Shown here piece after piece: positions 1 to 64,000 of a stretch of DNA of 64,000 nucleotides (its first letter is position 1; each line of letters opens with the position of its first letter). The notes under the pieces were generated by a model, which ran no database searches, had not been told where the DNA came from, and worked only from the letters and a program-made list of their open reading frames with translations. The stretch is from assembly GCF_029714945.1 (NCBI RefSeq), contig NZ_CP121634.1, forward strand, positions 8,143,001 through 8,207,000. The letters run 5' to 3'. The position numbers were made by a program, and so were the translations under genes. The stretch is from Bradyrhizobium sp. CIAT3101 (lineage in GTDB: Bacteria > Pseudomonadota > Alphaproteobacteria > Rhizobiales > Xanthobacteraceae).

Positions 1-645
1 CTGGCGTCCCGCTTCGATGTCAGCCGCGCCTCGATCCGCGAGGCGCTGTCGCTGCTTAAAGCGAAGGGGCTGATCGCCTCGAAGCAGAAGGCCGGCACCC
101 ATGTGCGGGCACGGTTCGACTGGAACATGCTCGACGAGGAGTTGCTGAACTGGACGCTGTCGGCGCTGCCGACGCAGGAGTTCGCCAAGCAGATTCTGGA
201 GGTTCGCCGGATCGTCGAGCCCGAGGCCTGCGCGATCTGCGCGGTGCGCGGCACCGACGAGGATTTTGCGAGGATCGAGCGCGCCTATCGCGGCATGGAC
301 GCGGCCGGCATGGACCGCGTCGCCTATGCCGAGCCGGACCTGCAATTCCATCGCGGCATTCTCATCGCCACCGGCAATGATTTCCTCATCGCCTTCGGCG
401 CGACGGTCGCAGCCGCGCTGCGGATGTCGTTCGATTTGTCGAGCACCAATCCGGGCGCCCCGCGGAAAAGCCTGCCGTATCACCGCGCCGTGCTCGACGA
501 GATCTGGGCACGCAACGCCGACGGCGCACGCCAGGCCATGCACAAGCTGATGGATCTCACCGAACAGAACATCGTCACGGCGATGTCGCGTCAGAAGAAA
601 AAGGACGCCGAGGACGAGACCATCCGGACCAAGCGGACGCGTTGA
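1..645 (+). CDS. GntR-family regulator, FCD subfamily (5' partial)
   Basis: The reading frame is open from the first base of the window, so the true start lies upstream; 214 residues are visible. The first ~35 residues are the second half of a GntR winged helix-turn-helix (SRASIREALSLLKAKGLIAS followed by the GTHV wing). The rest is an all-helical FCD ligand domain with the expected acidic and His positions (DLQFHRGILIATGN, and YHRAVLDEIW near the end), which in this family hold a metal and a small organic acid. It ends 33 bases before the ABC binding protein in the same direction, so it probably regulates that transport cluster in response to the imported compound or a product of it. The effector cannot be read from sequence. 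Confidence 0.9.
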   Translation: MASRFDVSRASIREALSLLKAKGLIASKQKAGTHVRARFDWNMLDEELLNWTLSALPTQEFAKQILEVRRIVEPEACAICAVRGTDEDFARIERAYRGMDAAGMDRVAYAEPDLQFHRGILIATGNDFLIAFGATVAAALRMSFDLSSTNPGAPRKSLPYHRAVLDEIWARNADGARQAMHKLMDLTEQNIVTAMSRQKKKDAEDETIRTKRTR

Positions 646-677
646 AGCCGACAAGAATAGTAATGAGGGAGAACGTC

Positions 678-2030
678 ATGACAAACGCATCGCGCGCGAG
701 CTCGATCACCCGCCGCAAACTGCTGAAAGCGAGCGCCGCGGGCGCCGCGCTGGCCGTATTCCCGGCGCCGCTGATCGCGCAGACGAAGCCGTTTGCGGGC
801 GTGACGCTGCACGGCGCCTCGTTCCAGCACCGCTTCTTCACGCTGCTGGCGAAATACATTCCCGAGTTCGAGGACAAGACCGGCATGAAGGTCGACCTCC
901 AGCTCTCGGCCCTGCCCGTCTACAACCAGCAGGCCAATCTCGAACTGTCCTCGGGCGGCTCCGCCTATGATTTCGTCAACGTCACCTTCACGCTCGCGAC
1001 CCGCTGGATCGCGGCAGGCCTGCTCGCCAATCTCGACGAGTTCACGGGCGATGCCAACCTGACGCCGGCCGAGTGGAATCCGAAGGACTTCGTCGACGGC
1101 GCACAGGTACCCTATCGCGACGCCAAGGGCGCGACCTACGGCTATTCCTGGGAAGGCGGCGCGATGCTGATGGGTCTGTCGCGCATGGACCTGATGGAGA
1201 AGAAGGGGCTGAAGATCCCCAAGACCTTCGCCGAACTGCAGCAGGTCTGTGCCGAGATCAACGGCACCGACGGCGTCAGCGGCCTGGTGTCGTGGTTCCT
1301 GCACAACTGGAATCTGCCGCCCTACATCCAGGGTTTTGGCGGCAACATCTTCAAGAACCCGCCCGGCGACGTCATGCCGGCGCTGAACACGCCCGAGGCG
1401 ATCCAGGGCGTCGAGTTCTACGCGAAGCTGCTCAAGAGCGCGCCGACGGGCGTCTTGACCTACACCGAGGACCAAGCACGGCAAGCGATGCTGACTGGCC
1501 GCGCCAACATCTTCATCCACTCCAGCGCCTGGGTGACGCCGATTCTGCTCTCCGACGAGAGCAAGGTGAAGGAGACCTCGCGCGTGGTGCGTTCGCCCGC
1601 CGGTCCCGTGCACGATTATCCGGCCTCGAACAGCCAGGGCCTCGGCATTCCCAAGAACGCCAAGAACCAGAAGGCCGCGTGGGAATTCATCAAATGGGCG
1701 CTCTCGCCCGAGATCTCGATGAAGCTCGTCAGAGAGCACGGCCACTCCTCGATCTGCCGCCGCTCGATCATCACCAGCGACGACTATCGCAAGCTCAACA
1801 CGGTGAACGGCCAGGACCTCGGCGCGCTCTATCTCGAGGTGCTGGAGCAGCCCGGCAAGGGCGAAAACTACATGGCCTATCGGACGTCGAAGGAATTCCC
1901 GATCGTCGGCGACGTCCTCAATAAGGCGTTCGAACAGGTCGCCACCGGCCAGCTGCCCGCCAAGGACGCGATGAACGCAGCCCAGGACCAGGCGATCGCC
2001 GCACTCCGCCGCGCCGGGACGAAGCTTTGA
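678..2030 (+). CDS. ABC transporter substrate-binding protein, family 1, Tat-exported
   Basis: This 450-residue protein starts with a twin-arginine signal (ITRRKLLKASAAG, then a hydrophobic stretch ending at LIAQ), so it is expected to be folded and cofactor-checked before export to the periplasm. The body has the look of family 1 (MalE/UgpB-like) solute-binding proteins for sugars, polyols or related compounds. The start chosen is the ATG at 678, preceded by GAGGGAGAA; an upstream in-frame ATG at 642 would put 12 extra residues before the Tat signal. It is followed by two permease genes and forms the importer with them. The ligand is unknown; the aroE-like gene at the end of the cluster hints at a hydroxylated ring or polyol but does not prove it. 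Confidence 0.9.
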   Translation: MTNASRASSITRRKLLKASAAGAALAVFPAPLIAQTKPFAGVTLHGASFQHRFFTLLAKYIPEFEDKTGMKVDLQLSALPVYNQQANLELSSGGSAYDFVNVTFTLATRWIAAGLLANLDEFTGDANLTPAEWNPKDFVDGAQVPYRDAKGATYGYSWEGGAMLMGLSRMDLMEKKGLKIPKTFAELQQVCAEINGTDGVSGLVSWFLHNWNLPPYIQGFGGNIFKNPPGDVMPALNTPEAIQGVEFYAKLLKSAPTGVLTYTEDQARQAMLTGRANIFIHSSAWVTPILLSDESKVKETSRVVRSPAGPVHDYPASNSQGLGIPKNAKNQKAAWEFIKWALSPEISMKLVREHGHSSICRRSIITSDDYRKLNTVNGQDLGALYLEVLEQPGKGENYMAYRTSKEFPIVGDVLNKAFEQVATGQLPAKDAMNAAQDQAIAALRRAGTKL

Positions 2031-2031
2031 G

Positions 2032-2063
2032 CGAGAGCGGAATTGACCGAGAGCGGAATTGAC
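2032..2063 (+). repeat. 16-base tandem duplication over a start site
   Basis: CGAGAGCGGAATTGAC occurs twice without a gap, at 2032-2047 and 2048-2063. It spans the spacer between the binding-protein stop codon and the permease start. One TTG candidate start lies in the first copy (2043-2045) and another directly after the second copy (2064). Confidence 0.95.
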
Positions 2064-2939
2064 TTGGAGCGCCGCAGGTTCATCGCCTTCGCGCTCACCC
2101 CGAGCCTGATCGTGCTGTTCGCGGTGGCGGTGCTGCCGGCGATCTATCTGATCGTGACCAGCCTGACGCCGTTCCAGCTGACGACGCCGGGCTCGGCCAC
2201 CGATTTCAGCGAGCCGTTGCGCAACTATCGCCTGCTGCCGGGGGATCCCCGCTTCGTCAACTCGCTCGCCGTGCAGGCCAAGCTGTCGGTCGCGAGCGTG
2301 CTGTTTCAGGTGCTCCTCGGCATGCTGCTGGCATTGCTGCTGAACGTGCCGTCACGCTTCGTCGAATTCGCGCGGACCTTCTTCCTGATTCCGATGGTGC
2401 TGCCGCCGATCGTGGTCGCGGTGATCTGGAAGCTGATCTACGCGCCCGACATCAGCCCGCTCTATTACGCGGCTCAAGCGCTGCACGTTACGCTGCCGGC
2501 GCTGACATCGAGCGTCGATTTCGCGCTGACCTCGATCGTCATCGCCGACACCTGGGAATGGACGCCCTTCACCTTCCTGATGGTGCTGGCCGCGCTGCAG
2601 ACCATTCCCGACGAATATTCGGAAGCCGCCCTCGTCGACGGTGCCAACAAGCTGCAGATCTTCTGGTACGTCACGCTGCCCTTCATCACGCCGATCCTGG
2701 TGATCTCGGGTATGTTCCGCCTGATCGACAGCGTGAAGGCGTTTCCGCTGATCTTCCTGTTGACCGGCGGCGGCCCCGGCACGGTGACGGAAGTCACGAA
2801 TTACTATGCCTATCTCCTCGCCTTCGACACCAACGAGATCGGCTATTCCAGCGCGGTCACCGTGGTGATGCTGCTGCTGGTCTGCGGCATCAGCCTGGGG
2901 CTGGTCTGGATGGGACGGCGCAAGGAGGCACTGGCATGA
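2043..2939 (+). CDS. ABC transporter permease, MalF-type
   Basis: This is a 298-residue inner-membrane protein with about six hydrophobic segments. The binding-protein-dependent permease loop (EAALVDGANKLQIFWYVTLP, the EAA motif with its conserved Gly and LP) sits near residue 197. It forms the membrane channel with the next gene, whose start overlaps its stop as ATGA. No ATG is available near the front. The likely start is TTG at 2043, or TTG at 2064 just after a 16-base tandem duplication (2032-2047 and 2048-2063) that lies exactly over the start region. The duplication adds a TTG and may have shifted the start by seven codons. No ATPase gene is present in the cluster. Confidence 0.88.
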   Translation: MTESGIDLERRRFIAFALTPSLIVLFAVAVLPAIYLIVTSLTPFQLTTPGSATDFSEPLRNYRLLPGDPRFVNSLAVQAKLSVASVLFQVLLGMLLALLLNVPSRFVEFARTFFLIPMVLPPIVVAVIWKLIYAPDISPLYYAAQALHVTLPALTSSVDFALTSIVIADTWEWTPFTFLMVLAALQTIPDEYSEAALVDGANKLQIFWYVTLPFITPILVISGMFRLIDSVKAFPLIFLLTGGGPGTVTEVTNYYAYLLAFDTNEIGYSSAVTVVMLLLVCGISLGLVWMGRRKEALA

Positions 2940-3763
2940 GCGAGTCGTCGCTGCGCAAGGCAACGCCGGGCCGGCTGGTCGCGATCACCGTCACGCTGCT
3001 CATCCTGCTGTCGCCGTTCCTGTGGCTGCTGCAGATGAGTTTCAAGACCAACGACGAGATCCTGCAGTTCCCGCCGCCGCTGATCTTCACGCCGACGCTG
3101 CAGAATTACATCTCGCTCTGGCACAGCGCATTCTCGGCCTCGTTCGTCAACAGTCTGTTGAGCGCATCACTCTCGACCACACTGGCGCTGCTGTTCGGCG
3201 TACCCGCGGCCTACGCGCTGTCGCGCTGGGCCGGGCGCGGCAAGCATGCGCTCTCCTTTGCGATCCTGGTGACGCGCATGGCGCCGCCGATCGCGTTCAC
3301 GATACCCTTCTTCCTGTTCTATCGCTGGATCGGCTTGCTCGACACCATCACCGGCCTCGTGCTGGTCTACACCAGCTTTAACCTGCCGCTGGTGATCTGG
3401 ATGATGCAGCCGTTCTTCGACACCATCCCGGTCTCGCTGGAGGAAGCGGCGCTAGTCGACGGCGCGCGGACGCGCACGGTGTTCACCAAGATCGTGCTGC
3501 CGATGGTGACGCCTGGTATCGCCGCGACCGCGATCCTGTGCTTCCTCTACGCCTGGAACGACTTCTTCTTCGCGCTGATCCTGACCCGCACCAATGCACG
3601 TACCGCGCCGGTCGCCGTCGTCAACTTCATGAACTACGAGGGCTGGGAATGGGGTAAGATCGCCGCCGGCGGCTCGCTGGTGATGGCGCCGGTTCTGATC
3701 TTCTCACTCGCGGTGCGCCGCTATCTCGTCTCCGGGCTCACGGCCGGCGCCGTCAAAGGCTGA
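2936..3763 (+). CDS. ABC transporter permease, MalG-type
   Basis: This 275-residue inner-membrane protein has about six hydrophobic segments and the EAA loop (EEAALVDGARTRTVFTKIVL) near residue 169, the site that contacts the ATPase subunit. The ATG at 2936 overlaps the stop of the previous permease by four bases, so the two are translationally coupled and should be made in equal amounts. It pairs with the 2043-2939 product as the transmembrane half of a carbohydrate-type (CUT1-like) importer. Because no nucleotide-binding subunit is encoded next to it, it probably shares an ATPase made elsewhere, as known for several CUT1 systems. Confidence 0.9.
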   Translation: MSESSLRKATPGRLVAITVTLLILLSPFLWLLQMSFKTNDEILQFPPPLIFTPTLQNYISLWHSAFSASFVNSLLSASLSTTLALLFGVPAAYALSRWAGRGKHALSFAILVTRMAPPIAFTIPFFLFYRWIGLLDTITGLVLVYTSFNLPLVIWMMQPFFDTIPVSLEEAALVDGARTRTVFTKIVLPMVTPGIAATAILCFLYAWNDFFFALILTRTNARTAPVAVVNFMNYEGWEWGKIAAGGSLVMAPVLIFSLAVRRYLVSGLTAGAVKG

Positions 3764-3767
3764 CCTC

Positions 3768-4577
3768 ATGAAATATCCGACCGGCGCCTCGCGTACCGTC
3801 TTCATCCTCGCCCACCCCTCCGGCCATGTCGCCGCGCCGCGCTACTACACGCCCTATTTCGCAGAGCAGGGCCTCGACTGGCACATGGTGGTGATGGACG
3901 TGGCGCCGAAGCATCTCGTCGAGACCATCCGAACATTGGCGAAATCGCCGAGCACCGCCGGCTTCAACATCACCATCCCGCACAAGCCGGCCGCGTTTGA
4001 GCTCTGCGACGCGGTCGGGCCCGCAGCAAGCTTCGAGGGTGTAGTCAACACCATCCGCATCGAGGCGGGCGGAAAACTCGTCGGCGAGTCCTACGACGGC
4101 GAAGGCTTCCTGAATGCCGCACGCGAGGCCGGCATCTTCGACCCCGAGCGCCGCACTGTCGTGATTGGCGCAGGCGGCGCCGGCCGCGCGATCTGCCATG
4201 GGCTGGCGGCGGGAGGTGTGAGGCGGTTGCGCATTCTCAACGAGGTGCCCGGCCCGGTCGAGACGCTTGCGGCAAAGCTCCGCGGCCAATTTCCCGGTCT
4301 CGATATCGACCTCGAGACGCGCTTCGACGATGCCGGTCTTTGCGTCAATGCGACCTCGCTCGGCCTGAAGGCGACCGATGCCTTGCCGATGGACCCGGCA
4401 AAACTGCCGAAGGATTGCGCCGTATTCGACATCATCGCCGGCCGGCGAACCGGCTTCATGGAAGCCTGCGCGGCGCGTGGGCTGAAGGTCGTCGACGGCG
4501 TGGCGATGATCCGGCAGCAGCTGCCGCTGCAGACGGCGTTCTGGCGGGGCGCCGCCGACACAACTCCGTCATCCTGA
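3768..4577 (+). CDS. Shikimate dehydrogenase-like oxidoreductase
   Basis: This 269-residue protein has the AroE two-domain plan. The N-terminal substrate half carries the catalytic-lysine motif NITIPHK and the C-terminal half a nucleotide fold (VIGAGGAGRA). The usual SxS substrate signature near the N-terminus is replaced by a PSGH segment, the NTD motif reads SYDGEGF, and the residues after the second beta strand are NEVPG rather than the NRT that binds NADP phosphate. The general-base Lys and Asp are present, so it is probably active, but with another substrate and perhaps NAD. It starts four bases after the ABC permease stop, so it is co-transcribed with the importer and likely oxidises or reduces the imported compound. 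It is unlikely to be the housekeeping AroE. Confidence 0.82.
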   Translation: MKYPTGASRTVFILAHPSGHVAAPRYYTPYFAEQGLDWHMVVMDVAPKHLVETIRTLAKSPSTAGFNITIPHKPAAFELCDAVGPAASFEGVVNTIRIEAGGKLVGESYDGEGFLNAAREAGIFDPERRTVVIGAGGAGRAICHGLAAGGVRRLRILNEVPGPVETLAAKLRGQFPGLDIDLETRFDDAGLCVNATSLGLKATDALPMDPAKLPKDCAVFDIIAGRRTGFMEACAARGLKVVDGVAMIRQQLPLQTAFWRGAADTTPSS

Positions 4578-4694
4578 GGTGCGAGCGGCGCGATGCATAG
4601 CATCGCGTCGGGAGCCTCGAAGGATGCACGGCCCGGATGCCGCAGCCGGGCCGTCGTCCTTCGAGGGCCGCTTTGCGGCCACCTCAGGATGACG
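4567..4694. repeat. Long intergenic palindrome, family A
   Basis: CGTCATCCTGAGGTG at 4567-4581 is the reverse complement of CACCTCAGGATGACG at 4680-4694. Inside are further nested arms, including TCGAAGGATG against the later TCCTTCGA and CGGCCCGG against CCGGGCCG. The element starts inside the last codons of the aroE-like gene. A related copy lies at 28723-28824 between gltB and gltD. It looks like a dispersed repeat that can fold into a long hairpin in RNA from either strand. Confidence 0.85.
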
Positions 4695-4743
4695 GGTCAA
4701 CCTGCTCGTTGCTCGATCACACAAAGCCGACTATCGATGGCCC

Positions 4744-5199
4744 ATGACCACATGGCGCCCTCATCCCCATATCCGCGTCGTCGCGATCGGCCTGCACTGG
4801 CGGGACGGGCGGCTGCTTGCGGCTGAGGTGCGCGACGATGCGGGCCGGATCAAGGGCGTGCGCCCGCTCGGCGGCGAGATCGAGTTCGGCGAGAGCTGGC
4901 GGACTGCGCTCGCGCGCGAGTTCAACGAAGAGCTCGGCATCGACATTGCCATCACAGGCGAACCGCTGATGATGGAGAACATCTATGTCCACGAGGGCGC
5001 GACCGGGCACGAGGTGATGTTCATCGCCGAGGTCGCGTTTCCGCAGCACGCGTTCGCCGGCCAGGACCGCATCGACTTCCGCGAGGATAATGGCGAGGAG
5101 ATCGTCGCCCGCTGGTTCGACCTCGCCGATCTCGACGTGCCGGACGGACCGAGCCTATATCCGGGCGGACTGAAGGACTTGCTGCTCAGGCGCGACTGA
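4744..5199 (+). CDS. Nudix hydrolase
   Basis: This 151-residue protein carries a complete Nudix box around residues 40-62: Gly, five residues, Glu, seven residues, then REFNEELGI. That box binds Mg and activates water to cleave a nucleoside diphosphate linked to another group. The rest is the standard small alpha/beta Nudix fold without extra domains. The ATG at 4744 is chosen because the downstream sequence TWRPHPHIRVVAIG starts the first beta strand directly. It stands alone after a dispersed repeat and converges with the leftward 5209-5478 gene. The substrate cannot be told from the box; housecleaning of nucleotide-sugar or oxidised nucleotide derivatives is typical. Confidence 0.88.
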   Translation: MTTWRPHPHIRVVAIGLHWRDGRLLAAEVRDDAGRIKGVRPLGGEIEFGESWRTALAREFNEELGIDIAITGEPLMMENIYVHEGATGHEVMFIAEVAFPQHAFAGQDRIDFREDNGEEIVARWFDLADLDVPDGPSLYPGGLKDLLLRRD

Positions 5200-5208
5200 C
5201 GGTTGCGC

Positions 5209-5478
5209 CTACCAGGTCTCCGCGCCGGGGATTTTCTTTCGCACCGCCATGCGCTGGATCCAGATGCAGCGACGGACGGATCTGTTGGAACGGCCGACGG
5301 CGGATATGCCCTCGCCGGCCTGAAGCAGCGGCGCCACGCTCTCGCGCACCGCGCGGCAGCGCTGCATCTCGGCCTGCCAATCGATGATCGCCGCATTGGC
5401 GCTCGAGGCCGTCAGCGCGAGAGCCGTCACCGCAAGACAAGTCCCAAGACAAGTCCCAAGACAAATCGTCCGCATCAT
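5209..5478 (-). CDS. Small secreted hypothetical protein
   Basis: This 89-residue protein begins with a Sec-type signal (hydrophobic core, cleavage likely after SSANA) and has a Cys in the mature part. I do not recognise a family. Its start overlaps the stop of the ATC-hydrolase-like gene by four bases (ATGA on the minus strand), so the two are coupled. The signal-peptide coding region contains an in-frame 12-base repeat that duplicates the residues LGTC. The mature part (IIDWQAEMQRCRAVRESVAP) is amphipathic helical and conserved-looking, which supports a real gene. Confidence 0.6.
   Translation of the reverse strand: MMRTICLGTCLGTCLAVTALALTASSANAAIIDWQAEMQRCRAVRESVAPLLQAGEGISAVGRSNRSVRRCIWIQRMAVRKKIPGAETW
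5434..5464. repeat. 12-base tandem repeat inside a signal peptide
   Basis: AAGACAAGTCCC occurs at 5434-5445 and 5446-5457, followed by a partial third copy (AAGACAA, 5458-5464). Read on the minus strand it encodes repeated LGTC units in the hydrophobic part of the signal peptide of the 5209-5478 protein. A change in copy number would keep the frame. Confidence 0.9.
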
Positions 5479-5963
5479 TCACTGTCCCTTCCCTTCGATC
5501 CGTCCGCAACGCGCCGGTAGCGGAAGTCGCAATGATCGGCGCCTTGCATGATGGTCTGCGTCCGCGTGAGCCTGACGTCGGGGCCGAACCCTTCGGCCGT
5601 CGCAAAATCGGCGGTGCAGACCATGAGGAAGCCGAGCTCCGGCTCGCCCAGCGCCTTGTAGAACTCGGCATAGGCGCATCGCTTCACGTCGAACGCGAAT
5701 GCATCCTGCGTCTGCTCGATCACGTCATAGGCGAGCGCGTCGTCGCGCGCGTAGGTCTTGAAGGCGGAGGCGACGGCCTGACCGAGATTGGCCTCGTTCT
5801 TCGCCGTCCAAAACGCCTCGCCGAAGCCGCGATAGAGATCGCCGAGCGTTTTGCGCACCAGCGCATTCGCGCGCGCCTCGCCGAGCTCGGCCTGCAGCGC
5901 CTTGACCAGCGGCACCAGGACCTGCGCCTGGATCTTTGCCTGTTCGATGACGGATATGCTCAT
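5475..5963 (-). CDS. L-2-amino-thiazoline-4-carboxylic acid hydrolase family protein
   Basis: This 162-residue protein resembles the ATC hydrolase family, whose founder opens the thiazoline ring of ATC on the way to cysteine. The C-terminal signature is visible: a run of conserved residues ending TRTQTIMQGADHCDFRYR, with the Cys-containing HCDFR motif. The N-terminal half is helical with many Ala and Lys residues. Many members are found in organisms that do not degrade ATC, so the real substrate may differ. It is expected to be cytoplasmic, with no signal peptide, and is coupled to the small secreted protein downstream. Confidence 0.75.
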   Translation of the reverse strand: MSISVIEQAKIQAQVLVPLVKALQAELGEARANALVRKTLGDLYRGFGEAFWTAKNEANLGQAVASAFKTYARDDALAYDVIEQTQDAFAFDVKRCAYAEFYKALGEPELGFLMVCTADFATAEGFGPDVRLTRTQTIMQGADHCDFRYRRVADGSKGRDSE

Positions 5964-6406
5964 GGGGTCGCCTGCTCGTCTTCGGTGCTTCGATGAGAAC
6001 CAGATCTGGCGCGGGCCTCACGCCGATCGTTGGCGTAACTGCGACTCTTTCGCTTGTGAAATGGAACACACTTGAAGCACCTCTTAGGTTGTATCATAAT
6101 CGAGATGTAACCAAGGCGGACGGGGCGTGCGACCCCGTATGTTTCGATCATTCCATTTTTGAACACCCCTGACAAAGCGTCGTTTCGCGCAGGGTGACAC
6201 CGACGATCCCCGCGACGGACGACGCGCCAGAAGATCGCGATCGGTTTCAAAAAAATTCCGACGTCTCGCCGAGCCAGGCGATGCGACATCCCGCGCGTGC
6301 GCGTGGCGTGGCCTGACACAGGGAGACCATCGATCAGCCCGGAACGCCGGCCCGGGAGAGTGCCGGCATCGACAGTCGCGCTTGCAGCCATCGAAAGGAA
6401 CGCCCT
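5964..6406. other. Intergenic region between divergent genes, no gene seen
   Basis: These 443 bases separate the leftward ATC-hydrolase-like gene from the rightward 6407 gene. Open frames here have no family resemblance and poor starts. Local composition is somewhat richer in A/T around 6050-6170 than in the surrounding genes, consistent with promoters for both directions. A possible rightward promoter at 6072-6100 is listed separately. Confidence 0.6.
6072..6100 (+). promoter_or_regulatory. Possible sigma-70-type promoter
   Basis: TTGAAG (6072-6077) and CATAAT (6095-6100) are separated by 17 bases in the A/T-richer part of this gap. If used, it would leave a leader of about 300 bases before the 6407 gene. 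The match is partial. Confidence 0.3.
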
Positions 6407-7693
6407 ATGGACGAACCCAAGCCGCTTACCAGCGCCTTCAACAGAACAGCAAACTTTTCCATCCACCAGGTCGATAGCGTGTTCAGGGCTGCCGCGCATG
6501 CCGCCGTCGCGCCTGCTGCGCTGCCGCTCGTCCTGCCGCCGACGCTCGGGCCGCTGTCGGCCTTCGCCGGCACGTTCACGGGACAGGGATTCAACACCAT
6601 CTTCCGGCCCGACAGCGCGACGACGCCGACCCAGATGCCGGGACCGATCAACACCACCGACCCGCCCGACAACGTGCTGGAGCTAAACCTCACCGACGAG
6701 ACGATGTCGTTCTCGAACAGTCTCGGCTCGATTCCCAATCGTGGCTCGGGGCCGCAGGCGGATGCCTTCCTGAACGGCGTGCCCTATCTGCAGACCATCA
6801 ACGACGTGACCACCGGGACGCCCGTCGGCATTCACTTCGAACCCGGCATCTGGCTCGCGGTGCCGTCCAGCACGAATCCGAACGAACCGTTCACCCTCGC
6901 GCGCATGGCCTCGATTCCGCACGGAACGACGATCACCGCGCAAGGCGCCGCGTTGCCGGCCGTCGCCGGCAAGCCGACCATCGCGCCGATCGACATCACG
7001 CCGTTCTTCGGCGGCAATCCGGCCAACAAGTTCACGTTCCAGAATCAAACCGCGGCCAACAAGACGACACGCAGGTTGCCGCAGGACCTCACCGCGCTGA
7101 TCGCCTCGGGCAAGCTCACCCAGGCCATGATCACCGATCCGAACACGGTGCTGCGCCATCAGATCGCGCATCAGACCATCCATCAGACCATCATCATCGA
7201 GACCTCGACCAAGCCCGGCACGCCGCTGTCGGGCGGTCCGTTGCCGGCCGTCGCTTCACCGGGCCCGCATCCGCAGGCGCCGAACTTCGCCGGCGGCACC
7301 GCGAACATCGCGTTCCTGCAGGGCGTGCCGGCACCGCCGCCCGGCGGCAATGGCGCCAACGCCAACGCCTTCCAGATGGATGCCGTGTTCTGGATCGAGA
7401 CCGTCATCTACGACGTCGACGTGCCGCACATCGCATCGGGCGAGCCGCCGATCATCCTGCAGCCGGTGCAGAAGAGCACGGTGCCGCTGGTGCCGAGCTT
7501 CGTCGCCTCACTTCCGTTGGTGCCGGGCAAGGGATTTGCCGGCGGCCGTGTGAAGGTGGCGACGACGCAGATCCAGTACTCGCAGAAGGTGATGCTGGAT
7601 TTCAACGGCCTGACCTGGCCGCACGTCTCCGTCGCCTCGCTGGTGCCGGCAGCGCCAGTGCCGATCCCGGAGCATCTGCTGCCGCTGACGTGA
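6407..7693 (+). CDS. Hypothetical protein, possible nitrobindin-like N-terminal barrel
   Basis: This 428-residue protein has no signal peptide and no membrane helix. It is rich in Pro, Thr, Gly and Asn and looks largely beta. An early segment (LGPLSAFAGTFTGQGFNTIF, about residues 46-65) resembles the opening strand of nitrobindin-like heme-binding barrels, which start with a Gly-Thr-Trp-x-Gly-x-Gly pattern. A second beta-rich half (after about residue 240) contains FWIETVIYDVDVPH and a valine-rich end. I do not recognise the full-length family and would not assign a function; heme or lipid binding is a guess from the first motif. ATG at 6407 is preceded by GAAAGGAA. The gene is monocistronic and ends before a dispersed repeat and tRNA-Val. 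Confidence 0.6.
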   Translation: MDEPKPLTSAFNRTANFSIHQVDSVFRAAAHAAVAPAALPLVLPPTLGPLSAFAGTFTGQGFNTIFRPDSATTPTQMPGPINTTDPPDNVLELNLTDETMSFSNSLGSIPNRGSGPQADAFLNGVPYLQTINDVTTGTPVGIHFEPGIWLAVPSSTNPNEPFTLARMASIPHGTTITAQGAALPAVAGKPTIAPIDITPFFGGNPANKFTFQNQTAANKTTRRLPQDLTALIASGKLTQAMITDPNTVLRHQIAHQTIHQTIIIETSTKPGTPLSGGPLPAVASPGPHPQAPNFAGGTANIAFLQGVPAPPPGGNGANANAFQMDAVFWIETVIYDVDVPHIASGEPPIILQPVQKSTVPLVPSFVASLPLVPGKGFAGGRVKVATTQIQYSQKVMLDFNGLTWPHVSVASLVPAAPVPIPEHLLPLT

Positions 7694-7696
7694 GGG

Positions 7697-7901
7697 GGCG
7701 CGATGGGGCGTGGCGCACGGGTGCTTGAAAGCACCGAGCAAGACGCCCCAGTCCGTCTTCGCTCTTCGAGCTACGCCGGACACGCTTCGCATCGGGAGCG
7801 GTGAAGCGTGGCTTGCCGAGCCGAAGCTCGCGGCTACAAGTCCGCCTGCGCCCTTTGGGCTTCGGCGCGACATCCTTCTCTCGGCTATCGCGAGCGAAGG
7901 A
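7697..7901. repeat. Intergenic repeat-like region next to tRNA-Val
   Basis: About 200 bases between the 6407 gene and the tRNA contain several short inverted arms, such as GGTGCT/AGCACC at 7720-7735, and a dense mixture of TTCGCTC/GAGCGAA-like pieces. The text resembles degenerate copies of dispersed repeats common in Bradyrhizobium intergenic regions, running right up to the tRNA 3' end. No gene is seen. Confidence 0.45.
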
Positions 7902-7976
7902 TGGTGGGCACGACAGGGATCGAACCTGTGACCCCTACCATGTCAAGGTAGTGCTCTCCCGCTGAGCTACGTGCCC
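7902..7976 (-). tRNA. tRNA-Val (anticodon GAC)
   Basis: Read on the minus strand, the acceptor stem GGGCACG pairs with CGTGCCC. The D arm is GCTCAGCGGGAGAGC, the anticodon stem-loop is CTACC-TTGACAT-GGTAG with anticodon GAC, and the T arm is ACAGG-TTCGATC-CCTGT. Discriminator A and an encoded CCA (7902-7904) follow. All stems are fully paired, so the gene looks intact. Anticodon GAC reads GUC and GUU valine codons. It lies downstream of cpdR on the same strand with its own promoter. Confidence 0.97.
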
Positions 7977-8005
7977 TAATAGTCCACTTACGTCGGGTGG
8001 GGTCC

Positions 8006-8034
8006 CTATAACGGCTCGTGGGAGCCGGTGCAAG
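8006..8034 (-). promoter_or_regulatory. Promoter of tRNA-Val
   Basis: On the minus strand CTTGCA (8029-8034) and TTATAG (8006-8011) are separated by exactly 17 bases, close to the rhizobial housekeeping pattern CTTGAC-N17-CTATAT. Transcription would start near 7999, about 23 bases before the mature tRNA 5' end at 7976. Confidence 0.65.
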
Positions 8035-8051
8035 GACGGAAGGGGGCCAAT

Positions 8052-8411
8052 TTAGGCCGCCAGCATCTTGTTCACTTCGCTCACCAATTCGCGCAGGTGA
8101 ACGGGCTTCGACAGCACCTTGGCGTTCTTGGGGGCGTCCGAATCCGAGTTCAGGGCGACCGCGGCGAAGCCGGTGATGAACATGATCTTGATGTCGGGGT
8201 CGAGTTCCGAGGCCCGGCGGGCGAGCTCGATACCGTCCATCTCCGGCATCACGATGTCGGTCAGGAGCATCTCGAACGGCTCTTCCCGCAACCGCTGATA
8301 GGCGGCCATGCCGTTGTCATGGGACGAAACCTGAAAACCGGCGTTTTCCAGCGCCTTGACCAGGAAACGGCGCATGTCGTTGTCGTCTTCGGCGAGCAGG
8401 ATTTTTGGCAT
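8052..8411 (-). CDS. cpdR: CpdR-type single-domain response regulator
   Basis: This 119-residue protein is a lone receiver domain. It has the acidic pocket AEDDND near the N-terminus, the phospho-acceptor Asp52 in LLTDIVMPEMDG, the Thr switch residue in FITGF and the conserved Lys in LSKPV. It ends in LAA with no output domain. In Caulobacter and rhizobia, unphosphorylated CpdR docks substrates such as CtrA and PdeA onto ClpXP, and the CckA-ChpT phosphorelay turns it off. Length, KPV position and C-terminal hydrophobic end match that family. It stands alone, divergent from the amidohydrolase gene. Confidence 0.9.
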   Translation of the reverse strand: MPKILLAEDDNDMRRFLVKALENAGFQVSSHDNGMAAYQRLREEPFEMLLTDIVMPEMDGIELARRASELDPDIKIMFITGFAAVALNSDSDAPKNAKVLSKPVHLRELVSEVNKMLAA

Positions 8412-8749
8412 GGCAGGAACGTCGAATCCCCAAAGGATATGCAGAGGTCAGTAAGCCCGACAGAGGGTAAATTTCGGGTGAAAATCTTTACCCTGGGCCC
8501 GACCGGCGCCGCCTCTTGTGAACCCGAACGGGCTGCGAATCAATCTCGTCGCGCCGGCGCGTCCCCGCCTCCCTGCCCGCACGGTTAAGACATGTTCCAT
8601 GCGCCAATCACATCTTTTCGCTTGGCAGAATGGTTGCGATTCCGGACAATGACGACACATAAGAGCCGCTCGACCGGCCGAATCATTCGATCTGGGGCTT
8701 GCTGGATTTTGGCCGGATCGTGCGGCGTGAAGGGACGAAGCCTGAGAAG
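8412..8749. other. Divergent intergenic region with inverted repeat
   Basis: These 338 bases between cpdR and the amidohydrolase gene should hold both promoters. An imperfect palindrome has perfect outer arms GGGTAAA (8465-8471) and TTTACCC (8487-8493), about 50 bases upstream of the cpdR start. I see no TTAA-N7-TTAA CtrA box nearby. No gene is visible. Confidence 0.5.
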
Positions 8750-9640
8750 ATGACCCGGTTTGACGGCGACGCGTCGCCAGCCTTCGAGATCGTGGAGCCC
8801 GCCGAGTGGCGCGCGCCTGTTATCTTCAACTCACCGCATTCCGGCTCGACCTATCCGGACGAATTCCTCGCGGCATCGCGGATCGACCTGCCGCAACTCC
8901 GGCGATCCGAAGATTCCTTCATGGACGAGCTGATCGGCCATTTGAGCGATCGCGGCTTTCCGACCGTGCGGGTGAACTTTCCCCGCTCCTATGTCGACGT
9001 CAATCGCGAGCCCTATGAGCTCGACCCCCGCATGTTCACCGGCCGGCTGCCGAGCTTTGCCAACACGCGCTCGATGCGGGTCGCAGGCGGCCTCGGCACC
9101 ATTCCCCGCGTGGTCGGGGACGGCCAGGAGATCTATCGCGACCGTATCCTGGTCGACGACGCGCTGGCGCGGATCGAGACGCTGTACAAGCCCTACCATC
9201 GCGCGCTGCGCCGGCTGATCAACAAGGTGCACCAGATGTTCGGCACCGTGGTGCTGGTCGACTGTCATTCGATGCCGTCGGTCGGGGTCAGCAGAGACGA
9301 GCCGCGCCGGCCCGACATCGTGATCGGCGACCGCTACGGCACGAGCTGCACGCCGCTGCTGCCCGATCGCGTCGAGGAAACCATGACCGGGCTCGGCTAT
9401 TCGATCGGCCGCAACAAGCCCTATGCCGGCGGCTTCATCACCGAGCATTACGGCAACCCGGCGAGCGGCCTGCACGCGGTGCAGCTCGAGCTCAACCGCG
9501 CGATCTACATGGACGAGCGCCGCCGCGAGCGCGGTCCGCGCTTTGCGCAGGTGGCAAGCGACTTCGGCATTCTCGCCGATGTGCTGGCGACCACGATCCC
9601 GTTCGGCGATCTCGGCCCGTTCCAGGCCGCGGCGGAATAG
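8750..9640 (+). CDS. N-formylglutamate amidohydrolase family protein
   Basis: This 296-residue protein belongs to the N-formylglutamate amidohydrolase (HutG-like) family of Zn-dependent hydrolases that release formate from N-formyl-glutamate at the end of one histidine degradation route. Visible family motifs are the N-terminal NSPHSGSTYP (metal His), DVNREPYELDP, and DCHSMPS near residue 175. ATG at 8750 is preferred over the TTG at 8699 because the family homology begins just after it. No other hut genes are adjacent, so it may act on another N-formyl amino acid. The nearby hisN-like gene belongs to histidine synthesis, not breakdown. Confidence 0.85.
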   Translation: MTRFDGDASPAFEIVEPAEWRAPVIFNSPHSGSTYPDEFLAASRIDLPQLRRSEDSFMDELIGHLSDRGFPTVRVNFPRSYVDVNREPYELDPRMFTGRLPSFANTRSMRVAGGLGTIPRVVGDGQEIYRDRILVDDALARIETLYKPYHRALRRLINKVHQMFGTVVLVDCHSMPSVGVSRDEPRRPDIVIGDRYGTSCTPLLPDRVEETMTGLGYSIGRNKPYAGGFITEHYGNPASGLHAVQLELNRAIYMDERRRERGPRFAQVASDFGILADVLATTIPFGDLGPFQAAAE

Positions 9641-9751
9641 ACGCGAACTATTCTCGAACGATTTTGCTCGAACGATCGTGCTCGCTGCGAGAAGTGCGAA
9701 TGCGTTTTCGCTTCGCAAGCGTATGCGCGCTAAACTGAAAACGGAGACCCA

Positions 9752-9786
9752 AGAAAAAAGGGCCGCTTCTAATGAAGAAGCGGCCC
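9752..9786 (-). terminator. Rho-independent terminator of the small RNA
   Basis: On the minus strand GGGCCGCTTCT, loop TCATT and AGAAGCGGCCC form a perfect 11-bp hairpin (9760-9786), followed directly by a T-rich tail TTTTTTCTT. Confidence 0.92.
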
Positions 9787-9843
9787 AAGTCTAGGGAGGA
9801 AACGCCCAAGGAGGGCAGCGGTAACGCAGAGCGCTACCGCACC
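9752..9843 (-). ncRNA. suhB/MmgR (alpha-r8)-like small RNA
   Basis: Read on the minus strand this ~92-base segment has three consecutive elements. First is a hairpin with arms GCGGTA and TACCGC (9818-9840). Second is a hairpin GCCC-TCCTT-GGGC. A single-stranded TTTCCTCCCTAGACTT follows, then a strong terminator. The unpaired CCTCC sequences are anti-Shine-Dalgarno-like, as expected for an RNA that blocks translation starts. It has its own promoter at 9850-9878. Length, order of elements, the TTTCCTCCCT stretch and the position divergent from an inositol-monophosphatase-family gene agree with the Rfam suhB family (MmgR in Sinorhizobium, which tunes storage polymer genes). Assigned from memory of that family, not from a covariance search. 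Confidence 0.75.
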
Positions 9844-9849
9844 GCAACA

Positions 9850-9878
9850 ATATGCGGCCGCGCCGCACAAAGCGCAAG
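9850..9878 (-). promoter_or_regulatory. Promoter of the small RNA
   Basis: On the minus strand CTTGCG (9873-9878) and GCATAT (9850-9855) are 17 bases apart, the rhizobial housekeeping spacing. The predicted start near 9843 places the first RNA hairpin at the very 5' end. The ~300 bases from here to hisN at 10177 show no gene. Confidence 0.6.
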
Positions 9879-10176
9879 GGCTTTTGAGCCGTTTCCCATG
9901 CAAAAACACATGGCTCATTTGCTTCCAGCGAAATCCAGATTCAGTTTCTTTGATAAGGAATTTCAATGGGTTGATTGTCATTTGCATACGAACGAGGCAT
10001 ACGCGGAACTAAGTTCTCAACACTGTGATCGATATTTGGCCAGCATATAGCTCGCCTGGGCCGCCGGTATCCGCATCCAAAATACCAGGGTGCAAATCAA
10101 GACAGCGCTGCACGCGAGAGGCGAATTGAGCTAGGCAGATGAAAGCTTCACCCGACTTTCGTTTTGAGGATGCGCC

Positions 10177-10959
10177 GTGACGGTGATCGACTTCTCAGCC
10201 TTCATCGGACGGCTTGCCACCGCCTCCGGCGAAACCATCCTGCCGTTCTTCCGGACCTCGCTGTCGATCGACGACAAGAGCAAGACCAAGGATTTCGATC
10301 CGGTGACGGAAGCCGACCGCGCCGCCGAAGCGGTGATGCGGCGGCTGATCAAGGCGAGCTTTCCCCAGCACGGCATCGTCGGCGAGGAATTCGGCAACGA
10401 GCGCGAGGACGCCGATTATGTCTGGGTGCTCGATCCCATCGACGGCACGAAGTCGTTCATCGGCGGCTTTCCGATCTGGGGAACGCTGATCGCGCTGCTG
10501 CACAAGGGCACGCCGGTCTACGGCATGATGCACCAGCCCTTCATTGGCGAGCGTTTTTCCGGCGATAACGGCTCAGCCATTTACAAAGGCCCATCGGGCG
10601 AGCGCCGGCTCCAGGTCCGCCGCTGTGCTTCACTGTCGGAGGCGACGACCTACACCACCTCTCCCTTGCTGATGAACGAGCGCGACCGCGCCATTTTCGG
10701 CCGGATCGAGCAGGGCGCGCGGCTGTCGCGCTATGGCGGCGATTGCTACTCCTATTGCATGCTGGCGGCCGGCCATGTCGACCTCGTGGTCGAGACCGAG
10801 CTGAAGCCGTACGACATCGCAGCCCTGATCCCGATCGTGACCGGCGCCGGCGGCGTCGTCACCACATGGGAAGGCAAGCCGGCCCAGGGCGGCGGCCGCA
10901 TCGTCGCGGCCGGCGACGCCAGGGTGCACGAAGAAGCACTGAAACTGCTCAACCAGTAA
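10177..10959 (+). CDS. hisN: Histidinol-phosphatase, inositol monophosphatase family
   Basis: This 260-residue protein has the metal-binding motifs of the inositol monophosphatase superfamily: the Glu of GEEFG near residue 69, DPIDGTKSFI near 85-94, and a C-terminal YDIAALIPIVTGAGG. The F at the end of the DGT motif, the GGDCYSY segment and the YDIAAL (in place of WDxAA) are typical of the HisN type, which removes phosphate from histidinol phosphate in histidine synthesis. A SuhB or CysQ role is less likely on these residues. Two Mg ions are expected in the active site. It is followed 22 bases later by an ABC-independent binding protein gene. Confidence 0.82.
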   Translation: MTVIDFSAFIGRLATASGETILPFFRTSLSIDDKSKTKDFDPVTEADRAAEAVMRRLIKASFPQHGIVGEEFGNEREDADYVWVLDPIDGTKSFIGGFPIWGTLIALLHKGTPVYGMMHQPFIGERFSGDNGSAIYKGPSGERRLQVRRCASLSEATTYTTSPLLMNERDRAIFGRIEQGARLSRYGGDCYSYCMLAAGHVDLVVETELKPYDIAALIPIVTGAGGVVTTWEGKPAQGGGRIVAAGDARVHEEALKLLNQ

Positions 10960-10981
10960 CAAGCGCCAGCGGGAGGCTTGC

Positions 10982-11947
10982 ATGACCATCTCACGCAGGC
11001 TTCTCGTTGGATTGTTTCTGCTGCTGCCGTCCGTGGCGGCAGCGCAAAATTTTCCGGCAAAGCCGATCAAGCTGATCGTGCCGTTCCCGGCCGGCGGTCC
11101 CAACGACATCATCGCCCGCGTCATCGGCCAGCGCATGTCGGAACTGTCAGGACAGCCGGTGCTGATCGACAATCGCGGCGGCCAGGGCGGCGTGCTCGGC
11201 ACCGACGCGGTCGCAAAGAGCCCGCCCGATGGCTACACCATCGCGATCTCCTCCGCCGGCGCGCTCGCGATCAGCCCGAGCATGGAGAAGGTCGCTTACG
11301 ACACGCTTGCCGATCTCACGCCGGTGACGCTGGTGGCGACCGTGCCGGAAATGCTGGTCGTGGCCACCAACGTGCCCGCCAAGGACATCGGCGAGCTGAT
11401 CGCGCTCGCGAAAGCGCAGCCCGGAAAGCTCAACTTCGCCTCCTCCGGCCCCGGCAGCCTGCCGCATCTCGCCGGTGAATTGTTCAAGCTGACGGCCAAG
11501 ATCGACATCGTACATGTGCCCTATCGTGGCGCCGCGCCGGCGGTGAACGATCTCTTGGGCCAGCAGGTGCAGATGACATTCCTCGACCTCCCGGTGCTGC
11601 TGCCGCAGGTCAAGGCCGGCGCCCTCAAGCCGATCGCGGTCGGCTCGGCTGAACGCGCCCCGACCGCCCCTGACGTGCCGACGACGAAGGAAGCGGGTTT
11701 CCCCGATCTGCGCATCGAGAACTGGTACGGCATGGTCGCGCCCAAGGGCACGCCGAAGGAGATCGTCACGGCGCTGCATGACCTCGCGATCAAGGCGATG
11801 GCGGATCCCGCGGTGAAGGACAAGCTCGCGCAGCAGGGTGCAACGCTTGTCGGCGACGAGCCGGAGCATTTTCGAAAGTTCATCGCGGATGAGACCGCGA
11901 AATGGGCGAAGGTAATCAAGGACGCCGGTGTGGAGACGGCGAAGTAG
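10982..11947 (+). CDS. Bug-family periplasmic binding protein (TctC-like)
   Basis: This 321-residue protein has a cleavable signal (hydrophobic residues 8-20, cleavage after AAAQ). The opening strand NFPAKPIKLIVPFPAGGPND is diagnostic of Bug or TctC-type receptors. These bind small carboxylates with two water-mediated loops and feed tripartite tricarboxylate transporters or act as orphan sensors. No TctA or TctB genes are adjacent, so this is one of the orphan receptors common in beta- and alphaproteobacteria. The ligand cannot be predicted. The gene follows hisN closely, but functional linkage is unlikely. Confidence 0.9.
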   Translation: MTISRRLLVGLFLLLPSVAAAQNFPAKPIKLIVPFPAGGPNDIIARVIGQRMSELSGQPVLIDNRGGQGGVLGTDAVAKSPPDGYTIAISSAGALAISPSMEKVAYDTLADLTPVTLVATVPEMLVVATNVPAKDIGELIALAKAQPGKLNFASSGPGSLPHLAGELFKLTAKIDIVHVPYRGAAPAVNDLLGQQVQMTFLDLPVLLPQVKAGALKPIAVGSAERAPTAPDVPTTKEAGFPDLRIENWYGMVAPKGTPKEIVTALHDLAIKAMADPAVKDKLAQQGATLVGDEPEHFRKFIADETAKWAKVIKDAGVETAK

Positions 11948-11959
11948 CGCGCTCTTTCT

Positions 11960-12146
11960 TACCCTCCCCTGGAGGGGTCCGAGACGAGCGTAGCTCGCTC
12001 GTGGGTCGGCTCACATTGAGCGCAGCGAAAAGTGAGCCGGGGTGGGGTGACGGTCTCTCCAGCTCCAACAGTGCCCGAGTGGAGAGATCACCCCACCCCG
12101 CTCGCGCTTCGCGCGAACGACCCTCCCCCTCCAGGGGAGGGTAAGA
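11960..12146. repeat. Long intergenic palindrome, family B
   Basis: The outer arms ACCCTCCCCTGGAGGG (from 11961) and CCTCCAGGGGAGGGT (12129-12143) are reverse complements. Inner arms TGGGGTGA and TCACCCCA also pair. It sits between the converging Bug gene and LysR gene. A second full copy occupies 38803-38968 and a short hairpin fragment lies at 34558-34583. Confidence 0.85.
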
Positions 12147-12152
12147 GTCATC

Positions 12153-13043
12153 TTACACCGCAGCCGCCCTCAAATGCTCCACCAGCATCTTGGCCGGCTT
12201 TGGCAATGCCTTGAAGCTGCGCGCGCAGATCACGAGGCGGCGATTGGCCCAGGCGTCGCGCAGGCGGACCATGGCGAGCGGCATGAGTTTGGCGCAGCGG
12301 CGGGCGGCGGATTCCGGGACCAATGCGACGCCGACATCGGCCGAGACCAGCTGGCAGATCGCATCGAAGTCGCGCAGGCGCGCGCGGAAATGCGGGCGCA
12401 TGCCGAGCCGCGCGGCGTGCTTTGAAATATGCATCTGAAGCGCGGTGGCGCTGGTCAGGCCGACAAACTCGCAGGCGTTGGCCTCCTGAAAATCGATCTG
12501 GCGGCGGCCGGCGAACGGGCCTCGTTTGGAGGTCACCAGCGTCAGGCGATCCTCGCTGAACACGAAACGCTCGACATGATCGGGCAACGCGTGCTCGGCG
12601 GCGAAGCCGAGGTCGGCGGCGCCCGCGGTGATCGCGGCCGCGATGTCGGTGCTCTCGCGCTCCTCGATGTCGATGGCGACGTCGCGATGCTCGCGCAGGA
12701 AGCCGGCCAGCGCCTTCGGCAGATGCTCCGACAGGCCCGAGGTGTTGGCGAGGAAATGCACGCTGGCGCGCACGCCGCTGGCAAAGCCCGCGAGATCGCC
12801 GCGCATGGCGTCGATCTGGTGGATCACGAGCCGCGCGTGATCCAGCAGGCTCTCGCCGGCCGCGGTCAATTCGACGCCGCGGCGCCCGCGCTTGAGCAGC
12901 GCGACGCCAAGTGCATCCTCGAGCCCCTTGATCCGCGCGCTGGCGGAGGCCAGCGCCAAATGCGACCGCTCCGCGCCGCGGGTGATGCTGCGCTGGTCGG
13001 CGACCGCAATAAACAGCTGGAGATCGACGAGATCGAAGCGCAC
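12153..13043 (-). CDS. LysR-family transcriptional regulator
   Basis: This protein of about 296 residues has an N-terminal winged helix-turn-helix (DLQLFIAVADQRSITRGAER and the following recognition helix) and a periplasmic-binding-protein-like effector domain from about residue 90. The GTG at 13043 is chosen because GGAGGA lies seven bases upstream of it; a TTG at 13058 would place that ribosome site inside the gene. It is divergent from the TauE-type transporter 96 bases away, the usual layout for a regulator and its target. The effector is unknown, perhaps the sulfonate or organic acid handled by that transporter. Confidence 0.88.
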   Translation of the reverse strand: MRFDLVDLQLFIAVADQRSITRGAERSHLALASASARIKGLEDALGVALLKRGRRGVELTAAGESLLDHARLVIHQIDAMRGDLAGFASGVRASVHFLANTSGLSEHLPKALAGFLREHRDVAIDIEERESTDIAAAITAGAADLGFAAEHALPDHVERFVFSEDRLTLVTSKRGPFAGRRQIDFQEANACEFVGLTSATALQMHISKHAARLGMRPHFRARLRDFDAICQLVSADVGVALVPESAARRCAKLMPLAMVRLRDAWANRRLVICARSFKALPKPAKMLVEHLRAAAV

Positions 13044-13139
13044 CTTTGCTTCCTCCAAAATGAGCCTTCGCTGTCAACGAAGGCTGTCTCCGTAACCTCC
13101 AGATTGTGCCTGGGCGCAGCTTCGGTCAATGTGGCTCGC

Positions 13140-13892
13140 ATGATTGATCCGCTTCTCATTCTGATCGCCGCCGTCTTCCTGGTCGCCGGCTTCGTCAAGG
13201 GCGTCGTCGGGCTCGGCCTGCCGACGGTGTCCATGGGCCTGCTCGCGGTGAACATGGCGCCGAGCCGCGCGATCGCCATCGTGATCGTGCCCGCCATCGT
13301 CACCAACATCTGGCAGACCTTCGTCGGCCCTCATCTACGCGACATCCTGAGGCGGCTGTGGCCGCTGATGATCGGCACCGTGGTCGGATGCTGGCTCAAT
13401 GCCGGCGCGCTGACCGGGCCCTATGCCCGCTACGGCACCGTGGTCCTCGGCATCCTGCTGGTGATCTACGCCATCATCGGCCTCAGCAAATTCAAATTCC
13501 ACGTGGCACCGCAGAACGAGAAATGGGTCGGCGGCGTGGTCGGCGTGATCACCGGTGTGATCTCGGCCTCGACCGGCGTGCAGGTGATCCCCTCGATGCC
13601 GTTCATGCAGGCGATCGGCATGGAGAAGGACGAGCTGGTGCAGGCGCTCGGCGTGTTCTTCACCACCGCAACGCTGGCGCTCGCCTTCAATCTCACCGCC
13701 GGCGGCCTGCTGACGCCAGCCAATGCCGTGCCGGGCACGGTGGCGATGGCCATGGCCTTTGCCGGCATGTTCGTCGGCCAGTCGGTGCGGGCGAAAATGC
13801 CGGCGGAGGCGTTCCGCCGCTGGTTCCTGGTCGCGATGATCTTGCTCGGCGTCTATCTCGCCGGCAGCGCGCTGCTGAAGGAATTTGCGTAA
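13140..13892 (+). CDS. TauE/SafE-family anion permease
   Basis: This 250-residue integral membrane protein has about eight hydrophobic segments and the two internally repeated family motifs: AGFVKGVVGLGLPTVS near the N-terminus, and GVVGVITGVISASTGVQVIP after the midpoint. The family moves sulfite, sulfoacetate and other sulfonates or small organic anions across the inner membrane. ATG at 13140 is the first ATG fitting the first helix. It is probably controlled by the divergent LysR gene. Substrate not determined by sequence. Confidence 0.88.
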   Translation: MIDPLLILIAAVFLVAGFVKGVVGLGLPTVSMGLLAVNMAPSRAIAIVIVPAIVTNIWQTFVGPHLRDILRRLWPLMIGTVVGCWLNAGALTGPYARYGTVVLGILLVIYAIIGLSKFKFHVAPQNEKWVGGVVGVITGVISASTGVQVIPSMPFMQAIGMEKDELVQALGVFFTTATLALAFNLTAGGLLTPANAVPGTVAMAMAFAGMFVGQSVRAKMPAEAFRRWFLVAMILLGVYLAGSALLKEFA

Positions 13893-13901
13893 GGAAGAAT
13901 T

Positions 13902-13992
13902 GTCGGGTGGGCAAAGCGAAGCGTGCCCACGCATTTTTTGTAACCGAGAGAGGTGGTGGGCACGGCGCAAGTGCGCCTTTGCCCACCCTACG
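13902..13992. repeat. Dispersed intergenic palindrome, family C
   Basis: GTCGGGTGGGCAAAGCG at the left (13902-13918) is mirrored by CCTTTGCCCACCCTACG-like sequence at the right end, with a second internal pair CGTGCCCAC and GTGGGCACG. It fills the space between the converging TauE and LysE genes and may act as a bidirectional transcript end. Confidence 0.7.
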
Positions 13993-14018
13993 AAGCCTGC
14001 ATCATCCGTTCGGACGAG

Positions 14019-14651
14019 CTAGCGCGTCTCCAGCATGGCGACGCGGATACCGAGATAGATGAAGAGGCCGCCCAGCGTCCGATTGACCCAGGCGATCACG
14101 CCTTCCGACTGCCGCAGCCGGTTGGCGGCCTTGGCCGCGAACCGCGCCAGCACCAGGCACCACAGCGTGCCCGTGGAGATGAAGATCAGGCCGAGCGTCA
14201 GAAAGGCGAGCGGCTTGTGGGGCGCATCGGCTGCGACGAATTGAGGCAGGAAAGCCAGGAAGAACAGCGCGACCTTGGGATTGAGCGCGTTGGTGAAGAC
14301 GCCCTGGAGGAAAACCCGCCGCAGCGAGTTCCGCTCGGCCTCGTCCTTAACCGCCACCAGCGCCGGGCGCGACCACAGCATCTGGAGCCCGGTCAGGACC
14401 AGATAGGCCGCACCGACCAGCTTCAGGATCGAAAATGCGGTGGATGAGGCCATCAGAAGCGCCGAAAGGCCGATTGCGGCGCCCGCCACATGGAAAAAGC
14501 AGCCGCAACTGATGCCGAAGGCGGCCGCCGCCCCGCCGCGCCAGCCCATCTGCATGCTGCGGCCGATCACATAGACCGAATCCGGCCCCGGCGTGATGTT
14601 GAGCAGCACGCCCGACAGGACGAAGAGCCAGATTTCGTGAATACCCAGCAT
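14019..14651 (-). CDS. LysE/RhtB-family amino acid exporter
   Basis: This 210-residue membrane protein has about six hydrophobic segments and the family signature in the first loop (LNITPGPDSVYVIGRS, residues 17-32, where the PGP motif is characteristic). It exports amino acids or their derivatives, typically homoserine lactone, threonine or leucine analogues. It is a single-gene unit between two intergenic stretches. No adjacent LysG-type regulator is present. The exact substrate is not readable. Confidence 0.88.
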   Translation of the reverse strand: MLGIHEIWLFVLSGVLLNITPGPDSVYVIGRSMQMGWRGGAAAAFGISCGCFFHVAGAAIGLSALLMASSTAFSILKLVGAAYLVLTGLQMLWSRPALVAVKDEAERNSLRRVFLQGVFTNALNPKVALFFLAFLPQFVAADAPHKPLAFLTLGLIFISTGTLWCLVLARFAAKAANRLRQSEGVIAWVNRTLGGLFIYLGIRVAMLETR

Positions 14652-14873
14652 GTCAGTGACCCGACGCTGCGACCGTTCGTCTCAAGAGCTGCCCTTAGTC
14701 GGTTCGCGTCCCGCCGTCCACTGCCGCGATTGCGGAGAATTTACCTCGAATTTGCAATGCGGATCACACTTTCGCTCGGCGCCATCTGCTCTATAAAGGC
14801 AGGGTTTTGACACGCGGGATTCGAGGCGCCTGCCACGCGGTGGCTATCCCCTCTCCGTTGGAGCTCCGAGGAT

Positions 14874-16670
14874 ATGGAAAGACGTCTGGCCGCCATCGTC
14901 TGCGCCGATGTCGCCGGCTATTCGCGGATGATGGGCCATGACGAGGCCGGCACCCATGCCGCCTTCAAGGCCCATCGCAGCGCGATCCATCCGATCATCC
15001 TCAATCACGGCGGCCGTGTCGTCAAAAACACCGGCGACGGCTTCCTGCTGGAATTCCCCTCCATCGTCGGCGCCGCCGAGGCCGCGATCGCGATGCAGGT
15101 GCTGATGGCGGAGCGCAATCACCATCTGCCTGCCGAACGCACCATGCAATTCCGGCTCGGCATCCATATGGGTGACGTCATCGCCGACGAGGACGAGGTG
15201 TTCGGCGACGATGTCAACATCGCCGTCCGGCTCGAGTCGGTGTCGAGCCCCGGCGGGTTCGCGATCTCGACCAAGGCCTATCGCGAGGCCAGCAAGCATC
15301 TCACCGTGCCGCTGGTCGATGGCGGCAACCACCGTTTCAAGAACATCAAGGATCCGATCGGGGTCTGGACCTGGACGCCCGACGGCGCGACTGCACTCGC
15401 GCCCGAGCTGAAGGAAGGGTCCGCACTCTCGCAGCAATACCGCACAGCCATCGTCGGCGTGCTGCCGTTTGCCAATCTCAGCGACGCCCAGGATGAATAT
15501 TTCTCCGACGGCCTGACCGAGGATCTGATCCACGCGCTGTCGCTGCAATCATTCTACCGCGTGCTGAGCCGCAACTCGACCTTCCCCTTCAAGGGCAAGA
15601 CTGTCAGCACCCGCGTGATCGCGCGCGAGATCGACGCCACCTATCTGATCCAGGGCTCGGTGCGGCGCGCCGGCGCCAAGATCCGCGTCACTGCCGAGCT
15701 GATCGCGCCGGAGACCGGCGAGCAGCTCTGGACCGGCCGTTACGACCGCGACATCGGCGATCTCTTCGCGATGCAGGACGAGATCACGACCAACCTGTCC
15801 GCGGCGATCGCCACCGAGATCGTCCGGGCCGAGGCCTCCGCGCCCGCGCGCCCCACCACCGACATCACCGCCTGGGACCGCTTCCTGAAGGGCCTGTCGC
15901 ATTATTACCGGCACACCAAGGAAGATATGGGCATCGCCGTCGCCCTGTTCCGGGAGGCGATCGCGCTCGACCCAAAACTGTCGATCGCGCACGCCTATCT
16001 CGCCACGATCCAGATCCAGAGCATCCAGTTCGGCTGGGTCAAGGGCACGCGCGAGATGTGGACTGAGGCGATGCAGCTGGCCGAGACCAGCGTCCGGCTC
16101 GACCCGCGCTCCTCCTTTGCGTTTTCCATCCTGTCCTGGGCGCACGCGATGGAAGGCCATGACGAGGCCGCGATGGACGCGGCCAAGCGCGCCGTCGCGC
16201 TCAACCCCTACGACATGGGCGCACGCGGCGTGCTCGGCATCTGCCATTTCGTCATCGGCGAGCACCGCCAGGCGATCGAGCTGTTCTCGATGGCCGCCCA
16301 GCGCGACAACGGCGACCCGCGTTATCAATGGGCCGCGCTGAACGCCTTCAGCCATTATCTGCTCAGGCAATATGACGCGACGCTGTCATGGGCGCGCGAG
16401 CAGCTCTACATCAACCCTAACCACATGCAGGCGCTGGCGATCCGCGCTGCGGCGCTGGCGCAATTGGGCCGGACCGACGAGGCGACGGAAGCGACCGGCG
16501 TGCTGATGGGCAATTACCCGACCCTGAATGTCGACCGCCATCTGCGGAATTTTCACTGGAAGCGGCCCGAGGACATCGCGCATTACCGCGACGGGCTCCT
16601 GAAGGCGGCCGTCCCGGCCAGCAAGCTCACGCTGGTCCAAAGCGACGTCAAACGCGCCGCCGAGTCGTGA
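14874..16670 (+). CDS. Class III adenylate/guanylate cyclase with TolB-like and TPR regions
   Basis: This 598-residue protein has three parts. Residues 1-170 are a class III cyclase domain with both metal-binding Asp residues (Asp12 in CADVAGYSRMM and Asp55 in NTGDGFLLEF). About 195-320 is a TolB-like segment (VGVLPFANLSD, FSDGLTEDLI, YLIQGSVRR). About 330-590 carries TPR-like helical repeats. There is no signal peptide or transmembrane helix, so it is soluble. Rhizobia carry many paralogs of this architecture; the C-terminal region is thought to sense or scaffold, but this is unproven. Whether the product is cAMP or cGMP cannot be assigned here. It is monocistronic. Confidence 0.88.
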   Translation: MERRLAAIVCADVAGYSRMMGHDEAGTHAAFKAHRSAIHPIILNHGGRVVKNTGDGFLLEFPSIVGAAEAAIAMQVLMAERNHHLPAERTMQFRLGIHMGDVIADEDEVFGDDVNIAVRLESVSSPGGFAISTKAYREASKHLTVPLVDGGNHRFKNIKDPIGVWTWTPDGATALAPELKEGSALSQQYRTAIVGVLPFANLSDAQDEYFSDGLTEDLIHALSLQSFYRVLSRNSTFPFKGKTVSTRVIAREIDATYLIQGSVRRAGAKIRVTAELIAPETGEQLWTGRYDRDIGDLFAMQDEITTNLSAAIATEIVRAEASAPARPTTDITAWDRFLKGLSHYYRHTKEDMGIAVALFREAIALDPKLSIAHAYLATIQIQSIQFGWVKGTREMWTEAMQLAETSVRLDPRSSFAFSILSWAHAMEGHDEAAMDAAKRAVALNPYDMGARGVLGICHFVIGEHRQAIELFSMAAQRDNGDPRYQWAALNAFSHYLLRQYDATLSWAREQLYINPNHMQALAIRAAALAQLGRTDEATEATGVLMGNYPTLNVDRHLRNFHWKRPEDIAHYRDGLLKAAVPASKLTLVQSDVKRAAES

Positions 16671-16710
16671 AGGCAACGGCCGTCGGGCGGCGATCTCTCG
16701 CCCAGTTTTA

Positions 16711-16739
16711 TTGACACGACAGTGAATTCAGCCACACTT
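16711..16739 (+). promoter_or_regulatory. Possible promoter of the diheme cytochrome gene
   Basis: TTGACA (16711-16716) and ACACTT (16734-16739) are 17 bases apart, about 107 bases before the ATG at 16846. The -35 box is perfect and the -10 box is weak. Confidence 0.4.
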
Positions 16740-16845
16740 CGCCACACGCTGAAGTAGTATAGGTTGCTGTCGGTTTGTTAGGACTTTCCGCGCTTGATCG
16801 GCGCGTCTGCATTTCACGATTCGCTGTTTTCAGGATTTTTGGGCC

Positions 16846-19653
16846 ATGAACGATTCCGTCTCGAAGCCCCCCTTCAACCCCTCGATCCAGGTTTCGCCGA
16901 ACAATCCCTGCCCGTTCCTGCGCGGCCTCGTCGGCGAGGGTTTTGTCGACGGCGGGACCGTCCCGCTCCGAACGCTGTCGCAGACCATCGCAAATGCAAG
17001 CGGCGAGACCGGGCTGAACAAGGTCTCGGCCCGTGTCCAGGTCCGCGGCGTTGCGCTGATCGCCAATGGCGCCTGTCACATCCTGCAAAGCATCTTCTGG
17101 GGCGCGCAACTCAATGGCCTGCGCGGCGGCCCGCTCGACAAGCTCGGTGCCGGCTCGCGCATCCTCGGCGTCGACGGGCGCGTCAACGAGGACGAGATTG
17201 CGCGGCTCGCCAGTTTCGGCGGCAGCTACACCGATCCCGATGGCGGCACCGAGACCGGGCTCAACGCCTCGCAAATCCAGACCTTCATGAACGACAATCT
17301 CAAACGCGCCGGCAATCAGGCGCGCTGGTACTACCGGATCCTGATGAAGTTCGAATGGCCGGTCCTGCTCAAGATCATGGGCAAGGGTCAGGGTGATGAC
17401 CGCTATCTCAGCGTGGCCGAGGTGAGGACATTGTTCAACGAGCGCAAATTCCCCGACAGGATCACCCAGCGGGTCGTCAGCCAGCCGGTCAAGCCGCCCT
17501 CGCTGATCCTGCGCGCGGCCGGCGGATTGGTCGCTGCGCTCGTCCTCTTTGGCATCGTCGCGCTGCGCTTTCCCGATCAATTCCAGCCGATGCTGCCCAA
17601 CGTCGTCGGACAACTCGTGGCCCCGCCATTGCCGAAGCTGGTCGAGCCCCACGCCGCCTACTGGCTCGAGCAGAACTGGGCGCTGGAGGACCGGCACTGG
17701 TTTCATCACGCGAGCCAGGGCACCGCGACCTTCCCGGTGCCCTATAGCTGGTTCATGGCGCTCGAGCAGCCGCGGCTGCATTTCTTCGCAAAGCCCGGGA
17801 TGCTCCATGACAGCGACCACCTGCAGCGCTTCGGCTTCATCCCCAGCCCGCAGACGATCAACACCGACGACGCCACCTTGCGCCGGTTCGGTTATGCCAA
17901 CGTCTACGACAAGACGAAGCCGGTGCCGGCGCGGCTTTGGGATCCGCCGGTCGACTGGGGCGCCCAGGCCGAAAACGTCGACGGCCTGCCCGTCGGCTTT
18001 GCGCGCATGACCGGCGTGCCGGATCCAGCGACCGGCAAGGTCGGCGAGGACCGGATCGGCCTGACCTGCGCCGCCTGCCACACCGGCCAGATCCACTACA
18101 AGGGCATCGACATCCGCTTCGACGGCGGCCCGGCGATGACCGACTTGCGGAAGCTCGAGATCACGACCGGCCTGTCGATCGCCTACACGCTCTTCGTGCC
18201 GGGGCGCTTCACGCGCTTCGCCGACCGCGTGCTCGGCCCCTCCGCCAGCGATGCGGATCGCGATGCGCTGAAGCAGAAGCTGAGCGCGATCGGCACGTTC
18301 CTGAAGGACTGGGAAGCGACCTACAGCAAGACGATCGAAGGCAAGACGCGGTTCAACGAGAAGACGAAGCGGGACGAGCAACAGCAGGACACCGAGGAAG
18401 GTTATGGCCGCCTCGACGCACTCAACCGCATCGGCAACCAGGTGTTCTCCCAGGACATGACGCTGAGCGGCCTCAGCGGCTTCGAGAAGAATCTGCATGC
18501 CAAGGACGCGCCGGTCAGCTTCCCGCCGATCTGGACCGTGCCCTGGCTCAAATACGCGCAATATGACGCGTCCATCGAGCAACCGCTGATCCGCAACGCC
18601 GGCGAAGCGCTGGGCGTGACCGCGCTGCTCAACCTGTCCGACACTACGCCCAAGGACACGCTGTTCCGCTCGTCGATGGACATCAAGAACCTGAACTGGA
18701 TCGAGGATCTGCTGAAGGGGTCGGCGCCCTATCCGAAGAAGCAGCTCTCCGGACTGACATCACCGAAATGGCCCTCGGACATCTTCGGCGATGCCGCGTG
18801 GAAGATCGACGGCGAGCGCGTCAAGCGCGGCCGCAAGCTCTATGCGGAGATCTGCGTCGAATGCCATCTTGGCCCGGTCAACGATCCCGTGTTCGACAGC
18901 GAATTTCCCGACCAGAGCATCTGGTCTTCGTCACGGTGGGAGACCATCGGCAATGAGAAATTCCTGAACGAGGTGCAGAAAAGCGTCAAAGGCATGGGGA
19001 CCGATCCCTCTCAGGCCAGCGTGCTGGCGACCCGGACGGTGCAGGTGCCGGGCTTCCTCAAGCTCGATCCCACGCAGAACCTCAATACCTGGTGGCGTTG
19101 CAATCTGCCGGATATTTCGTCAACCGACATGCCGTACTCGGTCGGCCTGATGGTGCTCGTCGACATCGTCAGCCGCAAGGCGATGGACGATGCGAAGATT
19201 CCCCCGAAGGTTCAGGACGCCTGGTGGGGTGCGCGCAAGAACTGCCCGAATTCCGGTCCGCAGCCGGCCGAGAAGAACGAGCCCGGGCCGTGGTATCGCG
19301 CGCGTCCGCTCAACGGCGTCTGGGCCACCGCGCCTTACCTGCACAATGGATCGGTGCCCTCGCTCTGGTGGATGCTGAGCCCTGCCGCCGAACGCCCCAA
19401 ATCGTTCTGCATGGGCGGTGGTCGCGACTACGATCCAAAGCAGGTCGGCTTCGCCGTCGCCGATGGCGAGAGCTGCAAGACCGGGCAGTCGCGCTTCTCG
19501 ACGCGCGCGGCTGATGGCACCGAGATGTTCGGCAACAGCAATGCCGGCCACTCCTTCGATGGCACGCCGGGCCCCGGCAAGGACGGGACCATCGGCCGCG
19601 TGCTCAAAGAGCAAGAGCGCTACGATTTGATCGAGTATCTGAAGACGCTTTAG
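16846..19653 (+). CDS. Membrane-anchored diheme cytochrome c, RoxA/peroxidase-like
   Basis: This is a 935-residue protein. Residues 1-215 form a soluble domain that I cannot assign. One transmembrane helix follows (about 221-242), then a large region with two c-type heme sites, CAACH at 408-412 and CVECH at 670-674. The region around the first heme (TCAACHTGQIHYKGIDIRFD) and later YDASIEQPLIRNAGEALGV resemble diheme cytochrome c peroxidase-like proteins of the rubber-oxygenase (RoxA/RoxB) superfamily. The N-terminus should stay in the cytoplasm and the heme part be periplasmic, as heme attachment requires. Reaction unknown: peroxide reduction or oxidative cleavage are the family options. It is monocistronic and ends before a palindromic repeat. 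Confidence 0.78.
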   Translation: MNDSVSKPPFNPSIQVSPNNPCPFLRGLVGEGFVDGGTVPLRTLSQTIANASGETGLNKVSARVQVRGVALIANGACHILQSIFWGAQLNGLRGGPLDKLGAGSRILGVDGRVNEDEIARLASFGGSYTDPDGGTETGLNASQIQTFMNDNLKRAGNQARWYYRILMKFEWPVLLKIMGKGQGDDRYLSVAEVRTLFNERKFPDRITQRVVSQPVKPPSLILRAAGGLVAALVLFGIVALRFPDQFQPMLPNVVGQLVAPPLPKLVEPHAAYWLEQNWALEDRHWFHHASQGTATFPVPYSWFMALEQPRLHFFAKPGMLHDSDHLQRFGFIPSPQTINTDDATLRRFGYANVYDKTKPVPARLWDPPVDWGAQAENVDGLPVGFARMTGVPDPATGKVGEDRIGLTCAACHTGQIHYKGIDIRFDGGPAMTDLRKLEITTGLSIAYTLFVPGRFTRFADRVLGPSASDADRDALKQKLSAIGTFLKDWEATYSKTIEGKTRFNEKTKRDEQQQDTEEGYGRLDALNRIGNQVFSQDMTLSGLSGFEKNLHAKDAPVSFPPIWTVPWLKYAQYDASIEQPLIRNAGEALGVTALLNLSDTTPKDTLFRSSMDIKNLNWIEDLLKGSAPYPKKQLSGLTSPKWPSDIFGDAAWKIDGERVKRGRKLYAEICVECHLGPVNDPVFDSEFPDQSIWSSSRWETIGNEKFLNEVQKSVKGMGTDPSQASVLATRTVQVPGFLKLDPTQNLNTWWRCNLPDISSTDMPYSVGLMVLVDIVSRKAMDDAKIPPKVQDAWWGARKNCPNSGPQPAEKNEPGPWYRARPLNGVWATAPYLHNGSVPSLWWMLSPAAERPKSFCMGGGRDYDPKQVGFAVADGESCKTGQSRFSTRAADGTEMFGNSNAGHSFDGTPGPGKDGTIGRVLKEQERYDLIEYLKTL

Positions 19654-19660
19654 CGGACCT

Positions 19661-19799
19661 TCTTACCTCGCCCCGCTTGCGGGGAGAGGTCGGATCGCCT
19701 CGGCGATCCGGGTGAGGGGGTACAGGTCTCACAACGATCTCGCGTGCGGAGAGAAGCCCCTCACCCCAACCCTCTCCCCGTAAGAACGGGGCGAGGGAG
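19661..19799. repeat. Long intergenic palindrome, family D
   Basis: The left part (CGCCCCGCTTGCGGGGAGAG, ending GTGAGGGG) is mirrored by CCCCTCACCCCAACCCTCTC and ACGGGGCGAGG on the right. A second copy is at 33433-33584. It separates two converging genes. Confidence 0.82.
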
Positions 19800-19822
19800 C
19801 ACACCGCCTTCGCGGATGCATC

Positions 19823-20770
19823 TCACTTGAACAGCGGCGTGCCCGGCACGAACGCATCAAACGCGGCCCAGAACTGGGAACGGTAGCGGTCCTGCTCCTG
19901 CAGGATCTCGTGCTTCGAGCCGGCGATCACGAGATGGGAGCCGGCGCGCAAATGGTAGGCGAACTCCTCGATCGCAGCCGTTGAAACGACCGTGTCGTTG
20001 GAGGCCGCCAGCATCAGGATCGGCTGCCGGATTTCGGACGGGTAGGTCATGCCCTTGAAGGTGTTCATCGCACGGAACGCGGAATCGGCCCAGGCAACCG
20101 TCGGTGACGCCAGGCCGAGCGTAGGGTCCTCCTCCAGGATCGCGGCGTTGCGCGCATAGCGCACGGGATCGCTGGTCAGCGGATTGTTGATGAAGGGGGA
20201 CAGCCCGGTGAGGTGGTCGCTGCCGCCGGGAACATAACCGCCGCCCCGCCCCAGCATCCGCATCGTCCTCAACAACATCCGCACCGGAAACGAGGTGGAG
20301 CGGCCGGGCAGGTCGATCATCGGCGCCGACAACACCATGCGGTCGAACCAGCGCTTTTGCGCATGCGCCAGCCGCAGCAGCACGGCGCCACCCATCGAAT
20401 GGGCCAGCGCGAAGAACGGCGGCGGACAATCCGGCAGCACCACCTGCTGCACGAAGGTCTCCACGTCGATCTCGTAGTCGGCGAAGTTGCGCACATAGCC
20501 CTTGCGCGGATCGCGAAGGCGGCGCGAGGAGTGTCCCTGCCCGCGCCAGTCGAACGTCGCCACCGCAAAGCCGCGGTCGCGCAAATCGCGTACGGTCTCG
20601 AAATATTTCTCGATCTGCTCGCTGCGCCCGGTGAAGACGCAGACGGTGCCCTTGCGGTTCGCCGGCGGCGCCCAGCGCGCAAAGCGCAGCTCGACGCCGT
20701 CGGGCGTCTTGATGGTGCCGCTGACGACGTCTTCGGGAACGGGATTGGACGGAATCGAGACCAGCGTCAT
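19823..20770 (-). CDS. Alpha/beta hydrolase, lysophospholipase/monoacylglycerol lipase type
   Basis: This 315-residue protein has the alpha/beta-hydrolase fold with nucleophile elbow AHSMGG, the preceding strand motif DWRGQGHS, and a C-terminal His in GSKHEILQEQDRYR. Those are the hallmarks of PldB or monoacylglycerol-lipase-like enzymes. There is no signal peptide, so it is cytoplasmic or peripherally membrane-bound. The likely role is hydrolysis of lysophospholipids or monoacylglycerols. It is divergent from the hsp20 gene, with the shared region holding the heat-shock promoter and ROSE element. Confidence 0.85.
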   Translation of the reverse strand: MTLVSIPSNPVPEDVVSGTIKTPDGVELRFARWAPPANRKGTVCVFTGRSEQIEKYFETVRDLRDRGFAVATFDWRGQGHSSRRLRDPRKGYVRNFADYEIDVETFVQQVVLPDCPPPFFALAHSMGGAVLLRLAHAQKRWFDRMVLSAPMIDLPGRSTSFPVRMLLRTMRMLGRGGGYVPGGSDHLTGLSPFINNPLTSDPVRYARNAAILEEDPTLGLASPTVAWADSAFRAMNTFKGMTYPSEIRQPILMLAASNDTVVSTAAIEEFAYHLRAGSHLVIAGSKHEILQEQDRYRSQFWAAFDAFVPGTPLFK

Positions 20771-20857
20771 GATCGGGAGTGCGTGGGCGCCAAGTGCTGT
20801 AACTCAAGTGCTGCAAATCAAGGGGCGGGAGCGCCGAAAAGGCGCCAGTGCCGCCCT

Positions 20858-20886
20858 CTTGAACGCTGTCTGGACTCACCCATATC
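20858..20886 (+). promoter_or_regulatory. Housekeeping-type promoter of hsp20
   Basis: CTTGAA (20858-20863), 17 bases, then CATATC (20881-20886) match the rhizobial sigma-70 pattern. The predicted start near 20893 gives a leader of about 114 bases, the usual length of a ROSE leader. Genes under ROSE control in Bradyrhizobium are typically transcribed from such promoters, with heat control exerted on the RNA. Confidence 0.7.
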
Positions 20887-20892
20887 ACCTTG

Positions 20893-21006
20893 GTGCAGGC
20901 CGCTACCAGTGTTTCGGAACCGGAACATCAGGCTGCACACAGACTAAAGCCCGGCCCGATTGGCGGGCGGGTTACCGAAAACAGTCGCTCAATGGAGGAC
21001 TAGACC
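20893..21006 (+). promoter_or_regulatory. ROSE-type RNA thermometer in the hsp20 leader
   Basis: The last hairpin before the ATG (20983-21001) pairs AGUC and CUC with GAG and GACU, so the Shine-Dalgarno sequence GGAGGA is locked. The single bulged G at 20987 falls in UCGCU, matching the conserved UYGCU signature of ROSE elements. A GC-rich hairpin (about 20949-20970) precedes it. In known ROSE elements this hairpin melts gradually with rising temperature and lets ribosomes bind. Here the pairing is directly visible; the melting is inferred from the family. Confidence 0.88.
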
Positions 21007-21468
21007 ATGCGTACCTACGATCTCACCCCGTTCTATCGTTCCACCGTCGGCTTCGACCGTCTCTTTAACCTGCTCGACCAGACGAGCTCGGACGGCAGCC
21101 CCGGTTATCCCCCCTACAACATCGAGCGTACCGGCGAGAACGCCTACCGCATCACCGTTGCGGTCTCGGGCTTCGCCAAGGATGAGCTCTCCATCGTCGC
21201 GAAGGAAAACACGCTGACGATCAAGGGCGAGAAAGTCGCCAACGAGAACTCGAAGTCCGAAGTGCTCTACCGCGGTATCGCCGCCCGTGCCTTCGAGCGC
21301 GCCTTCCAGCTTGCCGACTTCGTGCAGGTGAAGGACGCCTCGCTCGAGAACGGCCTGCTCCATGTCGAGCTCGTGCGCGAGATTCCCGAAGCCAAGAAGC
21401 CGCGCCAGATCGCGATCAACAGCGGCGTGCAGTCCGCGCAGGTGATCGAGAGCTCGGTCGCCGCCTAA
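21007..21468 (+). CDS. Small heat-shock protein, Hsp20/IbpA class
   Basis: This 153-residue protein has an alpha-crystallin domain (about residues 35-130) with the conserved strands NAYRITVAVSGFAKDELSI and ENTLTIKGEK, and ends in the C-terminal tail after the GLLHVELVREIPE strand. The N-terminal segment TPFYRSTVGFDRLFNLLD is typical of rhizobial class A Hsp20 proteins. It holds unfolding proteins in refoldable complexes for DnaK and ClpB. Temperature control is through the upstream ROSE element. An intrinsic terminator follows 28 bases after the stop, so the gene is monocistronic. Confidence 0.93.
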   Translation: MRTYDLTPFYRSTVGFDRLFNLLDQTSSDGSPGYPPYNIERTGENAYRITVAVSGFAKDELSIVAKENTLTIKGEKVANENSKSEVLYRGIAARAFERAFQLADFVQVKDASLENGLLHVELVREIPEAKKPRQIAINSGVQSAQVIESSVAA

Positions 21469-21495
21469 GCACGCAGCAACTTCCAGGTTACGAGA

Positions 21496-21521
21496 ACGCC
21501 CCGGTGCCCCGGGGCGTTTTT
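21496..21521 (+). terminator. Rho-independent terminator of hsp20
   Basis: ACGCCCCGG and CCGGGGCGT pair over 9 bp with a TGCC loop, followed by TTTTT ending at 21521. Confidence 0.9.
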
Positions 21522-21548
21522 CGTTGTTGATGTCGTCTCTCTCCCCAT

Positions 21549-21577
21549 CATCGTCCCGGCCTGCGCCGGGACGACAC
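21549..21577. repeat. Short dispersed palindrome, family E
   Basis: CATCGTCCCGGCCTGCGCCGGGACGA folds into a hairpin around GTCCCGGC/GCCGGGAC. The same core recurs at 22541-22563 and, inverted, at 22645-22668. Confidence 0.75.
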
Positions 21578-21689
21578 CGGTTGTTTGATTAGCCTTTTTG
21601 CATCGCATCACAGAACGGTGAGCGCGTAACGCCGCGCCCTCACGCTCCGTCCTTTGGACATCGAACCCAAAACAAGACGGAGAACGATC

Positions 21690-22460
21690 GTGACTTTCTG
21701 GCGCAGCCTTTTCGTCGCCGCGAGCCTGCTGGCGGCCCCCATCAGCCTTGCCCATGCGCAAACCCCGCAGACGGTGAAGGCGAAGAACGTCGTGCTGGTG
21801 CATGGCGCCTGGGCCGATGGCTCGAGCTGGTCGGAGGTGATCCCGATCCTTCAGGCCGCAGGCCTCAACGTCACGGCCGTGCAGAATCCGCTGGGATCGC
21901 TCGCCGAGTCGGTCGAGGCGACCAAGCGCGTGCTGGCCGAACAGGACGGTCCGACCGTGCTGGTCGCGCATTCCTGGGGCGGCACCGTGATCAGCCAGGT
22001 CGGTACGGATCCGAAGGTCACCGGCCTCGTCTACATCGCCGCGCGCGCTCCCGATGCCAACGAGGATTTCGTCGCACTGTCGAAGCAGTTTCCCACGGGA
22101 CCCGCGCGCGCCGGCATCGTCGAGCGCGACGGCTACACCAAGCTCTCGGAAGACGCCTTCCTGAAATATTTCGCCAACGGCGTCGCGCCGGAACGCGCGA
22201 AGGAGCTCTACGCGGTGCAATGGCCGACGGCCGCCTCGATCTTCGCCGGCCGCACCACTGAAGCCGCCTGGCATTCGAAGCCGAGCTGGTACGCGGTGTC
22301 GAAGAACGACGGCACCATCAACCCCGATTTCGAGCGCTTCCTCGCCAAGCGCATGAACGCGACCACGATCGAGCTCGACGCCGGCCACCTCTCGCTGGTG
22401 TCGCATCCGAAGGAGGTGGCGAATCTGATCCTGGAGGCCGCGGGGTATCCGCGCAGCTGA
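21690..22460 (+). CDS. Exported alpha/beta hydrolase, EstC-like
   Basis: This 256-residue protein starts with a Sec signal (FWRSLFVAASLLAAPISLAHA) and continues into an alpha/beta-hydrolase domain. It shows the oxyanion motif VHGAWADGSSW, the nucleophile elbow AHSWGG, and a late catalytic His in DAGHLSLVSHP. Close relatives are annotated as EstC-like esterases or hydroxynitrile-lyase-like hydrolases. GTG at 21690 is preferred over TTG at 21654 because GGAGAA sits at the right distance and the signal peptide then starts cleanly. Expected in the periplasm. The natural ester is unknown. Confidence 0.83.
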   Translation: MTFWRSLFVAASLLAAPISLAHAQTPQTVKAKNVVLVHGAWADGSSWSEVIPILQAAGLNVTAVQNPLGSLAESVEATKRVLAEQDGPTVLVAHSWGGTVISQVGTDPKVTGLVYIAARAPDANEDFVALSKQFPTGPARAGIVERDGYTKLSEDAFLKYFANGVAPERAKELYAVQWPTAASIFAGRTTEAAWHSKPSWYAVSKNDGTINPDFERFLAKRMNATTIELDAGHLSLVSHPKEVANLILEAAGYPRS

Positions 22461-22481
22461 GCGGCGATCGCTGAAACGCAG

Positions 22482-22507
22482 GAGACGCCTGAGTGCTCAG
22501 GCGCCTC
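22482..22507 (+). terminator. Terminator of the exported hydrolase gene
   Basis: GAG-A-CGCCTGAG pairs with CTCAGGCG-C-CTC across a TG loop; TTGTTTTGTT follows. The stem has one internal mismatch. Confidence 0.75.
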
Positions 22508-22540
22508 TTGTTTTGTTGTTTGGCTCGCTCTCTCCCCATC

Positions 22541-22668
22541 GTCGTCCCGGCGAACGCCGGGACCCATAACCACAGGGAGAAGTTTGGCGAAAAGTCGTAG
22601 TCCGCGACTCGCACCTCATCCCCACCGATAGATCACGCGGTATGGATCCCGGCGTTCGCCGGGACGAC
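22541..22668. repeat. Inverted pair of family E palindromes
   Basis: GTCGTCCCGGCGAACGCCGG at 22541-22560 and its near reverse complement CCCGGCGTTCGCCGGGACGA at 22648-22667 flank about 85 bases. Each half is itself a hairpin. They lie between two convergent genes and contain no gene. Confidence 0.75.
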
Positions 22669-22712
22669 ACTATGAGTGTTGCGCCAGCTCGCGTCTCACT
22701 AACCGCAGCAGA

Positions 22713-23489
22713 TCAATCCAGCCCCTGTGCCGCGGGCATCTCCTGCGTCGGCTGGATCGTTGCTGGCTGCTTGGCCTGACCGACAGTTGCCTGCGGCGCG
22801 GCCTCGGCGGGCTTGGGCTGCGCGGCGGCCGTCTGCTGCGTAGGCTGCGCTTGCGGCGCCTGGGCAGGCTGTGTCGTCGGCTCGACGGGCTTCGCGGCAG
22901 CCACCGGGGTCTCGGCGCGCGGCGGAGCCGCCTTCGGCAACGGGACGGTGCGGCTGGCGACATGCGGGATCGACGCCGGTGGGCGCGGCGGGCCGCCACG
23001 AACCATGGTCGGCGGCGGCAGCGCGCTTTGCGGCCGGTAAGGTGAAACCGAAGGCTCCTCATAGGCCGGCGCCATGCCATAGGCATCAGCGGCCGGCATG
23101 AAGCGCAAAATTCTTCCGTCCCGGGCATCGATCACGAGCCGGCCGTCGTCGCCGCGACGGTCGATCACCGCGATGGTGTAGACGGCGCCGCGCAGGCGCG
23201 GGATGCCGAGCGGCGAGAAGCCGTTCTCGCGCAGCACCGCATAGACCTCGGTGGCCGGCAGCAACGCCGGGGCCGGGCCGCGCTCCTCATAGCCATAGCC
23301 GTAACCGTAGCCTTGGCCGTAACGCGGCGGTGGCGGGGGCGCGACGACCGGCGGCCCGTAGGGCCCCTCGAAATCCGACACCGCAATCATGGCCCCGCCG
23401 GACATACCGCTCGCCGGAACCTGGGCCTGAGCAGCGGTTGCCGCCAGCGCCAGCGTGGCCGCGGCCACACATCCTGTGAAAAACTTCAT
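22713..23489 (-). CDS. Periplasmic proline-rich protein with PepSY-like segment
   Basis: This 258-residue protein has a signal peptide (MKFFTGCVAAATLALAATAA) and a short Gly-Tyr repeat (YGQGYGYGYGY, about residues 57-67). A segment around 78-130 (LRGAVYTIAVIDRRGDDGRL and DARDGRILR) looks like the beta hairpin of PepSY-type proteins. The last half is low-complexity Pro, Ala and Gln. It is exported, probably to the periplasm, with a disordered tail. No enzyme motif is visible. Such proteins are frequent in Bradyrhizobium and remain uncharacterised. ATG at 23489 is preferred over 23498 as it starts the signal peptide. Confidence 0.72.
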   Translation of the reverse strand: MKFFTGCVAAATLALAATAAQAQVPASGMSGGAMIAVSDFEGPYGPPVVAPPPPPRYGQGYGYGYGYEERGPAPALLPATEVYAVLRENGFSPLGIPRLRGAVYTIAVIDRRGDDGRLVIDARDGRILRFMPAADAYGMAPAYEEPSVSPYRPQSALPPPTMVRGGPPRPPASIPHVASRTVPLPKAAPPRAETPVAAAKPVEPTTQPAQAPQAQPTQQTAAAQPKPAEAAPQATVGQAKQPATIQPTQEMPAAQGLD

Positions 23490-23981
23490 GGTCGACACGC
23501 TCCTGTCAGGCCGTTCGGAGGGTCGCGCTCTTTCGCTTCTTGCGGCGTGGCGCGCCTTTCGAAGGGCTGAGGTGAAGCTTCATCCGGGATTTCGGCGGCG
23601 CTTGGGCCGGAACAGGGCGCGTTTACTTCAAAACCGGGGCCGCGCAACTTTCGGAAAGCGATTGATTGACATATCGGGAATCGGGACTTCCACGCGCTTG
23701 TGTGATAGACAAAAATTTGGCAAGGTGATGGTTAGGACAGGAAGACTGTCTCAATTTTGCTCGCGATTCCGGCACAGGGATTGCAGCGAAAACCGGCACT
23801 TTCGAGCGCCGGCAAGGTACCAGGCAAAGCCGTTCTCGGGGACGAAGAACGCCTAGGCCTGAATTTAAGAAAATGCGGCTCGCAACGGACGAGCGGTGAC
23901 CCAGAGGCGGGTGCCGCGGAACGCCCAAGGTGCGCCGAAGATAGCGGTGAGGCAGCTTGCCGCATGGAGAGGATTGGAACA
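23490..23981. other. Leader and promoter region of gltB
   Basis: These 492 bases separate the leftward PepSY-like gene from gltB. A frame in phase with gltB is open back to 23757, but it has no Shine-Dalgarno-supported start and does not resemble GltB propeptides. I treat it as untranslated. I see no clear sigma-54 (GG-N10-GC) promoter or palindromic regulator box. Confidence 0.5.
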
Positions 23982-28715
<4,734 letters not shown>

Positions 28716-28722
28716 ATACAAG

Positions 28723-28824
28723 AGCCTCATGGTGAGGAGGTGCGAAAGCGCCGTCTCGAACCATGAGACCACCAGCCGGGCCTTCATCCTTCGAGACGCG
28801 CGTTCCGCGTTCCTCAGGATGAGG
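28723..28824. repeat. Intergenic palindrome of family A inside the gltB-gltD spacer
   Basis: CTCATGGTGAGGAGG and the right-hand CCTCAGGATGAGG end an imperfect palindrome; internal TCTCGAACCATGAGA and CATCCTTCGAGAC are shared with the family A copy at 4567-4694. It lies between two genes whose products form one enzyme, so it may shape the relative amounts of gltB and gltD mRNA. Confidence 0.78.
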
Positions 28825-28870
28825 GTTTAGCTAGAGAACAAACGACCAAGCGGCAGGGACTTCGGGTTTA

Positions 28871-30322
28871 ATGGGCAAGATCACGGGTTTTCTCGAAATC
28901 GAACGGCATGACCGCAAGTACACCCCGGTCGCCGAGCGCGTGAAGCATTACAACGAGTTCGTCGTTCCCTTGACCGAAAAGGAAACGCGCGACCAGGCCG
29001 CGCGTTGCATGAACTGCGGCATCCCCTATTGCCACGGCACCGGCTCGGTCGCGCCGGGCACGCCGGGCTGCCCGGTCAACAACCAGATCCCTGACTTCAA
29101 CGACCTCGTCTATCAGGGCAATTGGGAAGAAGCCTCGCGCAACCTGCACTCGACCAACAATTTCCCGGAGTTCACCGGCCGCATCTGCCCGGCGCCGTGC
29201 GAAGCGTCCTGCACGCTCAACATCGACGACAACCCGGTCACCATCAAGACGATCGAATGCGCGATCGTCGACCGCGCCTGGGACAATGGCTGGCTGAAGC
29301 CTGAAGTCGCCGCGGTGAAGACCGGCAAGAAGGTCGCCGTGATCGGCTCGGGTCCGGCCGGCATGGCCTGCGCGCAACAGCTCGCGCGCGCCGGCCACGA
29401 CGTGCACCTGTTCGAGAAGTTCGCCAAGGCCGGCGGCCTGCTGCGTTATGGCATTCCCGACTTCAAGATGGAGAAGGGCGTCATCGACCGCCGCGTCAAG
29501 CAGATGGAAGGCGAAGGCGTCACATTCCACTACAACAGCCATGTCGGCGTCGACGGCAATGTCGATCCGCGCGAGATGCTCAACCAGTACGACGCGATCG
29601 CACTGACCGGCGGCGCGGAAGCCCCGCGCGACCTGCCGATCCCCGGCCGCGAGTTCGACGGCATCCACTACGCGATGGACTTCCTGCCGCAGCAGAACCG
29701 CCGCGTCTCCAGCGAACCCCTCAACGGCGTCACCGAGATTCTGGCCGGCGGCAAGCATGTCGTCGTCATCGGCGGCGGCGATACCGGAAGCGACTGCATC
29801 GGCACCTCGCTGCGCCAGGGCGCACTCTCGGTGACCCAGCTCGAGATCATGCCCGCCCCGCCCGAGCGCGAGAACAAGGGCCTGACCTGGCCGAACTGGC
29901 CGCTGAAGATGCGGACGTCGTCGAGCCAGGCCGAAGGCGCGGTCCGCGAGTACGCGGTGCTGACGCAAAAGTTCACCGCCGAGAACGGCAAGGTCAAGAA
30001 GCTGCACTGCGTGCGCGTCGACGACAAGTTCAAGCCGATCGAAGGCACCGAATTCGAGCTCGATGCCGAGCTGGTCCTGCTCGCGATGGGCTTTGTCCAT
30101 CCCGTCCACGAGGGCCTGCTCAAGCAGCTCGCGGTCGACCTCGACCCGCGCGGCAACGTCAAGGCCAACACGCTGGACTACCAGACCTCGCGCCCGAACG
30201 TGTTCTCCGCCGGCGACATGCGCCGCGGCCAGTCGCTGGTGGTCTGGGCCATCCGCGAAGGCCGGCTGTGTGCCCGGTCGATCGACACGTTCCTGATGGG
30301 GAAGACGGATCTGCCGCGCTGA
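28871..30322 (+). CDS. gltD: Glutamate synthase (NADPH) small subunit
   Basis: This 483-residue beta subunit passes electrons from NADPH to GltB. The N-terminal region has the two cysteine clusters for 4Fe-4S centres ([11 protein letters not shown] and [12 protein letters not shown]). An FAD-binding GxGxxG fold follows ([15 protein letters not shown], near residue 157), then an NADPH-binding fold ([12 protein letters not shown], near 298). The C-terminal FAD motif [16 protein letters not shown] closes the protein. Full length for the family. Distance from gltB is 155 bases, with the family A repeat between. Confidence 0.97.
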
Positions 30323-30355
30323 GTTTTTTTGCTCGGCCGCCAAATTGGCAAACGG

Positions 30356-30460
30356 TGTCATCGCCCGGCTTGACCGGGCGATCCAGTATTCCAGAGACGT
30401 CAAACGTATGCGGGTGGGCCGCGGCGTACTGGATGCCCCGGTCAAGCCGGGGCACGACAG
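30356..30460. repeat. Dispersed intergenic palindrome, family F
   Basis: GTCATCGCCCGGCTTGACCG near the left and CCCCGGTCAAGCCGGGGCACGA at the right are imperfect mirror images; ATCCAGTA and TACTGGAT form an inner pair. The element fills the space between converging gltD and the 30491 gene. Confidence 0.78.
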
Positions 30461-30490
30461 CGGAGTGAGTGGCAACGCCCTCGCCGCCCC

Positions 30491-32236
30491 TTAATTCTGC
30501 AACCTCACCCCCAGCATCACCACCGTCCCCTGCGAGCTTGAGCCCGGCTGGTTCGAATCCAGGATGTCGTGGCGCAGTGTGCCCTTGATCCAGACGTTGC
30601 GGTTGAGCTTGTAGATCAGATTGCCTTCGATCGAGTAGGTCTTGTCGTTGCGATTCTGGCCCTGGTAGTCGTAGGTGCCGTAGGTGAACTTGCCGATCGC
30701 GGTGAGCCAGCGGCGGAAGTCGTGGTCGACTTCGGCGGCATAGGTGTGCACCAGCACGCCGGAGGAGCCGGGGATCGTGGTTTCCGCGATCTGGGTGTCG
30801 GTGTTGAACTTCACCGTCGTCAGCCCGCTCGCGTTCCAGATCAGCGAGCCCGAAGTCAGGAAGCCCGAGAGCTGGCTCAGCCGCGGGTCGACATAGTTGC
30901 GCGCGGAGTAGCCGACCGAGATTTCGCCGGTGAGGATGCGCGAGAACTCGAAGGACGAGCCGACCTTGGCGTAGCCGCCGGTTGAATCGCGGAAATAGCC
31001 GTTGCGATCGGCGGCCTGGTCGTGGACGCGGTTGTCGCCCTCGATCTCGACGAAGGGCTTGAGGCCCGGCTTCAGCTCGTAGGAGAAGCGCCCGACGCCG
31101 CCATACTGGTTGAAGTCGCGATCGTCATTGCTGAAGGTCGAGCCGTCGGTGAGCTTGGAGTCGGTGTAAGCCGTGCGATCGATGGTGGCGCCGGCGGCGA
31201 CCTGGAAGCGGTTAAAGGTCTGGTCGAAGCCGAAGGTGCCGCCATAGGTGGCGTAGACAGGATATTTCTGCAGGCCGGCCTGCACGTTCGGGCTGCCGGG
31301 ATTGTCGGTGGCGAGCCGCAGGCGGAATTGCGAGGTCAGCTTGAGATCGCGATCGACGTCGAAGCGGCCGTCGACATGGCCGGTGAAATCGGGACGGTTG
31401 ATCTCGACCGGCGACGGCGAAGCAAGGCCGTCGATCGTCGCCGGCATATTGTTGGTGTAGCCCGAGAACGAGCCGCGCAAGTCAGCGACCAGCGCGTGGC
31501 GTTCCCAGTCGGACATGACGAGAAGATCGGGCGCAACGACATAGACCGGCGAGCCGACCGGCTTCTGCAGGCGCGCAGGATTGGTGTCGTAGCCGGTGGA
31601 CAGCTCGAGCCCGCCCTTGATCAGAAAACTGCCGGCGTAATCGCCGACCGCGCCGAACGCGTCGTCATCGACCTTGAGGCGACGACGCTGCGGCTGACCG
31701 GGCACGGTACCCGCCATCGCCGGCGGCAACGGCGCCTTGTTCGCGGTCTCCGACGGCGGCGGCGCAATGCGCGGCGCACCGAGAGGCGACAGCGTCGGTG
31801 TTGCGGACGGCACCGGCGAGCCCGGACCTGCGGGCTTCTTCGGCTTCGGCTGGCCCGGATAGAGTTTTGGCTGCTGGCGCTTGCGATTGAGCGAGTCGTA
31901 ACCGGAGCTACTCGCGCCGTTCGCTGCGGGCAGGCCATAGGTCGGGACCTGGCCGACGCGCGAGGTCGCGGGTGCATCGCTTTTCTTGCGCGGATCGTCG
32001 TTGGGATCCGGCGGTGCCGGGATCGCATCCGACGGCGCCTGCGGCACACCGGCCGTACGCCGCGTCGGCAGCGTGTCAGGCGCGGCAAAGCCACCGCGGG
32101 TGGGATTGAACAGGTCGGGCGTGACGCTCTGGGCGGCCGCCGGCGCGCTTTCCAGCGCGGTCAGCAGCAGGCACGGCAAAGCGGCGCGAAAGACGTGCGC
32201 GCGACTGCTCCGGCCCCTACCTGGAGGCGACCCCAC
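30491..32236 (-). CDS. Outer-membrane beta-barrel protein
   Basis: This 581-residue protein has a signal peptide (hydrophobic ALPCLLLTALESAPAAA after basic residues), then about 170 residues of Pro-rich disordered sequence. A long beta-strand-rich C-terminal domain of about 380 residues follows, with alternating aromatic and polar residues ending MLGVRLQN, typical of outer-membrane barrels. It resembles the putative beta-barrel porin 2 family. The function of that family is not established, and it may be linked to polysaccharide or capsule export. The likely start is GTG at 32236. kdsD, needed for lipopolysaccharide core sugar, is divergent from it. Confidence 0.75.
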   Translation of the reverse strand: MGSPPGRGRSSRAHVFRAALPCLLLTALESAPAAAQSVTPDLFNPTRGGFAAPDTLPTRRTAGVPQAPSDAIPAPPDPNDDPRKKSDAPATSRVGQVPTYGLPAANGASSSGYDSLNRKRQQPKLYPGQPKPKKPAGPGSPVPSATPTLSPLGAPRIAPPPSETANKAPLPPAMAGTVPGQPQRRRLKVDDDAFGAVGDYAGSFLIKGGLELSTGYDTNPARLQKPVGSPVYVVAPDLLVMSDWERHALVADLRGSFSGYTNNMPATIDGLASPSPVEINRPDFTGHVDGRFDVDRDLKLTSQFRLRLATDNPGSPNVQAGLQKYPVYATYGGTFGFDQTFNRFQVAAGATIDRTAYTDSKLTDGSTFSNDDRDFNQYGGVGRFSYELKPGLKPFVEIEGDNRVHDQAADRNGYFRDSTGGYAKVGSSFEFSRILTGEISVGYSARNYVDPRLSQLSGFLTSGSLIWNASGLTTVKFNTDTQIAETTIPGSSGVLVHTYAAEVDHDFRRWLTAIGKFTYGTYDYQGQNRNDKTYSIEGNLIYKLNRNVWIKGTLRHDILDSNQPGSSSQGTVVMLGVRLQN

Positions 32237-32428
32237 GATGGAATAACTCCAACGAAATCAAACACTTTGACGATGACCTCCCACCGGCTCGCGGGAACCA
32301 TCGTTAATGGAGTTAAAACAATTATGGTTAATGACCGGTTGAGGGTTTACGGGCCCGCGTCGCCTCACGGGCCGGGGCATGCTAAGCAGGCGCCAACGGG
32401 CCGACGCCCCTCCTCCCTGGACCAGAAC

Positions 32429-33430
32429 ATGCCGAGTTCGAAACCGCTGATGACCCCATCATCCGCCCCCGCCAGCGTCGAATCCGCGCTCCGCACACTG
32501 GAGACAGAGAGCGGCGGCATCAATGCGCTCGCGGCCGCCCTGCGCGGCCCGCTCGGCGAAGCTTTCGCCAAGGCGGTCGATCTGATCCGCAACGCCAAGG
32601 GCCGCGTCATCGTCACCGGACTCGGCAAGTCCGGCCACATGGCACGCAAGATCGCCGCGACCCTCGCCTCGACCGGCACGCCGGCCTTCTTCGTCCACAC
32701 CGCCGAAGCCGCCCATGGCGACCTCGGCATGATCACCACCGACGACGTCATCATGGCGCTGTCCTGGTCCGGCGAGCAGCCGGAGATGAAGACGCTGGTG
32801 AACTATTCCGCGCGCTTTGCCATCCCCATGATCGCGGTAACATCGAATGCGGTGTCCTCGCTGGGACAGGCCGCCGACATCGTGATCGAGCTGCCGAAGG
32901 CCCGCGAGGCCTGCCCGCACAATCTGGCACCGACCACTTCGACCATGATGCAGGTCGCGATCGGCGATGCCATCGCGATTGCGCTGCTCGAAGGCCGCGG
33001 CTTCACCGCGCTGGAGTTTGCGCATTTCCATCCGGGCGGCAAGCTGGGGGCGATGCTGAAATTCGTCCGCGATTATATGCGCACCGGCGCGGAGATCCCG
33101 GTCAAGCCTGAAGGCACCAAGATGTCGGACGCGGTGATGGAGATGTCGGCCAAGGGCCTTGGCTGCGTCTGCATCGTCAACGCCGCGAACGAGGCCGTGG
33201 GCATCATCACCGACGGCGATTTGCGCCGCCACATGCGGCCGGACCTGCTGACGGTGTCGGTCGACGACATCATGACGCGGCAGCCGAAGACCGTACCGCC
33301 CACGATGCTCGCCAGCGAGATGATCGAGGTGCTGAACACCCGCAAGATCACGACGCTGGTCGTGACCGAGGCGGACAAGGTGGTTGGCATCGTGCATCTG
33401 CACGATCTGCTGCGGGCGGGCGTGGCGTAG
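32429..33430 (+). CDS. kdsD: Arabinose-5-phosphate isomerase
   Basis: This 333-residue protein has a SIS sugar-isomerase domain (about residues 45-185; GLGKSGHMARKIAATLAST, HTAEAAHGDLGMI, ALSWSGEQPEM) and two CBS domains (about 210-325; MSDAVMEMSAKGLGC, IMTRQPKTV). It interconverts ribulose 5-phosphate and arabinose 5-phosphate, the first step toward KDO for lipopolysaccharide. KpsF/GutQ paralogs share this plan, but it is the only one in the window. ATG at 32429 is the likely start; ATG at 32450 is also possible, as homology begins later. Confidence 0.9.
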   Translation: MPSSKPLMTPSSAPASVESALRTLETESGGINALAAALRGPLGEAFAKAVDLIRNAKGRVIVTGLGKSGHMARKIAATLASTGTPAFFVHTAEAAHGDLGMITTDDVIMALSWSGEQPEMKTLVNYSARFAIPMIAVTSNAVSSLGQAADIVIELPKAREACPHNLAPTTSTMMQVAIGDAIAIALLEGRGFTALEFAHFHPGGKLGAMLKFVRDYMRTGAEIPVKPEGTKMSDAVMEMSAKGLGCVCIVNAANEAVGIITDGDLRRHMRPDLLTVSVDDIMTRQPKTVPPTMLASEMIEVLNTRKITTLVVTEADKVVGIVHLHDLLRAGVA

Positions 33431-33432
33431 TT

Positions 33433-33584
33433 TCTTCGCCTCTCCCCGCCTGCGGGGAGAGGCCGGAATACGCGCGGCACGCGGGTATTCCGGGTGAGGG
33501 GGACTCTCCACGAGTCCAACTATCACCTCCCCGCGGAGACTCCCCCTCACCCCAACCCTCTCCCCGCAAGCGGGGCGAGGGAGT
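33433..33584. repeat. Long intergenic palindrome, second family D copy
   Basis: CTCTCCCCGCCTGCGGGGAG near the left and CTCTCCCCGCAAGCGGGGCG at the right, with mirrored GTGAGGGGGA and TCCCCCTCAC inside, repeat the element at 19661-19799. It again separates converging genes (kdsD and the CMD gene). Confidence 0.82.
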
Positions 33585-34136
33585 CTAAGCCGGAAACCGC
33601 GCCGCCTTCTCCTCCAGCGGCAGCCGCAAGCCGTTCGCGAGATACGACACCGTGCGATAGAAGCCGCACAGCAGCATGACCTCCAGAATCTGCGCCTCGT
33701 CGTAATGCGCCGCCAGCGCGGAAAACTCGGCGTCGGTGAAGGTCGCTCTGGTGTGCAGCGCGTCCACCGCCGCGATCAGGGCCTGCTCGGCCGTCGACCA
33801 GCAGGGTGAACTCGCATCGCCCTCGACAGTCGCCCGCACGTCTTCCTCGGTAAGGCCCGCCGGGCCCGCAAAGATCGCGACATGCACGCCCCATTCATAT
33901 TCGCATTTGTTCAGCGCGCAGGTGCGGTCGATGACGATCTCGCGCTGGCGCAGGGAGAGTGGACCCGGATCAAGAAGCCCGCCGGCGCGAAACTTGTCCC
34001 AGGCGCGGTTGTGGCCGGCCATCACCCGGAACAGCACCAGCGGCGGCGCGCCGCGCATGATGCGGTCGAACTGCGCCTGGATATCCGGGGGATAAGGCTG
34101 ATCGAGCGGAGCGATACGCGGCGTCGGCTGGGACAT
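33585..34136 (-). CDS. Carboxymuconolactone decarboxylase/AhpD-like protein
   Basis: This 183-residue protein has the CMD/AhpD helical fold. The core is DRTCALNKCEYEWGVHVAIF (about residues 70-89), with two Cys residues and a His arranged much like the redox centre of AhpD-like enzymes. True gamma-carboxymuconolactone decarboxylase is usually shorter and lacks these Cys, so a peroxidase-like or electrophile-reducing role is more likely. It is divergent from an HxlR-like regulator with twin operators between them, so it is probably the regulator's target. Confidence 0.82.
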   Translation of the reverse strand: MSQPTPRIAPLDQPYPPDIQAQFDRIMRGAPPLVLFRVMAGHNRAWDKFRAGGLLDPGPLSLRQREIVIDRTCALNKCEYEWGVHVAIFAGPAGLTEEDVRATVEGDASSPCWSTAEQALIAAVDALHTRATFTDAEFSALAAHYDEAQILEVMLLCGFYRTVSYLANGLRLPLEEKAARFPA

Positions 34137-34150
34137 GGGGCGCCTCCCTT

Positions 34151-34189
34151 GCTACATTTATCGTAGCATCACGCTACACTTTATGTAGC
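34151..34189. promoter_or_regulatory. Two palindromic operators, GCTAC-N7-GTAGC
   Basis: GCTACATTTATCGTAGC (34151-34167) and GCTACACTTTATGTAGC (34173-34189) are two copies of one 17-base inverted repeat. Their centres lie 22 bases apart, about two helical turns, so two dimers could bind the same DNA face. They fill the gap between the divergent CMD and HxlR-type genes and overlap where both promoters must lie, which suits repression of both genes. The binding protein is inferred to be the adjacent HxlR-like regulator. Confidence 0.85.
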
Positions 34190-34220
34190 AATGCGCAAGA
34201 GGGTTTCCAGGAGGGCTTCA

Positions 34221-34547
34221 ATGGCAAAGCAGGCCAGCTCAAAAACACGGAGCGTGCGCGGCTCGCGCAGCGGACGGCCGATCATGGCGCTGCTCGACCT
34301 GCTCGGCCAGCGCTGGACCCTTCGCATCCTGTGGGAGTTGCGCGACGCCCCCCTCACCTCCCGCGCCCTGCGCACGGCCTGCGACGAGGCTTCGCCGACA
34401 GTGCTGCAGGCCCGGCTGACGGAGCTGCGCGAGGCCGGCTTTGTGGAACTCGGCGACGGCGGCGGCTATGGGCTGACGCCGCTGGGGCGGGAGCTGTGCG
34501 AGACGTTCATGCCGCTGCACAGGTTTGCGGAGAGGTGGAAGAAGTAG
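34221..34547 (+). CDS. HxlR-like winged-helix transcriptional regulator
   Basis: This 108-residue protein has a basic N-terminus and one winged helix-turn-helix domain of HxlR type (GQRWTLRILWELRDAPLTSR, then ALRTACDEASPTVLQARLTE and the wing GLTPLGRELCE). ATG at 34221 is chosen because AGGAGGG precedes it; the ATG at 34191 abuts the second operator and would add a basic tail. HxlR proteins act as dimers and often sense aldehydes, quinones or oxidants through a Cys. Here the candidate is Cys in RTACDE. It probably represses itself and the divergent gene through the two palindromes. Confidence 0.85.
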   Translation: MAKQASSKTRSVRGSRSGRPIMALLDLLGQRWTLRILWELRDAPLTSRALRTACDEASPTVLQARLTELREAGFVELGDGGGYGLTPLGRELCETFMPLHRFAERWKK

Positions 34548-34591
34548 AGCCCTCGCTGACCCTCCCCTGCAGGGGGATGGTAAGAATCGAA

Positions 34592-35035
34592 CTACGCCGC
34601 GGCCACCGTCAGATTGACGCCGTCCACCTGGACCACCTTCACCCGCGTTCCCGCCGGCGTGTCCGGGCCGGCCACGCGCCAGACCGTGTCGCCGATGCGG
34701 ACCGTGCCGTTGCCGTCAATGATCGGCTTCTCCAGCGTGAACTCGCGGCCGAGCAGCGCCTCGGTACGCCTGTTGAGGAAGGGGCTGGCGCTGGCATCCG
34801 GCTTCGGCCGGGCGAGCCGGCGCCACACCGGAACGGCGGCGGCAGCGAACACCGCGAACATCACGAGCTGGATCTGCCAGGATATGAGCATAGCGAACGA
34901 GATCAGGCCGACCAGCAACGCGGCCAGCCCGAGCCAGAACAGGAACACGCCCGGCGCAATCACCTCCAGCGCCATCAGGATGAAGCCGAAGATCAGCCAG
35001 TTCCAGGTGCCGAGCGATACGAACATGTCGGTCAT
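34592..35035 (-). CDS. NfeD-family membrane protein
   Basis: This 147-residue protein has three to four N-terminal hydrophobic segments and a C-terminal small beta-barrel (residues about 85-145, ending IGDTVWRVAG and KVVQVDGVNLTV). That is the short NfeD form that pairs with SPFH proteins. It lies immediately downstream of the SPFH gene, 55 bases apart, the standard pairing. Together they form large ring-like membrane assemblies; the exact job in quality control or membrane order is not settled. Confidence 0.9.
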   Translation of the reverse strand: MTDMFVSLGTWNWLIFGFILMALEVIAPGVFLFWLGLAALLVGLISFAMLISWQIQLVMFAVFAAAAVPVWRRLARPKPDASASPFLNRRTEALLGREFTLEKPIIDGNGTVRIGDTVWRVAGPDTPAGTRVKVVQVDGVNLTVAAA

Positions 35036-35090
35036 GACACGACCTCTTAATATTAGCGCATGACCTTAGCGGAAGATCATGCGCCGTTCC

Positions 35091-36098
35091 TTACCCCTGC
35101 CGCGGCGGGACCGCCGGCGGTGTCGTGCCGCCGGTCGGCGGCACCGAGCCGGTACGGCGCGCGGCGGCGGCGGCAGATGCCGCACTTTCGCCGAACGTCG
35201 CCTTCGCGATCTCGCCGATGCCGGCGAGCGAGCCGAGCATGGAGGTTGCTTCCATCGGCAGCATGATGATCTTCTGGTTCGGCGCGTCCGCGAACTGGCC
35301 GAACGCCTTGATATACTTGTCGGCGATGAAATAGTTCAGTGCGGCGACGTCGCCCTTGCCGATCGCGTCCGACACCGCCAGCGTCGCCTTGGCTTCGGCC
35401 TCGGCCAGACGCTCGCGCGCCTCGGCATCGCGGAAGGCGGCTTCGCGGCGGCCTTCGGCCTGAAGGATCTGGCCCTGCTTGGCGCCTTCGGCGCGCAGGA
35501 TCTCGGACTGGCGCTGACCTTCGGCGGCAAGAATGTCGGCACGCTTGACGCGCTCGGCCTTCATCTGCCGGCCCATCGCTTCGACGAGATCGGCCGGCGG
35601 CACGATGTCCTTGATCTCGATGCGGTTGACCTTGACGCCCCAGGGCGAGACCGCGGCATCGACCACGCGCAGCAGGCGCTCGTTGATCTCGTCGCGGTGC
35701 GACAGCACCTGGTCGAGATCCATCGAGCCCATTACCGAGCGGATGTTGGTCATGGTCAAAACCGTGATCGCCTGCGTCAGGTTGGCGACCTCGTAGCTCG
35801 CCTTCGCCGCATCGAACACCTGGAAGAAGGCGACGCCGTCCACCGTCACGGTGGCGTTGTCCTTGGTGATGACCTCCTGCTCGGGAATGTCGATCACCTG
35901 CTCCATCATGTTGATCTTGCGCCCGACGCGATCGAAATAAGGCACGATCAGATTGAGCCCGGGGCTCAGCGTCTGGGTGTATTTGCCGAACCGTTCGATG
36001 GTCCAGTCATAGCCCTGTGGCACCGTTTTCACGCCGGCAATCAGCGTGACGATGACGAGCAACACCAGAACAATCGCGAAAATATCGAAACCGCTCAT
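35091..36098 (-). CDS. SPFH/stomatin-like membrane protein (QmcA type)
   Basis: This 335-residue protein has one N-terminal membrane anchor (residues 4-22), an SPFH domain with TVPQGYDWTIERFGKYTQTL and PGLNLIVPYFDRVGRKINMM, and a long charged Ala/Glu-rich coiled coil (about 190-265). The C-terminal tail is rich in Pro and Gly. The family oligomerises at the membrane and works with a NfeD partner, here the next gene. It is of QmcA/stomatin type rather than HflK or HflC, as no second SPFH gene is adjacent. Confidence 0.9.
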   Translation of the reverse strand: MSGFDIFAIVLVLLVIVTLIAGVKTVPQGYDWTIERFGKYTQTLSPGLNLIVPYFDRVGRKINMMEQVIDIPEQEVITKDNATVTVDGVAFFQVFDAAKASYEVANLTQAITVLTMTNIRSVMGSMDLDQVLSHRDEINERLLRVVDAAVSPWGVKVNRIEIKDIVPPADLVEAMGRQMKAERVKRADILAAEGQRQSEILRAEGAKQGQILQAEGRREAAFRDAEARERLAEAEAKATLAVSDAIGKGDVAALNYFIADKYIKAFGQFADAPNQKIIMLPMEATSMLGSLAGIGEIAKATFGESAASAAAAARRTGSVPPTGGTTPPAVPPRQG

Positions 36099-36305
36099 AT
36101 TTCCTCCAAGGCGGGACCAGACCCTTCCCGCGCTGCCATTGGTCGGGACCAGGACCCTACCGGTTCAGCGGTCGCTTTTCAGGTCGGCATCCACGCCATT
36201 CTGCACAAGACGCGACGAGAGGGAACGCTCACGATTATGTATTTGCGAAGGGCCCTTGAAAGCCTCCAGGCGCAGACCTAGCGGCAAAGGTTAACGATTG
36301 CGCCG

Positions 36306-37283
36306 CTACTCGATGACGTCGTTCGCGATTGCGAGCAGGCCTGGAGAAAGCATGACGCCGAGCGCCTTGGCCGTTTTCAGGTTGACGGCGAGCTCGAACT
36401 TGGTGGGATTCTGGACCGGCAGGTCCGCGGGCATCGCGCCTTTCAGGATGCGATCGATATAGGAGGCGGCGCGCCGCAACTGCTCGGCGCTGTCCGTGCT
36501 GTAGGACATCAGCCCGCCCTCGTCGACGAAGACGCGGCTCCAGAACACCGCCGGCGCGCGTGCCTCATTGATTGCCGCCAGCAGCGGCGCACGATTGGCC
36601 ATGGTGAAGAAGTCGGGCAGCACCAGGAGACCGCCGTCCCTGCGCGAGGCCAGCGCCGCGATCGAGGCGGCATCATGCACCGGCGCGGGCTCGACCGTGA
36701 CATGAAGCGTGCGCGCGGCATCCTCGAGCGTGCGCAGCATCAGGGGCGCGAACGGGGCGGTGGCGGGATTGTAGACGACGAAAACGCGGGACACTTTTGG
36801 CGTGACCTGCGTCAGCATCTCCAGCCATTTTCCGGCGAGCGGGCCGTCATAGTCGGTGAAGCCGGTGATGTTGCCGCCGGGATGAGCGAGATTTTGCACA
36901 AAGCCCTGGCTGACGGGATCTGTGACGACGGCGAACACGATGGGAATCGTCGTCGTGCGCTGGCGCAGCTCCTCCACCGAGGGCGTGCCGATCGCGAGCA
37001 GGACATCGGGCTTCAGCGCGATCAGCTCGTCGGCAAGCGGAGCGATGGGAGCACGATCGCCGGCCCCGCTGCGCCAATCGACCTTGATATTGTCTTGCTC
37101 CCTCCAGCCGTGGACGGCGAGCGCCTCGGCGAGGCGGGCCTGCCCGATCACGTCGTCGGCCGTGACCGAGAGCACGCCCAGCCGGCGCGGCGCATTCGGC
37201 TGCTGCGCCAGCACCGAAGCCGGCCATGCCGCAAGCATCCCAAGAAGCGCCAGATAGTCGCGGCGGTTCATGGGAGACATCAT
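36306..37283 (-). CDS. ABC-type substrate-binding protein (orphan, PF04392-like)
   Basis: This protein of about 325 residues has an N-terminal NRRDYLALLGMLAAWPASVLA export signal and a type 1 periplasmic-binding fold (RRLGVLSVTADDV..., IPIVFAVVTDPVSQGFV, HPGGNITGFTD). The family binds aromatic amino acids or similar in some bacteria, and is present in very many copies in Bradyrhizobium. No permease or ATPase is adjacent. The first candidate start overlaps the hemH stop as ATGA (37280-37283); ATG at 37271 is a second option. The overlap suggests co-translation with ferrochelatase. Confidence 0.82.
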   Translation of the reverse strand: MMSPMNRRDYLALLGMLAAWPASVLAQQPNAPRRLGVLSVTADDVIGQARLAEALAVHGWREQDNIKVDWRSGAGDRAPIAPLADELIALKPDVLLAIGTPSVEELRQRTTTIPIVFAVVTDPVSQGFVQNLAHPGGNITGFTDYDGPLAGKWLEMLTQVTPKVSRVFVVYNPATAPFAPLMLRTLEDAARTLHVTVEPAPVHDAASIAALASRRDGGLLVLPDFFTMANRAPLLAAINEARAPAVFWSRVFVDEGGLMSYSTDSAEQLRRAASYIDRILKGAMPADLPVQNPTKFELAVNLKTAKALGVMLSPGLLAIANDVIE

Positions 37284-38320
37284 CAGATCCAGCCCTGAAG
37301 TTCGCGCAGCACCAGCGTGCGGATCACGTCCATGCCGGGATCGCTGTCGTTGAGGCAGGGGATCGCGGAAAATTGCTCGCCGCCATTATGCTTGAAGATC
37401 TCGGCATTCTCCTGCGCGATCTCCTCCAGCGTTTCCAGGCAGTCGGCGGAGAAGCCCGGCGTCACCACCGCGATGCGGCGCACGCCTTCCCTGGCGAGAC
37501 GCTCCATCGTCTTGTCGGTGTAGGGCTGCAGCCACTCGTCATTGCCGAAGCGCGACTGGAAGGTCAGCAGCAGCTTGGTGTCGTCCATGCCGAGCCGGCG
37601 GCGCAGTGCTTCGGTCGTGGCGACGCAGTGGCTCTGATAGGGATCGCCCTTGTCGACATAGGATTTCGGCATGCCGTGGAAGGAGGCGACGATCAGCTCG
37701 GGCTTGAACGGAAGCGTCGCCAGATGCGTCTCGATCGAGGTTGCGAGCGCCTCGATATAGGCGTCGTCCGCGTAATAAGGCGGCGTCACCCGCAGCGTCG
37801 GCTGATTGCGCAGGCGGGCGAGCACGCGGAACACCTCGTCGCAGACGGTCGCCGAGGTCGAGGCGGAATATTGCGGATAGAGGGGCACGGCGAGGATCCG
37901 GTCGCAGCCCTTGGCGATGAGTGCATCGATACCCGCCTTGATCGAGGGATTGCCATAGCGCATCGCCCAATCCACCACGACATGGACGCGGTCCGACAGC
38001 GCGGCGGCGAGCTTGTCGCTCTGCGAGCGCGTGATGGTCTTCAGCGGCGACTCGTTTCGCTCGTTGTTCCAGATCTTCCGGTAGTCGAGCGCCTTGGTGC
38101 GGGGACGGCTGCGCAGGATGATGCCGTTCAGCACCAGCTGCCAGATCAGGCCCTGGTCCTCGATGACGCGGGCATCCGACAGGAATTCCTTGAGATAGAC
38201 CCGCACGCCCGGGGCGTCGGCGGTGTCGGGCGTACCGAGATTGACCAGCAGTACGCCGACGCGCGGCTGGGCTGGCGGCACAGCCGGTTTCGTGGCCTGG
38301 ATGGGGGTGACGGTCGTCAT
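37283..38320 (-). CDS. hemH: Ferrochelatase
   Basis: This 345-residue enzyme inserts ferrous iron into protoporphyrin IX in the last step of heme synthesis. Visible marks are the N-terminal VGVLLVNLGTPD, the catalytic His in SFHGMPKSYVDKGDPY, SRFGNDEWLQPYTD, and the metal-path acidic segment PGFSADCLETLEEI. There is no C-terminal iron-sulfur extension. ATG at 38320 is chosen; the longer in-frame extension lacks homology. The gene is divergent from a MAPEG gene and coupled to an orphan binding protein. Confidence 0.95.
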   Translation of the reverse strand: MTTVTPIQATKPAVPPAQPRVGVLLVNLGTPDTADAPGVRVYLKEFLSDARVIEDQGLIWQLVLNGIILRSRPRTKALDYRKIWNNERNESPLKTITRSQSDKLAAALSDRVHVVVDWAMRYGNPSIKAGIDALIAKGCDRILAVPLYPQYSASTSATVCDEVFRVLARLRNQPTLRVTPPYYADDAYIEALATSIETHLATLPFKPELIVASFHGMPKSYVDKGDPYQSHCVATTEALRRRLGMDDTKLLLTFQSRFGNDEWLQPYTDKTMERLAREGVRRIAVVTPGFSADCLETLEEIAQENAEIFKHNGGEQFSAIPCLNDSDPGMDVIRTLVLRELQGWI

Positions 38321-38402
38321 GATCCGTTGGGTCGCGCGTTGCCCCGAACTTGTCAAGATGAGCCCGGTTTCGCTAGGGTCGCGCCCAAGCGGGGGAGGGA
38401 AG

Positions 38403-38801
38403 ATGACACTCGCGGAATGGTGCATATTTGGAGCGCTGCTGCTCTATCTCTTGACGATCGTCTCGATCAAATGGATCCGGTTTCGCGGCTTCGACAATTC
38501 CCGGCCGCGCGATCCCGCGTTCTATCAGGACGCGATCGCGCAGCGCGCGCTCGGCGCGCATCAGAACGGGATCGAGACGTTTCCGTTCTTTGCCTTTGCC
38601 GTGCTGCTCGCCGAATTCCGGGACTCGCCGCAGCGCCTGGTCGACGAGCTCGCGGTGCTGTTCCTGATCGTGCGGATCGCCTATGTGTTGACCTATCTCG
38701 GCAACCGCCCGACGCTCCGCTCGATCCTCTGGAGCATCGGCTTTGCGATCAATCTCGGGATTTTCTTCATGCCGCTGCTGAAGCGGTTTTTGCCGGTGTG
38801 A
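38403..38801 (+). CDS. MAPEG-family membrane protein
   Basis: This 132-residue protein has four predicted membrane helices, as in the MAPEG family (microsomal glutathione transferases and leukotriene synthases). The segment RALGAHQNGIETFPFFAFAV (residues 48-67) with its conserved Asn-Gly-x-Glu-x-Phe is characteristic. Bacterial members may conjugate glutathione to lipid peroxides, but this is rarely tested. It is a single gene followed by a family B palindrome. Confidence 0.85.
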   Translation: MTLAEWCIFGALLLYLLTIVSIKWIRFRGFDNSRPRDPAFYQDAIAQRALGAHQNGIETFPFFAFAVLLAEFRDSPQRLVDELAVLFLIVRIAYVLTYLGNRPTLRSILWSIGFAINLGIFFMPLLKRFLPV

Positions 38802-38802
38802 A

Positions 38803-38968
38803 CCTTACCCTCCCCTGGAGGGGGAGGGTCGATCGCGCGCAGCGCGAGCGGGGTGGGGTGACGGTCTCTCCACATCGCACACTGCCCGTGCTGAGAGATC
38901 ACCCCACCCCGTCTCACATTTCGCTGCGCTCAATATGAGCCGACCCTCCCCCTCCAGGGGAGGGTGAA
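38803..38968. repeat. Long intergenic palindrome, second family B copy
   Basis: CTTACCCTCCCCTGGAGGGG at the left and CCCCTCCAGGGGAGGGTGAA at the right are inverted copies; GGGTGGGGTGACGGTCTCTC and GAGAGATCACCCCACCCC pair inside. It matches the element at 11960-12146 and also separates converging genes. Confidence 0.85.
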
Positions 38969-38980
38969 GAAAGCTCTGCT

Positions 38981-40111
38981 TCAGAAACACGTCGTCCGCT
39001 CGGCCGCGACATAGCCAAGCAACAGGCCTGCGCCGAACAGCAGCACGAGGGCGGCAGCGGCGAATTCGATGCCGCGCATGAACAGCGCGCCGCCGCCGTC
39101 GCGGGCTCCGCTCAGGCGACCGGCGATGTCCTTCGCGGAGACGGCAATCACGGCGATGGCCGCGACGGTGATCGCGGTGCCGAGCCCCATCAGGAAGGTC
39201 GCGGCGATGCCGGCCCAGAACAGGCCCTGGGCGAGCGCGAACACCAGCACCAGGATCGCACCGGAGCAGGGGCGGATGCCGACGGTCAGGATCGCGGCAA
39301 AACCGCGCCGCCAGCCGCCGGGTCCGGCGAGCTCGCTCGGCGTGGGGCCATGGGAATGGCCGCAGTGCTCGTCGTGGACGTGGTCATGAGCGTGATGCGC
39401 TGGGGCGTGACCATGGTCATGGTGATCATGGCCGTGATCGTGGTGATGATGATCATGCGCATCACGATGATGGTGATGGCCGTGATCGTGATGGTCGTGC
39501 GGCACGCCGGCGATCGCCGGCACCGGCTGCGTCGCCTGGAGCGCGCGGATGAAGGTGCGGCCCTTGACCCAGACCAGCCGCAGGCCGAACAGCGCGATCA
39601 GGCCATAGCTTGCGATCTCGATCGCGCCCTCCGCCTTGCACATGGTCTTGGCCGTCGCATTCAGGATCCAGGCCGAGATGCCAACGATCAGGATCGCCAC
39701 CAACGACTGCATCAGCGCCGAGGCAAAGGACAGCGCGATGCCGCGCCGCGCGGTCTCGCGGTTGGCGACGAGATAGGAGGCGATCACCGCCTTGCCGTGG
39801 CCGGGACCGGCGGCATGGAAGATGCCGTAGGCAAACGAGATGAAGAGCAGCGTCCACACGGCCGAGCCGTCGGTCTTGGCGGCGCGGATCGTCGACGACA
39901 TCTGGCGATAGAATTCCGACTGCTTTGCCAAGAGCCAGCCGATCAGGCCGCTGGCCTCCGGCTCGGCGGCAGGCGCCTGTTTCGGCGCGCCGAACGGGTT
40001 TTGCGCCAAGACATCGTGGGTCGCGGCATCGGCCAGACCGACGACGAGGAGAACAGCGGCACAGGCGAGGAGCCCGCGCATGAGCGGCGAGAGATGCGGC
40101 TTCAAGGGCAA
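38981..40111 (-). CDS. Nickel/cobalt exporter-like protein, NicO/RcnA type
   Basis: This 376-residue inner-membrane protein has an N-terminal signal-like helix and about six more helices. It has the family motif HAAGPGHGKAVIASY (about residues 120-134) and a long His-Asp-Gly-rich loop (about 205-260) that probably collects metal ions. The later GIRPCSGAILVLVFAL is the second family signature. RcnA-type proteins export Ni or Co; NicO-type can act in uptake or heavy-metal tolerance. It overlaps the DUF1007 gene by 10 bases, a conserved partnership. Confidence 0.88.
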   Translation of the reverse strand: MPLKPHLSPLMRGLLACAAVLLVVGLADAATHDVLAQNPFGAPKQAPAAEPEASGLIGWLLAKQSEFYRQMSSTIRAAKTDGSAVWTLLFISFAYGIFHAAGPGHGKAVIASYLVANRETARRGIALSFASALMQSLVAILIVGISAWILNATAKTMCKAEGAIEIASYGLIALFGLRLVWVKGRTFIRALQATQPVPAIAGVPHDHHDHGHHHHRDAHDHHHHDHGHDHHDHGHAPAHHAHDHVHDEHCGHSHGPTPSELAGPGGWRRGFAAILTVGIRPCSGAILVLVFALAQGLFWAGIAATFLMGLGTAITVAAIAVIAVSAKDIAGRLSGARDGGGALFMRGIEFAAAALVLLFGAGLLLGYVAAERTTCF

Positions 40112-40734
40112 TCCACCGTGATCTTGTTGGCGAACATCATGCCGAAATTGGCATTCGGGCCGTCCATGAAGGTCTGCTCGTTGAGCTTCTGCGCGGTCGC
40201 TGTGCCGTCGCTGGGACGATCGAGCTTCATCTGGCAGCCGGCCGGCGCGCCGACCAGCTTGACCGGATTGTCCTTGGCCATCTGGAAATCGATGAAGAAG
40301 GAGCGGTCGAACACTTCCAGCATCAGTTGCTTCGGCTTGAGCGGCGTCTTCAGCGGCAAGGTGAAGTGCAGGGTCAGCACCGTATCCTTGTAGTCGAGAT
40401 AATAGTCGACCGGCTCGTTAAAGCGCTCTTTCTTGCCGTCGGCTCGCGCAAAGGTGAAGTAGGCATATTCCTTCAGCGACTCGACATTGGTCTGCGCCAG
40501 CGGTCCCAGCTCCTCGCGGGAGTAGGCGCCCTTTTTCTTGGCTTCGAGCCCCTGCACCGCATAGGCCGAGAACATGTCGTCGAAGGTCCAGGCGTGGCGG
40601 ACGCCGGTAATCGAGCCGTCCTCGGCATAGAGCAGTTCGCTGGTCGCTGTGATCCAGACATGCGGATGCGCGCTCGCCGCGCCTGATGCGAACGTGAGGG
40701 CGACGGCGAGCAGCCATCCGAACAGGCGGCGCAT
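40102..40734 (-). CDS. DUF1007 periplasmic protein
   Basis: This 210-residue protein has a signal peptide (RRLFGWLLAVALTFASGAAS) followed by the conserved HPHVWI motif at the mature N-terminus, the hallmark of DUF1007. The rest is a beta-rich domain with YFTFARADGKK and a late LDRPSDGTATAQKLNEQT. Members sit next to NicO/RcnA-type transporters and are thought to deliver or bind metals, the His pair being likely ligands. ATG at 40734 is preferred; a TTG at 40743 would overlap the M3 peptidase stop. Confidence 0.85.
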   Translation of the reverse strand: MRRLFGWLLAVALTFASGAASAHPHVWITATSELLYAEDGSITGVRHAWTFDDMFSAYAVQGLEAKKKGAYSREELGPLAQTNVESLKEYAYFTFARADGKKERFNEPVDYYLDYKDTVLTLHFTLPLKTPLKPKQLMLEVFDRSFFIDFQMAKDNPVKLVGAPAGCQMKLDRPSDGTATAQKLNEQTFMDGPNANFGMMFANKITVDCP

Positions 40735-40739
40735 GCCGG

Positions 40740-42821
40740 TCAAGCCGCCTTCGCGTCGTTGAGCAGGCCGCGACGACGGAGCAGCGCGTCGGGCTCGGGC
40801 GGGCGGCCGCGGAAGGCCTCATAGGCCGCCTCCGGATCGACCGATCCGCCGCTCGAATAGATGTCGTCGTGCAGACGCTTGGCCACCGCCGGATCGAAGA
40901 TGTTGCCGGCCTCCTCGAACGCGCCGAAGGCGTCGGCGTCCATCACCTCCGACCACATGTAGCTGTAATAGCCGGCCGCGTAGTGGTCGCCGGAGAAGAT
41001 GTGGCCGAACTGGGTCGGCCGGTGCCGCATCGAGATTTCCTCGGGCATGCCGATCTTCTCCAGCTCCTTCTTCTCGAAGGCGCGGACATCCTGCACGGCC
41101 GCGGCAGGCTGGGAGTGGAATTCGAGATCCACCAGCGCCGAGGAGACGAACTCGACGGTGGCAAAGCCCTGGTTGAACTTGCGCGCGGCAAGGAAGCGCT
41201 TGAGCAGATCGTCCGGCAGCGGCTCGCCGGTCTGGTAGTGGCGGGCGAACTGCTGCAGCACCTCGGGCCGCTCCTGCCAGTGCTCGTAGAGCTGCGAGGG
41301 CAGCTCGACGAAATCGGTGAACACCGAGGTGCCCGACAGCGACGGGTAGGTCACGTTGGAGAGCATGCCGTGCAGGCCGTGGCCGAACTCGTGGAACAGG
41401 GTGCGGGCATCGTCGGGCGATAGCAGCGAGGGCTCGGCGCCCGTGCCCTTGGCAAAATTGCAGACATTGATGACGAGCGGCGCGATCTCGCCGTCGAGCT
41501 TCTGCTGGTCGCGCAGCGAGGTCATCCAGGCGCCGGAGCGCTTTGACGGCCGGGCATAGTAGTCGCCGTAGAACAGCGCCTTGTGCTTGCCGTCGGGACC
41601 CTTCACCTCCCAGACCCGGACATCCGGGTGCCAGACCGGCACGTCCTTGCGCTCGGCGAAAGTGACGCCGAACAGGCGGGTGGCGCAGTCGAAGGCCGCC
41701 GCGATCATGTGGTCGAGCGTCAGATAGGGCTTGATCGCGGCGTCGTCGAAATTGGCGCGCTGCAGGCGGAGCTTTTCGGCGTAGAAGCGCCAGTCCCAGG
41801 GAGCGAGCTTGAAATTGCCGCCCTCCTCCGTGATCAGCGCCTGCATCTCGTCGCGGTCGGCGAGCGCCCGGGCCCGGGCCGGCTTCCAGACCCGCTCGAG
41901 CAGGCCGCGAACCGCATCCGGCGTCTTGGCCATGGAGTCTTCGAGACGGTAGGCGGCGAAGGTCGGGTAGCCCAACAGCTTGGCGCTCTCCTCGCGCAGC
42001 TTCAGGATCTCGCCGATGGTCGTGTTGTTGTCGTTGGAATTGCCGTTGTCGCCGCGCGCGGTGAAGGCCTTGTAGACCTTCTCGCGCAGGTCGCGCCGGG
42101 CCGAGCTCTTCAGGAACGGCTCGGTCGAGGAGCGTGACAGCGTCACGATGGCCTTGCCTTCCATGCCGCGATCTTCTGCCGCAGCCCTGGCGGCGGCCAC
42201 AAAGCTCTCCGGCAGGCCCTGGCGGTCGGCCTCCCCTAACTCCATGAACCAGTCCTGCTCGTCGCCGAGCAGGTGATGGCTGAAGCCGGTCGCGAGCTGG
42301 GCCAGCTTCTCGTTGATCTCGGCCATGCGCGTCTTGGCCTCGTCGGAGAGGCCGGCGCCGGCGCGGTGGAAGCGGGTGTAGGTGCGCTCCAGCAGGCGGA
42401 GCTGCTCCGGGTTGAGGCCGAGATTGGCGCGGTTCTCGTGCAGCTGGGCGATGCGGCCAAACAGCACGGCGTTCATCATGATCGGATTCCAGTGCCGCGC
42501 CATCCGCAAGGAGACCTCCTTGTCGATGTCCAGGATGGTCGGGTTGGAATGCGCCGAGACCAGGTCGTAGAACACGGAGGCGACCTTGCTGAGCAGCTTG
42601 CCGGAACGCTCCAGCGCCGTGATGGTGTTGGCGAAGTCGGCCGTAGCGGGATCGTTGGTGATCGCCGCGATCTCGGCGGAGTGATCGGCGAAGGCCTGCT
42701 CGAAGGCGGGCAGGAAGTGCTCCGGCGTGATCTCGTCGAAAGGCGGGGTCGCAAACGGCGTCACCCAGGCCTTCAGCAGCGGGTTGGTCTCGGAGTCCGT
42801 GGTTTGGCGGGGATCTGACAT
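40740..42821 (-). CDS. M3-family oligopeptidase / dipeptidyl carboxypeptidase
   Basis: This 693-residue zinc peptidase has the HEFGH motif in TLFHEFGHGLHGML (around residue 467) and a downstream Glu-bearing helix in FVELPSQLYEHW, the expected zinc site. The helical N-terminal half is typical of the M3A Dcp/OpdA group. There is no signal peptide after the chosen ATG at 42821, so it probably recycles peptides in the cytoplasm. The gene ends five bases before the DUF1007 ATG, but the functional connection with metal transport is unclear. Confidence 0.9.
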   Translation of the reverse strand: MSDPRQTTDSETNPLLKAWVTPFATPPFDEITPEHFLPAFEQAFADHSAEIAAITNDPATADFANTITALERSGKLLSKVASVFYDLVSAHSNPTILDIDKEVSLRMARHWNPIMMNAVLFGRIAQLHENRANLGLNPEQLRLLERTYTRFHRAGAGLSDEAKTRMAEINEKLAQLATGFSHHLLGDEQDWFMELGEADRQGLPESFVAAARAAAEDRGMEGKAIVTLSRSSTEPFLKSSARRDLREKVYKAFTARGDNGNSNDNNTTIGEILKLREESAKLLGYPTFAAYRLEDSMAKTPDAVRGLLERVWKPARARALADRDEMQALITEEGGNFKLAPWDWRFYAEKLRLQRANFDDAAIKPYLTLDHMIAAAFDCATRLFGVTFAERKDVPVWHPDVRVWEVKGPDGKHKALFYGDYYARPSKRSGAWMTSLRDQQKLDGEIAPLVINVCNFAKGTGAEPSLLSPDDARTLFHEFGHGLHGMLSNVTYPSLSGTSVFTDFVELPSQLYEHWQERPEVLQQFARHYQTGEPLPDDLLKRFLAARKFNQGFATVEFVSSALVDLEFHSQPAAAVQDVRAFEKKELEKIGMPEEISMRHRPTQFGHIFSGDHYAAGYYSYMWSEVMDADAFGAFEEAGNIFDPAVAKRLHDDIYSSGGSVDPEAAYEAFRGRPPEPDALLRRRGLLNDAKAA

Positions 42822-42949
42822 CGCAAGTCCGTTTTTTGAGCCGATTTGTTGGGTCCAGCTTAGCACGCCATGGGGCTTTTTTGGGCCATTTGGCCTTGCT
42901 CCCGCCCGCCTTTTCGGGGAGATTGCGGCCCTCGAAGCCACGGACCCCT

Positions 42950-43210
42950 ATGCCCATGAACGCGCCCTCCTCGTCTTCCCGTCAGATCGTCTGGCCGAGC
43001 GTCATCACCGTCATCAGCGCCGCCATCCTGATCGGCGCCGAGGTGTTCGGCGCGGCGTTTGCCGGCGGCTGGGCGCTCGCGATTCTGTTCGGACTCGGCG
43101 ACCAGGGCGCGCACATCCTCCAGGCCGTGCTGTTCGCACTCGGCGTGCTGGTGATGACCGCCTTCATCCGCGCCGCTCAGCGCGTCGAGCCGTTCTTCAA
43201 GCGCGGCTGA
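42950..43210 (+). CDS. Small membrane protein, unknown
   Basis: This 86-residue protein has two clear transmembrane stretches (SVITVISAAILIGAEVFGAA, then ALAILFGLGDQGAHILQAVL with LFALGVLVMTAFI) and a short basic tail. I recognise no named family; close analogues are common as hypothetical proteins in Bradyrhizobium. The start could be ATG at 42950 or 42956. It is divergent from the M3 peptidase gene. Confidence 0.7.
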   Translation: MPMNAPSSSSRQIVWPSVITVISAAILIGAEVFGAAFAGGWALAILFGLGDQGAHILQAVLFALGVLVMTAFIRAAQRVEPFFKRG

Positions 43211-43337
43211 CGCTCCTCGCGCGCGTCTCAGTCACGCGCACGACACAGAAAACTTAACGCGCATTCATCTTCCGCGTCGCTCGCGCAACACCGCGCAAGC
43301 AGATGTTAGGCAATTCTGTCTTCAGCCTAAAAAAATT

Positions 43338-43366
43338 CTTGCGAAGCCGAGTCAAAACGCTTATGT
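43338..43366 (+). promoter_or_regulatory. Promoter of the ornithine decarboxylase leader
   Basis: CTTGCG (43338-43343), 17 bases, then TTATGT (43361-43366) fit the rhizobial housekeeping pattern. Start of RNA is predicted near 43373, leaving a leader of about 515 bases before the decarboxylase ATG. Confidence 0.55.
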
Positions 43367-43388
43367 GCGCTCTTGCCCAATTTCGCAC

Positions 43389-43454
43389 GTGCCTGTGGTC
43401 GTGTGTCAGTCGGTAGGTATCCGGACAAGAGGCCGGACAGCCGCCAAGGGGTGA
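43389..43454 (+). CDS. Candidate 21-residue leader peptide upstream of ornithine decarboxylase
   Basis: A small frame with GTG start at 43389 reads MPVVVCQSVG then IRTRGRTAAKG and stops with TGA at 43452-43454. GTG codons at 43395 and 43401 are other possible starts. It begins about 16 bases after the predicted RNA start and has no strong Shine-Dalgarno, so it may be translated almost leaderless. It is Val- and Arg/Lys-rich with three Arg codons. A strong hairpin (GAAGA-A-GCC / GGC-TCTTC, 43453-43473) starts at its stop codon, the usual geometry when a ribosome on a leader peptide controls RNA folding. Protein-level evidence is lacking, so this stays a candidate. Confidence 0.35.
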   Translation: MPVVVCQSVGIRTRGRTAAKG

Positions 43455-43534
43455 AGAAGCCGAGGGGCTCTTCGGAAGTGCGGAAGTCGGAAACCTCCAG
43501 GGGTTGAAGACGGACAGCAAACCCGGAGCGCCCA

Positions 43535-43888
43535 GCATCTCTCTCAAAGAGATGCCTAGTCGAAGGTGACTTCACTTTTTGCAACCGTGACTGGCAGCCG
43601 GAGGCGAACCGGCGCACCCCGCTCTCAACGGGGGACGCGACTTAAAGCAACGACGGATCGGGCTTTTTTGGTCTCTACCGGCATTCCAACGCCGGCGCGG
43701 GCTACTGAAAAGGCTTGTCCTTCATTGCCAGGTGTGCGGGCGGGAAACTCTCCCAACCAATCCACGGCAGCACAGTCTGGTTTGAGTCTTTTGGTCTCAA
43801 CGCGCCTCCATCGCGCGGTGTGGCCGGAGCACTCTTATCCGACGTCACGTTGATGCGGACCCCGTCGCTGGGGCCGTTGGAGAGTGCC
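43535..43888 (+). promoter_or_regulatory. speF-type structured leader of ornithine decarboxylase mRNA
   Basis: A perfect hairpin GCATCTCT-CTCAA-AGAGATGC (43535-43555) is followed by CACTTTTTGCAACCGTGACT (43573-43592) and the paired segment GGCAGCCGGAGGCGAACCGG (43593 onward). GCACCCCG and CGGGGGAC arms come next, then an U-rich run near 43665. The text and position just before an ornithine decarboxylase gene agree with the alphaproteobacterial speF leader family, as I remember it. Its mechanism is not established; polyamine feedback on the mRNA is the natural hypothesis. The exact 3' border is uncertain. Confidence 0.7.
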
Positions 43889-45031
43889 ATGACCGAACGT
43901 ATCCAGGAATTCCTGCGCAACCGCCGCAAGGAAGGTCTCGACACCGAGCCGTGCCTCGTCGTCGACCTCGAGGTCGTGCGCGACAATTACCAGACCTTCG
44001 CCAAGGCGCTGCCCGACAGCCGCGTGTTCTATGCCGTCAAGGCGAACCCGGCGCCGGAAGTGCTGGCACTGCTGGCCTCCATGGGCTCCTGCTTCGACAC
44101 CGCGACCGTCGCCGAGATCGAGATGGCGCTGGCCGCCGGTGCGACGCCCGACCGCATCTCCTTCGGCAACACGATCAAGAAGGAGCGCGACATCGCGCGT
44201 GCCTTCGCGCTCGGCATTCGCCTGTTCGCGGTCGATTGCGTCCCCGAGGTCGAGAAGGTCGCCCGCGCCGCCCCCGGCGCGAAGGTGTTCTGCCGCATCC
44301 TCTATGACTGCGCCGGCGCCGAATGGCCGCTGTCGCGCAAGTTCGGCTGCGACCCGGAAATGGCCGTCGAGGTGCTCGACGTCGCCAAGCGCCTGGGCCT
44401 GGAGCCGTGCGGCATCTCCTTCCATGTCGGCTCGCAGCAGCGCAAGGTGAAGGCGTGGGACCGTGCGCTGGCGATGGCCTCGCAGGTGTTCCGCGACTGC
44501 GCCGAGCGCGGCATCAACCTGACCATGGTCAACATGGGCGGCGGCTTCCCGACCAAGTACCTCAAGGACGTGCCGCCGGTGGTGACCTACGGCCGTTCGA
44601 TCTTCCGCGCGCTGCGCAAGCACTTCGGCAACCAGATTCCGGAGACCATCATCGAGCCGGGTCGCGGCATGGTGGGCAACGCCGGCATCATCGAATCCGA
44701 GGTCGTGCTCATCTCGAAGAAGAGCGACGAGGACGAGGTGCGCTGGGTGTACCTGGACATCGGCAAGTTCGGCGGTCTCGCCGAGACCATGGACGAGTCG
44801 ATCCGCTACGCCATCCGCACCCCGCATGACGGCGCGGACATGACCCCGTGCGTGCTCGCAGGCCCGACCTGCGACAGCGCCGACGTGCTGTACGAGAAGA
44901 CCCCGTATCCGCTTCCGGTGACACTCGAGATCGGCGACAAGCTGCTGATCGAAGGCACCGGGGCCTATACGTCGACCTACTCGGCGGTGGCATTCAACGG
45001 CATCCCGCCGCTGCGGACCTACCACATCTAA
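43889..45031 (+). CDS. Ornithine decarboxylase, fold type III
   Basis: This 380-residue enzyme makes putrescine from ornithine. The PLP lysine is in FYAVKANPAPEVL (residues 49-61). The glycine loop is MGGGFPTKYL, the phosphate-binding Arg/Gly segment is IEPGRGMVG, and the catalytic Cys in GPTCDSADVLYE comes from the partner subunit. It is of the eukaryotic-like alanine-racemase-fold type, not the large fold I SpeC. ATG at 43889 is chosen although the frame is open to 43715; the upstream part falls in the structured leader. It starts the polyamine locus with homospermidine synthase downstream. Confidence 0.93.
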   Translation: MTERIQEFLRNRRKEGLDTEPCLVVDLEVVRDNYQTFAKALPDSRVFYAVKANPAPEVLALLASMGSCFDTATVAEIEMALAAGATPDRISFGNTIKKERDIARAFALGIRLFAVDCVPEVEKVARAAPGAKVFCRILYDCAGAEWPLSRKFGCDPEMAVEVLDVAKRLGLEPCGISFHVGSQQRKVKAWDRALAMASQVFRDCAERGINLTMVNMGGGFPTKYLKDVPPVVTYGRSIFRALRKHFGNQIPETIIEPGRGMVGNAGIIESEVVLISKKSDEDEVRWVYLDIGKFGGLAETMDESIRYAIRTPHDGADMTPCVLAGPTCDSADVLYEKTPYPLPVTLEIGDKLLIEGTGAYTSTYSAVAFNGIPPLRTYHI

Positions 45032-45064
45032 GCTGCCTCTCTTGTCCGAGGCCTGACGAACCCG

Positions 45065-45084
45065 GGAGCCGGCTTGCCGGCTCC
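45065..45084 (+). terminator. Hairpin after ornithine decarboxylase
   Basis: GGAGCCGGC and GCCGGCTCC pair over 9 bp around TT; the following sequence has only a weak T tract, so it may be a partial terminator or an mRNA 3'-stabilising stem. Confidence 0.55.
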
Positions 45085-45163
45085 TCCCTGACATCTTTGA
45101 TTCTGACGACGCCTTGGACCGGCGTGCTGCGCGCACGTCGGCTCAAGCGGGGACTGACGCGCC

Positions 45164-45751
45164 ATGACTGCTTTTCGGAAGCCACAAGTCGCCCTCACTT
45201 CGAAAGCCGCTCCGTTCGCGATCCGTGCGGAACGTGCTGTCGACGTCGCCGCCCGTGAAGCGCTGCTGGATGCCAGTTTTGGCGAAGACCGCCATGACCG
45301 CACCTGCCAGCGCCTGCGCGACGGACGTGCACCTGCCGCAGGCCTTGCCCTGTCGGCTGTGCGCGAGGGGACACTCGTGGGAACCGTGCGGCTGTGGCAC
45401 GTCAGCGCCGGAGGCAGGCCCGCTTTGGTCCTCGGACCGCTGGCGGTGGACCCTGCCTGCCGCGAGCTCGGGATCGGCGCCGCGCTGATGCAACAAGCGC
45501 TGGCCGCCGCCCGGGCGCGCGGGCATACCGCCGTCATCCTGCTCGGCGATGCGCCCTACTATGCCCGTTTCGGCTTCTCGGCCGAGAAGACCGGCGCGCT
45601 GATGCTGCCCGGCCCGTTCGAGCGCGAGCGCCTGCTGGCAATCGAATTCGAGGCCGGTGCGCTGGATGGCGCCGAGGGGATGATCGTCCCGACCGGCGCG
45701 GCCCTGCCCAAACGGAGGGTAGTTCGTCCCCTCCAGGCGCACGCGGCCTAA
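45164..45751 (+). CDS. GNAT-family N-acetyltransferase, YhbS-like
   Basis: This 195-residue protein has one acetyl-CoA-binding GNAT domain. The core is LVLGPLAVDPACRELGIGAALMQQAL, in which RELGIG is the pyrophosphate loop, followed by AVILLGDAPYYARFGFSAEK, a characteristic YhbS-like motif. It sits between ornithine decarboxylase and RidA in the polyamine locus, so a polyamine or a related amine is a reasonable acceptor, but acceptor specificity is not readable. ATG at 45164 follows a weak ribosome site. Confidence 0.85.
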   Translation: MTAFRKPQVALTSKAAPFAIRAERAVDVAAREALLDASFGEDRHDRTCQRLRDGRAPAAGLALSAVREGTLVGTVRLWHVSAGGRPALVLGPLAVDPACRELGIGAALMQQALAAARARGHTAVILLGDAPYYARFGFSAEKTGALMLPGPFERERLLAIEFEAGALDGAEGMIVPTGAALPKRRVVRPLQAHAA

Positions 45752-45897
45752 GACATCGCCATGATGGCGACGGACCAAGCCGCGTTGAGCGGCTTCGTCC
45801 GGCTGCGCCTCCGTTCAGCTCCATTGCTTTGGGGTTGCGCCGGCCCGCAAATTGCCCGTAAACCCCACGAAATCCCCCTTCAGCCGAGGCCGAACCC

Positions 45898-46287
45898 ATG
45901 TCCCGTCGCCTGATTTCCACCGGCTCCCCCCTCGAGAAGAGCGTCGGCTACAGCCGCGCCGTGATCGACGGCGACTTCGCCTTCGTCGCAGGAACCACCG
46001 GCTATGACTACACGACGATGACGATGCCGGCCGATGTCACGAGCCAGTCACGCAACTGCTTCAAGACCATCGAGGCCGCCCTGCGGGAGGGCGGATTCGA
46101 GATGGCCGATATCGTCCGTGCGACCTACTACGTCACCGACGCCAGCTACATCGACGCCCACTTCGCCGTCTGCGGCGAGGTTCTCGGTGACATCAGACCG
46201 GCTGCGACCTTGCTGGTCGTCAGCGCGCTCGCCAAGCCCGAGATGAAGGTCGAGATCGAAGTCACCGCCAAGCGCCGCAGCGCCTGA
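45898..46287 (+). CDS. RidA/YjgF-family protein
   Basis: This 129-residue protein has the trimeric RidA fold: opening SPLEKSVGYSRAVIDGDFAF, then FKTIEAALREGGFEMADIVR, and closing VSALAKPEMKVEIEVTAKR. The family hydrolyses reactive enamine and imine intermediates made by PLP enzymes. Near the C-terminal beta strand the canonical Arg of the imine hydrolases (in the IRPAATLL segment) is present here as DIRPAATLLVV, so activity is likely. In this locus it could clear an imine made by homospermidine synthase or the decarboxylase. It lies 48 bases before the hss ATG. Confidence 0.9.
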   Translation: MSRRLISTGSPLEKSVGYSRAVIDGDFAFVAGTTGYDYTTMTMPADVTSQSRNCFKTIEAALREGGFEMADIVRATYYVTDASYIDAHFAVCGEVLGDIRPAATLLVVSALAKPEMKVEIEVTAKRRSA

Positions 46288-46335
46288 TCCACCCATCACC
46301 CTTTGTCCGCCAGCACGTTCCGGAGAACCCATCCC

Positions 46336-47778
46336 ATGAGCCACCCCTCGCAGATCTACGCGAAGATCACCGGTCCCATCGTCATGGTCGGCTTCGGCTC
46401 CATCGGCAAAGGCACGCTGCCGATGATCGAGCGGCATCTCGATTACGACAAGTCCCGCGTCACCGTGATCGACCCCAAGGACGAGGGCCGCAAGGCGCAT
46501 TGCGAGAAGCAGAATGTGCGCTTCATCCAGAAGGCCGTGACCAGGGACAATTACCGCGAATTGCTGACCCCGCTGCTGACCGAAGGCGGCGGCCAGGGCT
46601 TTTGCGTCAATCTCTCGGTCGACACCGGCTCGACCGACATCATGGAGCTCTGCAACGAGCTCGGCGCGCTCTATATCGACACCGTCAACGAGCCCTGGCT
46701 CGGCTTCTATTTCGATTCGACCAAGGGCCCGGAAGCGCGCTCCAATTATGCACTTCGCGAAGTGACGCTGGCCGCCAAGAAGGCGCGCCCGGCGGGCTCG
46801 ACCACGGCTGTGTCCTGCTGCGGCGCCAATCCCGGCATGGTCTCCTTCTTCGTCAAGCAGGCACTGCTCAACGTCGCGGCCGACCTGAAGCTCAATGCCC
46901 CCAAGCCGAAGACCAAGGCAGAATGGGCTGACCTGATGCGGCAGGCCGGTATCAAGGGTATCCACATCGCCGAACGCGACACCCAGCGCTCCAAGACACC
47001 GAAGGAGCCGGACGTCTTCGTCAACACCTGGTCGGTGGAAGGTTTCCTCTCCGAAGGCGTGCAGCCGTCCGAGCTCGGCTGGGGCACCCACGAGAAATGG
47101 ATGCCCGAGAATGCGCGCACCCACGAAGCCGGCTGCGGCGCGGCCATCTATCTGATGCAGCCCGGCGCCAACACGCGCGTGCGCACCTGGTGTCCGACCC
47201 GCGGCGCGCAATACGGCTTCCTCGTCACCCACAACGAGTCGATCTCGATCTCCGATTACTTCACGGTGCGTGACGCATCGGGCAAGGCGATCTATCGGCC
47301 GACCTGCCACTATGCCTATCACCCGGCCGACGACGCCGTGCTGTCGCTGCACGAAATGTTCGGCCGCGCCGCCAAGATGCAGGAGAAGCACCACATCCTC
47401 GAGGAGGACGAGATCGTCGACGGCATCGACGAGCTCGGCGTGCTGCTGTTCGGCCACGACAACAACGCCTATTGGTACGGCTCGCAGCTCTCGATCGAAG
47501 AGACCCGCGCGCTCGCGCCCTATCAGAACGCCACCGCCCTGCAGGTGACCTCCGCCGTGCTCGGCGGCATGGTGTGGGCGCTGGAAAACCCCAGGGAAGG
47601 CATCGTCGAAGCCGACGAGATGGATTTCGATCGCCTGCTGGAAATCCAGCTGCCGTATCTCGGCCCGGTGAAGGGTTTCTACACCGACTGGACGCCGCTG
47701 ACGGATCGTCCGGGACTGTTCCCGGAAGACATCGACACCAGCGATCCCTGGCAGTTCCGGAATATTCTGGTGCGGTGA
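46336..47778 (+). CDS. hss: Homospermidine synthase
   Basis: This 480-residue enzyme joins two putrescines, or putrescine and spermidine, to homospermidine with NAD. The N-terminal nucleotide fold is IVMVGFGSIGKGTLP (residues 13-27). The family core includes DTVNEPWLGFYFD, SCCGANPGMVSFFVKQAL and GWGTHEKWMPENA, matching Blastochloris/rhizobial Hss. Homospermidine is the main long polyamine of rhizobia, so this gene completes the pathway started by the ornithine decarboxylase at 43889. ATG at 46336 is chosen over 46303 because the fold starts soon after. A strong terminator follows. Confidence 0.95.
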   Translation: MSHPSQIYAKITGPIVMVGFGSIGKGTLPMIERHLDYDKSRVTVIDPKDEGRKAHCEKQNVRFIQKAVTRDNYRELLTPLLTEGGGQGFCVNLSVDTGSTDIMELCNELGALYIDTVNEPWLGFYFDSTKGPEARSNYALREVTLAAKKARPAGSTTAVSCCGANPGMVSFFVKQALLNVAADLKLNAPKPKTKAEWADLMRQAGIKGIHIAERDTQRSKTPKEPDVFVNTWSVEGFLSEGVQPSELGWGTHEKWMPENARTHEAGCGAAIYLMQPGANTRVRTWCPTRGAQYGFLVTHNESISISDYFTVRDASGKAIYRPTCHYAYHPADDAVLSLHEMFGRAAKMQEKHHILEEDEIVDGIDELGVLLFGHDNNAYWYGSQLSIEETRALAPYQNATALQVTSAVLGGMVWALENPREGIVEADEMDFDRLLEIQLPYLGPVKGFYTDWTPLTDRPGLFPEDIDTSDPWQFRNILVR

Positions 47779-47804
47779 TCGCGCACGAGGCCTGATCGAT
47801 CATG

Positions 47805-47830
47805 ATGCCCGGCTTCGCGCCGGGCATTTT
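47805..47830 (+). terminator. Terminator after homospermidine synthase
   Basis: ATGCCCGGC and GCCGGGCAT form a 9-bp stem (47805-47827) around TTCGC, followed by TTTCGTTTCG. Confidence 0.85.
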
Positions 47831-47867
47831 CGTTTCGCGGCCGGTCTCGCCTCGTTACTTCGCCAGG

Positions 47868-48608
47868 TTACTTGGCCATGTAATCGAACGCCACGCTGCC
47901 GAGCCCGAGCGTCAGGTCCGCCTTGAAGTGCAACGCCGAGATCACTTCGCGCACCGGCAGGCGGGCGACGTCGCAGAGCGCGTGAGGAAACAGGCCGAGT
48001 GCGGCGGGACCGGTCCAGGCTTCCTTCAGTGTGATGTCCTCGAGATGGAAGCGCACCAGCTCGCAGATCCGAGGGCTACCGTCGACATGCGGGATGATCT
48101 TCAGGATGAAGTTCGGTGCCTTCATCGGCTGCAGCACCGCGTCAAGGTCGACCTTGCGGTGCTTGTAGCCCATGGTCGCTGAGGCACAGAGCACCGAACC
48201 ATAATGCAGCGAGCCGACCAGCACGTCGCTCTCGACCTCGATCTTCGGCCGTGCCAGCTTCTTCGGAAAGCCCCACAGCTCGCGGCCGCCGGCGATCGGA
48301 CCTTCGTCGTCGAGATACATCGCGTGGGTGTAAGCGCCCAGCTCACCTTTGAAACGGACCGGGATCACCTGCCCGGTCTCGGTGTAGTCACCGAAGCCGG
48401 TGGAGTCGGGCATACGGATGAATTCGTATTTCACCACCGGCTCCGCCACCTCGAGCGGCTCCGGCACGATGGCGGCAAGGGCGTCGGGATCGGTCCTGTA
48501 GGTGATGATGAAATATTCGCGGTTGAAAAAGCGATATGGCCCTGGCGGGAACGACGGGTTGGTGAGCGGCATCGAGTAAGCGGTACGGCGGACGTCCTCG
48601 ATCTTCAT
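47868..48608 (-). CDS. Acetoacetate decarboxylase-family protein
   Basis: This 246-residue protein matches the acetoacetate decarboxylase family. The Schiff-base lysine pair is in [15 protein letters not shown] (about residues 109-123), equivalent to the KK pair of the clostridial enzyme. Near the N-terminus it has [14 protein letters not shown], then [20 protein letters not shown]. The reaction would be acetoacetate to acetone and CO2, but many family members decarboxylate or hydrate other beta-keto acids. It is a single gene convergent with the polyamine locus. ATG at 48608 is chosen; 48620 is less likely. Confidence 0.88.
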
Positions 48609-48723
48609 GGAAGGCCCCATCTGTCGTTGGTTCGACGGATTATGGGACGCCCTGCACGCCGAGGCGAGATCGTTGAAGCGGCATCGGCAGTCAAATACGC
48701 GTCAAGACGCGCGGCCGTCGAGG

Positions 48724-49062
48724 CTATTTCTTCTCAAGCGGCGGCGCGACCTTCTCGGCCGGAGCCGGCGGCAATGCCGGTTTGGCGGCTCCCGCCGCAC
48801 CTTGCGTCTGCGGATCGGGGCGCGCGGGCTCCGGCGCCGGCGTGGTCGGCCGATCGCCGCCGGGTTTGGCCTCGGCCGGCAACTTGTTCTGATCGTTGGA
48901 CGGCGTGCCCTGAAGCGGCTGCGTCGCCTGGGCCAACTCCATCCGGCTCTGGGCGCGGATTTGGGCGAGTGACATCACTGACACCACGACGCCTGCTGCG
49001 AATAGCGAGCAGGCAATCGTCAAATCGAGCTTCAATCTGCGCTTGTCATCTTGGCCGGGCAT
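48724..49062 (-). CDS. Small single-helix membrane protein with proline-rich tail
   Basis: This 112-residue protein has a basic start (GQDDKRRLKLDL), one hydrophobic helix (TIACSLFAAGVVVSVMSLAQ), and a tail of Pro, Ala and Lys. The tail should lie in the periplasm. No known family is recognised. ATG at 49062 is chosen; 49092 is possible. It lies alone between the acetoacetate decarboxylase and MgtC-like genes. Confidence 0.62.
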   Translation of the reverse strand: MPGQDDKRRLKLDLTIACSLFAAGVVVSVMSLAQIRAQSRMELAQATQPLQGTPSNDQNKLPAEAKPGGDRPTTPAPEPARPDPQTQGAAGAAKPALPPAPAEKVAPPLEKK

Positions 49063-49161
49063 GTCGATCACCGCCTTTGTCCGCGGGATCAACGAAATGG
49101 CCCGGCTGCGGTTCCGTGCCCGGCCGGGCGGGAACCGCTCGCTTGCGCGCCAAAAGGCCGC

Positions 49162-49878
49162 CTACTCCGTGGTGCTGACTTCCCAGGTGGCATGGCGCAC
49201 GCCGGACGCATGCTGGAGGTCGGTCGCCACCGCGTTCAGCTCGTTCGGATCGACCGCGGTCGCCACCAGCTTGGCGACGATCTCCAGAATGTCGTCACCG
49301 ATCTCAACCACGTCGACATCGGCCACCGGATATTTCGCGGCCTCGAGCTTGTCGACGAGACGGTCGCGCATGTCGGGCAAGGCTTCGGTGGTGACCGCAA
49401 GCTTGAAGTAATAGGTCGCCTCCAGCGCCTTCACATCCAGCGGGATGCGGTTGATGGCGTTGACCAGCGGGCGCAGCATCGTGTTGCCGGCGATCACGAA
49501 CACGGTCAGCGCCGCCGCCTGCGCGACCATGTCGGCCCCGGCGCAGGACCCCACGGCGGCCGAGGCCCACAGCGTCGCCGCGGTGTTGAGCCCGCGCACG
49601 TCCATACCCTGCTTCATGATGACGCCGGCGCCCAGGAAGCCGATGCCGGAGACGACATAGGCGATCACCCGCACCGCACCGTCGGCGCCGTCCAGATGCA
49701 TGGCGAGATCGACGAAGGCCGCAGCGCCGACCGCGACCAGCACATTGGTGCGCAGGCCGGCAGTACGTTGCCGATATTGACGCTCGGCGCCGATCAGCGT
49801 GCCCAGCACGAAGGCTGTGAACAGGCTGACCAGCGTGTCGGCGAAATCGGCGATCTGGAAGGTCGTCAGGAACCGCAT
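49162..49878 (-). CDS. MgtC/SapB-family membrane protein
   Basis: This 238-residue protein has four to five N-terminal membrane helices and a cytoplasmic ACT-like C-terminal domain. Diagnostic motifs are GTLIGAERQYRQRTAGLRTN (residues 26-45) and GIGFLGAGVIMKQG (79-92). MgtC-like proteins regulate, rather than carry, Mg and affect the F-ATPase in pathogens; the C-terminal domain probably senses a ligand. Here the gene is separate from the zinc genes, being 31 bases from the WD40 stop with its own start. Confidence 0.88.
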   Translation of the reverse strand: MRFLTTFQIADFADTLVSLFTAFVLGTLIGAERQYRQRTAGLRTNVLVAVGAAAFVDLAMHLDGADGAVRVIAYVVSGIGFLGAGVIMKQGMDVRGLNTAATLWASAAVGSCAGADMVAQAAALTVFVIAGNTMLRPLVNAINRIPLDVKALEATYYFKLAVTTEALPDMRDRLVDKLEAAKYPVADVDVVEIGDDILEIVAKLVATAVDPNELNAVATDLQHASGVRHATWEVSTTE

Positions 49879-49908
49879 GATTCCCTATACGGCCGGAACG
49901 ATGACAGA

Positions 49909-50928
49909 TCAAAGCTCCAGCAGACCGCCGTCCCCATTTTCGTCGGCGAAGGCCAGCAGCGTGCCCTTGGCGTTCCAGGCGAGCCCGGCCACCGGCGGGG
50001 TGCCGTTGCGGCGGACCAGGATCTCCGCGCCGTCCTCCAGCCGCACCATCAGCACGGTGCCGTCACTGTAGCCGGCGGCGAGGATGTCGTTCTTCGGATG
50101 GCAGGCGACGACCGACACGCGCGCCTGCAGTGGCGCGAGCATCGCGGGCTCCTTGCCCATCGGGCCGTCCTTGCTGGCGAACGGCCAGATGATGACGGTG
50201 TCGGCACCCGAGGTCGCCAAGCCCTTGCCGCCCACGCTCCAGGACATCGAGCGGACACGGCCGGGATAGCCGGTCATGCGCATGTGCCTGTTGTCGGCGA
50301 GCCGCCAGCCGTGCAGCGCCGCCTCGTGCATGGTGGTGACCAGGAATTTGTTGTCCGGGCTGAAGGTGACGCCGAGATGCGAGCCGGCCCAGGGCAGGAA
50401 TTCGGCCGACCCTTCCATGTTGGGAAACCACAGCGTCGCGCCGTTGTAATGCGCGATCGCGAGCCGCAGGCCCTTCGGTGCGAACGCGAGCCCGCCGACG
50501 GTCGAGGGCACCTCGAGCGATTTTTCCTCGGCCTTGCCGCTCTTGACGGTCGCGGTCTTGCCGGCCGACCAGGCGTAGGCGCCATCCGGATGCACCGCCA
50601 CCGCGTCGATCCAGCGCCGCTTCGGATCGGTGGCGAGCAGCGTCACCTCGCCCTTGGCATCGAGCGAGACGACCTTGCCGTCATCGCCGCCCATCACGAG
50701 GCGCTTGCCGTCCGAGGCGGTCGAGAGAATGCCGCCACTATGCACGGCAACCGTCGTGATCTCGCCCTTGGCGTCGACGAATGCGACGTTTTCCTCCCCG
50801 CCGACGAAGGCGGCGCGGGGGCCAAGGAAATGCACCGAGGTCACGCCGATGCCGAGCGTCACGGGCTTGACGCGATCGGTGACGGAGACGATCGAGGCGG
50901 AATCGGGGGCCGGCGTAAACTCTTTCAT
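49909..50928 (-). CDS. WD40-type beta-propeller protein in the zinc operon
   Basis: This 339-residue protein is made of about seven recurring blocks (for example LVMGGDDGKVVSLDAKGEVT, PDGAYAWSAGKTATVKSGKA, LRLAIAHYNGATLWFPNMEG, GLATSGADTVIIWPFASKD, NDILAAGYSDGTVLMVRLED), each ending in a hydrophobic-Trp/Val-like strand, as in a WD40 propeller. It has no signal peptide, so it is cytoplasmic. Its ATG at 50928 overlaps the CobW stop, so it is the last gene of the Zur-box operon and should be made with the zinc importer. No enzymatic motif is visible. A scaffold or zinc-delivery platform for the CobW GTPase is the simplest inference. AztD, a known zinc chaperone, is periplasmic, so it differs. 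Confidence 0.8.
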   Translation of the reverse strand: MKEFTPAPDSASIVSVTDRVKPVTLGIGVTSVHFLGPRAAFVGGEENVAFVDAKGEITTVAVHSGGILSTASDGKRLVMGGDDGKVVSLDAKGEVTLLATDPKRRWIDAVAVHPDGAYAWSAGKTATVKSGKAEEKSLEVPSTVGGLAFAPKGLRLAIAHYNGATLWFPNMEGSAEFLPWAGSHLGVTFSPDNKFLVTTMHEAALHGWRLADNRHMRMTGYPGRVRSMSWSVGGKGLATSGADTVIIWPFASKDGPMGKEPAMLAPLQARVSVVACHPKNDILAAGYSDGTVLMVRLEDGAEILVRRNGTPPVAGLAWNAKGTLLAFADENGDGGLLEL

Positions 50929-51974
50929 CACGAGACGATGCAGCTCTCAAAGCCCTCGCGAATGGCCTTTTCCGGCAATTCGCGGCCGATGAAGACGAGG
51001 CGGCTCTCGCGCGGCTCGCCGTCCTTCCATTTCCGCTGGTGGTTGCCCTCCAGCATCATGTGAACGCCCTGGAACACGTAGCGGTCATCATCGTCGTGGA
51101 AGGCGAGGATGCCCTTGGAGCGCAGGATCTTACCGCCTTCGACCTGCACCAGGTTCTGGAGCCAGGGCATGAACACGTTCGGATCGAGCGGCTTGTCGGT
51201 CTTGAGCGACAGCGATTGCATGTCCTCGTCATGATAGTGCTTCAGGCCGTGGCCGTGATCATGGTGGTGATGATGGTCGTGGCCGTGATGGTGGTCATGC
51301 TCGTGATCATGATCGTCGACCTCGAGGAAATCAGGCTCGATGTCGAGGATGCGGTCGAGGTCGAACGCGCCGCGATCGAGCACGTCGGCCAGTGCGACCG
51401 AGCAGCGCTCAGTGCGATGCAGCTTGGCATAGGGGTTGATGCCGCGGATGCGGGCTTCGACCTCGGCAAGCTCGGGCTTGGTGACGAGATCGGTCTTGTT
51501 CAGCACGATGACGTCGGCGAAGGCGATCTGGTTCTTGGCCTCGGGTGCATCCTTGAGCCGGTCGGCCAGCCATTTGGCGTCGGCAACAGTGACCACCGCG
51601 TCGAGCCGCGCGTTCTTCTGCACGTCCTCGTCGACGAAGAAGGTCTGGGCGACCGGCGCCGGATCGGCAAGGCCGGTGGTCTCGACGATGATGGCGTCGA
51701 ACTTGCCCTTGCGCTTCATCAGACCGTCCATGATGCGGACGAGGTCGCCGCGCACGGTGCAGCAGATGCAGCCGTTGTTCATCTCGAACACTTCCTCATC
51801 GGCGCCGATGATGAGGTCGTTGTCGATGCCGATCTCGCCGAATTCGTTGACGATGACGGCGTATTTCTTGCCGTGGTTTTCCGACAGGATGCGGTTCAAC
51901 AGCGTGGTCTTGCCGGCACCGAGATAGCCGGTCAGGACGGTCACGGGAATTTTGGACGCGGTCGCTTCAGACAT
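50928..51974 (-). CDS. CobW/COG0523-family zinc-linked GTPase
   Basis: This 348-residue P-loop GTPase has Walker A in TGYLGAGKTTLLNR (about residues 15-28), the invariant metal motif CICCTVRGDL (about 69-78), switch segment ETTGLADPAPV and guanine motif LNKTDLV. A long His-Asp loop (about 220-250) follows, then the C-terminal CobW domain. In this family the CxCC site and His loop bind zinc, and some members insert the metal into target enzymes under zinc shortage. The position in a Zur-box operon points to the ZigA/YeiR/ZNG1-like branch rather than cobalamin synthesis. Confidence 0.93.
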   Translation of the reverse strand: MSEATASKIPVTVLTGYLGAGKTTLLNRILSENHGKKYAVIVNEFGEIGIDNDLIIGADEEVFEMNNGCICCTVRGDLVRIMDGLMKRKGKFDAIIVETTGLADPAPVAQTFFVDEDVQKNARLDAVVTVADAKWLADRLKDAPEAKNQIAFADVIVLNKTDLVTKPELAEVEARIRGINPYAKLHRTERCSVALADVLDRGAFDLDRILDIEPDFLEVDDHDHEHDHHHGHDHHHHHDHGHGLKHYHDEDMQSLSLKTDKPLDPNVFMPWLQNLVQVEGGKILRSKGILAFHDDDDRYVFQGVHMMLEGNHQRKWKDGEPRESRLVFIGRELPEKAIREGFESCIVS

Positions 51975-52030
51975 AAGAACTCCGGGGTCGGCTTGCCGCG
52001 CGACGCGAGGCGACGGGGTGGCCCCCTGCC

Positions 52031-52897
52031 CTAATGGTCAAGCGCGCTGGTCAGGGCCTTTATATTGTGCCTGACCATGTCAATGTAAGTGGGTGCAGGC
52101 CCCTTTTCGCCGGTCAAACCGTCCGAAATCAGGGTCCCGCCGACCTTTGCGCCGGTCTCGGCTGCGATCCGCCGGATCAGGCGGTCGTCGCTGATATTTT
52201 CCAGGAAAACCGCCGGGATCCTCGCGGCCTTGACCTGGCCGATGATGGCGGCGATGTCCCGCGCGCTGGGCTCGGTTTCGGTGGAAACGCCGAGGGGGGC
52301 CACGAACTGGACGCCATATTCGGCGGCGAAATAGCCGAAGGCATCGTGGGTCGAGATGATCTTGCGCCGCTCGGGTGGGATTTTGGCCACGGCCTCGCGG
52401 ACCTCCCGGTCGAGCGCTTCGAGCTTGTCCAGATAGGCCTTTGCCTGCGTGCGGAAGAGTTCGGCATCGTCGGGGTCGGCCGCGACCAGCGCGTTGGCGA
52501 TGTCGGTCACATAGACCTTGGCGTTGGGCACGGATTGCCAGGCATGGGGGTCTGCGGCCGAGCCGAGCTTCAAAGGCGCGATGCCGGCGCTCGCGGTCAC
52601 GATCGTCGCCTTGCTGCCTGCGGATTGAACCAGCCGCGGCAGCCAGCCCTCGAGGCCGAGCCCGTTGACGATGACGAGTTTTGCATCCGCGATCCGCTTC
52701 GCATCGCTCGGGGCCGGCGTGTAGACATGGACGTCGCTGTCGGGACCGACCAGCGTGGTCACGTTGACCCGGTCGCCGCCGATGGTGCGGACGAAATCGC
52801 CGAGGATCGAGAAGCTCGCAACGATATTGAGCCGCTCGGCGGCATGCAGCGGCGACGCGATCAGCAGCACAAAAAGCAGAAGGAAGCGCATCGTCAT
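52031..52897 (-). CDS. znuA: Zinc ABC transporter substrate-binding protein
   Basis: This 288-residue protein has a signal peptide (RFLLLFVLLIASPLHAAE) and the two-lobed cluster A-I fold with a rigid helix. Likely ligands are the His in SDVHVYTP, the His in ADPHAWQS, the His in STHDAFGYF, and the Asp in ISDGLTGEKG. The third His, rather than Glu, is the zinc-type choice; Mn receptors of this cluster usually have Glu there. It lacks the long His-rich loop found in Escherichia ZnuA, as AztC-type receptors do. Its start overlaps the znuB stop as ATGA. Confidence 0.9.
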   Translation of the reverse strand: MTMRFLLLFVLLIASPLHAAERLNIVASFSILGDFVRTIGGDRVNVTTLVGPDSDVHVYTPAPSDAKRIADAKLVIVNGLGLEGWLPRLVQSAGSKATIVTASAGIAPLKLGSAADPHAWQSVPNAKVYVTDIANALVAADPDDAELFRTQAKAYLDKLEALDREVREAVAKIPPERRKIISTHDAFGYFAAEYGVQFVAPLGVSTETEPSARDIAAIIGQVKAARIPAVFLENISDDRLIRRIAAETGAKVGGTLISDGLTGEKGPAPTYIDMVRHNIKALTSALDH

Positions 52898-53763
52898 GCT
52901 TCCAGATGCCGGCCGGGAAACAGCTGCCGGACGATACCACCGACGCGGCCGAACAGGACGGAGACGATGTAGAACACCGTCGCCACGAGGATGATCGCAG
53001 GGCCGGAGGGCACGCGGGTCTGGAATGACAGCACGAGGCCGGCATAGCCCGAGACGGCGGCAGCGACGACCGCGATGCAGATCATCACCGTCAGATCGCG
53101 CGACCAGAACCGCGCGATGCCGGCCGGCAGGATCATCAATCCCACCGCGAGCAGAGTGCCGAGCGCCTGAAAGCCGTTGACGAGGTTGATGACGACGAGC
53201 GCGAGGAAGGCGAGATGCGCGGGGCCGCCGGCGCGGCTGACCGTGCGCAAGAACAAGGGATCGACGCTCTCGATCACCAGCGGCCGGTAGATCACTGCGA
53301 GCACCAGCAGCGTGACCGTGGCGTTGAAGGCGACCACCAGCAGCGTCTGATCGTCCATCGCGAGGATGTTGCCGAACAGCACATGCAAGAGATCGATATT
53401 GGTGCCCTTGATCGAGACGATGGTGACGCCGAGCGCCAGCGAAGCCAGATAGAAGGTCGCAAGCGAGGCATCCTCCTTCAACCCCGTCGAGCGCGCGACC
53501 ACGCCGGCGAGAATCGCGACCGCAAAGCCGGCGATCAACCCGCCGGCCGTCATCGCGAACAGATTGAGGCCGGACAGCAGGAAGCCGACGGCGGCGCCCG
53601 GCAGAATTGCGTGCGCCATGGCGTCACCGACGAGGCTCATCCGCCGCAACATCAGGAACACGCCGATCGGGGCGCCCGCCAGCGAGAGCGCGATCACCGC
53701 GGCAAGCGCCCGCCGCATGAATTCAAACTCGGTGAATGGGCCGATCAGCGCGTCATAAATCAT
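52894..53763 (-). CDS. znuB: Zinc ABC transporter permease
   Basis: This 289-residue protein has about eight hydrophobic segments of the ABC-3 type permease family (PF00950). The segment GDAMAHAILPGAAVGFLLSG near residue 60 is the conserved coupling region, and LVVINLVNGFQALGTLLAVG lies in the second half. It forms a homodimeric channel for ZnuA-delivered metal. The start lies six bases after the znuC stop, and its stop overlaps znuA. Confidence 0.92.
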   Translation of the reverse strand: MIYDALIGPFTEFEFMRRALAAVIALSLAGAPIGVFLMLRRMSLVGDAMAHAILPGAAVGFLLSGLNLFAMTAGGLIAGFAVAILAGVVARSTGLKEDASLATFYLASLALGVTIVSIKGTNIDLLHVLFGNILAMDDQTLLVVAFNATVTLLVLAVIYRPLVIESVDPLFLRTVSRAGGPAHLAFLALVVINLVNGFQALGTLLAVGLMILPAGIARFWSRDLTVMICIAVVAAAVSGYAGLVLSFQTRVPSGPAIILVATVFYIVSVLFGRVGGIVRQLFPGRHLEA

Positions 53764-53769
53764 CTGCTA

Positions 53770-54528
53770 TCACGCCGCCCGCGAGCGCCCGTCCTCGGCA
53801 CAGGCGGTGGCGCTGTCGTCGAAGGCTTCGCACATCCGCATCGCAACCAGCAGGTTTTCCGGCGTCAGCACCTCCGCCGTCGGCCCCCAGGCCACGGGGC
53901 CGCGGGCCAGCACCAGCGTCTCGCTGAAATGGGTGCGCACCATCTCCATGTCGTGCAGCGCGGCGAGCACGGTGCGGCCCTCGCCATGCCAGTGTTTCAC
54001 CAGCGCAAGCAGGTCGGCCGTGGTCTTGCTGTCGATGGCGTTGAAGGGTTCGTCGAGAACGATCAGGCGCGCATCCTGGAGCAGCACACGCGCGAACAGC
54101 ACGCGCTGCATCTGCCCGCCCGAGAGCGTGCCGATCGGACGGTTCTCGAAACCGTTGAGCCCCACCGACGCAATCGCGCGAAGAATCTTTTCGCGCGCGG
54201 CCTTGCCGATGCCGCCGAACAGACCCGTCCCGCGCCACAGCCCGGTGCCGACGAAATCGAACACCGAGATCGGAAAGCTGCGGTCGATGTCCGCGCTCTG
54301 CGGCAGATAGGCGATGTCGCGGCTATCCAAGCCGCCGAGATGGATGCTGCCGTCGAGCGGCCGGAGGATGCCGACGATGCCGCGCAGCAGCGTCGACTTG
54401 CCGGCGCCGTTGGGACCGATCACGGCGACCAGCGCGCCGGGCGCGACCTCGCCGTTGAGATGGTGCACGGCCGGATGGCGGTCATAGCCGAGCGTCACGT
54501 TGTGAAAGTGTATGGCCGCCATGGTCAC
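53770..54528 (-). CDS. znuC: Zinc ABC transporter ATP-binding protein
   Basis: This 252-residue ATPase has Walker A in IGPNGAGKSTLLRG (about residues 37-50), the ABC signature LSGGQMQRVLFARVL, Walker B in ARLIVLDEPFNAID and the switch His in LAALHDMEMVRTHF. It powers zinc uptake with ZnuB. Its ATG overlaps the His-rich gene stop (54525-54528). It is near the promoter end of the operon, as usual for a leading ATPase in Zur-controlled units. Confidence 0.94.
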   Translation of the reverse strand: MTMAAIHFHNVTLGYDRHPAVHHLNGEVAPGALVAVIGPNGAGKSTLLRGIVGILRPLDGSIHLGGLDSRDIAYLPQSADIDRSFPISVFDFVGTGLWRGTGLFGGIGKAAREKILRAIASVGLNGFENRPIGTLSGGQMQRVLFARVLLQDARLIVLDEPFNAIDSKTTADLLALVKHWHGEGRTVLAALHDMEMVRTHFSETLVLARGPVAWGPTAEVLTPENLLVAMRMCEAFDDSATACAEDGRSRAA

Positions 54529-54791
54529 CTCATCGCCAGAAAGACGACGCCCCAGAGCACGGCGCAGACGGCGACGGCGGCCGACAGGCGGCCGGCCATG
54601 GTCATACGCAGGATCGACCAGGGCGCCTCCTGGGCCGGGTGCGGCGAGGCCGCGTCATGGACATGGGCGTGGGTGTGGTCGTGCCCATGCGAATGCCCGT
54701 GGTCATCATCATGGGAATGGCCGTGGGAGTGGCCAGGCGAATGACCGTGGGCATGGTCGTGATGATGGGCGTGGGACGCGGCGGGAACCAT
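54525..54791 (-). CDS. His-rich small membrane protein at the head of the zinc operon
   Basis: This 88-residue protein has an N-terminal half packed with His, Asp and Gly (about 22 His among the first ~55 residues, in HSHGHSH- and DHGHSHGHDHT-like runs), followed by a single hydrophobic helix (GRLSAAVAVCAVLWGVVFLA). The His part could lie on the periplasmic or cytoplasmic side; the sequence does not decide. ATG at 54791 lies ten bases after the Zur-like box, and the stop overlaps znuC. It is probably a zinc-collecting or buffering module for the importer. No named family is recognised. Confidence 0.82.
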   Translation of the reverse strand: MVPAASHAHHHDHAHGHSPGHSHGHSHDDDHGHSHGHDHTHAHVHDAASPHPAQEAPWSILRMTMAGRLSAAVAVCAVLWGVVFLAMR

Positions 54792-54800
54792 GCCCAAGAC

Positions 54801-54813
54801 GTTATATTATAAC
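54801..54813 (-). promoter_or_regulatory. Zur-like operator of the zinc operon
   Basis: GTTATATTATAAC is a near-perfect inverted repeat (GTTATA-T-TATAAC), closely matching the alphaproteobacterial Zur box (GTTATA-rich palindrome). It contains the TATAAT sequence of a likely -10 element on the minus strand and sits ten bases upstream of the His-rich ORF. A zinc-loaded Zur dimer bound here would block the leftward operon. The zur gene is not in the window. Confidence 0.85.
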
Positions 54814-54835
54814 ATTACCCCTGTCCACGGCCGGC

Positions 54836-55336
54836 TCAGGGCTTGCCGATCACCATCGCGATGGCGGCCGCCAGGAACGGGAACGGCACCGAGACCGCGC
54901 AGCGGAACCAGACGAAACGGGCCGGCATGAACGGGATTTCCCACAAAATCACCCGCTGGAAGGCGAACAGGGCCCAGGCCACGACATAGGCGACCACCTG
55001 GGGCACCCCGCCGCCCGACTTCAGCGCCACCGTGCCAATCGAAAAGCCGATCACGGGGCCGCCAGGCGTGGCGGCGCCGGCGACCACGGCGGTCGCAACC
55101 CCGAGCCAGCCGCTGTCCGGCCCGAGCCAGCCGGTGATCACCTCCTGCGGGATGATGGCGGCGATATAGCCGGAGCCGATCACGCCGAGCGCGATCCGCG
55201 GCACGATGTTGATGAAATCCATCGAGCCTTCGCGCAGCGAGGCCTTGAACACCGGAGGGCCGCGACGGAAGGCGATCAGGCCGACGCCGAACACCGAGCC
55301 CCACAGCAGGATATCGATGAGGAGCGCCGCGCTCAC
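54836..55336 (-). CDS. Half-size permease, second of a coupled pair
   Basis: This 166-residue membrane protein has about four hydrophobic segments and the loop GAATPGGPVIGFSIGTVALK, with ILWEIPFMPARFVWFRCAVS later. It resembles one half of the PF03773 (YraQ/ArsP-like) permease family. It starts with GTG at 55336, overlapping the stop of the preceding gene. Together the two would make up a full-length two-lobed transporter. The substrate is unknown. It ends about 45 bases before the zinc operon start, with the Zur box between. Confidence 0.75.
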   Translation of the reverse strand: MSAALLIDILLWGSVFGVGLIAFRRGPPVFKASLREGSMDFINIVPRIALGVIGSGYIAAIIPQEVITGWLGPDSGWLGVATAVVAGAATPGGPVIGFSIGTVALKSGGGVPQVVAYVVAWALFAFQRVILWEIPFMPARFVWFRCAVSVPFPFLAAAIAMVIGKP

Positions 55337-55944
55337 GCCGCCTCCTCGTCGCTGTCGCGCTTCGGATAGACCCGGACGTAGACGAAGCGGCCGAGCGCGC
55401 CGGCGAGCACCGGCAGCGGCAGCGAGATCAGGATCCGCCACAGCGTGAAGTCGGTGCCCATGATCGGGATTTCCCAGGCGACTGCGCGGCCGTAGCCGAT
55501 CAAGGTCCAGCTCACGACCATGGCGATGGTGGCGCCGAAATCGGCGCCGACCGCGAGCAGCGCGCTCGCCACGGGATAGGCGGTGAAGGGACCGCCGGGC
55601 AGGATCGCACCGAAGGCGGTGCCGATCAGAAGGCCCATCAGGCCGGATTTAGGCCCAAGCGAGCGCGAGACTTTTTCGTGCGGCAGGATTTCCGAGATGA
55701 AGGCGCCGAGCAGGCAGCCCGCCAGTACGCGCGGCAGGATGCCGCCGAACAGCGAGAGGTCGTGGGTGAGAATGTCGAGAACGCCATCGGCGCCGTCGCG
55801 CCGCCAGACCAGCGCTGCACTCACTGCCACCAGCGCTGCGATGATGATCGTCGACCAGCCGATCGGCTTGCGGACACGCCCCGGCCGCGGCTCGGACTCA
55901 GCGTCCTCGGCAGGCGCAGGACTTTTCGGGGAAGAATCTGACAA
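55333..55944 (-). CDS. Half-size permease, first of a coupled pair
   Basis: This 203-residue membrane protein has a charged disordered start of about 30 residues, then about five hydrophobic segments. It shares the loop GAILPGGPFTAYPVASALLA and VAWEIPIMGTDFTLWRILIS with the next gene, aligning in order. The two look like the two inverted or repeated halves of a YraQ/ArsP-like (PF03773) permease made as separate chains. The partner start overlaps this stop, so equal synthesis is expected. Its role near the zinc operon is unclear; metal or arsenite-organic export are family options. Confidence 0.75.
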   Translation of the reverse strand: MSDSSPKSPAPAEDAESEPRPGRVRKPIGWSTIIIAALVAVSAALVWRRDGADGVLDILTHDLSLFGGILPRVLAGCLLGAFISEILPHEKVSRSLGPKSGLMGLLIGTAFGAILPGGPFTAYPVASALLAVGADFGATIAMVVSWTLIGYGRAVAWEIPIMGTDFTLWRILISLPLPVLAGALGRFVYVRVYPKRDSDEEAA

Positions 55945-56071
55945 CGGGCTGGGTCGGCTCGAGGGTGATGCCTCTCCTGATTAAGGGCGCCGTCGAGGCG
56001 ATGCAAACGGAACGATGACAGACCCGTGCGCGCACCGCGCAGGACTGGCTCATCAGTCAATTCCGCACAGC

Positions 56072-56100
56072 AAAAAGGCGGCCGCGTGAGCGACCGCCTT
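56072..56100 (-). terminator. Rho-independent terminator of sodB
   Basis: On the minus strand AAGGCGG and CCGCCTT form a 7-bp stem with GC-rich interior (56075-56100), followed by a run of five T residues. Confidence 0.82.
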
Positions 56101-56121
56101 TCGTTTCTGACGGTGTAAGAC

Positions 56122-56718
56122 TTACGCCTTGTCGAACAGGGACTCGACGTATTCCCAGTTCACGAGGTTCTCGACGAACGCCTTGAGATAGTCGGGACGA
56201 CGGTTGCGATAGTCGATGTAGTAGGAGTGCTCCCAGACGTCGACGCCGAGGATCGGGGTCGCGCCGTGCACCAACGGATTCTCGCCGTTCGGGGTCTTGG
56301 CGATTTCGAGCTTGCCGTTCTTGACCTGGAGCCAGGCCCAGCCGGAGCCGAACTGGCCGACGCCGGCCGCCTGGAAGTCCGTCTTGAACTTCTCGAAGCC
56401 GCCGAGGTCCTCGTTGATCTTCTTCTCGAGCTTGCCCGGCAGCTTGGTGCCGCCGCCATTGGGCTTCATCCAGCTCCAGAAGTGGATGTGGTTGTAGTGC
56501 TGGCCGGCGTTGTTGAACACCGCGGGGTTCTTGCCGAACGAGCCCTTGACGATCTCTTCAAGGGACTTGCCTTCCCATTCGGTGCCCTTGAGCGCGTTGT
56601 TGCCGTTGGTGACGTAGGCCTGATGATGCTTGTCGTGGTGGAATTCCAGCGTCTCCTTCGACATGAACTGGCCGAGGGCGTCATAGGCGTAAGGGAGTGG
56701 GGGCAGCGTGAATGTCAT
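56122..56718 (-). CDS. sodB: Superoxide dismutase, Fe/Mn type
   Basis: This 198-residue protein has the iron/manganese SOD fold. Metal ligands are visible: His in LEFHHDKHHQAYV, His in NHIHFWSW, and DVWEHSYYIDY with Asp and His. The active-site segment GSGWAWLQV is typical. It detoxifies superoxide in the cytoplasm. ATG at 56718 is chosen, as homology begins at FTLPPLPYAYDAL. A terminator follows, so it is monocistronic. Fe versus Mn use cannot be fixed by these motifs alone. Confidence 0.95.
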   Translation of the reverse strand: MTFTLPPLPYAYDALGQFMSKETLEFHHDKHHQAYVTNGNNALKGTEWEGKSLEEIVKGSFGKNPAVFNNAGQHYNHIHFWSWMKPNGGGTKLPGKLEKKINEDLGGFEKFKTDFQAAGVGQFGSGWAWLQVKNGKLEIAKTPNGENPLVHGATPILGVDVWEHSYYIDYRNRRPDYLKAFVENLVNWEYVESLFDKA

Positions 56719-56927
56719 GGGTTCTTGTCCGCAACTGGGTGGGGAACGTGTTCTAACGGTCACCCCTTATAGAAGGTTCCTGCGCCGTTAAATACCGCCA
56801 ATTTGCGAAAAGGCGCGATTGCGACGGCATGGCCCGATTGCACAGCTTTCAGATCCCAGAAAAATATCATTGCCTTTGAAGCGCTTATGGCAGAACGAAT
56901 GCGTCACGGAGCAGAGCTGCGAAAGCC

Positions 56928-57455
56928 ATGAGCATCGAAATCGACATTTTGAACGGCGACGCCGCGTGGCCGATCGCCGAGCCGCTTTTCAAGGCAGTCT
57001 ATCCGCGCGAGGTGGTGGAGAAGCTGCCTTGGGGCCATATCAAATGGGCGAATCCCGATCTCCGCGTGCTGATCGAGACTCCCGAGGACGGCCTCGTCTG
57101 CCATGTCGGCATCTATTTCCGCACCGTCACCTGGAATGGACAGAAGGTGCATGTCGGCGGCATCGGCGGCGTCTGCACGCGCGAGGATCGCCGGGGCCGC
57201 GGCTATGCCACCATGGCAATCGACGCGGCGGTGCATACGATGCGTGCCAACGAGGCGGTGCGCTTCGCGATCCTGTTCTGCGAGCCGCACAATGCCGCGT
57301 TCTACGAGGCGCGCAGCTGGCTGTCCTTCAAGGGCGAGGTCTATTGCGAGCAGCCGGAGGGGCGGATCCGCTTCACGCATACGGCGCCCTATGTGTTCAA
57401 CATCGTCCGTGCGCCGACGCTCGGCACCATCGACCTCTGCGGCCTGCCCTGGTGA
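56928..57455 (+). CDS. GNAT-family N-acetyltransferase
   Basis: This 175-residue protein has a GNAT fold with the central strand VGGIGGVCTREDRRGRGYATMAI, where RRGRGYA is the acetyl-CoA pyrophosphate loop, and the later FCEPHNAAFYEARSW helix. The first part (PLFKAVYPREVVEKLPWGHI) is shared with a group of rhizobial AAC(2')-like acetyltransferases, but antibiotic resistance should not be assumed. The gene is divergent from sodB. Confidence 0.85.
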   Translation: MSIEIDILNGDAAWPIAEPLFKAVYPREVVEKLPWGHIKWANPDLRVLIETPEDGLVCHVGIYFRTVTWNGQKVHVGGIGGVCTREDRRGRGYATMAIDAAVHTMRANEAVRFAILFCEPHNAAFYEARSWLSFKGEVYCEQPEGRIRFTHTAPYVFNIVRAPTLGTIDLCGLPW

Positions 57456-57556
57456 GACGCTCTCTGGGGCAAATGAACGCAGCAATGTGATTCCATCAGG
57501 CGTTGCACGATCCTGATTTGCTGCTATGGAGACGCCCTCCATTCCGAGGCCTTTCC

Positions 57557-57997
57557 ATGTCCCGCAGATTCGCCATCTTCACCGTCCTCCTCGCTGCGCT
57601 GTCCGGCGCAACGGCTGCGCATGCGCAGAGCGCGGACGCGAGCGGGACCTGGCTCACCCAGGCCGGCGATGCGCGCGTAAAAATCAGCAAATGCGCCGGC
57701 GGCATCTGCGGCGTCATCGTCTGGCTGCGCGAGCCCACCGACACCGCGACCGGCCAGCCCGCGACCGACAGCAAGAATCCCAATCCCGCACTCGCCAGGC
57801 GCCCGATGATCGGACTGCCGCTGTTCGCCGGCATGCAGCCGTCCGGTCCGAACAAATGGTCGGGCCAGATCTACAATGCCGATGACGGCAGCACCTATGC
57901 GAGCAGCGTCTCCGTGACGGGCGCAGAGACGCTGCGCGTCGAAGGCTGCGTCGGCGCGCTCTGCGGCGGCGAAACCTGGACGCGAGCAGGTCGCTAG
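57557..57997 (+). CDS. DUF2147-family periplasmic protein
   Basis: This 146-residue protein has a signal peptide (RRFAIFTVLLAALSGATAAHA) and the DUF2147 core: SGTWLTQAGDARVKISKC, then GICGVIVWLREPTD, GLPLFAGMQPSGPNKWSG and AETLRVEGCVGALCGGETWT. A lipocalin-like beta barrel with a disulfide is expected. Function is unknown. ATG at 57557 is chosen because the signal peptide starts there. It converges with the DUF3095 gene, overlapping by four bases at the ends. Confidence 0.85.
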   Translation: MSRRFAIFTVLLAALSGATAAHAQSADASGTWLTQAGDARVKISKCAGGICGVIVWLREPTDTATGQPATDSKNPNPALARRPMIGLPLFAGMQPSGPNKWSGQIYNADDGSTYASSVSVTGAETLRVEGCVGALCGGETWTRAGR

Positions 57998-59148
57998 GTC
58001 GCGGCCGCCATCATCGCCTTCAGCGCCGTCGCCGCCGAGGCGTAGCCGCCCCGCGCGCCGTCGATGAAGTGGACGTGGTCGCTGCGCAGCGCCGAGGGCG
58101 TGAAGCAGGTCATCATCGCGGCATCCTGCTGGTAGAGGCCGTAGCGCACGACGCCGTCGCGCGCGGCGATCGCGAGACGATCGCTCAGCGCCCGCTCGAG
58201 CTCCGGCGTGCAGTCGAGGATCATGCGCAGTCCGTCGTCATATTTGCGGAAGTCGGAATTCTCGACCACCTGGCGCTTGTAGACCTTCGGCAGGAAGCCG
58301 CCGACCTTGATGTCGAAGCGCATCAGGACATAAGCGAAAAACGTGTAGGCGAGCAGGCCGGCGCGACGCTTGAGCAATGACCCGCCGCGGATCGCCCGCG
58401 CCTCGTAATCCAGGCCCTGCGGCGGCCATTTCAGCGGTGGCCCCTGCGGCGGCACGGGACGCCCGGACTCCGGACTGCGCTCGACGAGATGGATGATGTC
58501 CTCGATCACCTTGCGGAAGGCCTGCGCGTCGACGCCAGCAGCCGGCATCACCAGCACCGACAGGATCAGCCCGCGCGAGGCCGGTATCACCTCGAAGCGG
58601 CAGGACAGGCCGGAGAGATCGGGCTGCGCACCTGCGGGCGCCTCGGCGACGGCGAACTCGCCGCGCTTCATCGCGGCGTCGGCGAAGGCGAGCCCGCCGC
58701 CGGAGAACATCGCATAGGACAAATTGGCCGACGGACCGAAGCGCGCGACGCGCACGTCGAGACCCTTCGCACGGATGGCGCTCACCGGCACGAGCGCCAC
58801 ACGCATCTTGAGATCGAGGTCTTCCCGCACCCAGGTCGCCGTCGCAGCCAAAGCTTCGCGCGCCGCATCGAGGTCGTCCGGCGCGACCGCAAAACTGGCG
58901 CCGTCGCCGCCGAACACGAAAGGAAATTCGCGTCCCTCGAGCGCATTCGTCACCGCGGCGATCACGGCAGCGCCAGCCATGTTGACCGCCTTGTAGCGCT
59001 GCGCCGCAATCGCCTTGGTGGAATCGACGATGTCGGCGACGCCGATGCTCCAGTCCTCCGGCAGCGGCGAATAGAGCTTTGGCTCCATCAGGCTGGTGAA
59101 GCCGCGGAAGACAGGGATGCTGCCGTAAAAGGAGTCGCCTGGGATCAT
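57994..59148 (-). CDS. DUF3095 protein with cyclase-like N-terminal part
   Basis: This 384-residue protein fits the DUF3095 family. The N-terminal part has WSIGVADIVDSTKAIAAQRY, then VNMAGAAVIAAVTNALEG, and FPFVFGGDGASFAVAP, which looks like the nucleotidyl-cyclase/GGDEF-type fold with the metal Asp positions ADIVDST and GGDGA. The C-terminal half (from about residue 230) has no motif I recognise. It may be a degenerate or unusual cyclase; the product has not been established. No signal peptide or transmembrane helix is seen. Confidence 0.82.
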   Translation of the reverse strand: MIPGDSFYGSIPVFRGFTSLMEPKLYSPLPEDWSIGVADIVDSTKAIAAQRYKAVNMAGAAVIAAVTNALEGREFPFVFGGDGASFAVAPDDLDAAREALAATATWVREDLDLKMRVALVPVSAIRAKGLDVRVARFGPSANLSYAMFSGGGLAFADAAMKRGEFAVAEAPAGAQPDLSGLSCRFEVIPASRGLILSVLVMPAAGVDAQAFRKVIEDIIHLVERSPESGRPVPPQGPPLKWPPQGLDYEARAIRGGSLLKRRAGLLAYTFFAYVLMRFDIKVGGFLPKVYKRQVVENSDFRKYDDGLRMILDCTPELERALSDRLAIAARDGVVRYGLYQQDAAMMTCFTPSALRSDHVHFIDGARGGYASAATALKAMMAAAT

Positions 59149-59322
59149 CGGATGATGCCGGATGGTTGGGAAGCGTCCGAACGAGATACGTGGCAGGATC
59201 GATCGGGGTTCGCGCCCCCTTCGATGCCCCGATCATTGGCCGAAATGGCGCCGGACAACAAGCTCGCTCCGCGCCGCAATGCCGCACGTCGTCATTGATC
59301 GGCATCAAACAGCCCGCCGGGG

Positions 59323-59697
59323 ATGACGCTACGGTCGGACCGCCCCAGAAGCTTTCACGGGATCATCGAGGTGTCCGACATCATCAGTGCGGTCAAACTG
59401 CCGGAATGGCTCACCGCGGCCGTGGATGCCTGGGCGCGGGACCATCACCTGTCGCGCTCGGAAGCGATCTGCAAGCTGGTCAATTTCGGTCTCAGGATTG
59501 CGCCCGCGGCGCCGTCATCGGCGCACACGATCACGTCGGATGCGACGAGAATCGAGGAAATCGCGGTGAACGAGATCGAGAGCCTGCTCGATCCCGCTCT
59601 GCCCGCGGACGAACGCGAGCGCCGCATTCGCCGCCTGACCGAAGGGCCGCCGGAATTCTCGCACGCGCGGATTGATTTGCCGAAACATCAGACGTGA
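59323..59697 (+). CDS. Ribbon-helix-helix-like hypothetical protein
   Basis: This 124-residue protein contains a segment (VKLPEWLTAAVDAWARDHHL, then SRSEAICKLVNFGL) with the length and hydrophobic pattern of an Arc/MetJ-type ribbon-helix-helix. The remainder is charged and probably helical (ERERRIRRLTEGPPEF). It may be an antitoxin-like or autonomous DNA-binding protein; no toxin gene is adjacent. ATG at 59323 is the first usable start. Confidence 0.6.
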   Translation: MTLRSDRPRSFHGIIEVSDIISAVKLPEWLTAAVDAWARDHHLSRSEAICKLVNFGLRIAPAAPSSAHTITSDATRIEEIAVNEIESLLDPALPADERERRIRRLTEGPPEFSHARIDLPKHQT

Positions 59698-59710
59698 GCG
59701 CCGACGCGCG

Positions 59711-59920
59711 CTAATGCAGCTTCTCGTCCTGGCGCTTGCGCAGGGCCGATGCCGGCACGTCATGACAGCCGATCAGCCGCACGAATTGCTGCGGATACAT
59801 TTCGTAGCCGTGGCTGCCGGAGTTTTGATGCGACATCGGCGGGCAGCGGGTATCGTCCAGCTTCGCGGGCGATGGCTCTGCAGACGTTTGACCGTGACTC
59901 GCAACGGTTGGCGTGACCAT
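59711..59920 (-). CDS. Small hypothetical protein
   Basis: This 69-residue protein starts with ATG at 59920, preceded by AGGGAG, which supports translation from there rather than from the longer frame. It is rich in Ser, His and Pro and contains NSGSHGYEMYPQQFVRLIGC, without signal peptide or membrane helix. No family is recognised. It converges with the ribbon-helix-helix gene, ending 13 bases from it. Confidence 0.45.
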   Translation of the reverse strand: MVTPTVASHGQTSAEPSPAKLDDTRCPPMSHQNSGSHGYEMYPQQFVRLIGCHDVPASALRKRQDEKLH

Positions 59921-60047
59921 GGACTGCTCCCTGTCGTTTAGGGCAGTTCGATTGACGTAACCCAATCGAGCACGAGGCATCTTACGACCAAATCCGGCTC
60001 AATGTCATTGCGCCGGATCAACCCGATTGGGCCGACCGAGTTCCGTG

Positions 60048-60770
60048 TCAGGCCGTATTCCCGGCGTCGATCGTGAACACGGTGCCGGTCACGTTACGGC
60101 CGCCCTCGCCGAGCAGATACTCTACCATGCGCGCGACGTCGTCGGTCTCCGGCAGGCGGCGCAGTGCGCTGCGGCCGGCGATGCGTTTGCGGCTTTCGTC
60201 GGAGAGATTGTGCGTGAGTTCGGTATCGATGAAGCCGGGCGCGATCGCGTTCACGGTGATGCCGAGCTTGCCGACCTCGCGCGCGAGCGAGCGGGTGAAG
60301 CCGGTCGCGGCGGCCTTGGTCGCGCCGTAAACGGACAAGCCGTTGTAGCCGGTCGTCGCAATGATCGAGGAGATGTTGATGATGCGGCCGGCGCCATCCG
60401 CCATCATCTGGCGCGCGACATATTTGGTGAGGATGATCGGCGACAGCACGTTGAGCTGTACCAGCGACTCGATCTCCGAATTGTGCATGGTTGCGAGCAG
60501 GCCCTCGGTGCCGAGGCCGGCATTGTTGATGAGGCCGTAGGTCGGGCCGAACTCGTCGCGCACCAGTTTCGCAAAGGCCGGAATCGCATCGATCACGGCG
60601 AGGTCGCAGGCGCGGAAATGCAGGCGGCCCTCGGAGACGGCGATCGCGGCCTTGAGCTCGTCGCTCTCGCGCCGCGCGGCCGCGATCACATTGTAGCCGG
60701 CGCTGACCAGCCGCTTGCCGATCGAAAGGCCAATGCCGCGGCTGCCGCCGGTGACGAGAACATTATGCAT
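60048..60770 (-). CDS. Short-chain dehydrogenase/reductase, FabG-like
   Basis: This 240-residue protein has the SDR cofactor motif TGGSRGIGLSIGKRL near the N-terminus, the NAG-like INNAGLG, and the catalytic Ser-Tyr-Lys set (INISSIIATTG and VYGATKAAATGF). It should reduce a keto group on an acyl chain or carrier-bound substrate with NADPH. Its start overlaps the end of the adenylation gene by eight bases, so it belongs to the acyl-activation cluster. It closes the operon on the right-to-left reading. Confidence 0.88.
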   Translation of the reverse strand: MHNVLVTGGSRGIGLSIGKRLVSAGYNVIAAARRESDELKAAIAVSEGRLHFRACDLAVIDAIPAFAKLVRDEFGPTYGLINNAGLGTEGLLATMHNSEIESLVQLNVLSPIILTKYVARQMMADGAGRIINISSIIATTGYNGLSVYGATKAAATGFTRSLAREVGKLGITVNAIAPGFIDTELTHNLSDESRKRIAGRSALRRLPETDDVARMVEYLLGEGGRNVTGTVFTIDAGNTA

Positions 60771-62145
60771 CGGTGCGCGCCAGTTTGCCGGCCGGGGTGA
60801 CGTCGAGCGCCTCGACGAAGCGGATCACCGCCGGCACCTTGTGGGACGCCAGCTGCGCGCGGCACTGGTCCAGGATCTGGTCGCGAATGTCCTTCGCGCG
60901 CGCCTGGTCGGTCCCATCGGCGAGAATCACGTCGGCGACGACGATGCCGCCCGTGATCGGACTGCGCCGAGATTTCGCCCGCGACATCCGCACGTCGGGA
61001 TGACGGTTGATGGCCGCCTCGATCTCCTCGGGATGAACTTTCAGCCCGCCGATATTGATGATGCCGCCGCGGCGGCCGACGAAATAATAGCGGTCGCCAC
61101 GCAATTCGACGATATCGCCACTGTCGACGAAACCGTCGCCATCGGTGAGCGCAGCCGCGTTGCGGCCGATGTAAGCGTGTGCCGTCCGCGTCGAGCGGAT
61201 GCGCAGCGAGCCGTCGACGACCTTCATCTCGACGCCGTTACGGTTGCCGAGATAGTTCGCCGGAAAACCCTCGAGCCCGTCATTGACGGCGAAGCCGACG
61301 CCGGCCTCGGTCGAGGCATAGGCATGACCGACGGAGGAATTGGGGAATGCCGCCTTGAGGCCGTCGAGCACCGCCTGGTCGGCGATCTCGCCGGAGAGGC
61401 GGACATAGCCGGGCGCGAACTGCGCGGCCGAGCCGCTCATCAGAAGCTTGCGCCAGTGCGAGGGCGTGCCGGAGATGTGCGAGACCCCGCGCGCGTTCAG
61501 CCGTGCGACGTGATCGGCGAGCGCCTCGTGCGGATCCGACAGCACCATCGAGCCGCCGGAGAGGACGGCGCGGAGGAAGATCTGCAGGCCGCCATAGCGG
61601 CGGATGTCGTAGAAGGTGGCCCAGACCGGAGCCGGGCCCTTGGCGGGGCCTTCGGCGACGATGGCGCCGGTGAGCGCTTCCAGCGTGTGGCCGACGATTT
61701 TGGGCACGCCCGATGTGCCCGAGGTCAGCATCAGCCATTCGGTCGCACGCTCGGTCTGCGCAGGCGCCGTGGCTTGAAGCGGCAATCGGGCGATAACGAC
61801 CAGCGACACGCCGGTCGCGGCCCAGCGATCGGGCTCGTCGGTGACGACAGCATCGATGCCGGCATCGGCGATGAGCGCGTCCAGATGCGCAGGATTGAGA
61901 TCCGGCGGGCATAGCAGCATGCGACGGGCGATGCCGTCGAGCTCGATCATGGCGAGGCCCGAGCGGAGCTGGTCCGACAGTTTCAGGAGGACCGCGCGGC
62001 CGGACAGCTCGCGCAGGCGGCCACCGAGGACCGTCTGCGACAGGATGTCGGTCAGCGACACGACATCGTGCGCATCCGACAGTGTCCGCCCTTTCAGCTC
62101 CGCGCCGAGATGATCACGGAGCGCGAAGATCTCACGCGGGGACAT
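60763..62145 (-). CDS. Adenylation enzyme (AMP-binding, acyl/aryl acid ligase)
   Basis: This protein of about 460 residues is an ANL-family adenylation domain. The P-loop is LMLTSGTSGVPKIVG (about residues 120-134), the acyl pocket region has HAYASTEAG, the Asp/Gly core is GDIVELRGDRYYFVGRRGGI, and the C-terminal catalytic lysine is in PAGKLARTD. The N-terminal part is short, so it is a compact enzyme, likely one that loads an acid onto the adjacent carrier protein. Start ATG at 62145 overlaps the acyl carrier protein stop by 14 bases. Confidence 0.85.
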   Translation of the reverse strand: MSPREIFALRDHLGAELKGRTLSDAHDVVSLTDILSQTVLGGRLRELSGRAVLLKLSDQLRSGLAMIELDGIARRMLLCPPDLNPAHLDALIADAGIDAVVTDEPDRWAATGVSLVVIARLPLQATAPAQTERATEWLMLTSGTSGVPKIVGHTLEALTGAIVAEGPAKGPAPVWATFYDIRRYGGLQIFLRAVLSGGSMVLSDPHEALADHVARLNARGVSHISGTPSHWRKLLMSGSAAQFAPGYVRLSGEIADQAVLDGLKAAFPNSSVGHAYASTEAGVGFAVNDGLEGFPANYLGNRNGVEMKVVDGSLRIRSTRTAHAYIGRNAAALTDGDGFVDSGDIVELRGDRYYFVGRRGGIINIGGLKVHPEEIEAAINRHPDVRMSRAKSRRSPITGGIVVADVILADGTDQARAKDIRDQILDQCRAQLASHKVPAVIRFVEALDVTPAGKLARTDA

Positions 62146-62377
62146 TTTCGTAGGCCCGCACGAAATCACCCACGGTGGCGGGGAACGCTGCGTCCTCGGA
62201 AATGGTGAAGGGATCGACGCCGGTCTCGTCCTCGAGACGCGCGACCAGGATCGCGAAAGCGAGCGAGTCAAAGCCCGTCTCGTGCAGGGACAGATCGTCC
62301 GAAAGTGCGGGAAGCGTGACGTGCTGCTCTTTTGCGATCTGCTGGATCGCTTCAATGACCTTGGATCGTACCGACAT
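62132..62377 (-). CDS. Acyl carrier protein
   Basis: This 81-residue protein has a four-helix carrier shape and the phosphopantetheine site ETGFDSLAFAILVARLED, with Ser in the GFDSL motif (about residue 38). It is acidic and small, of the stand-alone carrier type. Its stop overlaps the adenylation gene start, so the pair probably works together, the ligase loading and the carrier holding the substrate. It is not the housekeeping AcpP, which has a different sequence around the site. Confidence 0.9.
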   Translation of the reverse strand: MSVRSKVIEAIQQIAKEQHVTLPALSDDLSLHETGFDSLAFAILVARLEDETGVDPFTISEDAAFPATVGDFVRAYENVPA

Positions 62378-62530
62378 GGCTGGCTCGCCTCTGACTTTAG
62401 TTAATCGATCGTGTTTCTTGCGGCGGCTCTCGATGACCGCCTCCCCTTGCCCGTGGGTTTACCGGACAGAAGTAAATGGCCTCTTGGACAATTCAGATAA
62501 AATTGGACCTATCTCGCGATTTTGCTTCCG

Positions 62531-64000
62531 TTACAGCCGGATCGTACCGTCCACGACCTGCGCATACGTCTTCCCATCCAGCGCAACATAAGCGCCGGAT
62601 TTCGGCTCCAGCATGAACAGCGGATCCGTCACCGCGCCTGGATCAAAGCCCTCGCGCGCGAGCTCCCCCTTCTTCTGCTTGAATGTCTCGGTCGCATCGA
62701 GCTCGCGCGAGATGCGGATGAAGACCGGGCGGGCATAGGCCGGCAGCCGCTGCGCGAGATGCGCAGACAGCGCGGCGATGTCAAAGCCCTCGTTCACGAC
62801 GATCGCGCTCATGCCGGCGCGGCCATCGGCACCGGGAATGCTGACGCCATAGGTGGTGGCATCGACCACGCCGGTGAAATCGCGCACGGCGTCGTTGACC
62901 TCGGAGGTCGCGACGTTCTCGCCCTTCCACCGGAAGGTATCGCCGATACGATCGACGAAATGAAAGAAGCCCTTGTCGTCGAGCTGCATCAGATCGCCGG
63001 TGCGGAACCAGGCATCGCCCTTGGCAAAGACGTTGCGCAAAATCTTCTTCTCGGTCTCGCCCGCGTCGGTATAGCCCTCGAAGCGGCCACCGCCCTCGTC
63101 CGCCCTGCCGATGCGACCGATGGCCTCGCCCGGCTCACCGCGGGCACAGGCCAAGCAAAAGCCTTCGTCATTGCGCAGCGGCGCGCCGCTGTCGGGATCG
63201 AGCTTGACGAGACCGGCGGGAAAGCGATGCGCGAGCAGCGGCGGGATGCGGCCGATGGCGCCCGGCTGCCCCTCGACGTTGAACAGCGAGAAATTGCCTT
63301 CGGTCGCGGCGTAGAATTCGAGGATGCGGGGAATGGCGAAACGGCCCTGGAAATCCTCCCAGATATCGCCGCGCAGGCCATTGCCGCAGACGAGCCGCAG
63401 GCGATGGCGGTTTTCGTATTCCGACGGCGGCGCCTTGAGCAGATAGCGGCAGAGCTCGCCGATATACTGAAACAGGGTGCAGTCGTGCCGCACGATGTCG
63501 GGCCAGAAGTTCGACGCCGAGAATTTTTCGGCGACCACCACCGAACCACCAGCCGCGAGCATGCTGCACGGCGCGACGATGCCGCCGACCGAGTGGAACA
63601 GCGGCAGGCAATCGTAGAGACGGTCCTGCGGTGTCGCGCCGGTGAGGCCGGCGAACCAAAAACCCCAGTTGAGGATGCGGCGATGGCTGATGCTGGCAGC
63701 CTTCGGCAGGCCGGTGGTGCCGGAGGTATAGATCAGCAGCGCGCGGTCATCGATGGTGACGTCGCCGTGCTCCTCCGGCAACAACGCCTCGTCGTCGAGC
63801 GCGGCGAGCGCAACATCGATCGCACGCTCGCTGCGGGCATCGCCATGGGTCCAGACCTTGGCGTCGGTCTTCAGGTGCGGCGCCGCGCTCTCCAGCGTCT
63901 CCGAGAGGTCATGCGCGACGATGATGTGCGAGGGCTTTGCGACATCGATGCAATGCGCGAGAGATTGCCCGACGAGCCTGGTGTTGATCAGCGCCACCAC
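62531..64000 (-). CDS. FATP/ACSVL-type acyl-CoA synthetase (5' partial)
   Basis: The visible 489 residues reach the window edge, so the N-terminus is missing. ANL motifs are LLIYTSGTTGLPKAAS (about residues 88-103), EFYAATEGNFSLFN and DRIGDTFRWKGENVATSEV, with the short FATP-like C-terminal end YVALDGKTYAQVVDG. It belongs to the fatty acid transport protein or very-long-chain acyl-CoA synthetase group, which activates long or bulky carboxylates with CoA. It lies 154 bases upstream of the acyl carrier gene in the same direction, perhaps as part of the same pathway. Confidence 0.9.
   Translation of the reverse strand: MVALINTRLVGQSLAHCIDVAKPSHIIVAHDLSETLESAAPHLKTDAKVWTHGDARSERAIDVALAALDDEALLPEEHGDVTIDDRALLIYTSGTTGLPKAASISHRRILNWGFWFAGLTGATPQDRLYDCLPLFHSVGGIVAPCSMLAAGGSVVVAEKFSASNFWPDIVRHDCTLFQYIGELCRYLLKAPPSEYENRHRLRLVCGNGLRGDIWEDFQGRFAIPRILEFYAATEGNFSLFNVEGQPGAIGRIPPLLAHRFPAGLVKLDPDSGAPLRNDEGFCLACARGEPGEAIGRIGRADEGGGRFEGYTDAGETEKKILRNVFAKGDAWFRTGDLMQLDDKGFFHFVDRIGDTFRWKGENVATSEVNDAVRDFTGVVDATTYGVSIPGADGRAGMSAIVVNEGFDIAALSAHLAQRLPAYARPVFIRISRELDATETFKQKKGELAREGFDPGAVTDPLFMLEPKSGAYVALDGKTYAQVVDGTIRL

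Follow-up and report, generated by a model that had tools for sequence, protein, structure and literature searches.

A Zur-boxed zinc uptake operon of Bradyrhizobium sp. CIAT3101 with an AztABC-like importer, a candidate microprotein subunit and a COG0523 GTPase-WD40 pair

Zinc importers of the cluster A-I type are described as consisting of an ATPase, a permease and a binding protein, to which AztD adds a periplasmic component. Small membrane subunits that are encoded or work with a larger membrane complex include KdpF, CydX, AcrZ and CbiN, and the eukaryotic ZNG1/CBWD proteins are zinc transferases. In Paracoccus denitrificans both aztD and aztABC are under Zur, according to the accessible text of PMC6689063. 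The accessible passage of Haas 2009 (PMC2770081) reports that prokaryotic COG0523 subfamily-5 genes cluster with WD40-repeat and znuABC genes, several of them downstream of predicted Zur sites, and that most eukaryotic COG0523 proteins, including the human one, belong to the same subfamily. The COG0523-WD40-znuABC-Zur link has thus been in print since 2009, and the core claim of the initial annotation of the present locus, which joined a CobW-type GTPase and a WD40 propeller to a Znu importer under one box, is not new. A microprotein, a complete co-occurrence of WD40 and GTPase, and its persistence after the WD40 gene has moved are not mentioned in that passage.

The locus is read here, with a probability of about 0.55, as a Zur-repressed high-affinity zinc uptake operon built as two modules. 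The first would comprise the AztABC-like ATPase, permease and binding protein together with a single-helix microprotein that would serve the permease as a small membrane subunit. The N-terminus of the microprotein would lie in the cytosol, where the His tail carried by this lineage would provide a zinc landing site at the inner face of the transporter. The second module would consist of the COG0523 GTPase and the WD40 propeller, handing scarce zinc to client proteins, with the propeller most likely recognising clients or positioning the GTPase. At low zinc, Zur would leave the promoter box and all six genes would be made.

A six-gene operon with an AztABC-like importer

The window, which is the whole 64,000-nucleotide stretch of DNA analysed, contains six minus-strand genes that follow one another in transcription order as microprotein, ATPase, permease, binding protein (SBP), COG0523 GTPase and WD40 (Table 1). 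Three of their junctions are 4-nt overlaps, one is a 6-nt gap and a 56-nt gap separates the SBP gene from the COG0523 gene. The coordinates, strands and junctions confirm the six-gene leftward operon proposed initially behind a Zur-like palindrome. The complete set of importer, GTPase and WD40 genes is present in 24 of 38 chosen loci of the host's taxonomic family; the family and class samples are taxonomic levels around the host, with its own genome counted in both.

Table 1. Features of the zinc operon in window coordinates.
Feature	Position	Strand	Basis
WD40 beta-propeller, no evident signal peptide	49909-50931	-	Pfam WD40
COG0523 (CobW-type) GTPase, GCICC motif and His-rich loop	50928-51974	-	Pfam cobW and CobW_C
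SBP, periplasmic zinc-binding protein (AztC/ZnuA-like)	52031-52897	-	Pfam ZnuA
Permease of zinc importer (AztB/ZnuB-like)	52894-53763	-	Pfam ABC-3
ATPase of zinc importer (AztA/ZnuC-like)	53770-54528	-	Pfam ABC_tran
88-aa microprotein, His-rich N-terminal tail and conserved C-terminal single membrane helix; proposed importer subunit	54525-54791	-	
Zur-type palindromic operator, 15-mer	54800-54814	.	motif match; recurs upstream in most relatives examined
Candidate -35 element TGGACA	54822-54827	-	by eye, inferred

The importer belongs to the cluster A-I metal ABC importers, with Pfam scores of 295 for PF01297 (gathering threshold 29) and 177 for PF00950 (20.1), and the SBP is the sole PF01297 (ZnuA-family) match found in the genome. 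It resembles ZnuABC in its PF01297/PF00950/ABC_tran architecture and its Zur box. In contrast, it scores only 70 of 268, 83 of 284 and 98 of 306 bits on the NCBIfam ZnuA, ZnuB and ZnuC models, leaving all three cut-offs unreached, whereas the best NCBIfam models for all three proteins are those of the AztABCD system of Paracoccus denitrificans (AztC 304 of 350, AztB 255 of 280 and AztA 212 of 220 bits). The three importer proteins are thus nearest AztABC by model score, if below the curated cut-offs, and the permease shares a supported branch with AztABCD permeases in the permease tree. The name ZnuCBA given initially was apt for a zinc-type importer accompanied by a GTPase and less so for the family to which it pointed. 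The locus differs from AztABCD in that a microprotein heads the operon and no AztD match was found in the genome, as judged with the Sinorhizobium AztD in a search that included no positive control. None of the nine operon and neighbour proteins matched the NCBIfam model of AztD, and the class sample returned AztD in 0 of 192 genomes, an empty answer that, lacking a positive control, shows nothing.

The Zur-type box and the start of the operon

The palindrome GTTATATTATAAC at the operon head is exact and is the only exact match in the window, where the motif scan gave four matches at up to three mismatches, one of them overlapping the exact match, against 1.05 expected. Across the 9.37 Mb genome the 15-mer TGTTATANTATAACA has two copies at one mismatch or fewer, the second of which precedes a TonB-receptor gene. 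The near-perfect box ends 8 nt ahead of the first ATG, where it probably overlies the -10 region. In 23 of 24 complete-operon family loci a box at up to two mismatches lies no more than 700 bp ahead of the first importer gene, in agreement with the initial proposal of one Zur-type box heading these genes. Of the eight family genomes in which the WD40 gene is detached, only two have such a box at the importer operon, and none was seen near the detached WD40 genes in the 12-kb stretches around them. The genome encodes what appears to be a Zur-like regulator, a Fur-family protein at G000:C1:9278830 whose best model is Zur (115.5 bits, below the cut-off of 167). With a Zur-type box at its promoter, as expected of a Zur-regulon member, the operon would be controlled by Zur in Bradyrhizobium sp. 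CIAT3101.

No Shine-Dalgarno sequence was seen before the microprotein ATG in the window, so the operon mRNA may be leaderless. Among 70 named relatives the box lies 7-8 nt ahead of the microprotein ATG in 52, and an SD-like tetramer before this ATG is missing in 69.

The microprotein at the operon head

The microprotein is taken here to comprise 88 residues from the ATG at 54791, while the ORF list gives 90 residues from a TTG. It had been described as a His-rich protein of 88 residues with about 22 His; the length and the His-richness stand and the His number falls to 20 by hand count. The copy in the window has no Pfam or NCBIfam family at E≤0.001, and its single weaker Pfam match (E 0.16) is at chance level. 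Among 25 members, the Pfam scan returned no family at E≤0.1 and the NCBIfam scan gave one weak match each to YshB (0.0041) and CrgA (0.082), leaving none above any Pfam or NCBIfam family cut-off. No description of the microprotein was found in the literature searched, which excluded most subscription journals.

The conserved part of the microprotein is the short C-terminal membrane helix, where all 25 copies of a diverse chosen set share one Arg and one Trp, and the His tail ranges from 0 to about 20 residues across relatives. When 53 class loci were scanned with a model made from family microproteins alone, 39 had a match at E≤1, and 23 at E≤0.01, in the position where the ORF was expected; elsewhere among 4,732 ORFs the matches numbered one and zero, respectively. 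Of these class-wide permease loci at least 39 thus have the helix ORF ahead of the ATPase gene; the family-only model left 14 of the 53 unmatched, and an iterated model 10. Many related bacteria have the microprotein gene at the head of importers of this type. In frame its median dN/dS is 0.19, against 1.7-1.8 for the shifted frames, with low values also within the helix, and the microprotein is under purifying selection. The microprotein, ATPase and permease genes are still ahead of the GTPase gene in all eight family genomes with a detached WD40 gene, and the SBP was matched in seven of these.

Microprotein and AztD exclude each other in the loci examined, the microprotein being present in 0 of 9 AztD-bearing and 8 of 10 AztD-free named loci. 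In the permease tree, whose bootstrap had not settled, the permeases of AztD loci group as a single clade (100/100) nested among those of microprotein-bearing loci. The tree labels were not filtered by the place of the microprotein match, and locus L303, tagged as microprotein-bearing from a match inside another gene, was counted as being without one. On this tree the exclusion is one evolutionary event, and the nine AztD loci are not nine independent cases. Some AztD loci, such as that of a Klebsiella plasmid, have hydrophobic, motif-free ORFs upstream of the ATPase gene, which the microprotein model does not match.

These patterns are best read as those of a small importer subunit: the microprotein would belong to zinc importers of the AztABC type and would have disappeared a single time, where AztD arose. 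Like KdpF, CydX, AcrZ and CbiN it is a tiny membrane protein beside a larger membrane complex, and it differs from them in having no family match over the Pfam or NCBIfam cut-offs. In the initial annotation the His-rich protein captured zinc before import, Znu imported it and the GTPase delivered it on a WD40 scaffold. The His-rich tail does adjoin a zinc importer and one box is common to the genes. However, capture would need an N-out tail, and charge bias predicts a cytoplasmic (N-in) location for 96 of the 97 unique tails, most of which come from related species; the microprotein has no evident signal peptide, and in most class-level relatives the tail is short or His-free while the helix is kept. 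The conserved feature is thus the membrane helix and the capture pathway is improbable. A leader or regulatory peptide, acting through a leaderless mRNA start, as a protease adaptor or as a permease inhibitor, would instead limit import once zinc returns, for example when zinc binds the cytosolic His tail. The position of the microprotein at the operon head, the short and recurrent distance from box to ATG, the missing SD-like tetramer and the cytosolic tail all fit such a role, which is nevertheless rather unlikely: the conserved helix residues and the low dN/dS of the helix suggest a partner within the membrane, superfluous for a pure leader, although they could also belong to an inhibitor in the membrane. 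The subunit reading is therefore preferred, under which the microprotein would act in the importer, lie N-in and bind zinc through its tail. A conserved extra membrane subunit, if real, would alter how the assembly and gating of cluster A-I importers are studied, would separate AztD-type importers from the others and would offer a small, easily deleted handle on rhizobial zinc uptake.

Microproteins from WD40 genomes contain more His (one-sided Mann-Whitney p 0.002), a hint only, as the WD40 labels were entered by hand and the value is uncorrected for relatedness.

The GTPase and WD40 pair

The GTPase scores 203.7 bits on cobW and 95.9 bits on CobW_C (Pfam) and carries the Walker A motif GYLGAGKT and the CxCC motif GCICC that define COG0523 proteins. 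It stays below the cut-offs of the named NCBIfam equivalogs ZigA (204.5 of 600), CobW (202.3 of 332.1) and PRK11537 (226 of 361), the last of which we take to be YjiA. From its clustering with WD40 and znu genes alone, it would fall in the subfamily 5 of Haas. The likeness to ZNG1/CBWD lies in the shared COG0523 class and comes through the subfamily 5 placement in the accessible part of PMC2770081, not through sequence comparison; the word WD40 was not found in the accessible part of the ZNG1 paper (PMC10642216).

Every WD40-bearing genome found holds this GTPase, 30 of 30 in the class and 112 of 112 in the family (141 distinct, the own genome being in both), which upholds the tie between the two proteins asserted initially. 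The GTPase is present even where the WD40 gene has moved away, a complete co-occurrence that is stricter than the link in the accessible passage of PMC2770081. The two genes overlap by 4 nt in the window, and of 80 named loci at least 65 have them less than 20 nt apart. The initial annotation had set scattering without linkage to znu or CobW against its own proposal, and this is seen in part. The WD40 gene lies away from the GTPase gene in 8 of 38 fetched family loci, and 19 of 27 adjacent class-level pairs have no importer gene on the same strand, scoring over 120 and within 7 kb. Two of the loci that this rule calls negative do contain related genes, in L116 a fragment of the binding protein where the contig ends and in L122 a weakly similar divergent importer. 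Only 2 of the 19 have a box at up to two mismatches within 3.5 kb upstream of the WD40 gene. A role of the pair in zinc handling is therefore less certain outside the family. No consistent client enzyme beside the pair emerged from ORF clustering and 20 Pfam-scanned neighbours, and none of these 20 belonged to a creatinase-type family.

The structure model of the WD40 protein has a mean pLDDT of 93.1, and no signal peptide is evident by eye at its N-terminus. Whether GTPase and propeller form a stable complex, with the propeller as client-binding arm, or the WD40 protein acts separately in the same pathway is close to an even call, tilting slightly towards separate action. Complete co-occurrence in the genomes searched and the tight gene spacing favour the complex. 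In contrast, the genes are apart in the eight family loci above, and the joined GTPase-WD40 chain P0121 (690 aa) folded with a mean pLDDT of 84.7, high in the propeller part, and a pTM of 0.55 with no fixed arrangement, from an alignment of mostly single-domain rows, an outcome that does not in itself tell against binding. It is highly improbable that the WD40 protein carries zinc in the cytosol as a counterpart of the AztD propeller, although both are propellers tied to AztABC-like importers (for AztD, the accessible text of PMC6689063). It matches no NCBIfam family at E≤0.001, AztD included, and its PDB profile matches are ordinary WD40 proteins, AztD being absent from the 60 listed out of 380. 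The early statement that AztD does not match holds by the NCBIfam result and by the genome search described above. In a Devosia plasmid locus AztD lies near a GTPase-WD40 pair, and so AztD and WD40 need not replace each other.

In the preferred two-module reading, GTPase and WD40 would deliver zinc to clients, and the pair makes it testable to what COG0523 GTPases deliver zinc and with which partner. More tentatively, AztABC-type importers would ancestrally have had a single-helix subunit of 30-90 aa as a further, third type of membrane component, lost a single time in the lineage that gained AztD; in Bradyrhizobium and its relatives this subunit would have acquired a His tail in the cytosol to accept incoming zinc and pass it to the GTPase-WD40 pair, in a continuous relay from membrane to client.

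A joined-query search for natural GTPase-WD40 fusions gave 101 proteins, some with both domains. Nine were read and all were judged likely frameshift products, most showing Arg-rich stretches with an out-of-frame look, whether at the joint or in other parts. In P0121 the departure from related proteins falls exactly at the GTPase end, and this protein is found on one contig only.

Pairing of WD40 with the COG0523 GTPase

Part of Haas 2009 (PMC2770081) describes prokaryotic subfamily-5 COG0523 genes clustered with WD40-repeat, znuABC and creatinase genes, several of these COG0523 genes sitting downstream of predicted Zur sites; the link between COG0523, WD40, znuABC and Zur sites is, from that account, already published. 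The initial annotation had coupled the operon's WD40 gene to its COG0523 GTPase, and a co-occurrence scan of alphaproteobacterial genomes bears this out, the GTPase being present in 141/141 distinct WD40 genomes of a class-level and a family-level draw, both of which include the genome containing the window. The class draw (192 genomes; WD40 E<=1e-30, GTPase E<=1e-75) contains WD40 in 30 genomes and the GTPase in 34, with both in all 30 WD40 genomes, neither in 158, and the GTPase alone in four (G206, G224, G240 and G296) at a match E of 6e-97 or weaker. At family level (119 genomes; E<=1e-20 and E<=1e-75, respectively) WD40 is found in 112 genomes, all with the GTPase, which occurs in 113 (alone in G031), and six carry neither. 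Fisher p values of 4e-31 (class) and 2e-9 (family) ignore the kinship of the genomes. The window's genome encodes five members of the GTPase superfamily at E<=1e-5, the operon GTPase among them.

Gene order was followed in 38 family loci, hand-picked for spread over genera from 112 genomes (40 stretches were fetched; L055, with the genome's own second box, and L074, a paralogous locus, were excluded). WD40 adjoins the GTPase in 30/38 and lies elsewhere in the other eight, all of which retain microprotein, ATPase and permease genes upstream of the GTPase, with the SBP matched in seven (exception, L306). All 30 WD40 match places outside the window's genome were fetched at class level (29 genomes), and 27 show the same adjacency; among the three exceptions, L106 begins where its contig does, and for L105 and L130 the GTPase is encoded elsewhere in the genome. 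The whole importer is present at 8/27 of these pairs, while at the other 19 no importer gene was found on the same strand within 7 kb at a score >120 (L116 and L122 are ambiguous). In the 80 named loci, a biased sample retaining the nearest relatives, the GTPase is adjacent to WD40 throughout and the whole operon occurs in 70; five of the remaining ten had <5 kb of upstream sequence available. A <=2-mismatch copy of the box precedes only 2/8 family operons with a detached WD40. None occurs in the stretches fetched around the eight detached WD40 genes, and 2/19 importer-less class pairs have one within 3.5 kb upstream of WD40.

The distant second WD40 copy of G088 (36%, L074) stands alongside several COG0523 matches and Zur-like boxes, and the pair may be duplicated there within a zinc cluster. 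A Gemmobacter plasmid (L290) carries in one row a Fur-family gene, microprotein, importer, GTPase, WD40 and two small hypothetical genes; its ATPase gene, unlisted in the annotation, matches as two overlapping pieces.

The closest named WD40 matches are from Bradyrhizobium (top 99%). The AlphaFold2 model is all-beta and of high confidence (mean pLDDT 93.1, pTM 0.89), as expected for a propeller, and no signal peptide is apparent in the sequence. The best 60 of 380 PDB profile matches are generic WD40 proteins, AztD not among them. A joined GTPase-WD40 chain folds with a pTM of 0.55.

Importer type and relation to AztD

The three importer proteins find their best NCBIfam models in AztA, AztB and AztC, each below cut-off. 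They score far lower on the ZnuA/B/C models. In an 84-row permease tree the nine AztD-bearing loci form a single clade (support 100/100), nested in a 30-row branch (97/99) that includes the window's family. Together, models and tree identify the importer, at the level of sequence, as AztABC-like, sharing a permease branch with AztABCD but lacking AztD. The sole PF01297 match of the genome lies inside the operon; a second cluster A-I importer was thus not detected.

Among 19 plasmid-collection loci examined of 66 records found, AztD occurs in nine, none with the microprotein, which is present in 8/10 AztD-free loci; it is lacking in Roseomonas, for which no ATPase match was obtained, and in a divergent plasmid copy from Bradyrhizobium. 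A Fisher test gives p 7e-4, which overstates the case, since all AztD loci belong to one clade; the data show a single replacement of the microprotein by AztD. In a Devosia locus AztD stands near a GTPase-WD40 pair, so the modules are separable. In Sinorhizobium numidicum a plasmid-borne COG0523 gene, with 60% identity to that of the window, precedes aztD, which occupies the position held elsewhere by WD40.

The microprotein

Initially picked up as a His-rich ORF, the microprotein has a conserved C-terminal half (approximately WSILRMxxxxRLAAAxAxxAxLWAxVxxAMR), and the same helix recurs with fewer or zero His in class loci and in family loci lacking a His match. A profile from 94 family cores detects the ORF directly upstream of the ATPase in 39/53 class permease loci at E<=1 (23 at <=0.01), against one off-place match (none at <=0.01) among 4,732 ORFs of the same loci; an iterated profile, many rows of which come from these very loci, reaches 43/53. 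Two residues, an Arg and a Trp, never vary among 25 chosen copies. For the helix region, 33 near Bradyrhizobium loci give a median dN/dS of 0.19 in frame, as opposed to 1.7-1.8 out of frame; 69 loci of wider origin give an in-frame median of 0.25 with a mean of 0.45. Database relatives number 319 at E<=1e-3; no Pfam domain is assigned to any of the 120 listed, which carry either no name or the label 'hypothetical protein'. Annotated copies, each a 'hypothetical protein', occur in Skermanella (46 aa), Thioclava GXIMD2076 (43 aa) and Comamonas (46 aa; profile E 0.13), the sole betaproteobacterial case; in Neorhizobium, Gemmobacter and Thioclava GXIMD4216 the gene is present yet missing from (incomplete) gene tables. 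In 96/97 unique tails, mostly from related species, the N-terminal flank of the helix has more Lys/Arg than the C-terminal flank, and in one the two are equal; by the positive-inside rule this suggests a cytoplasmic His tail.

Zur-type box, operon limits and proposed zinc route

Coordinates of the operon and associated features
Feature	Sequence	Positions	Strand
Zur-type 15-mer palindrome	window	54800-54814	
Six-gene operon	window	49909-54791	-
MgtC-family gene (PF02308 + PF21770)	window	49162-49878	-
Two neighbouring half-length ArsP_1-type permease genes	window	54836-55944	-
Second box copy upstream of 143-aa protein and TonB-dependent receptor genes	L055, own genome	7765-10640	
COG0523 gene, then aztD	L286, S. 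numidicum plasmid	764-3041	

The palindrome is followed by the six genes, and the 9.37 Mb single-contig genome holds two copies of the 15-mer at <=1 mismatch. Apart from the operon's own box, only this second copy is near-perfect in the genome; it marks a plausible second Zur target, whose TonB-dependent receptor is a candidate outer-membrane zinc receptor. Zur is the best model for one of four Fur-family proteins of the genome, with a score below cut-off, and its gene is located away from the operon. TGGACA is present upstream, and the promoter -10 would overlap the box. An ATG follows the box after 7 or 8 nt in 52/70 named loci and no SD-like tetramer was seen before it in 69/70; the microprotein start is therefore likely leaderless.

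Under low zinc the promoter would be freed from Zur, importer and microprotein, the latter as a helix subunit, would bring zinc in, and the GTPase, with a His-rich loop of its own, would pass it to clients aided by WD40. The import and GTPase roles follow from the protein families; the proposed subunit role and zinc relay are inferred.

The MgtC-family gene begins 30 nt past the WD40 stop, lies downstream of WD40 in 10/38 family loci and could be a seventh operon gene. Just upstream of the operon, the ArsP_1-type halves correspond to the C-terminal (201 aa, below cut-off) and N-terminal (203 aa) halves of PF03773, and both queries are matched in 47/80 named loci.
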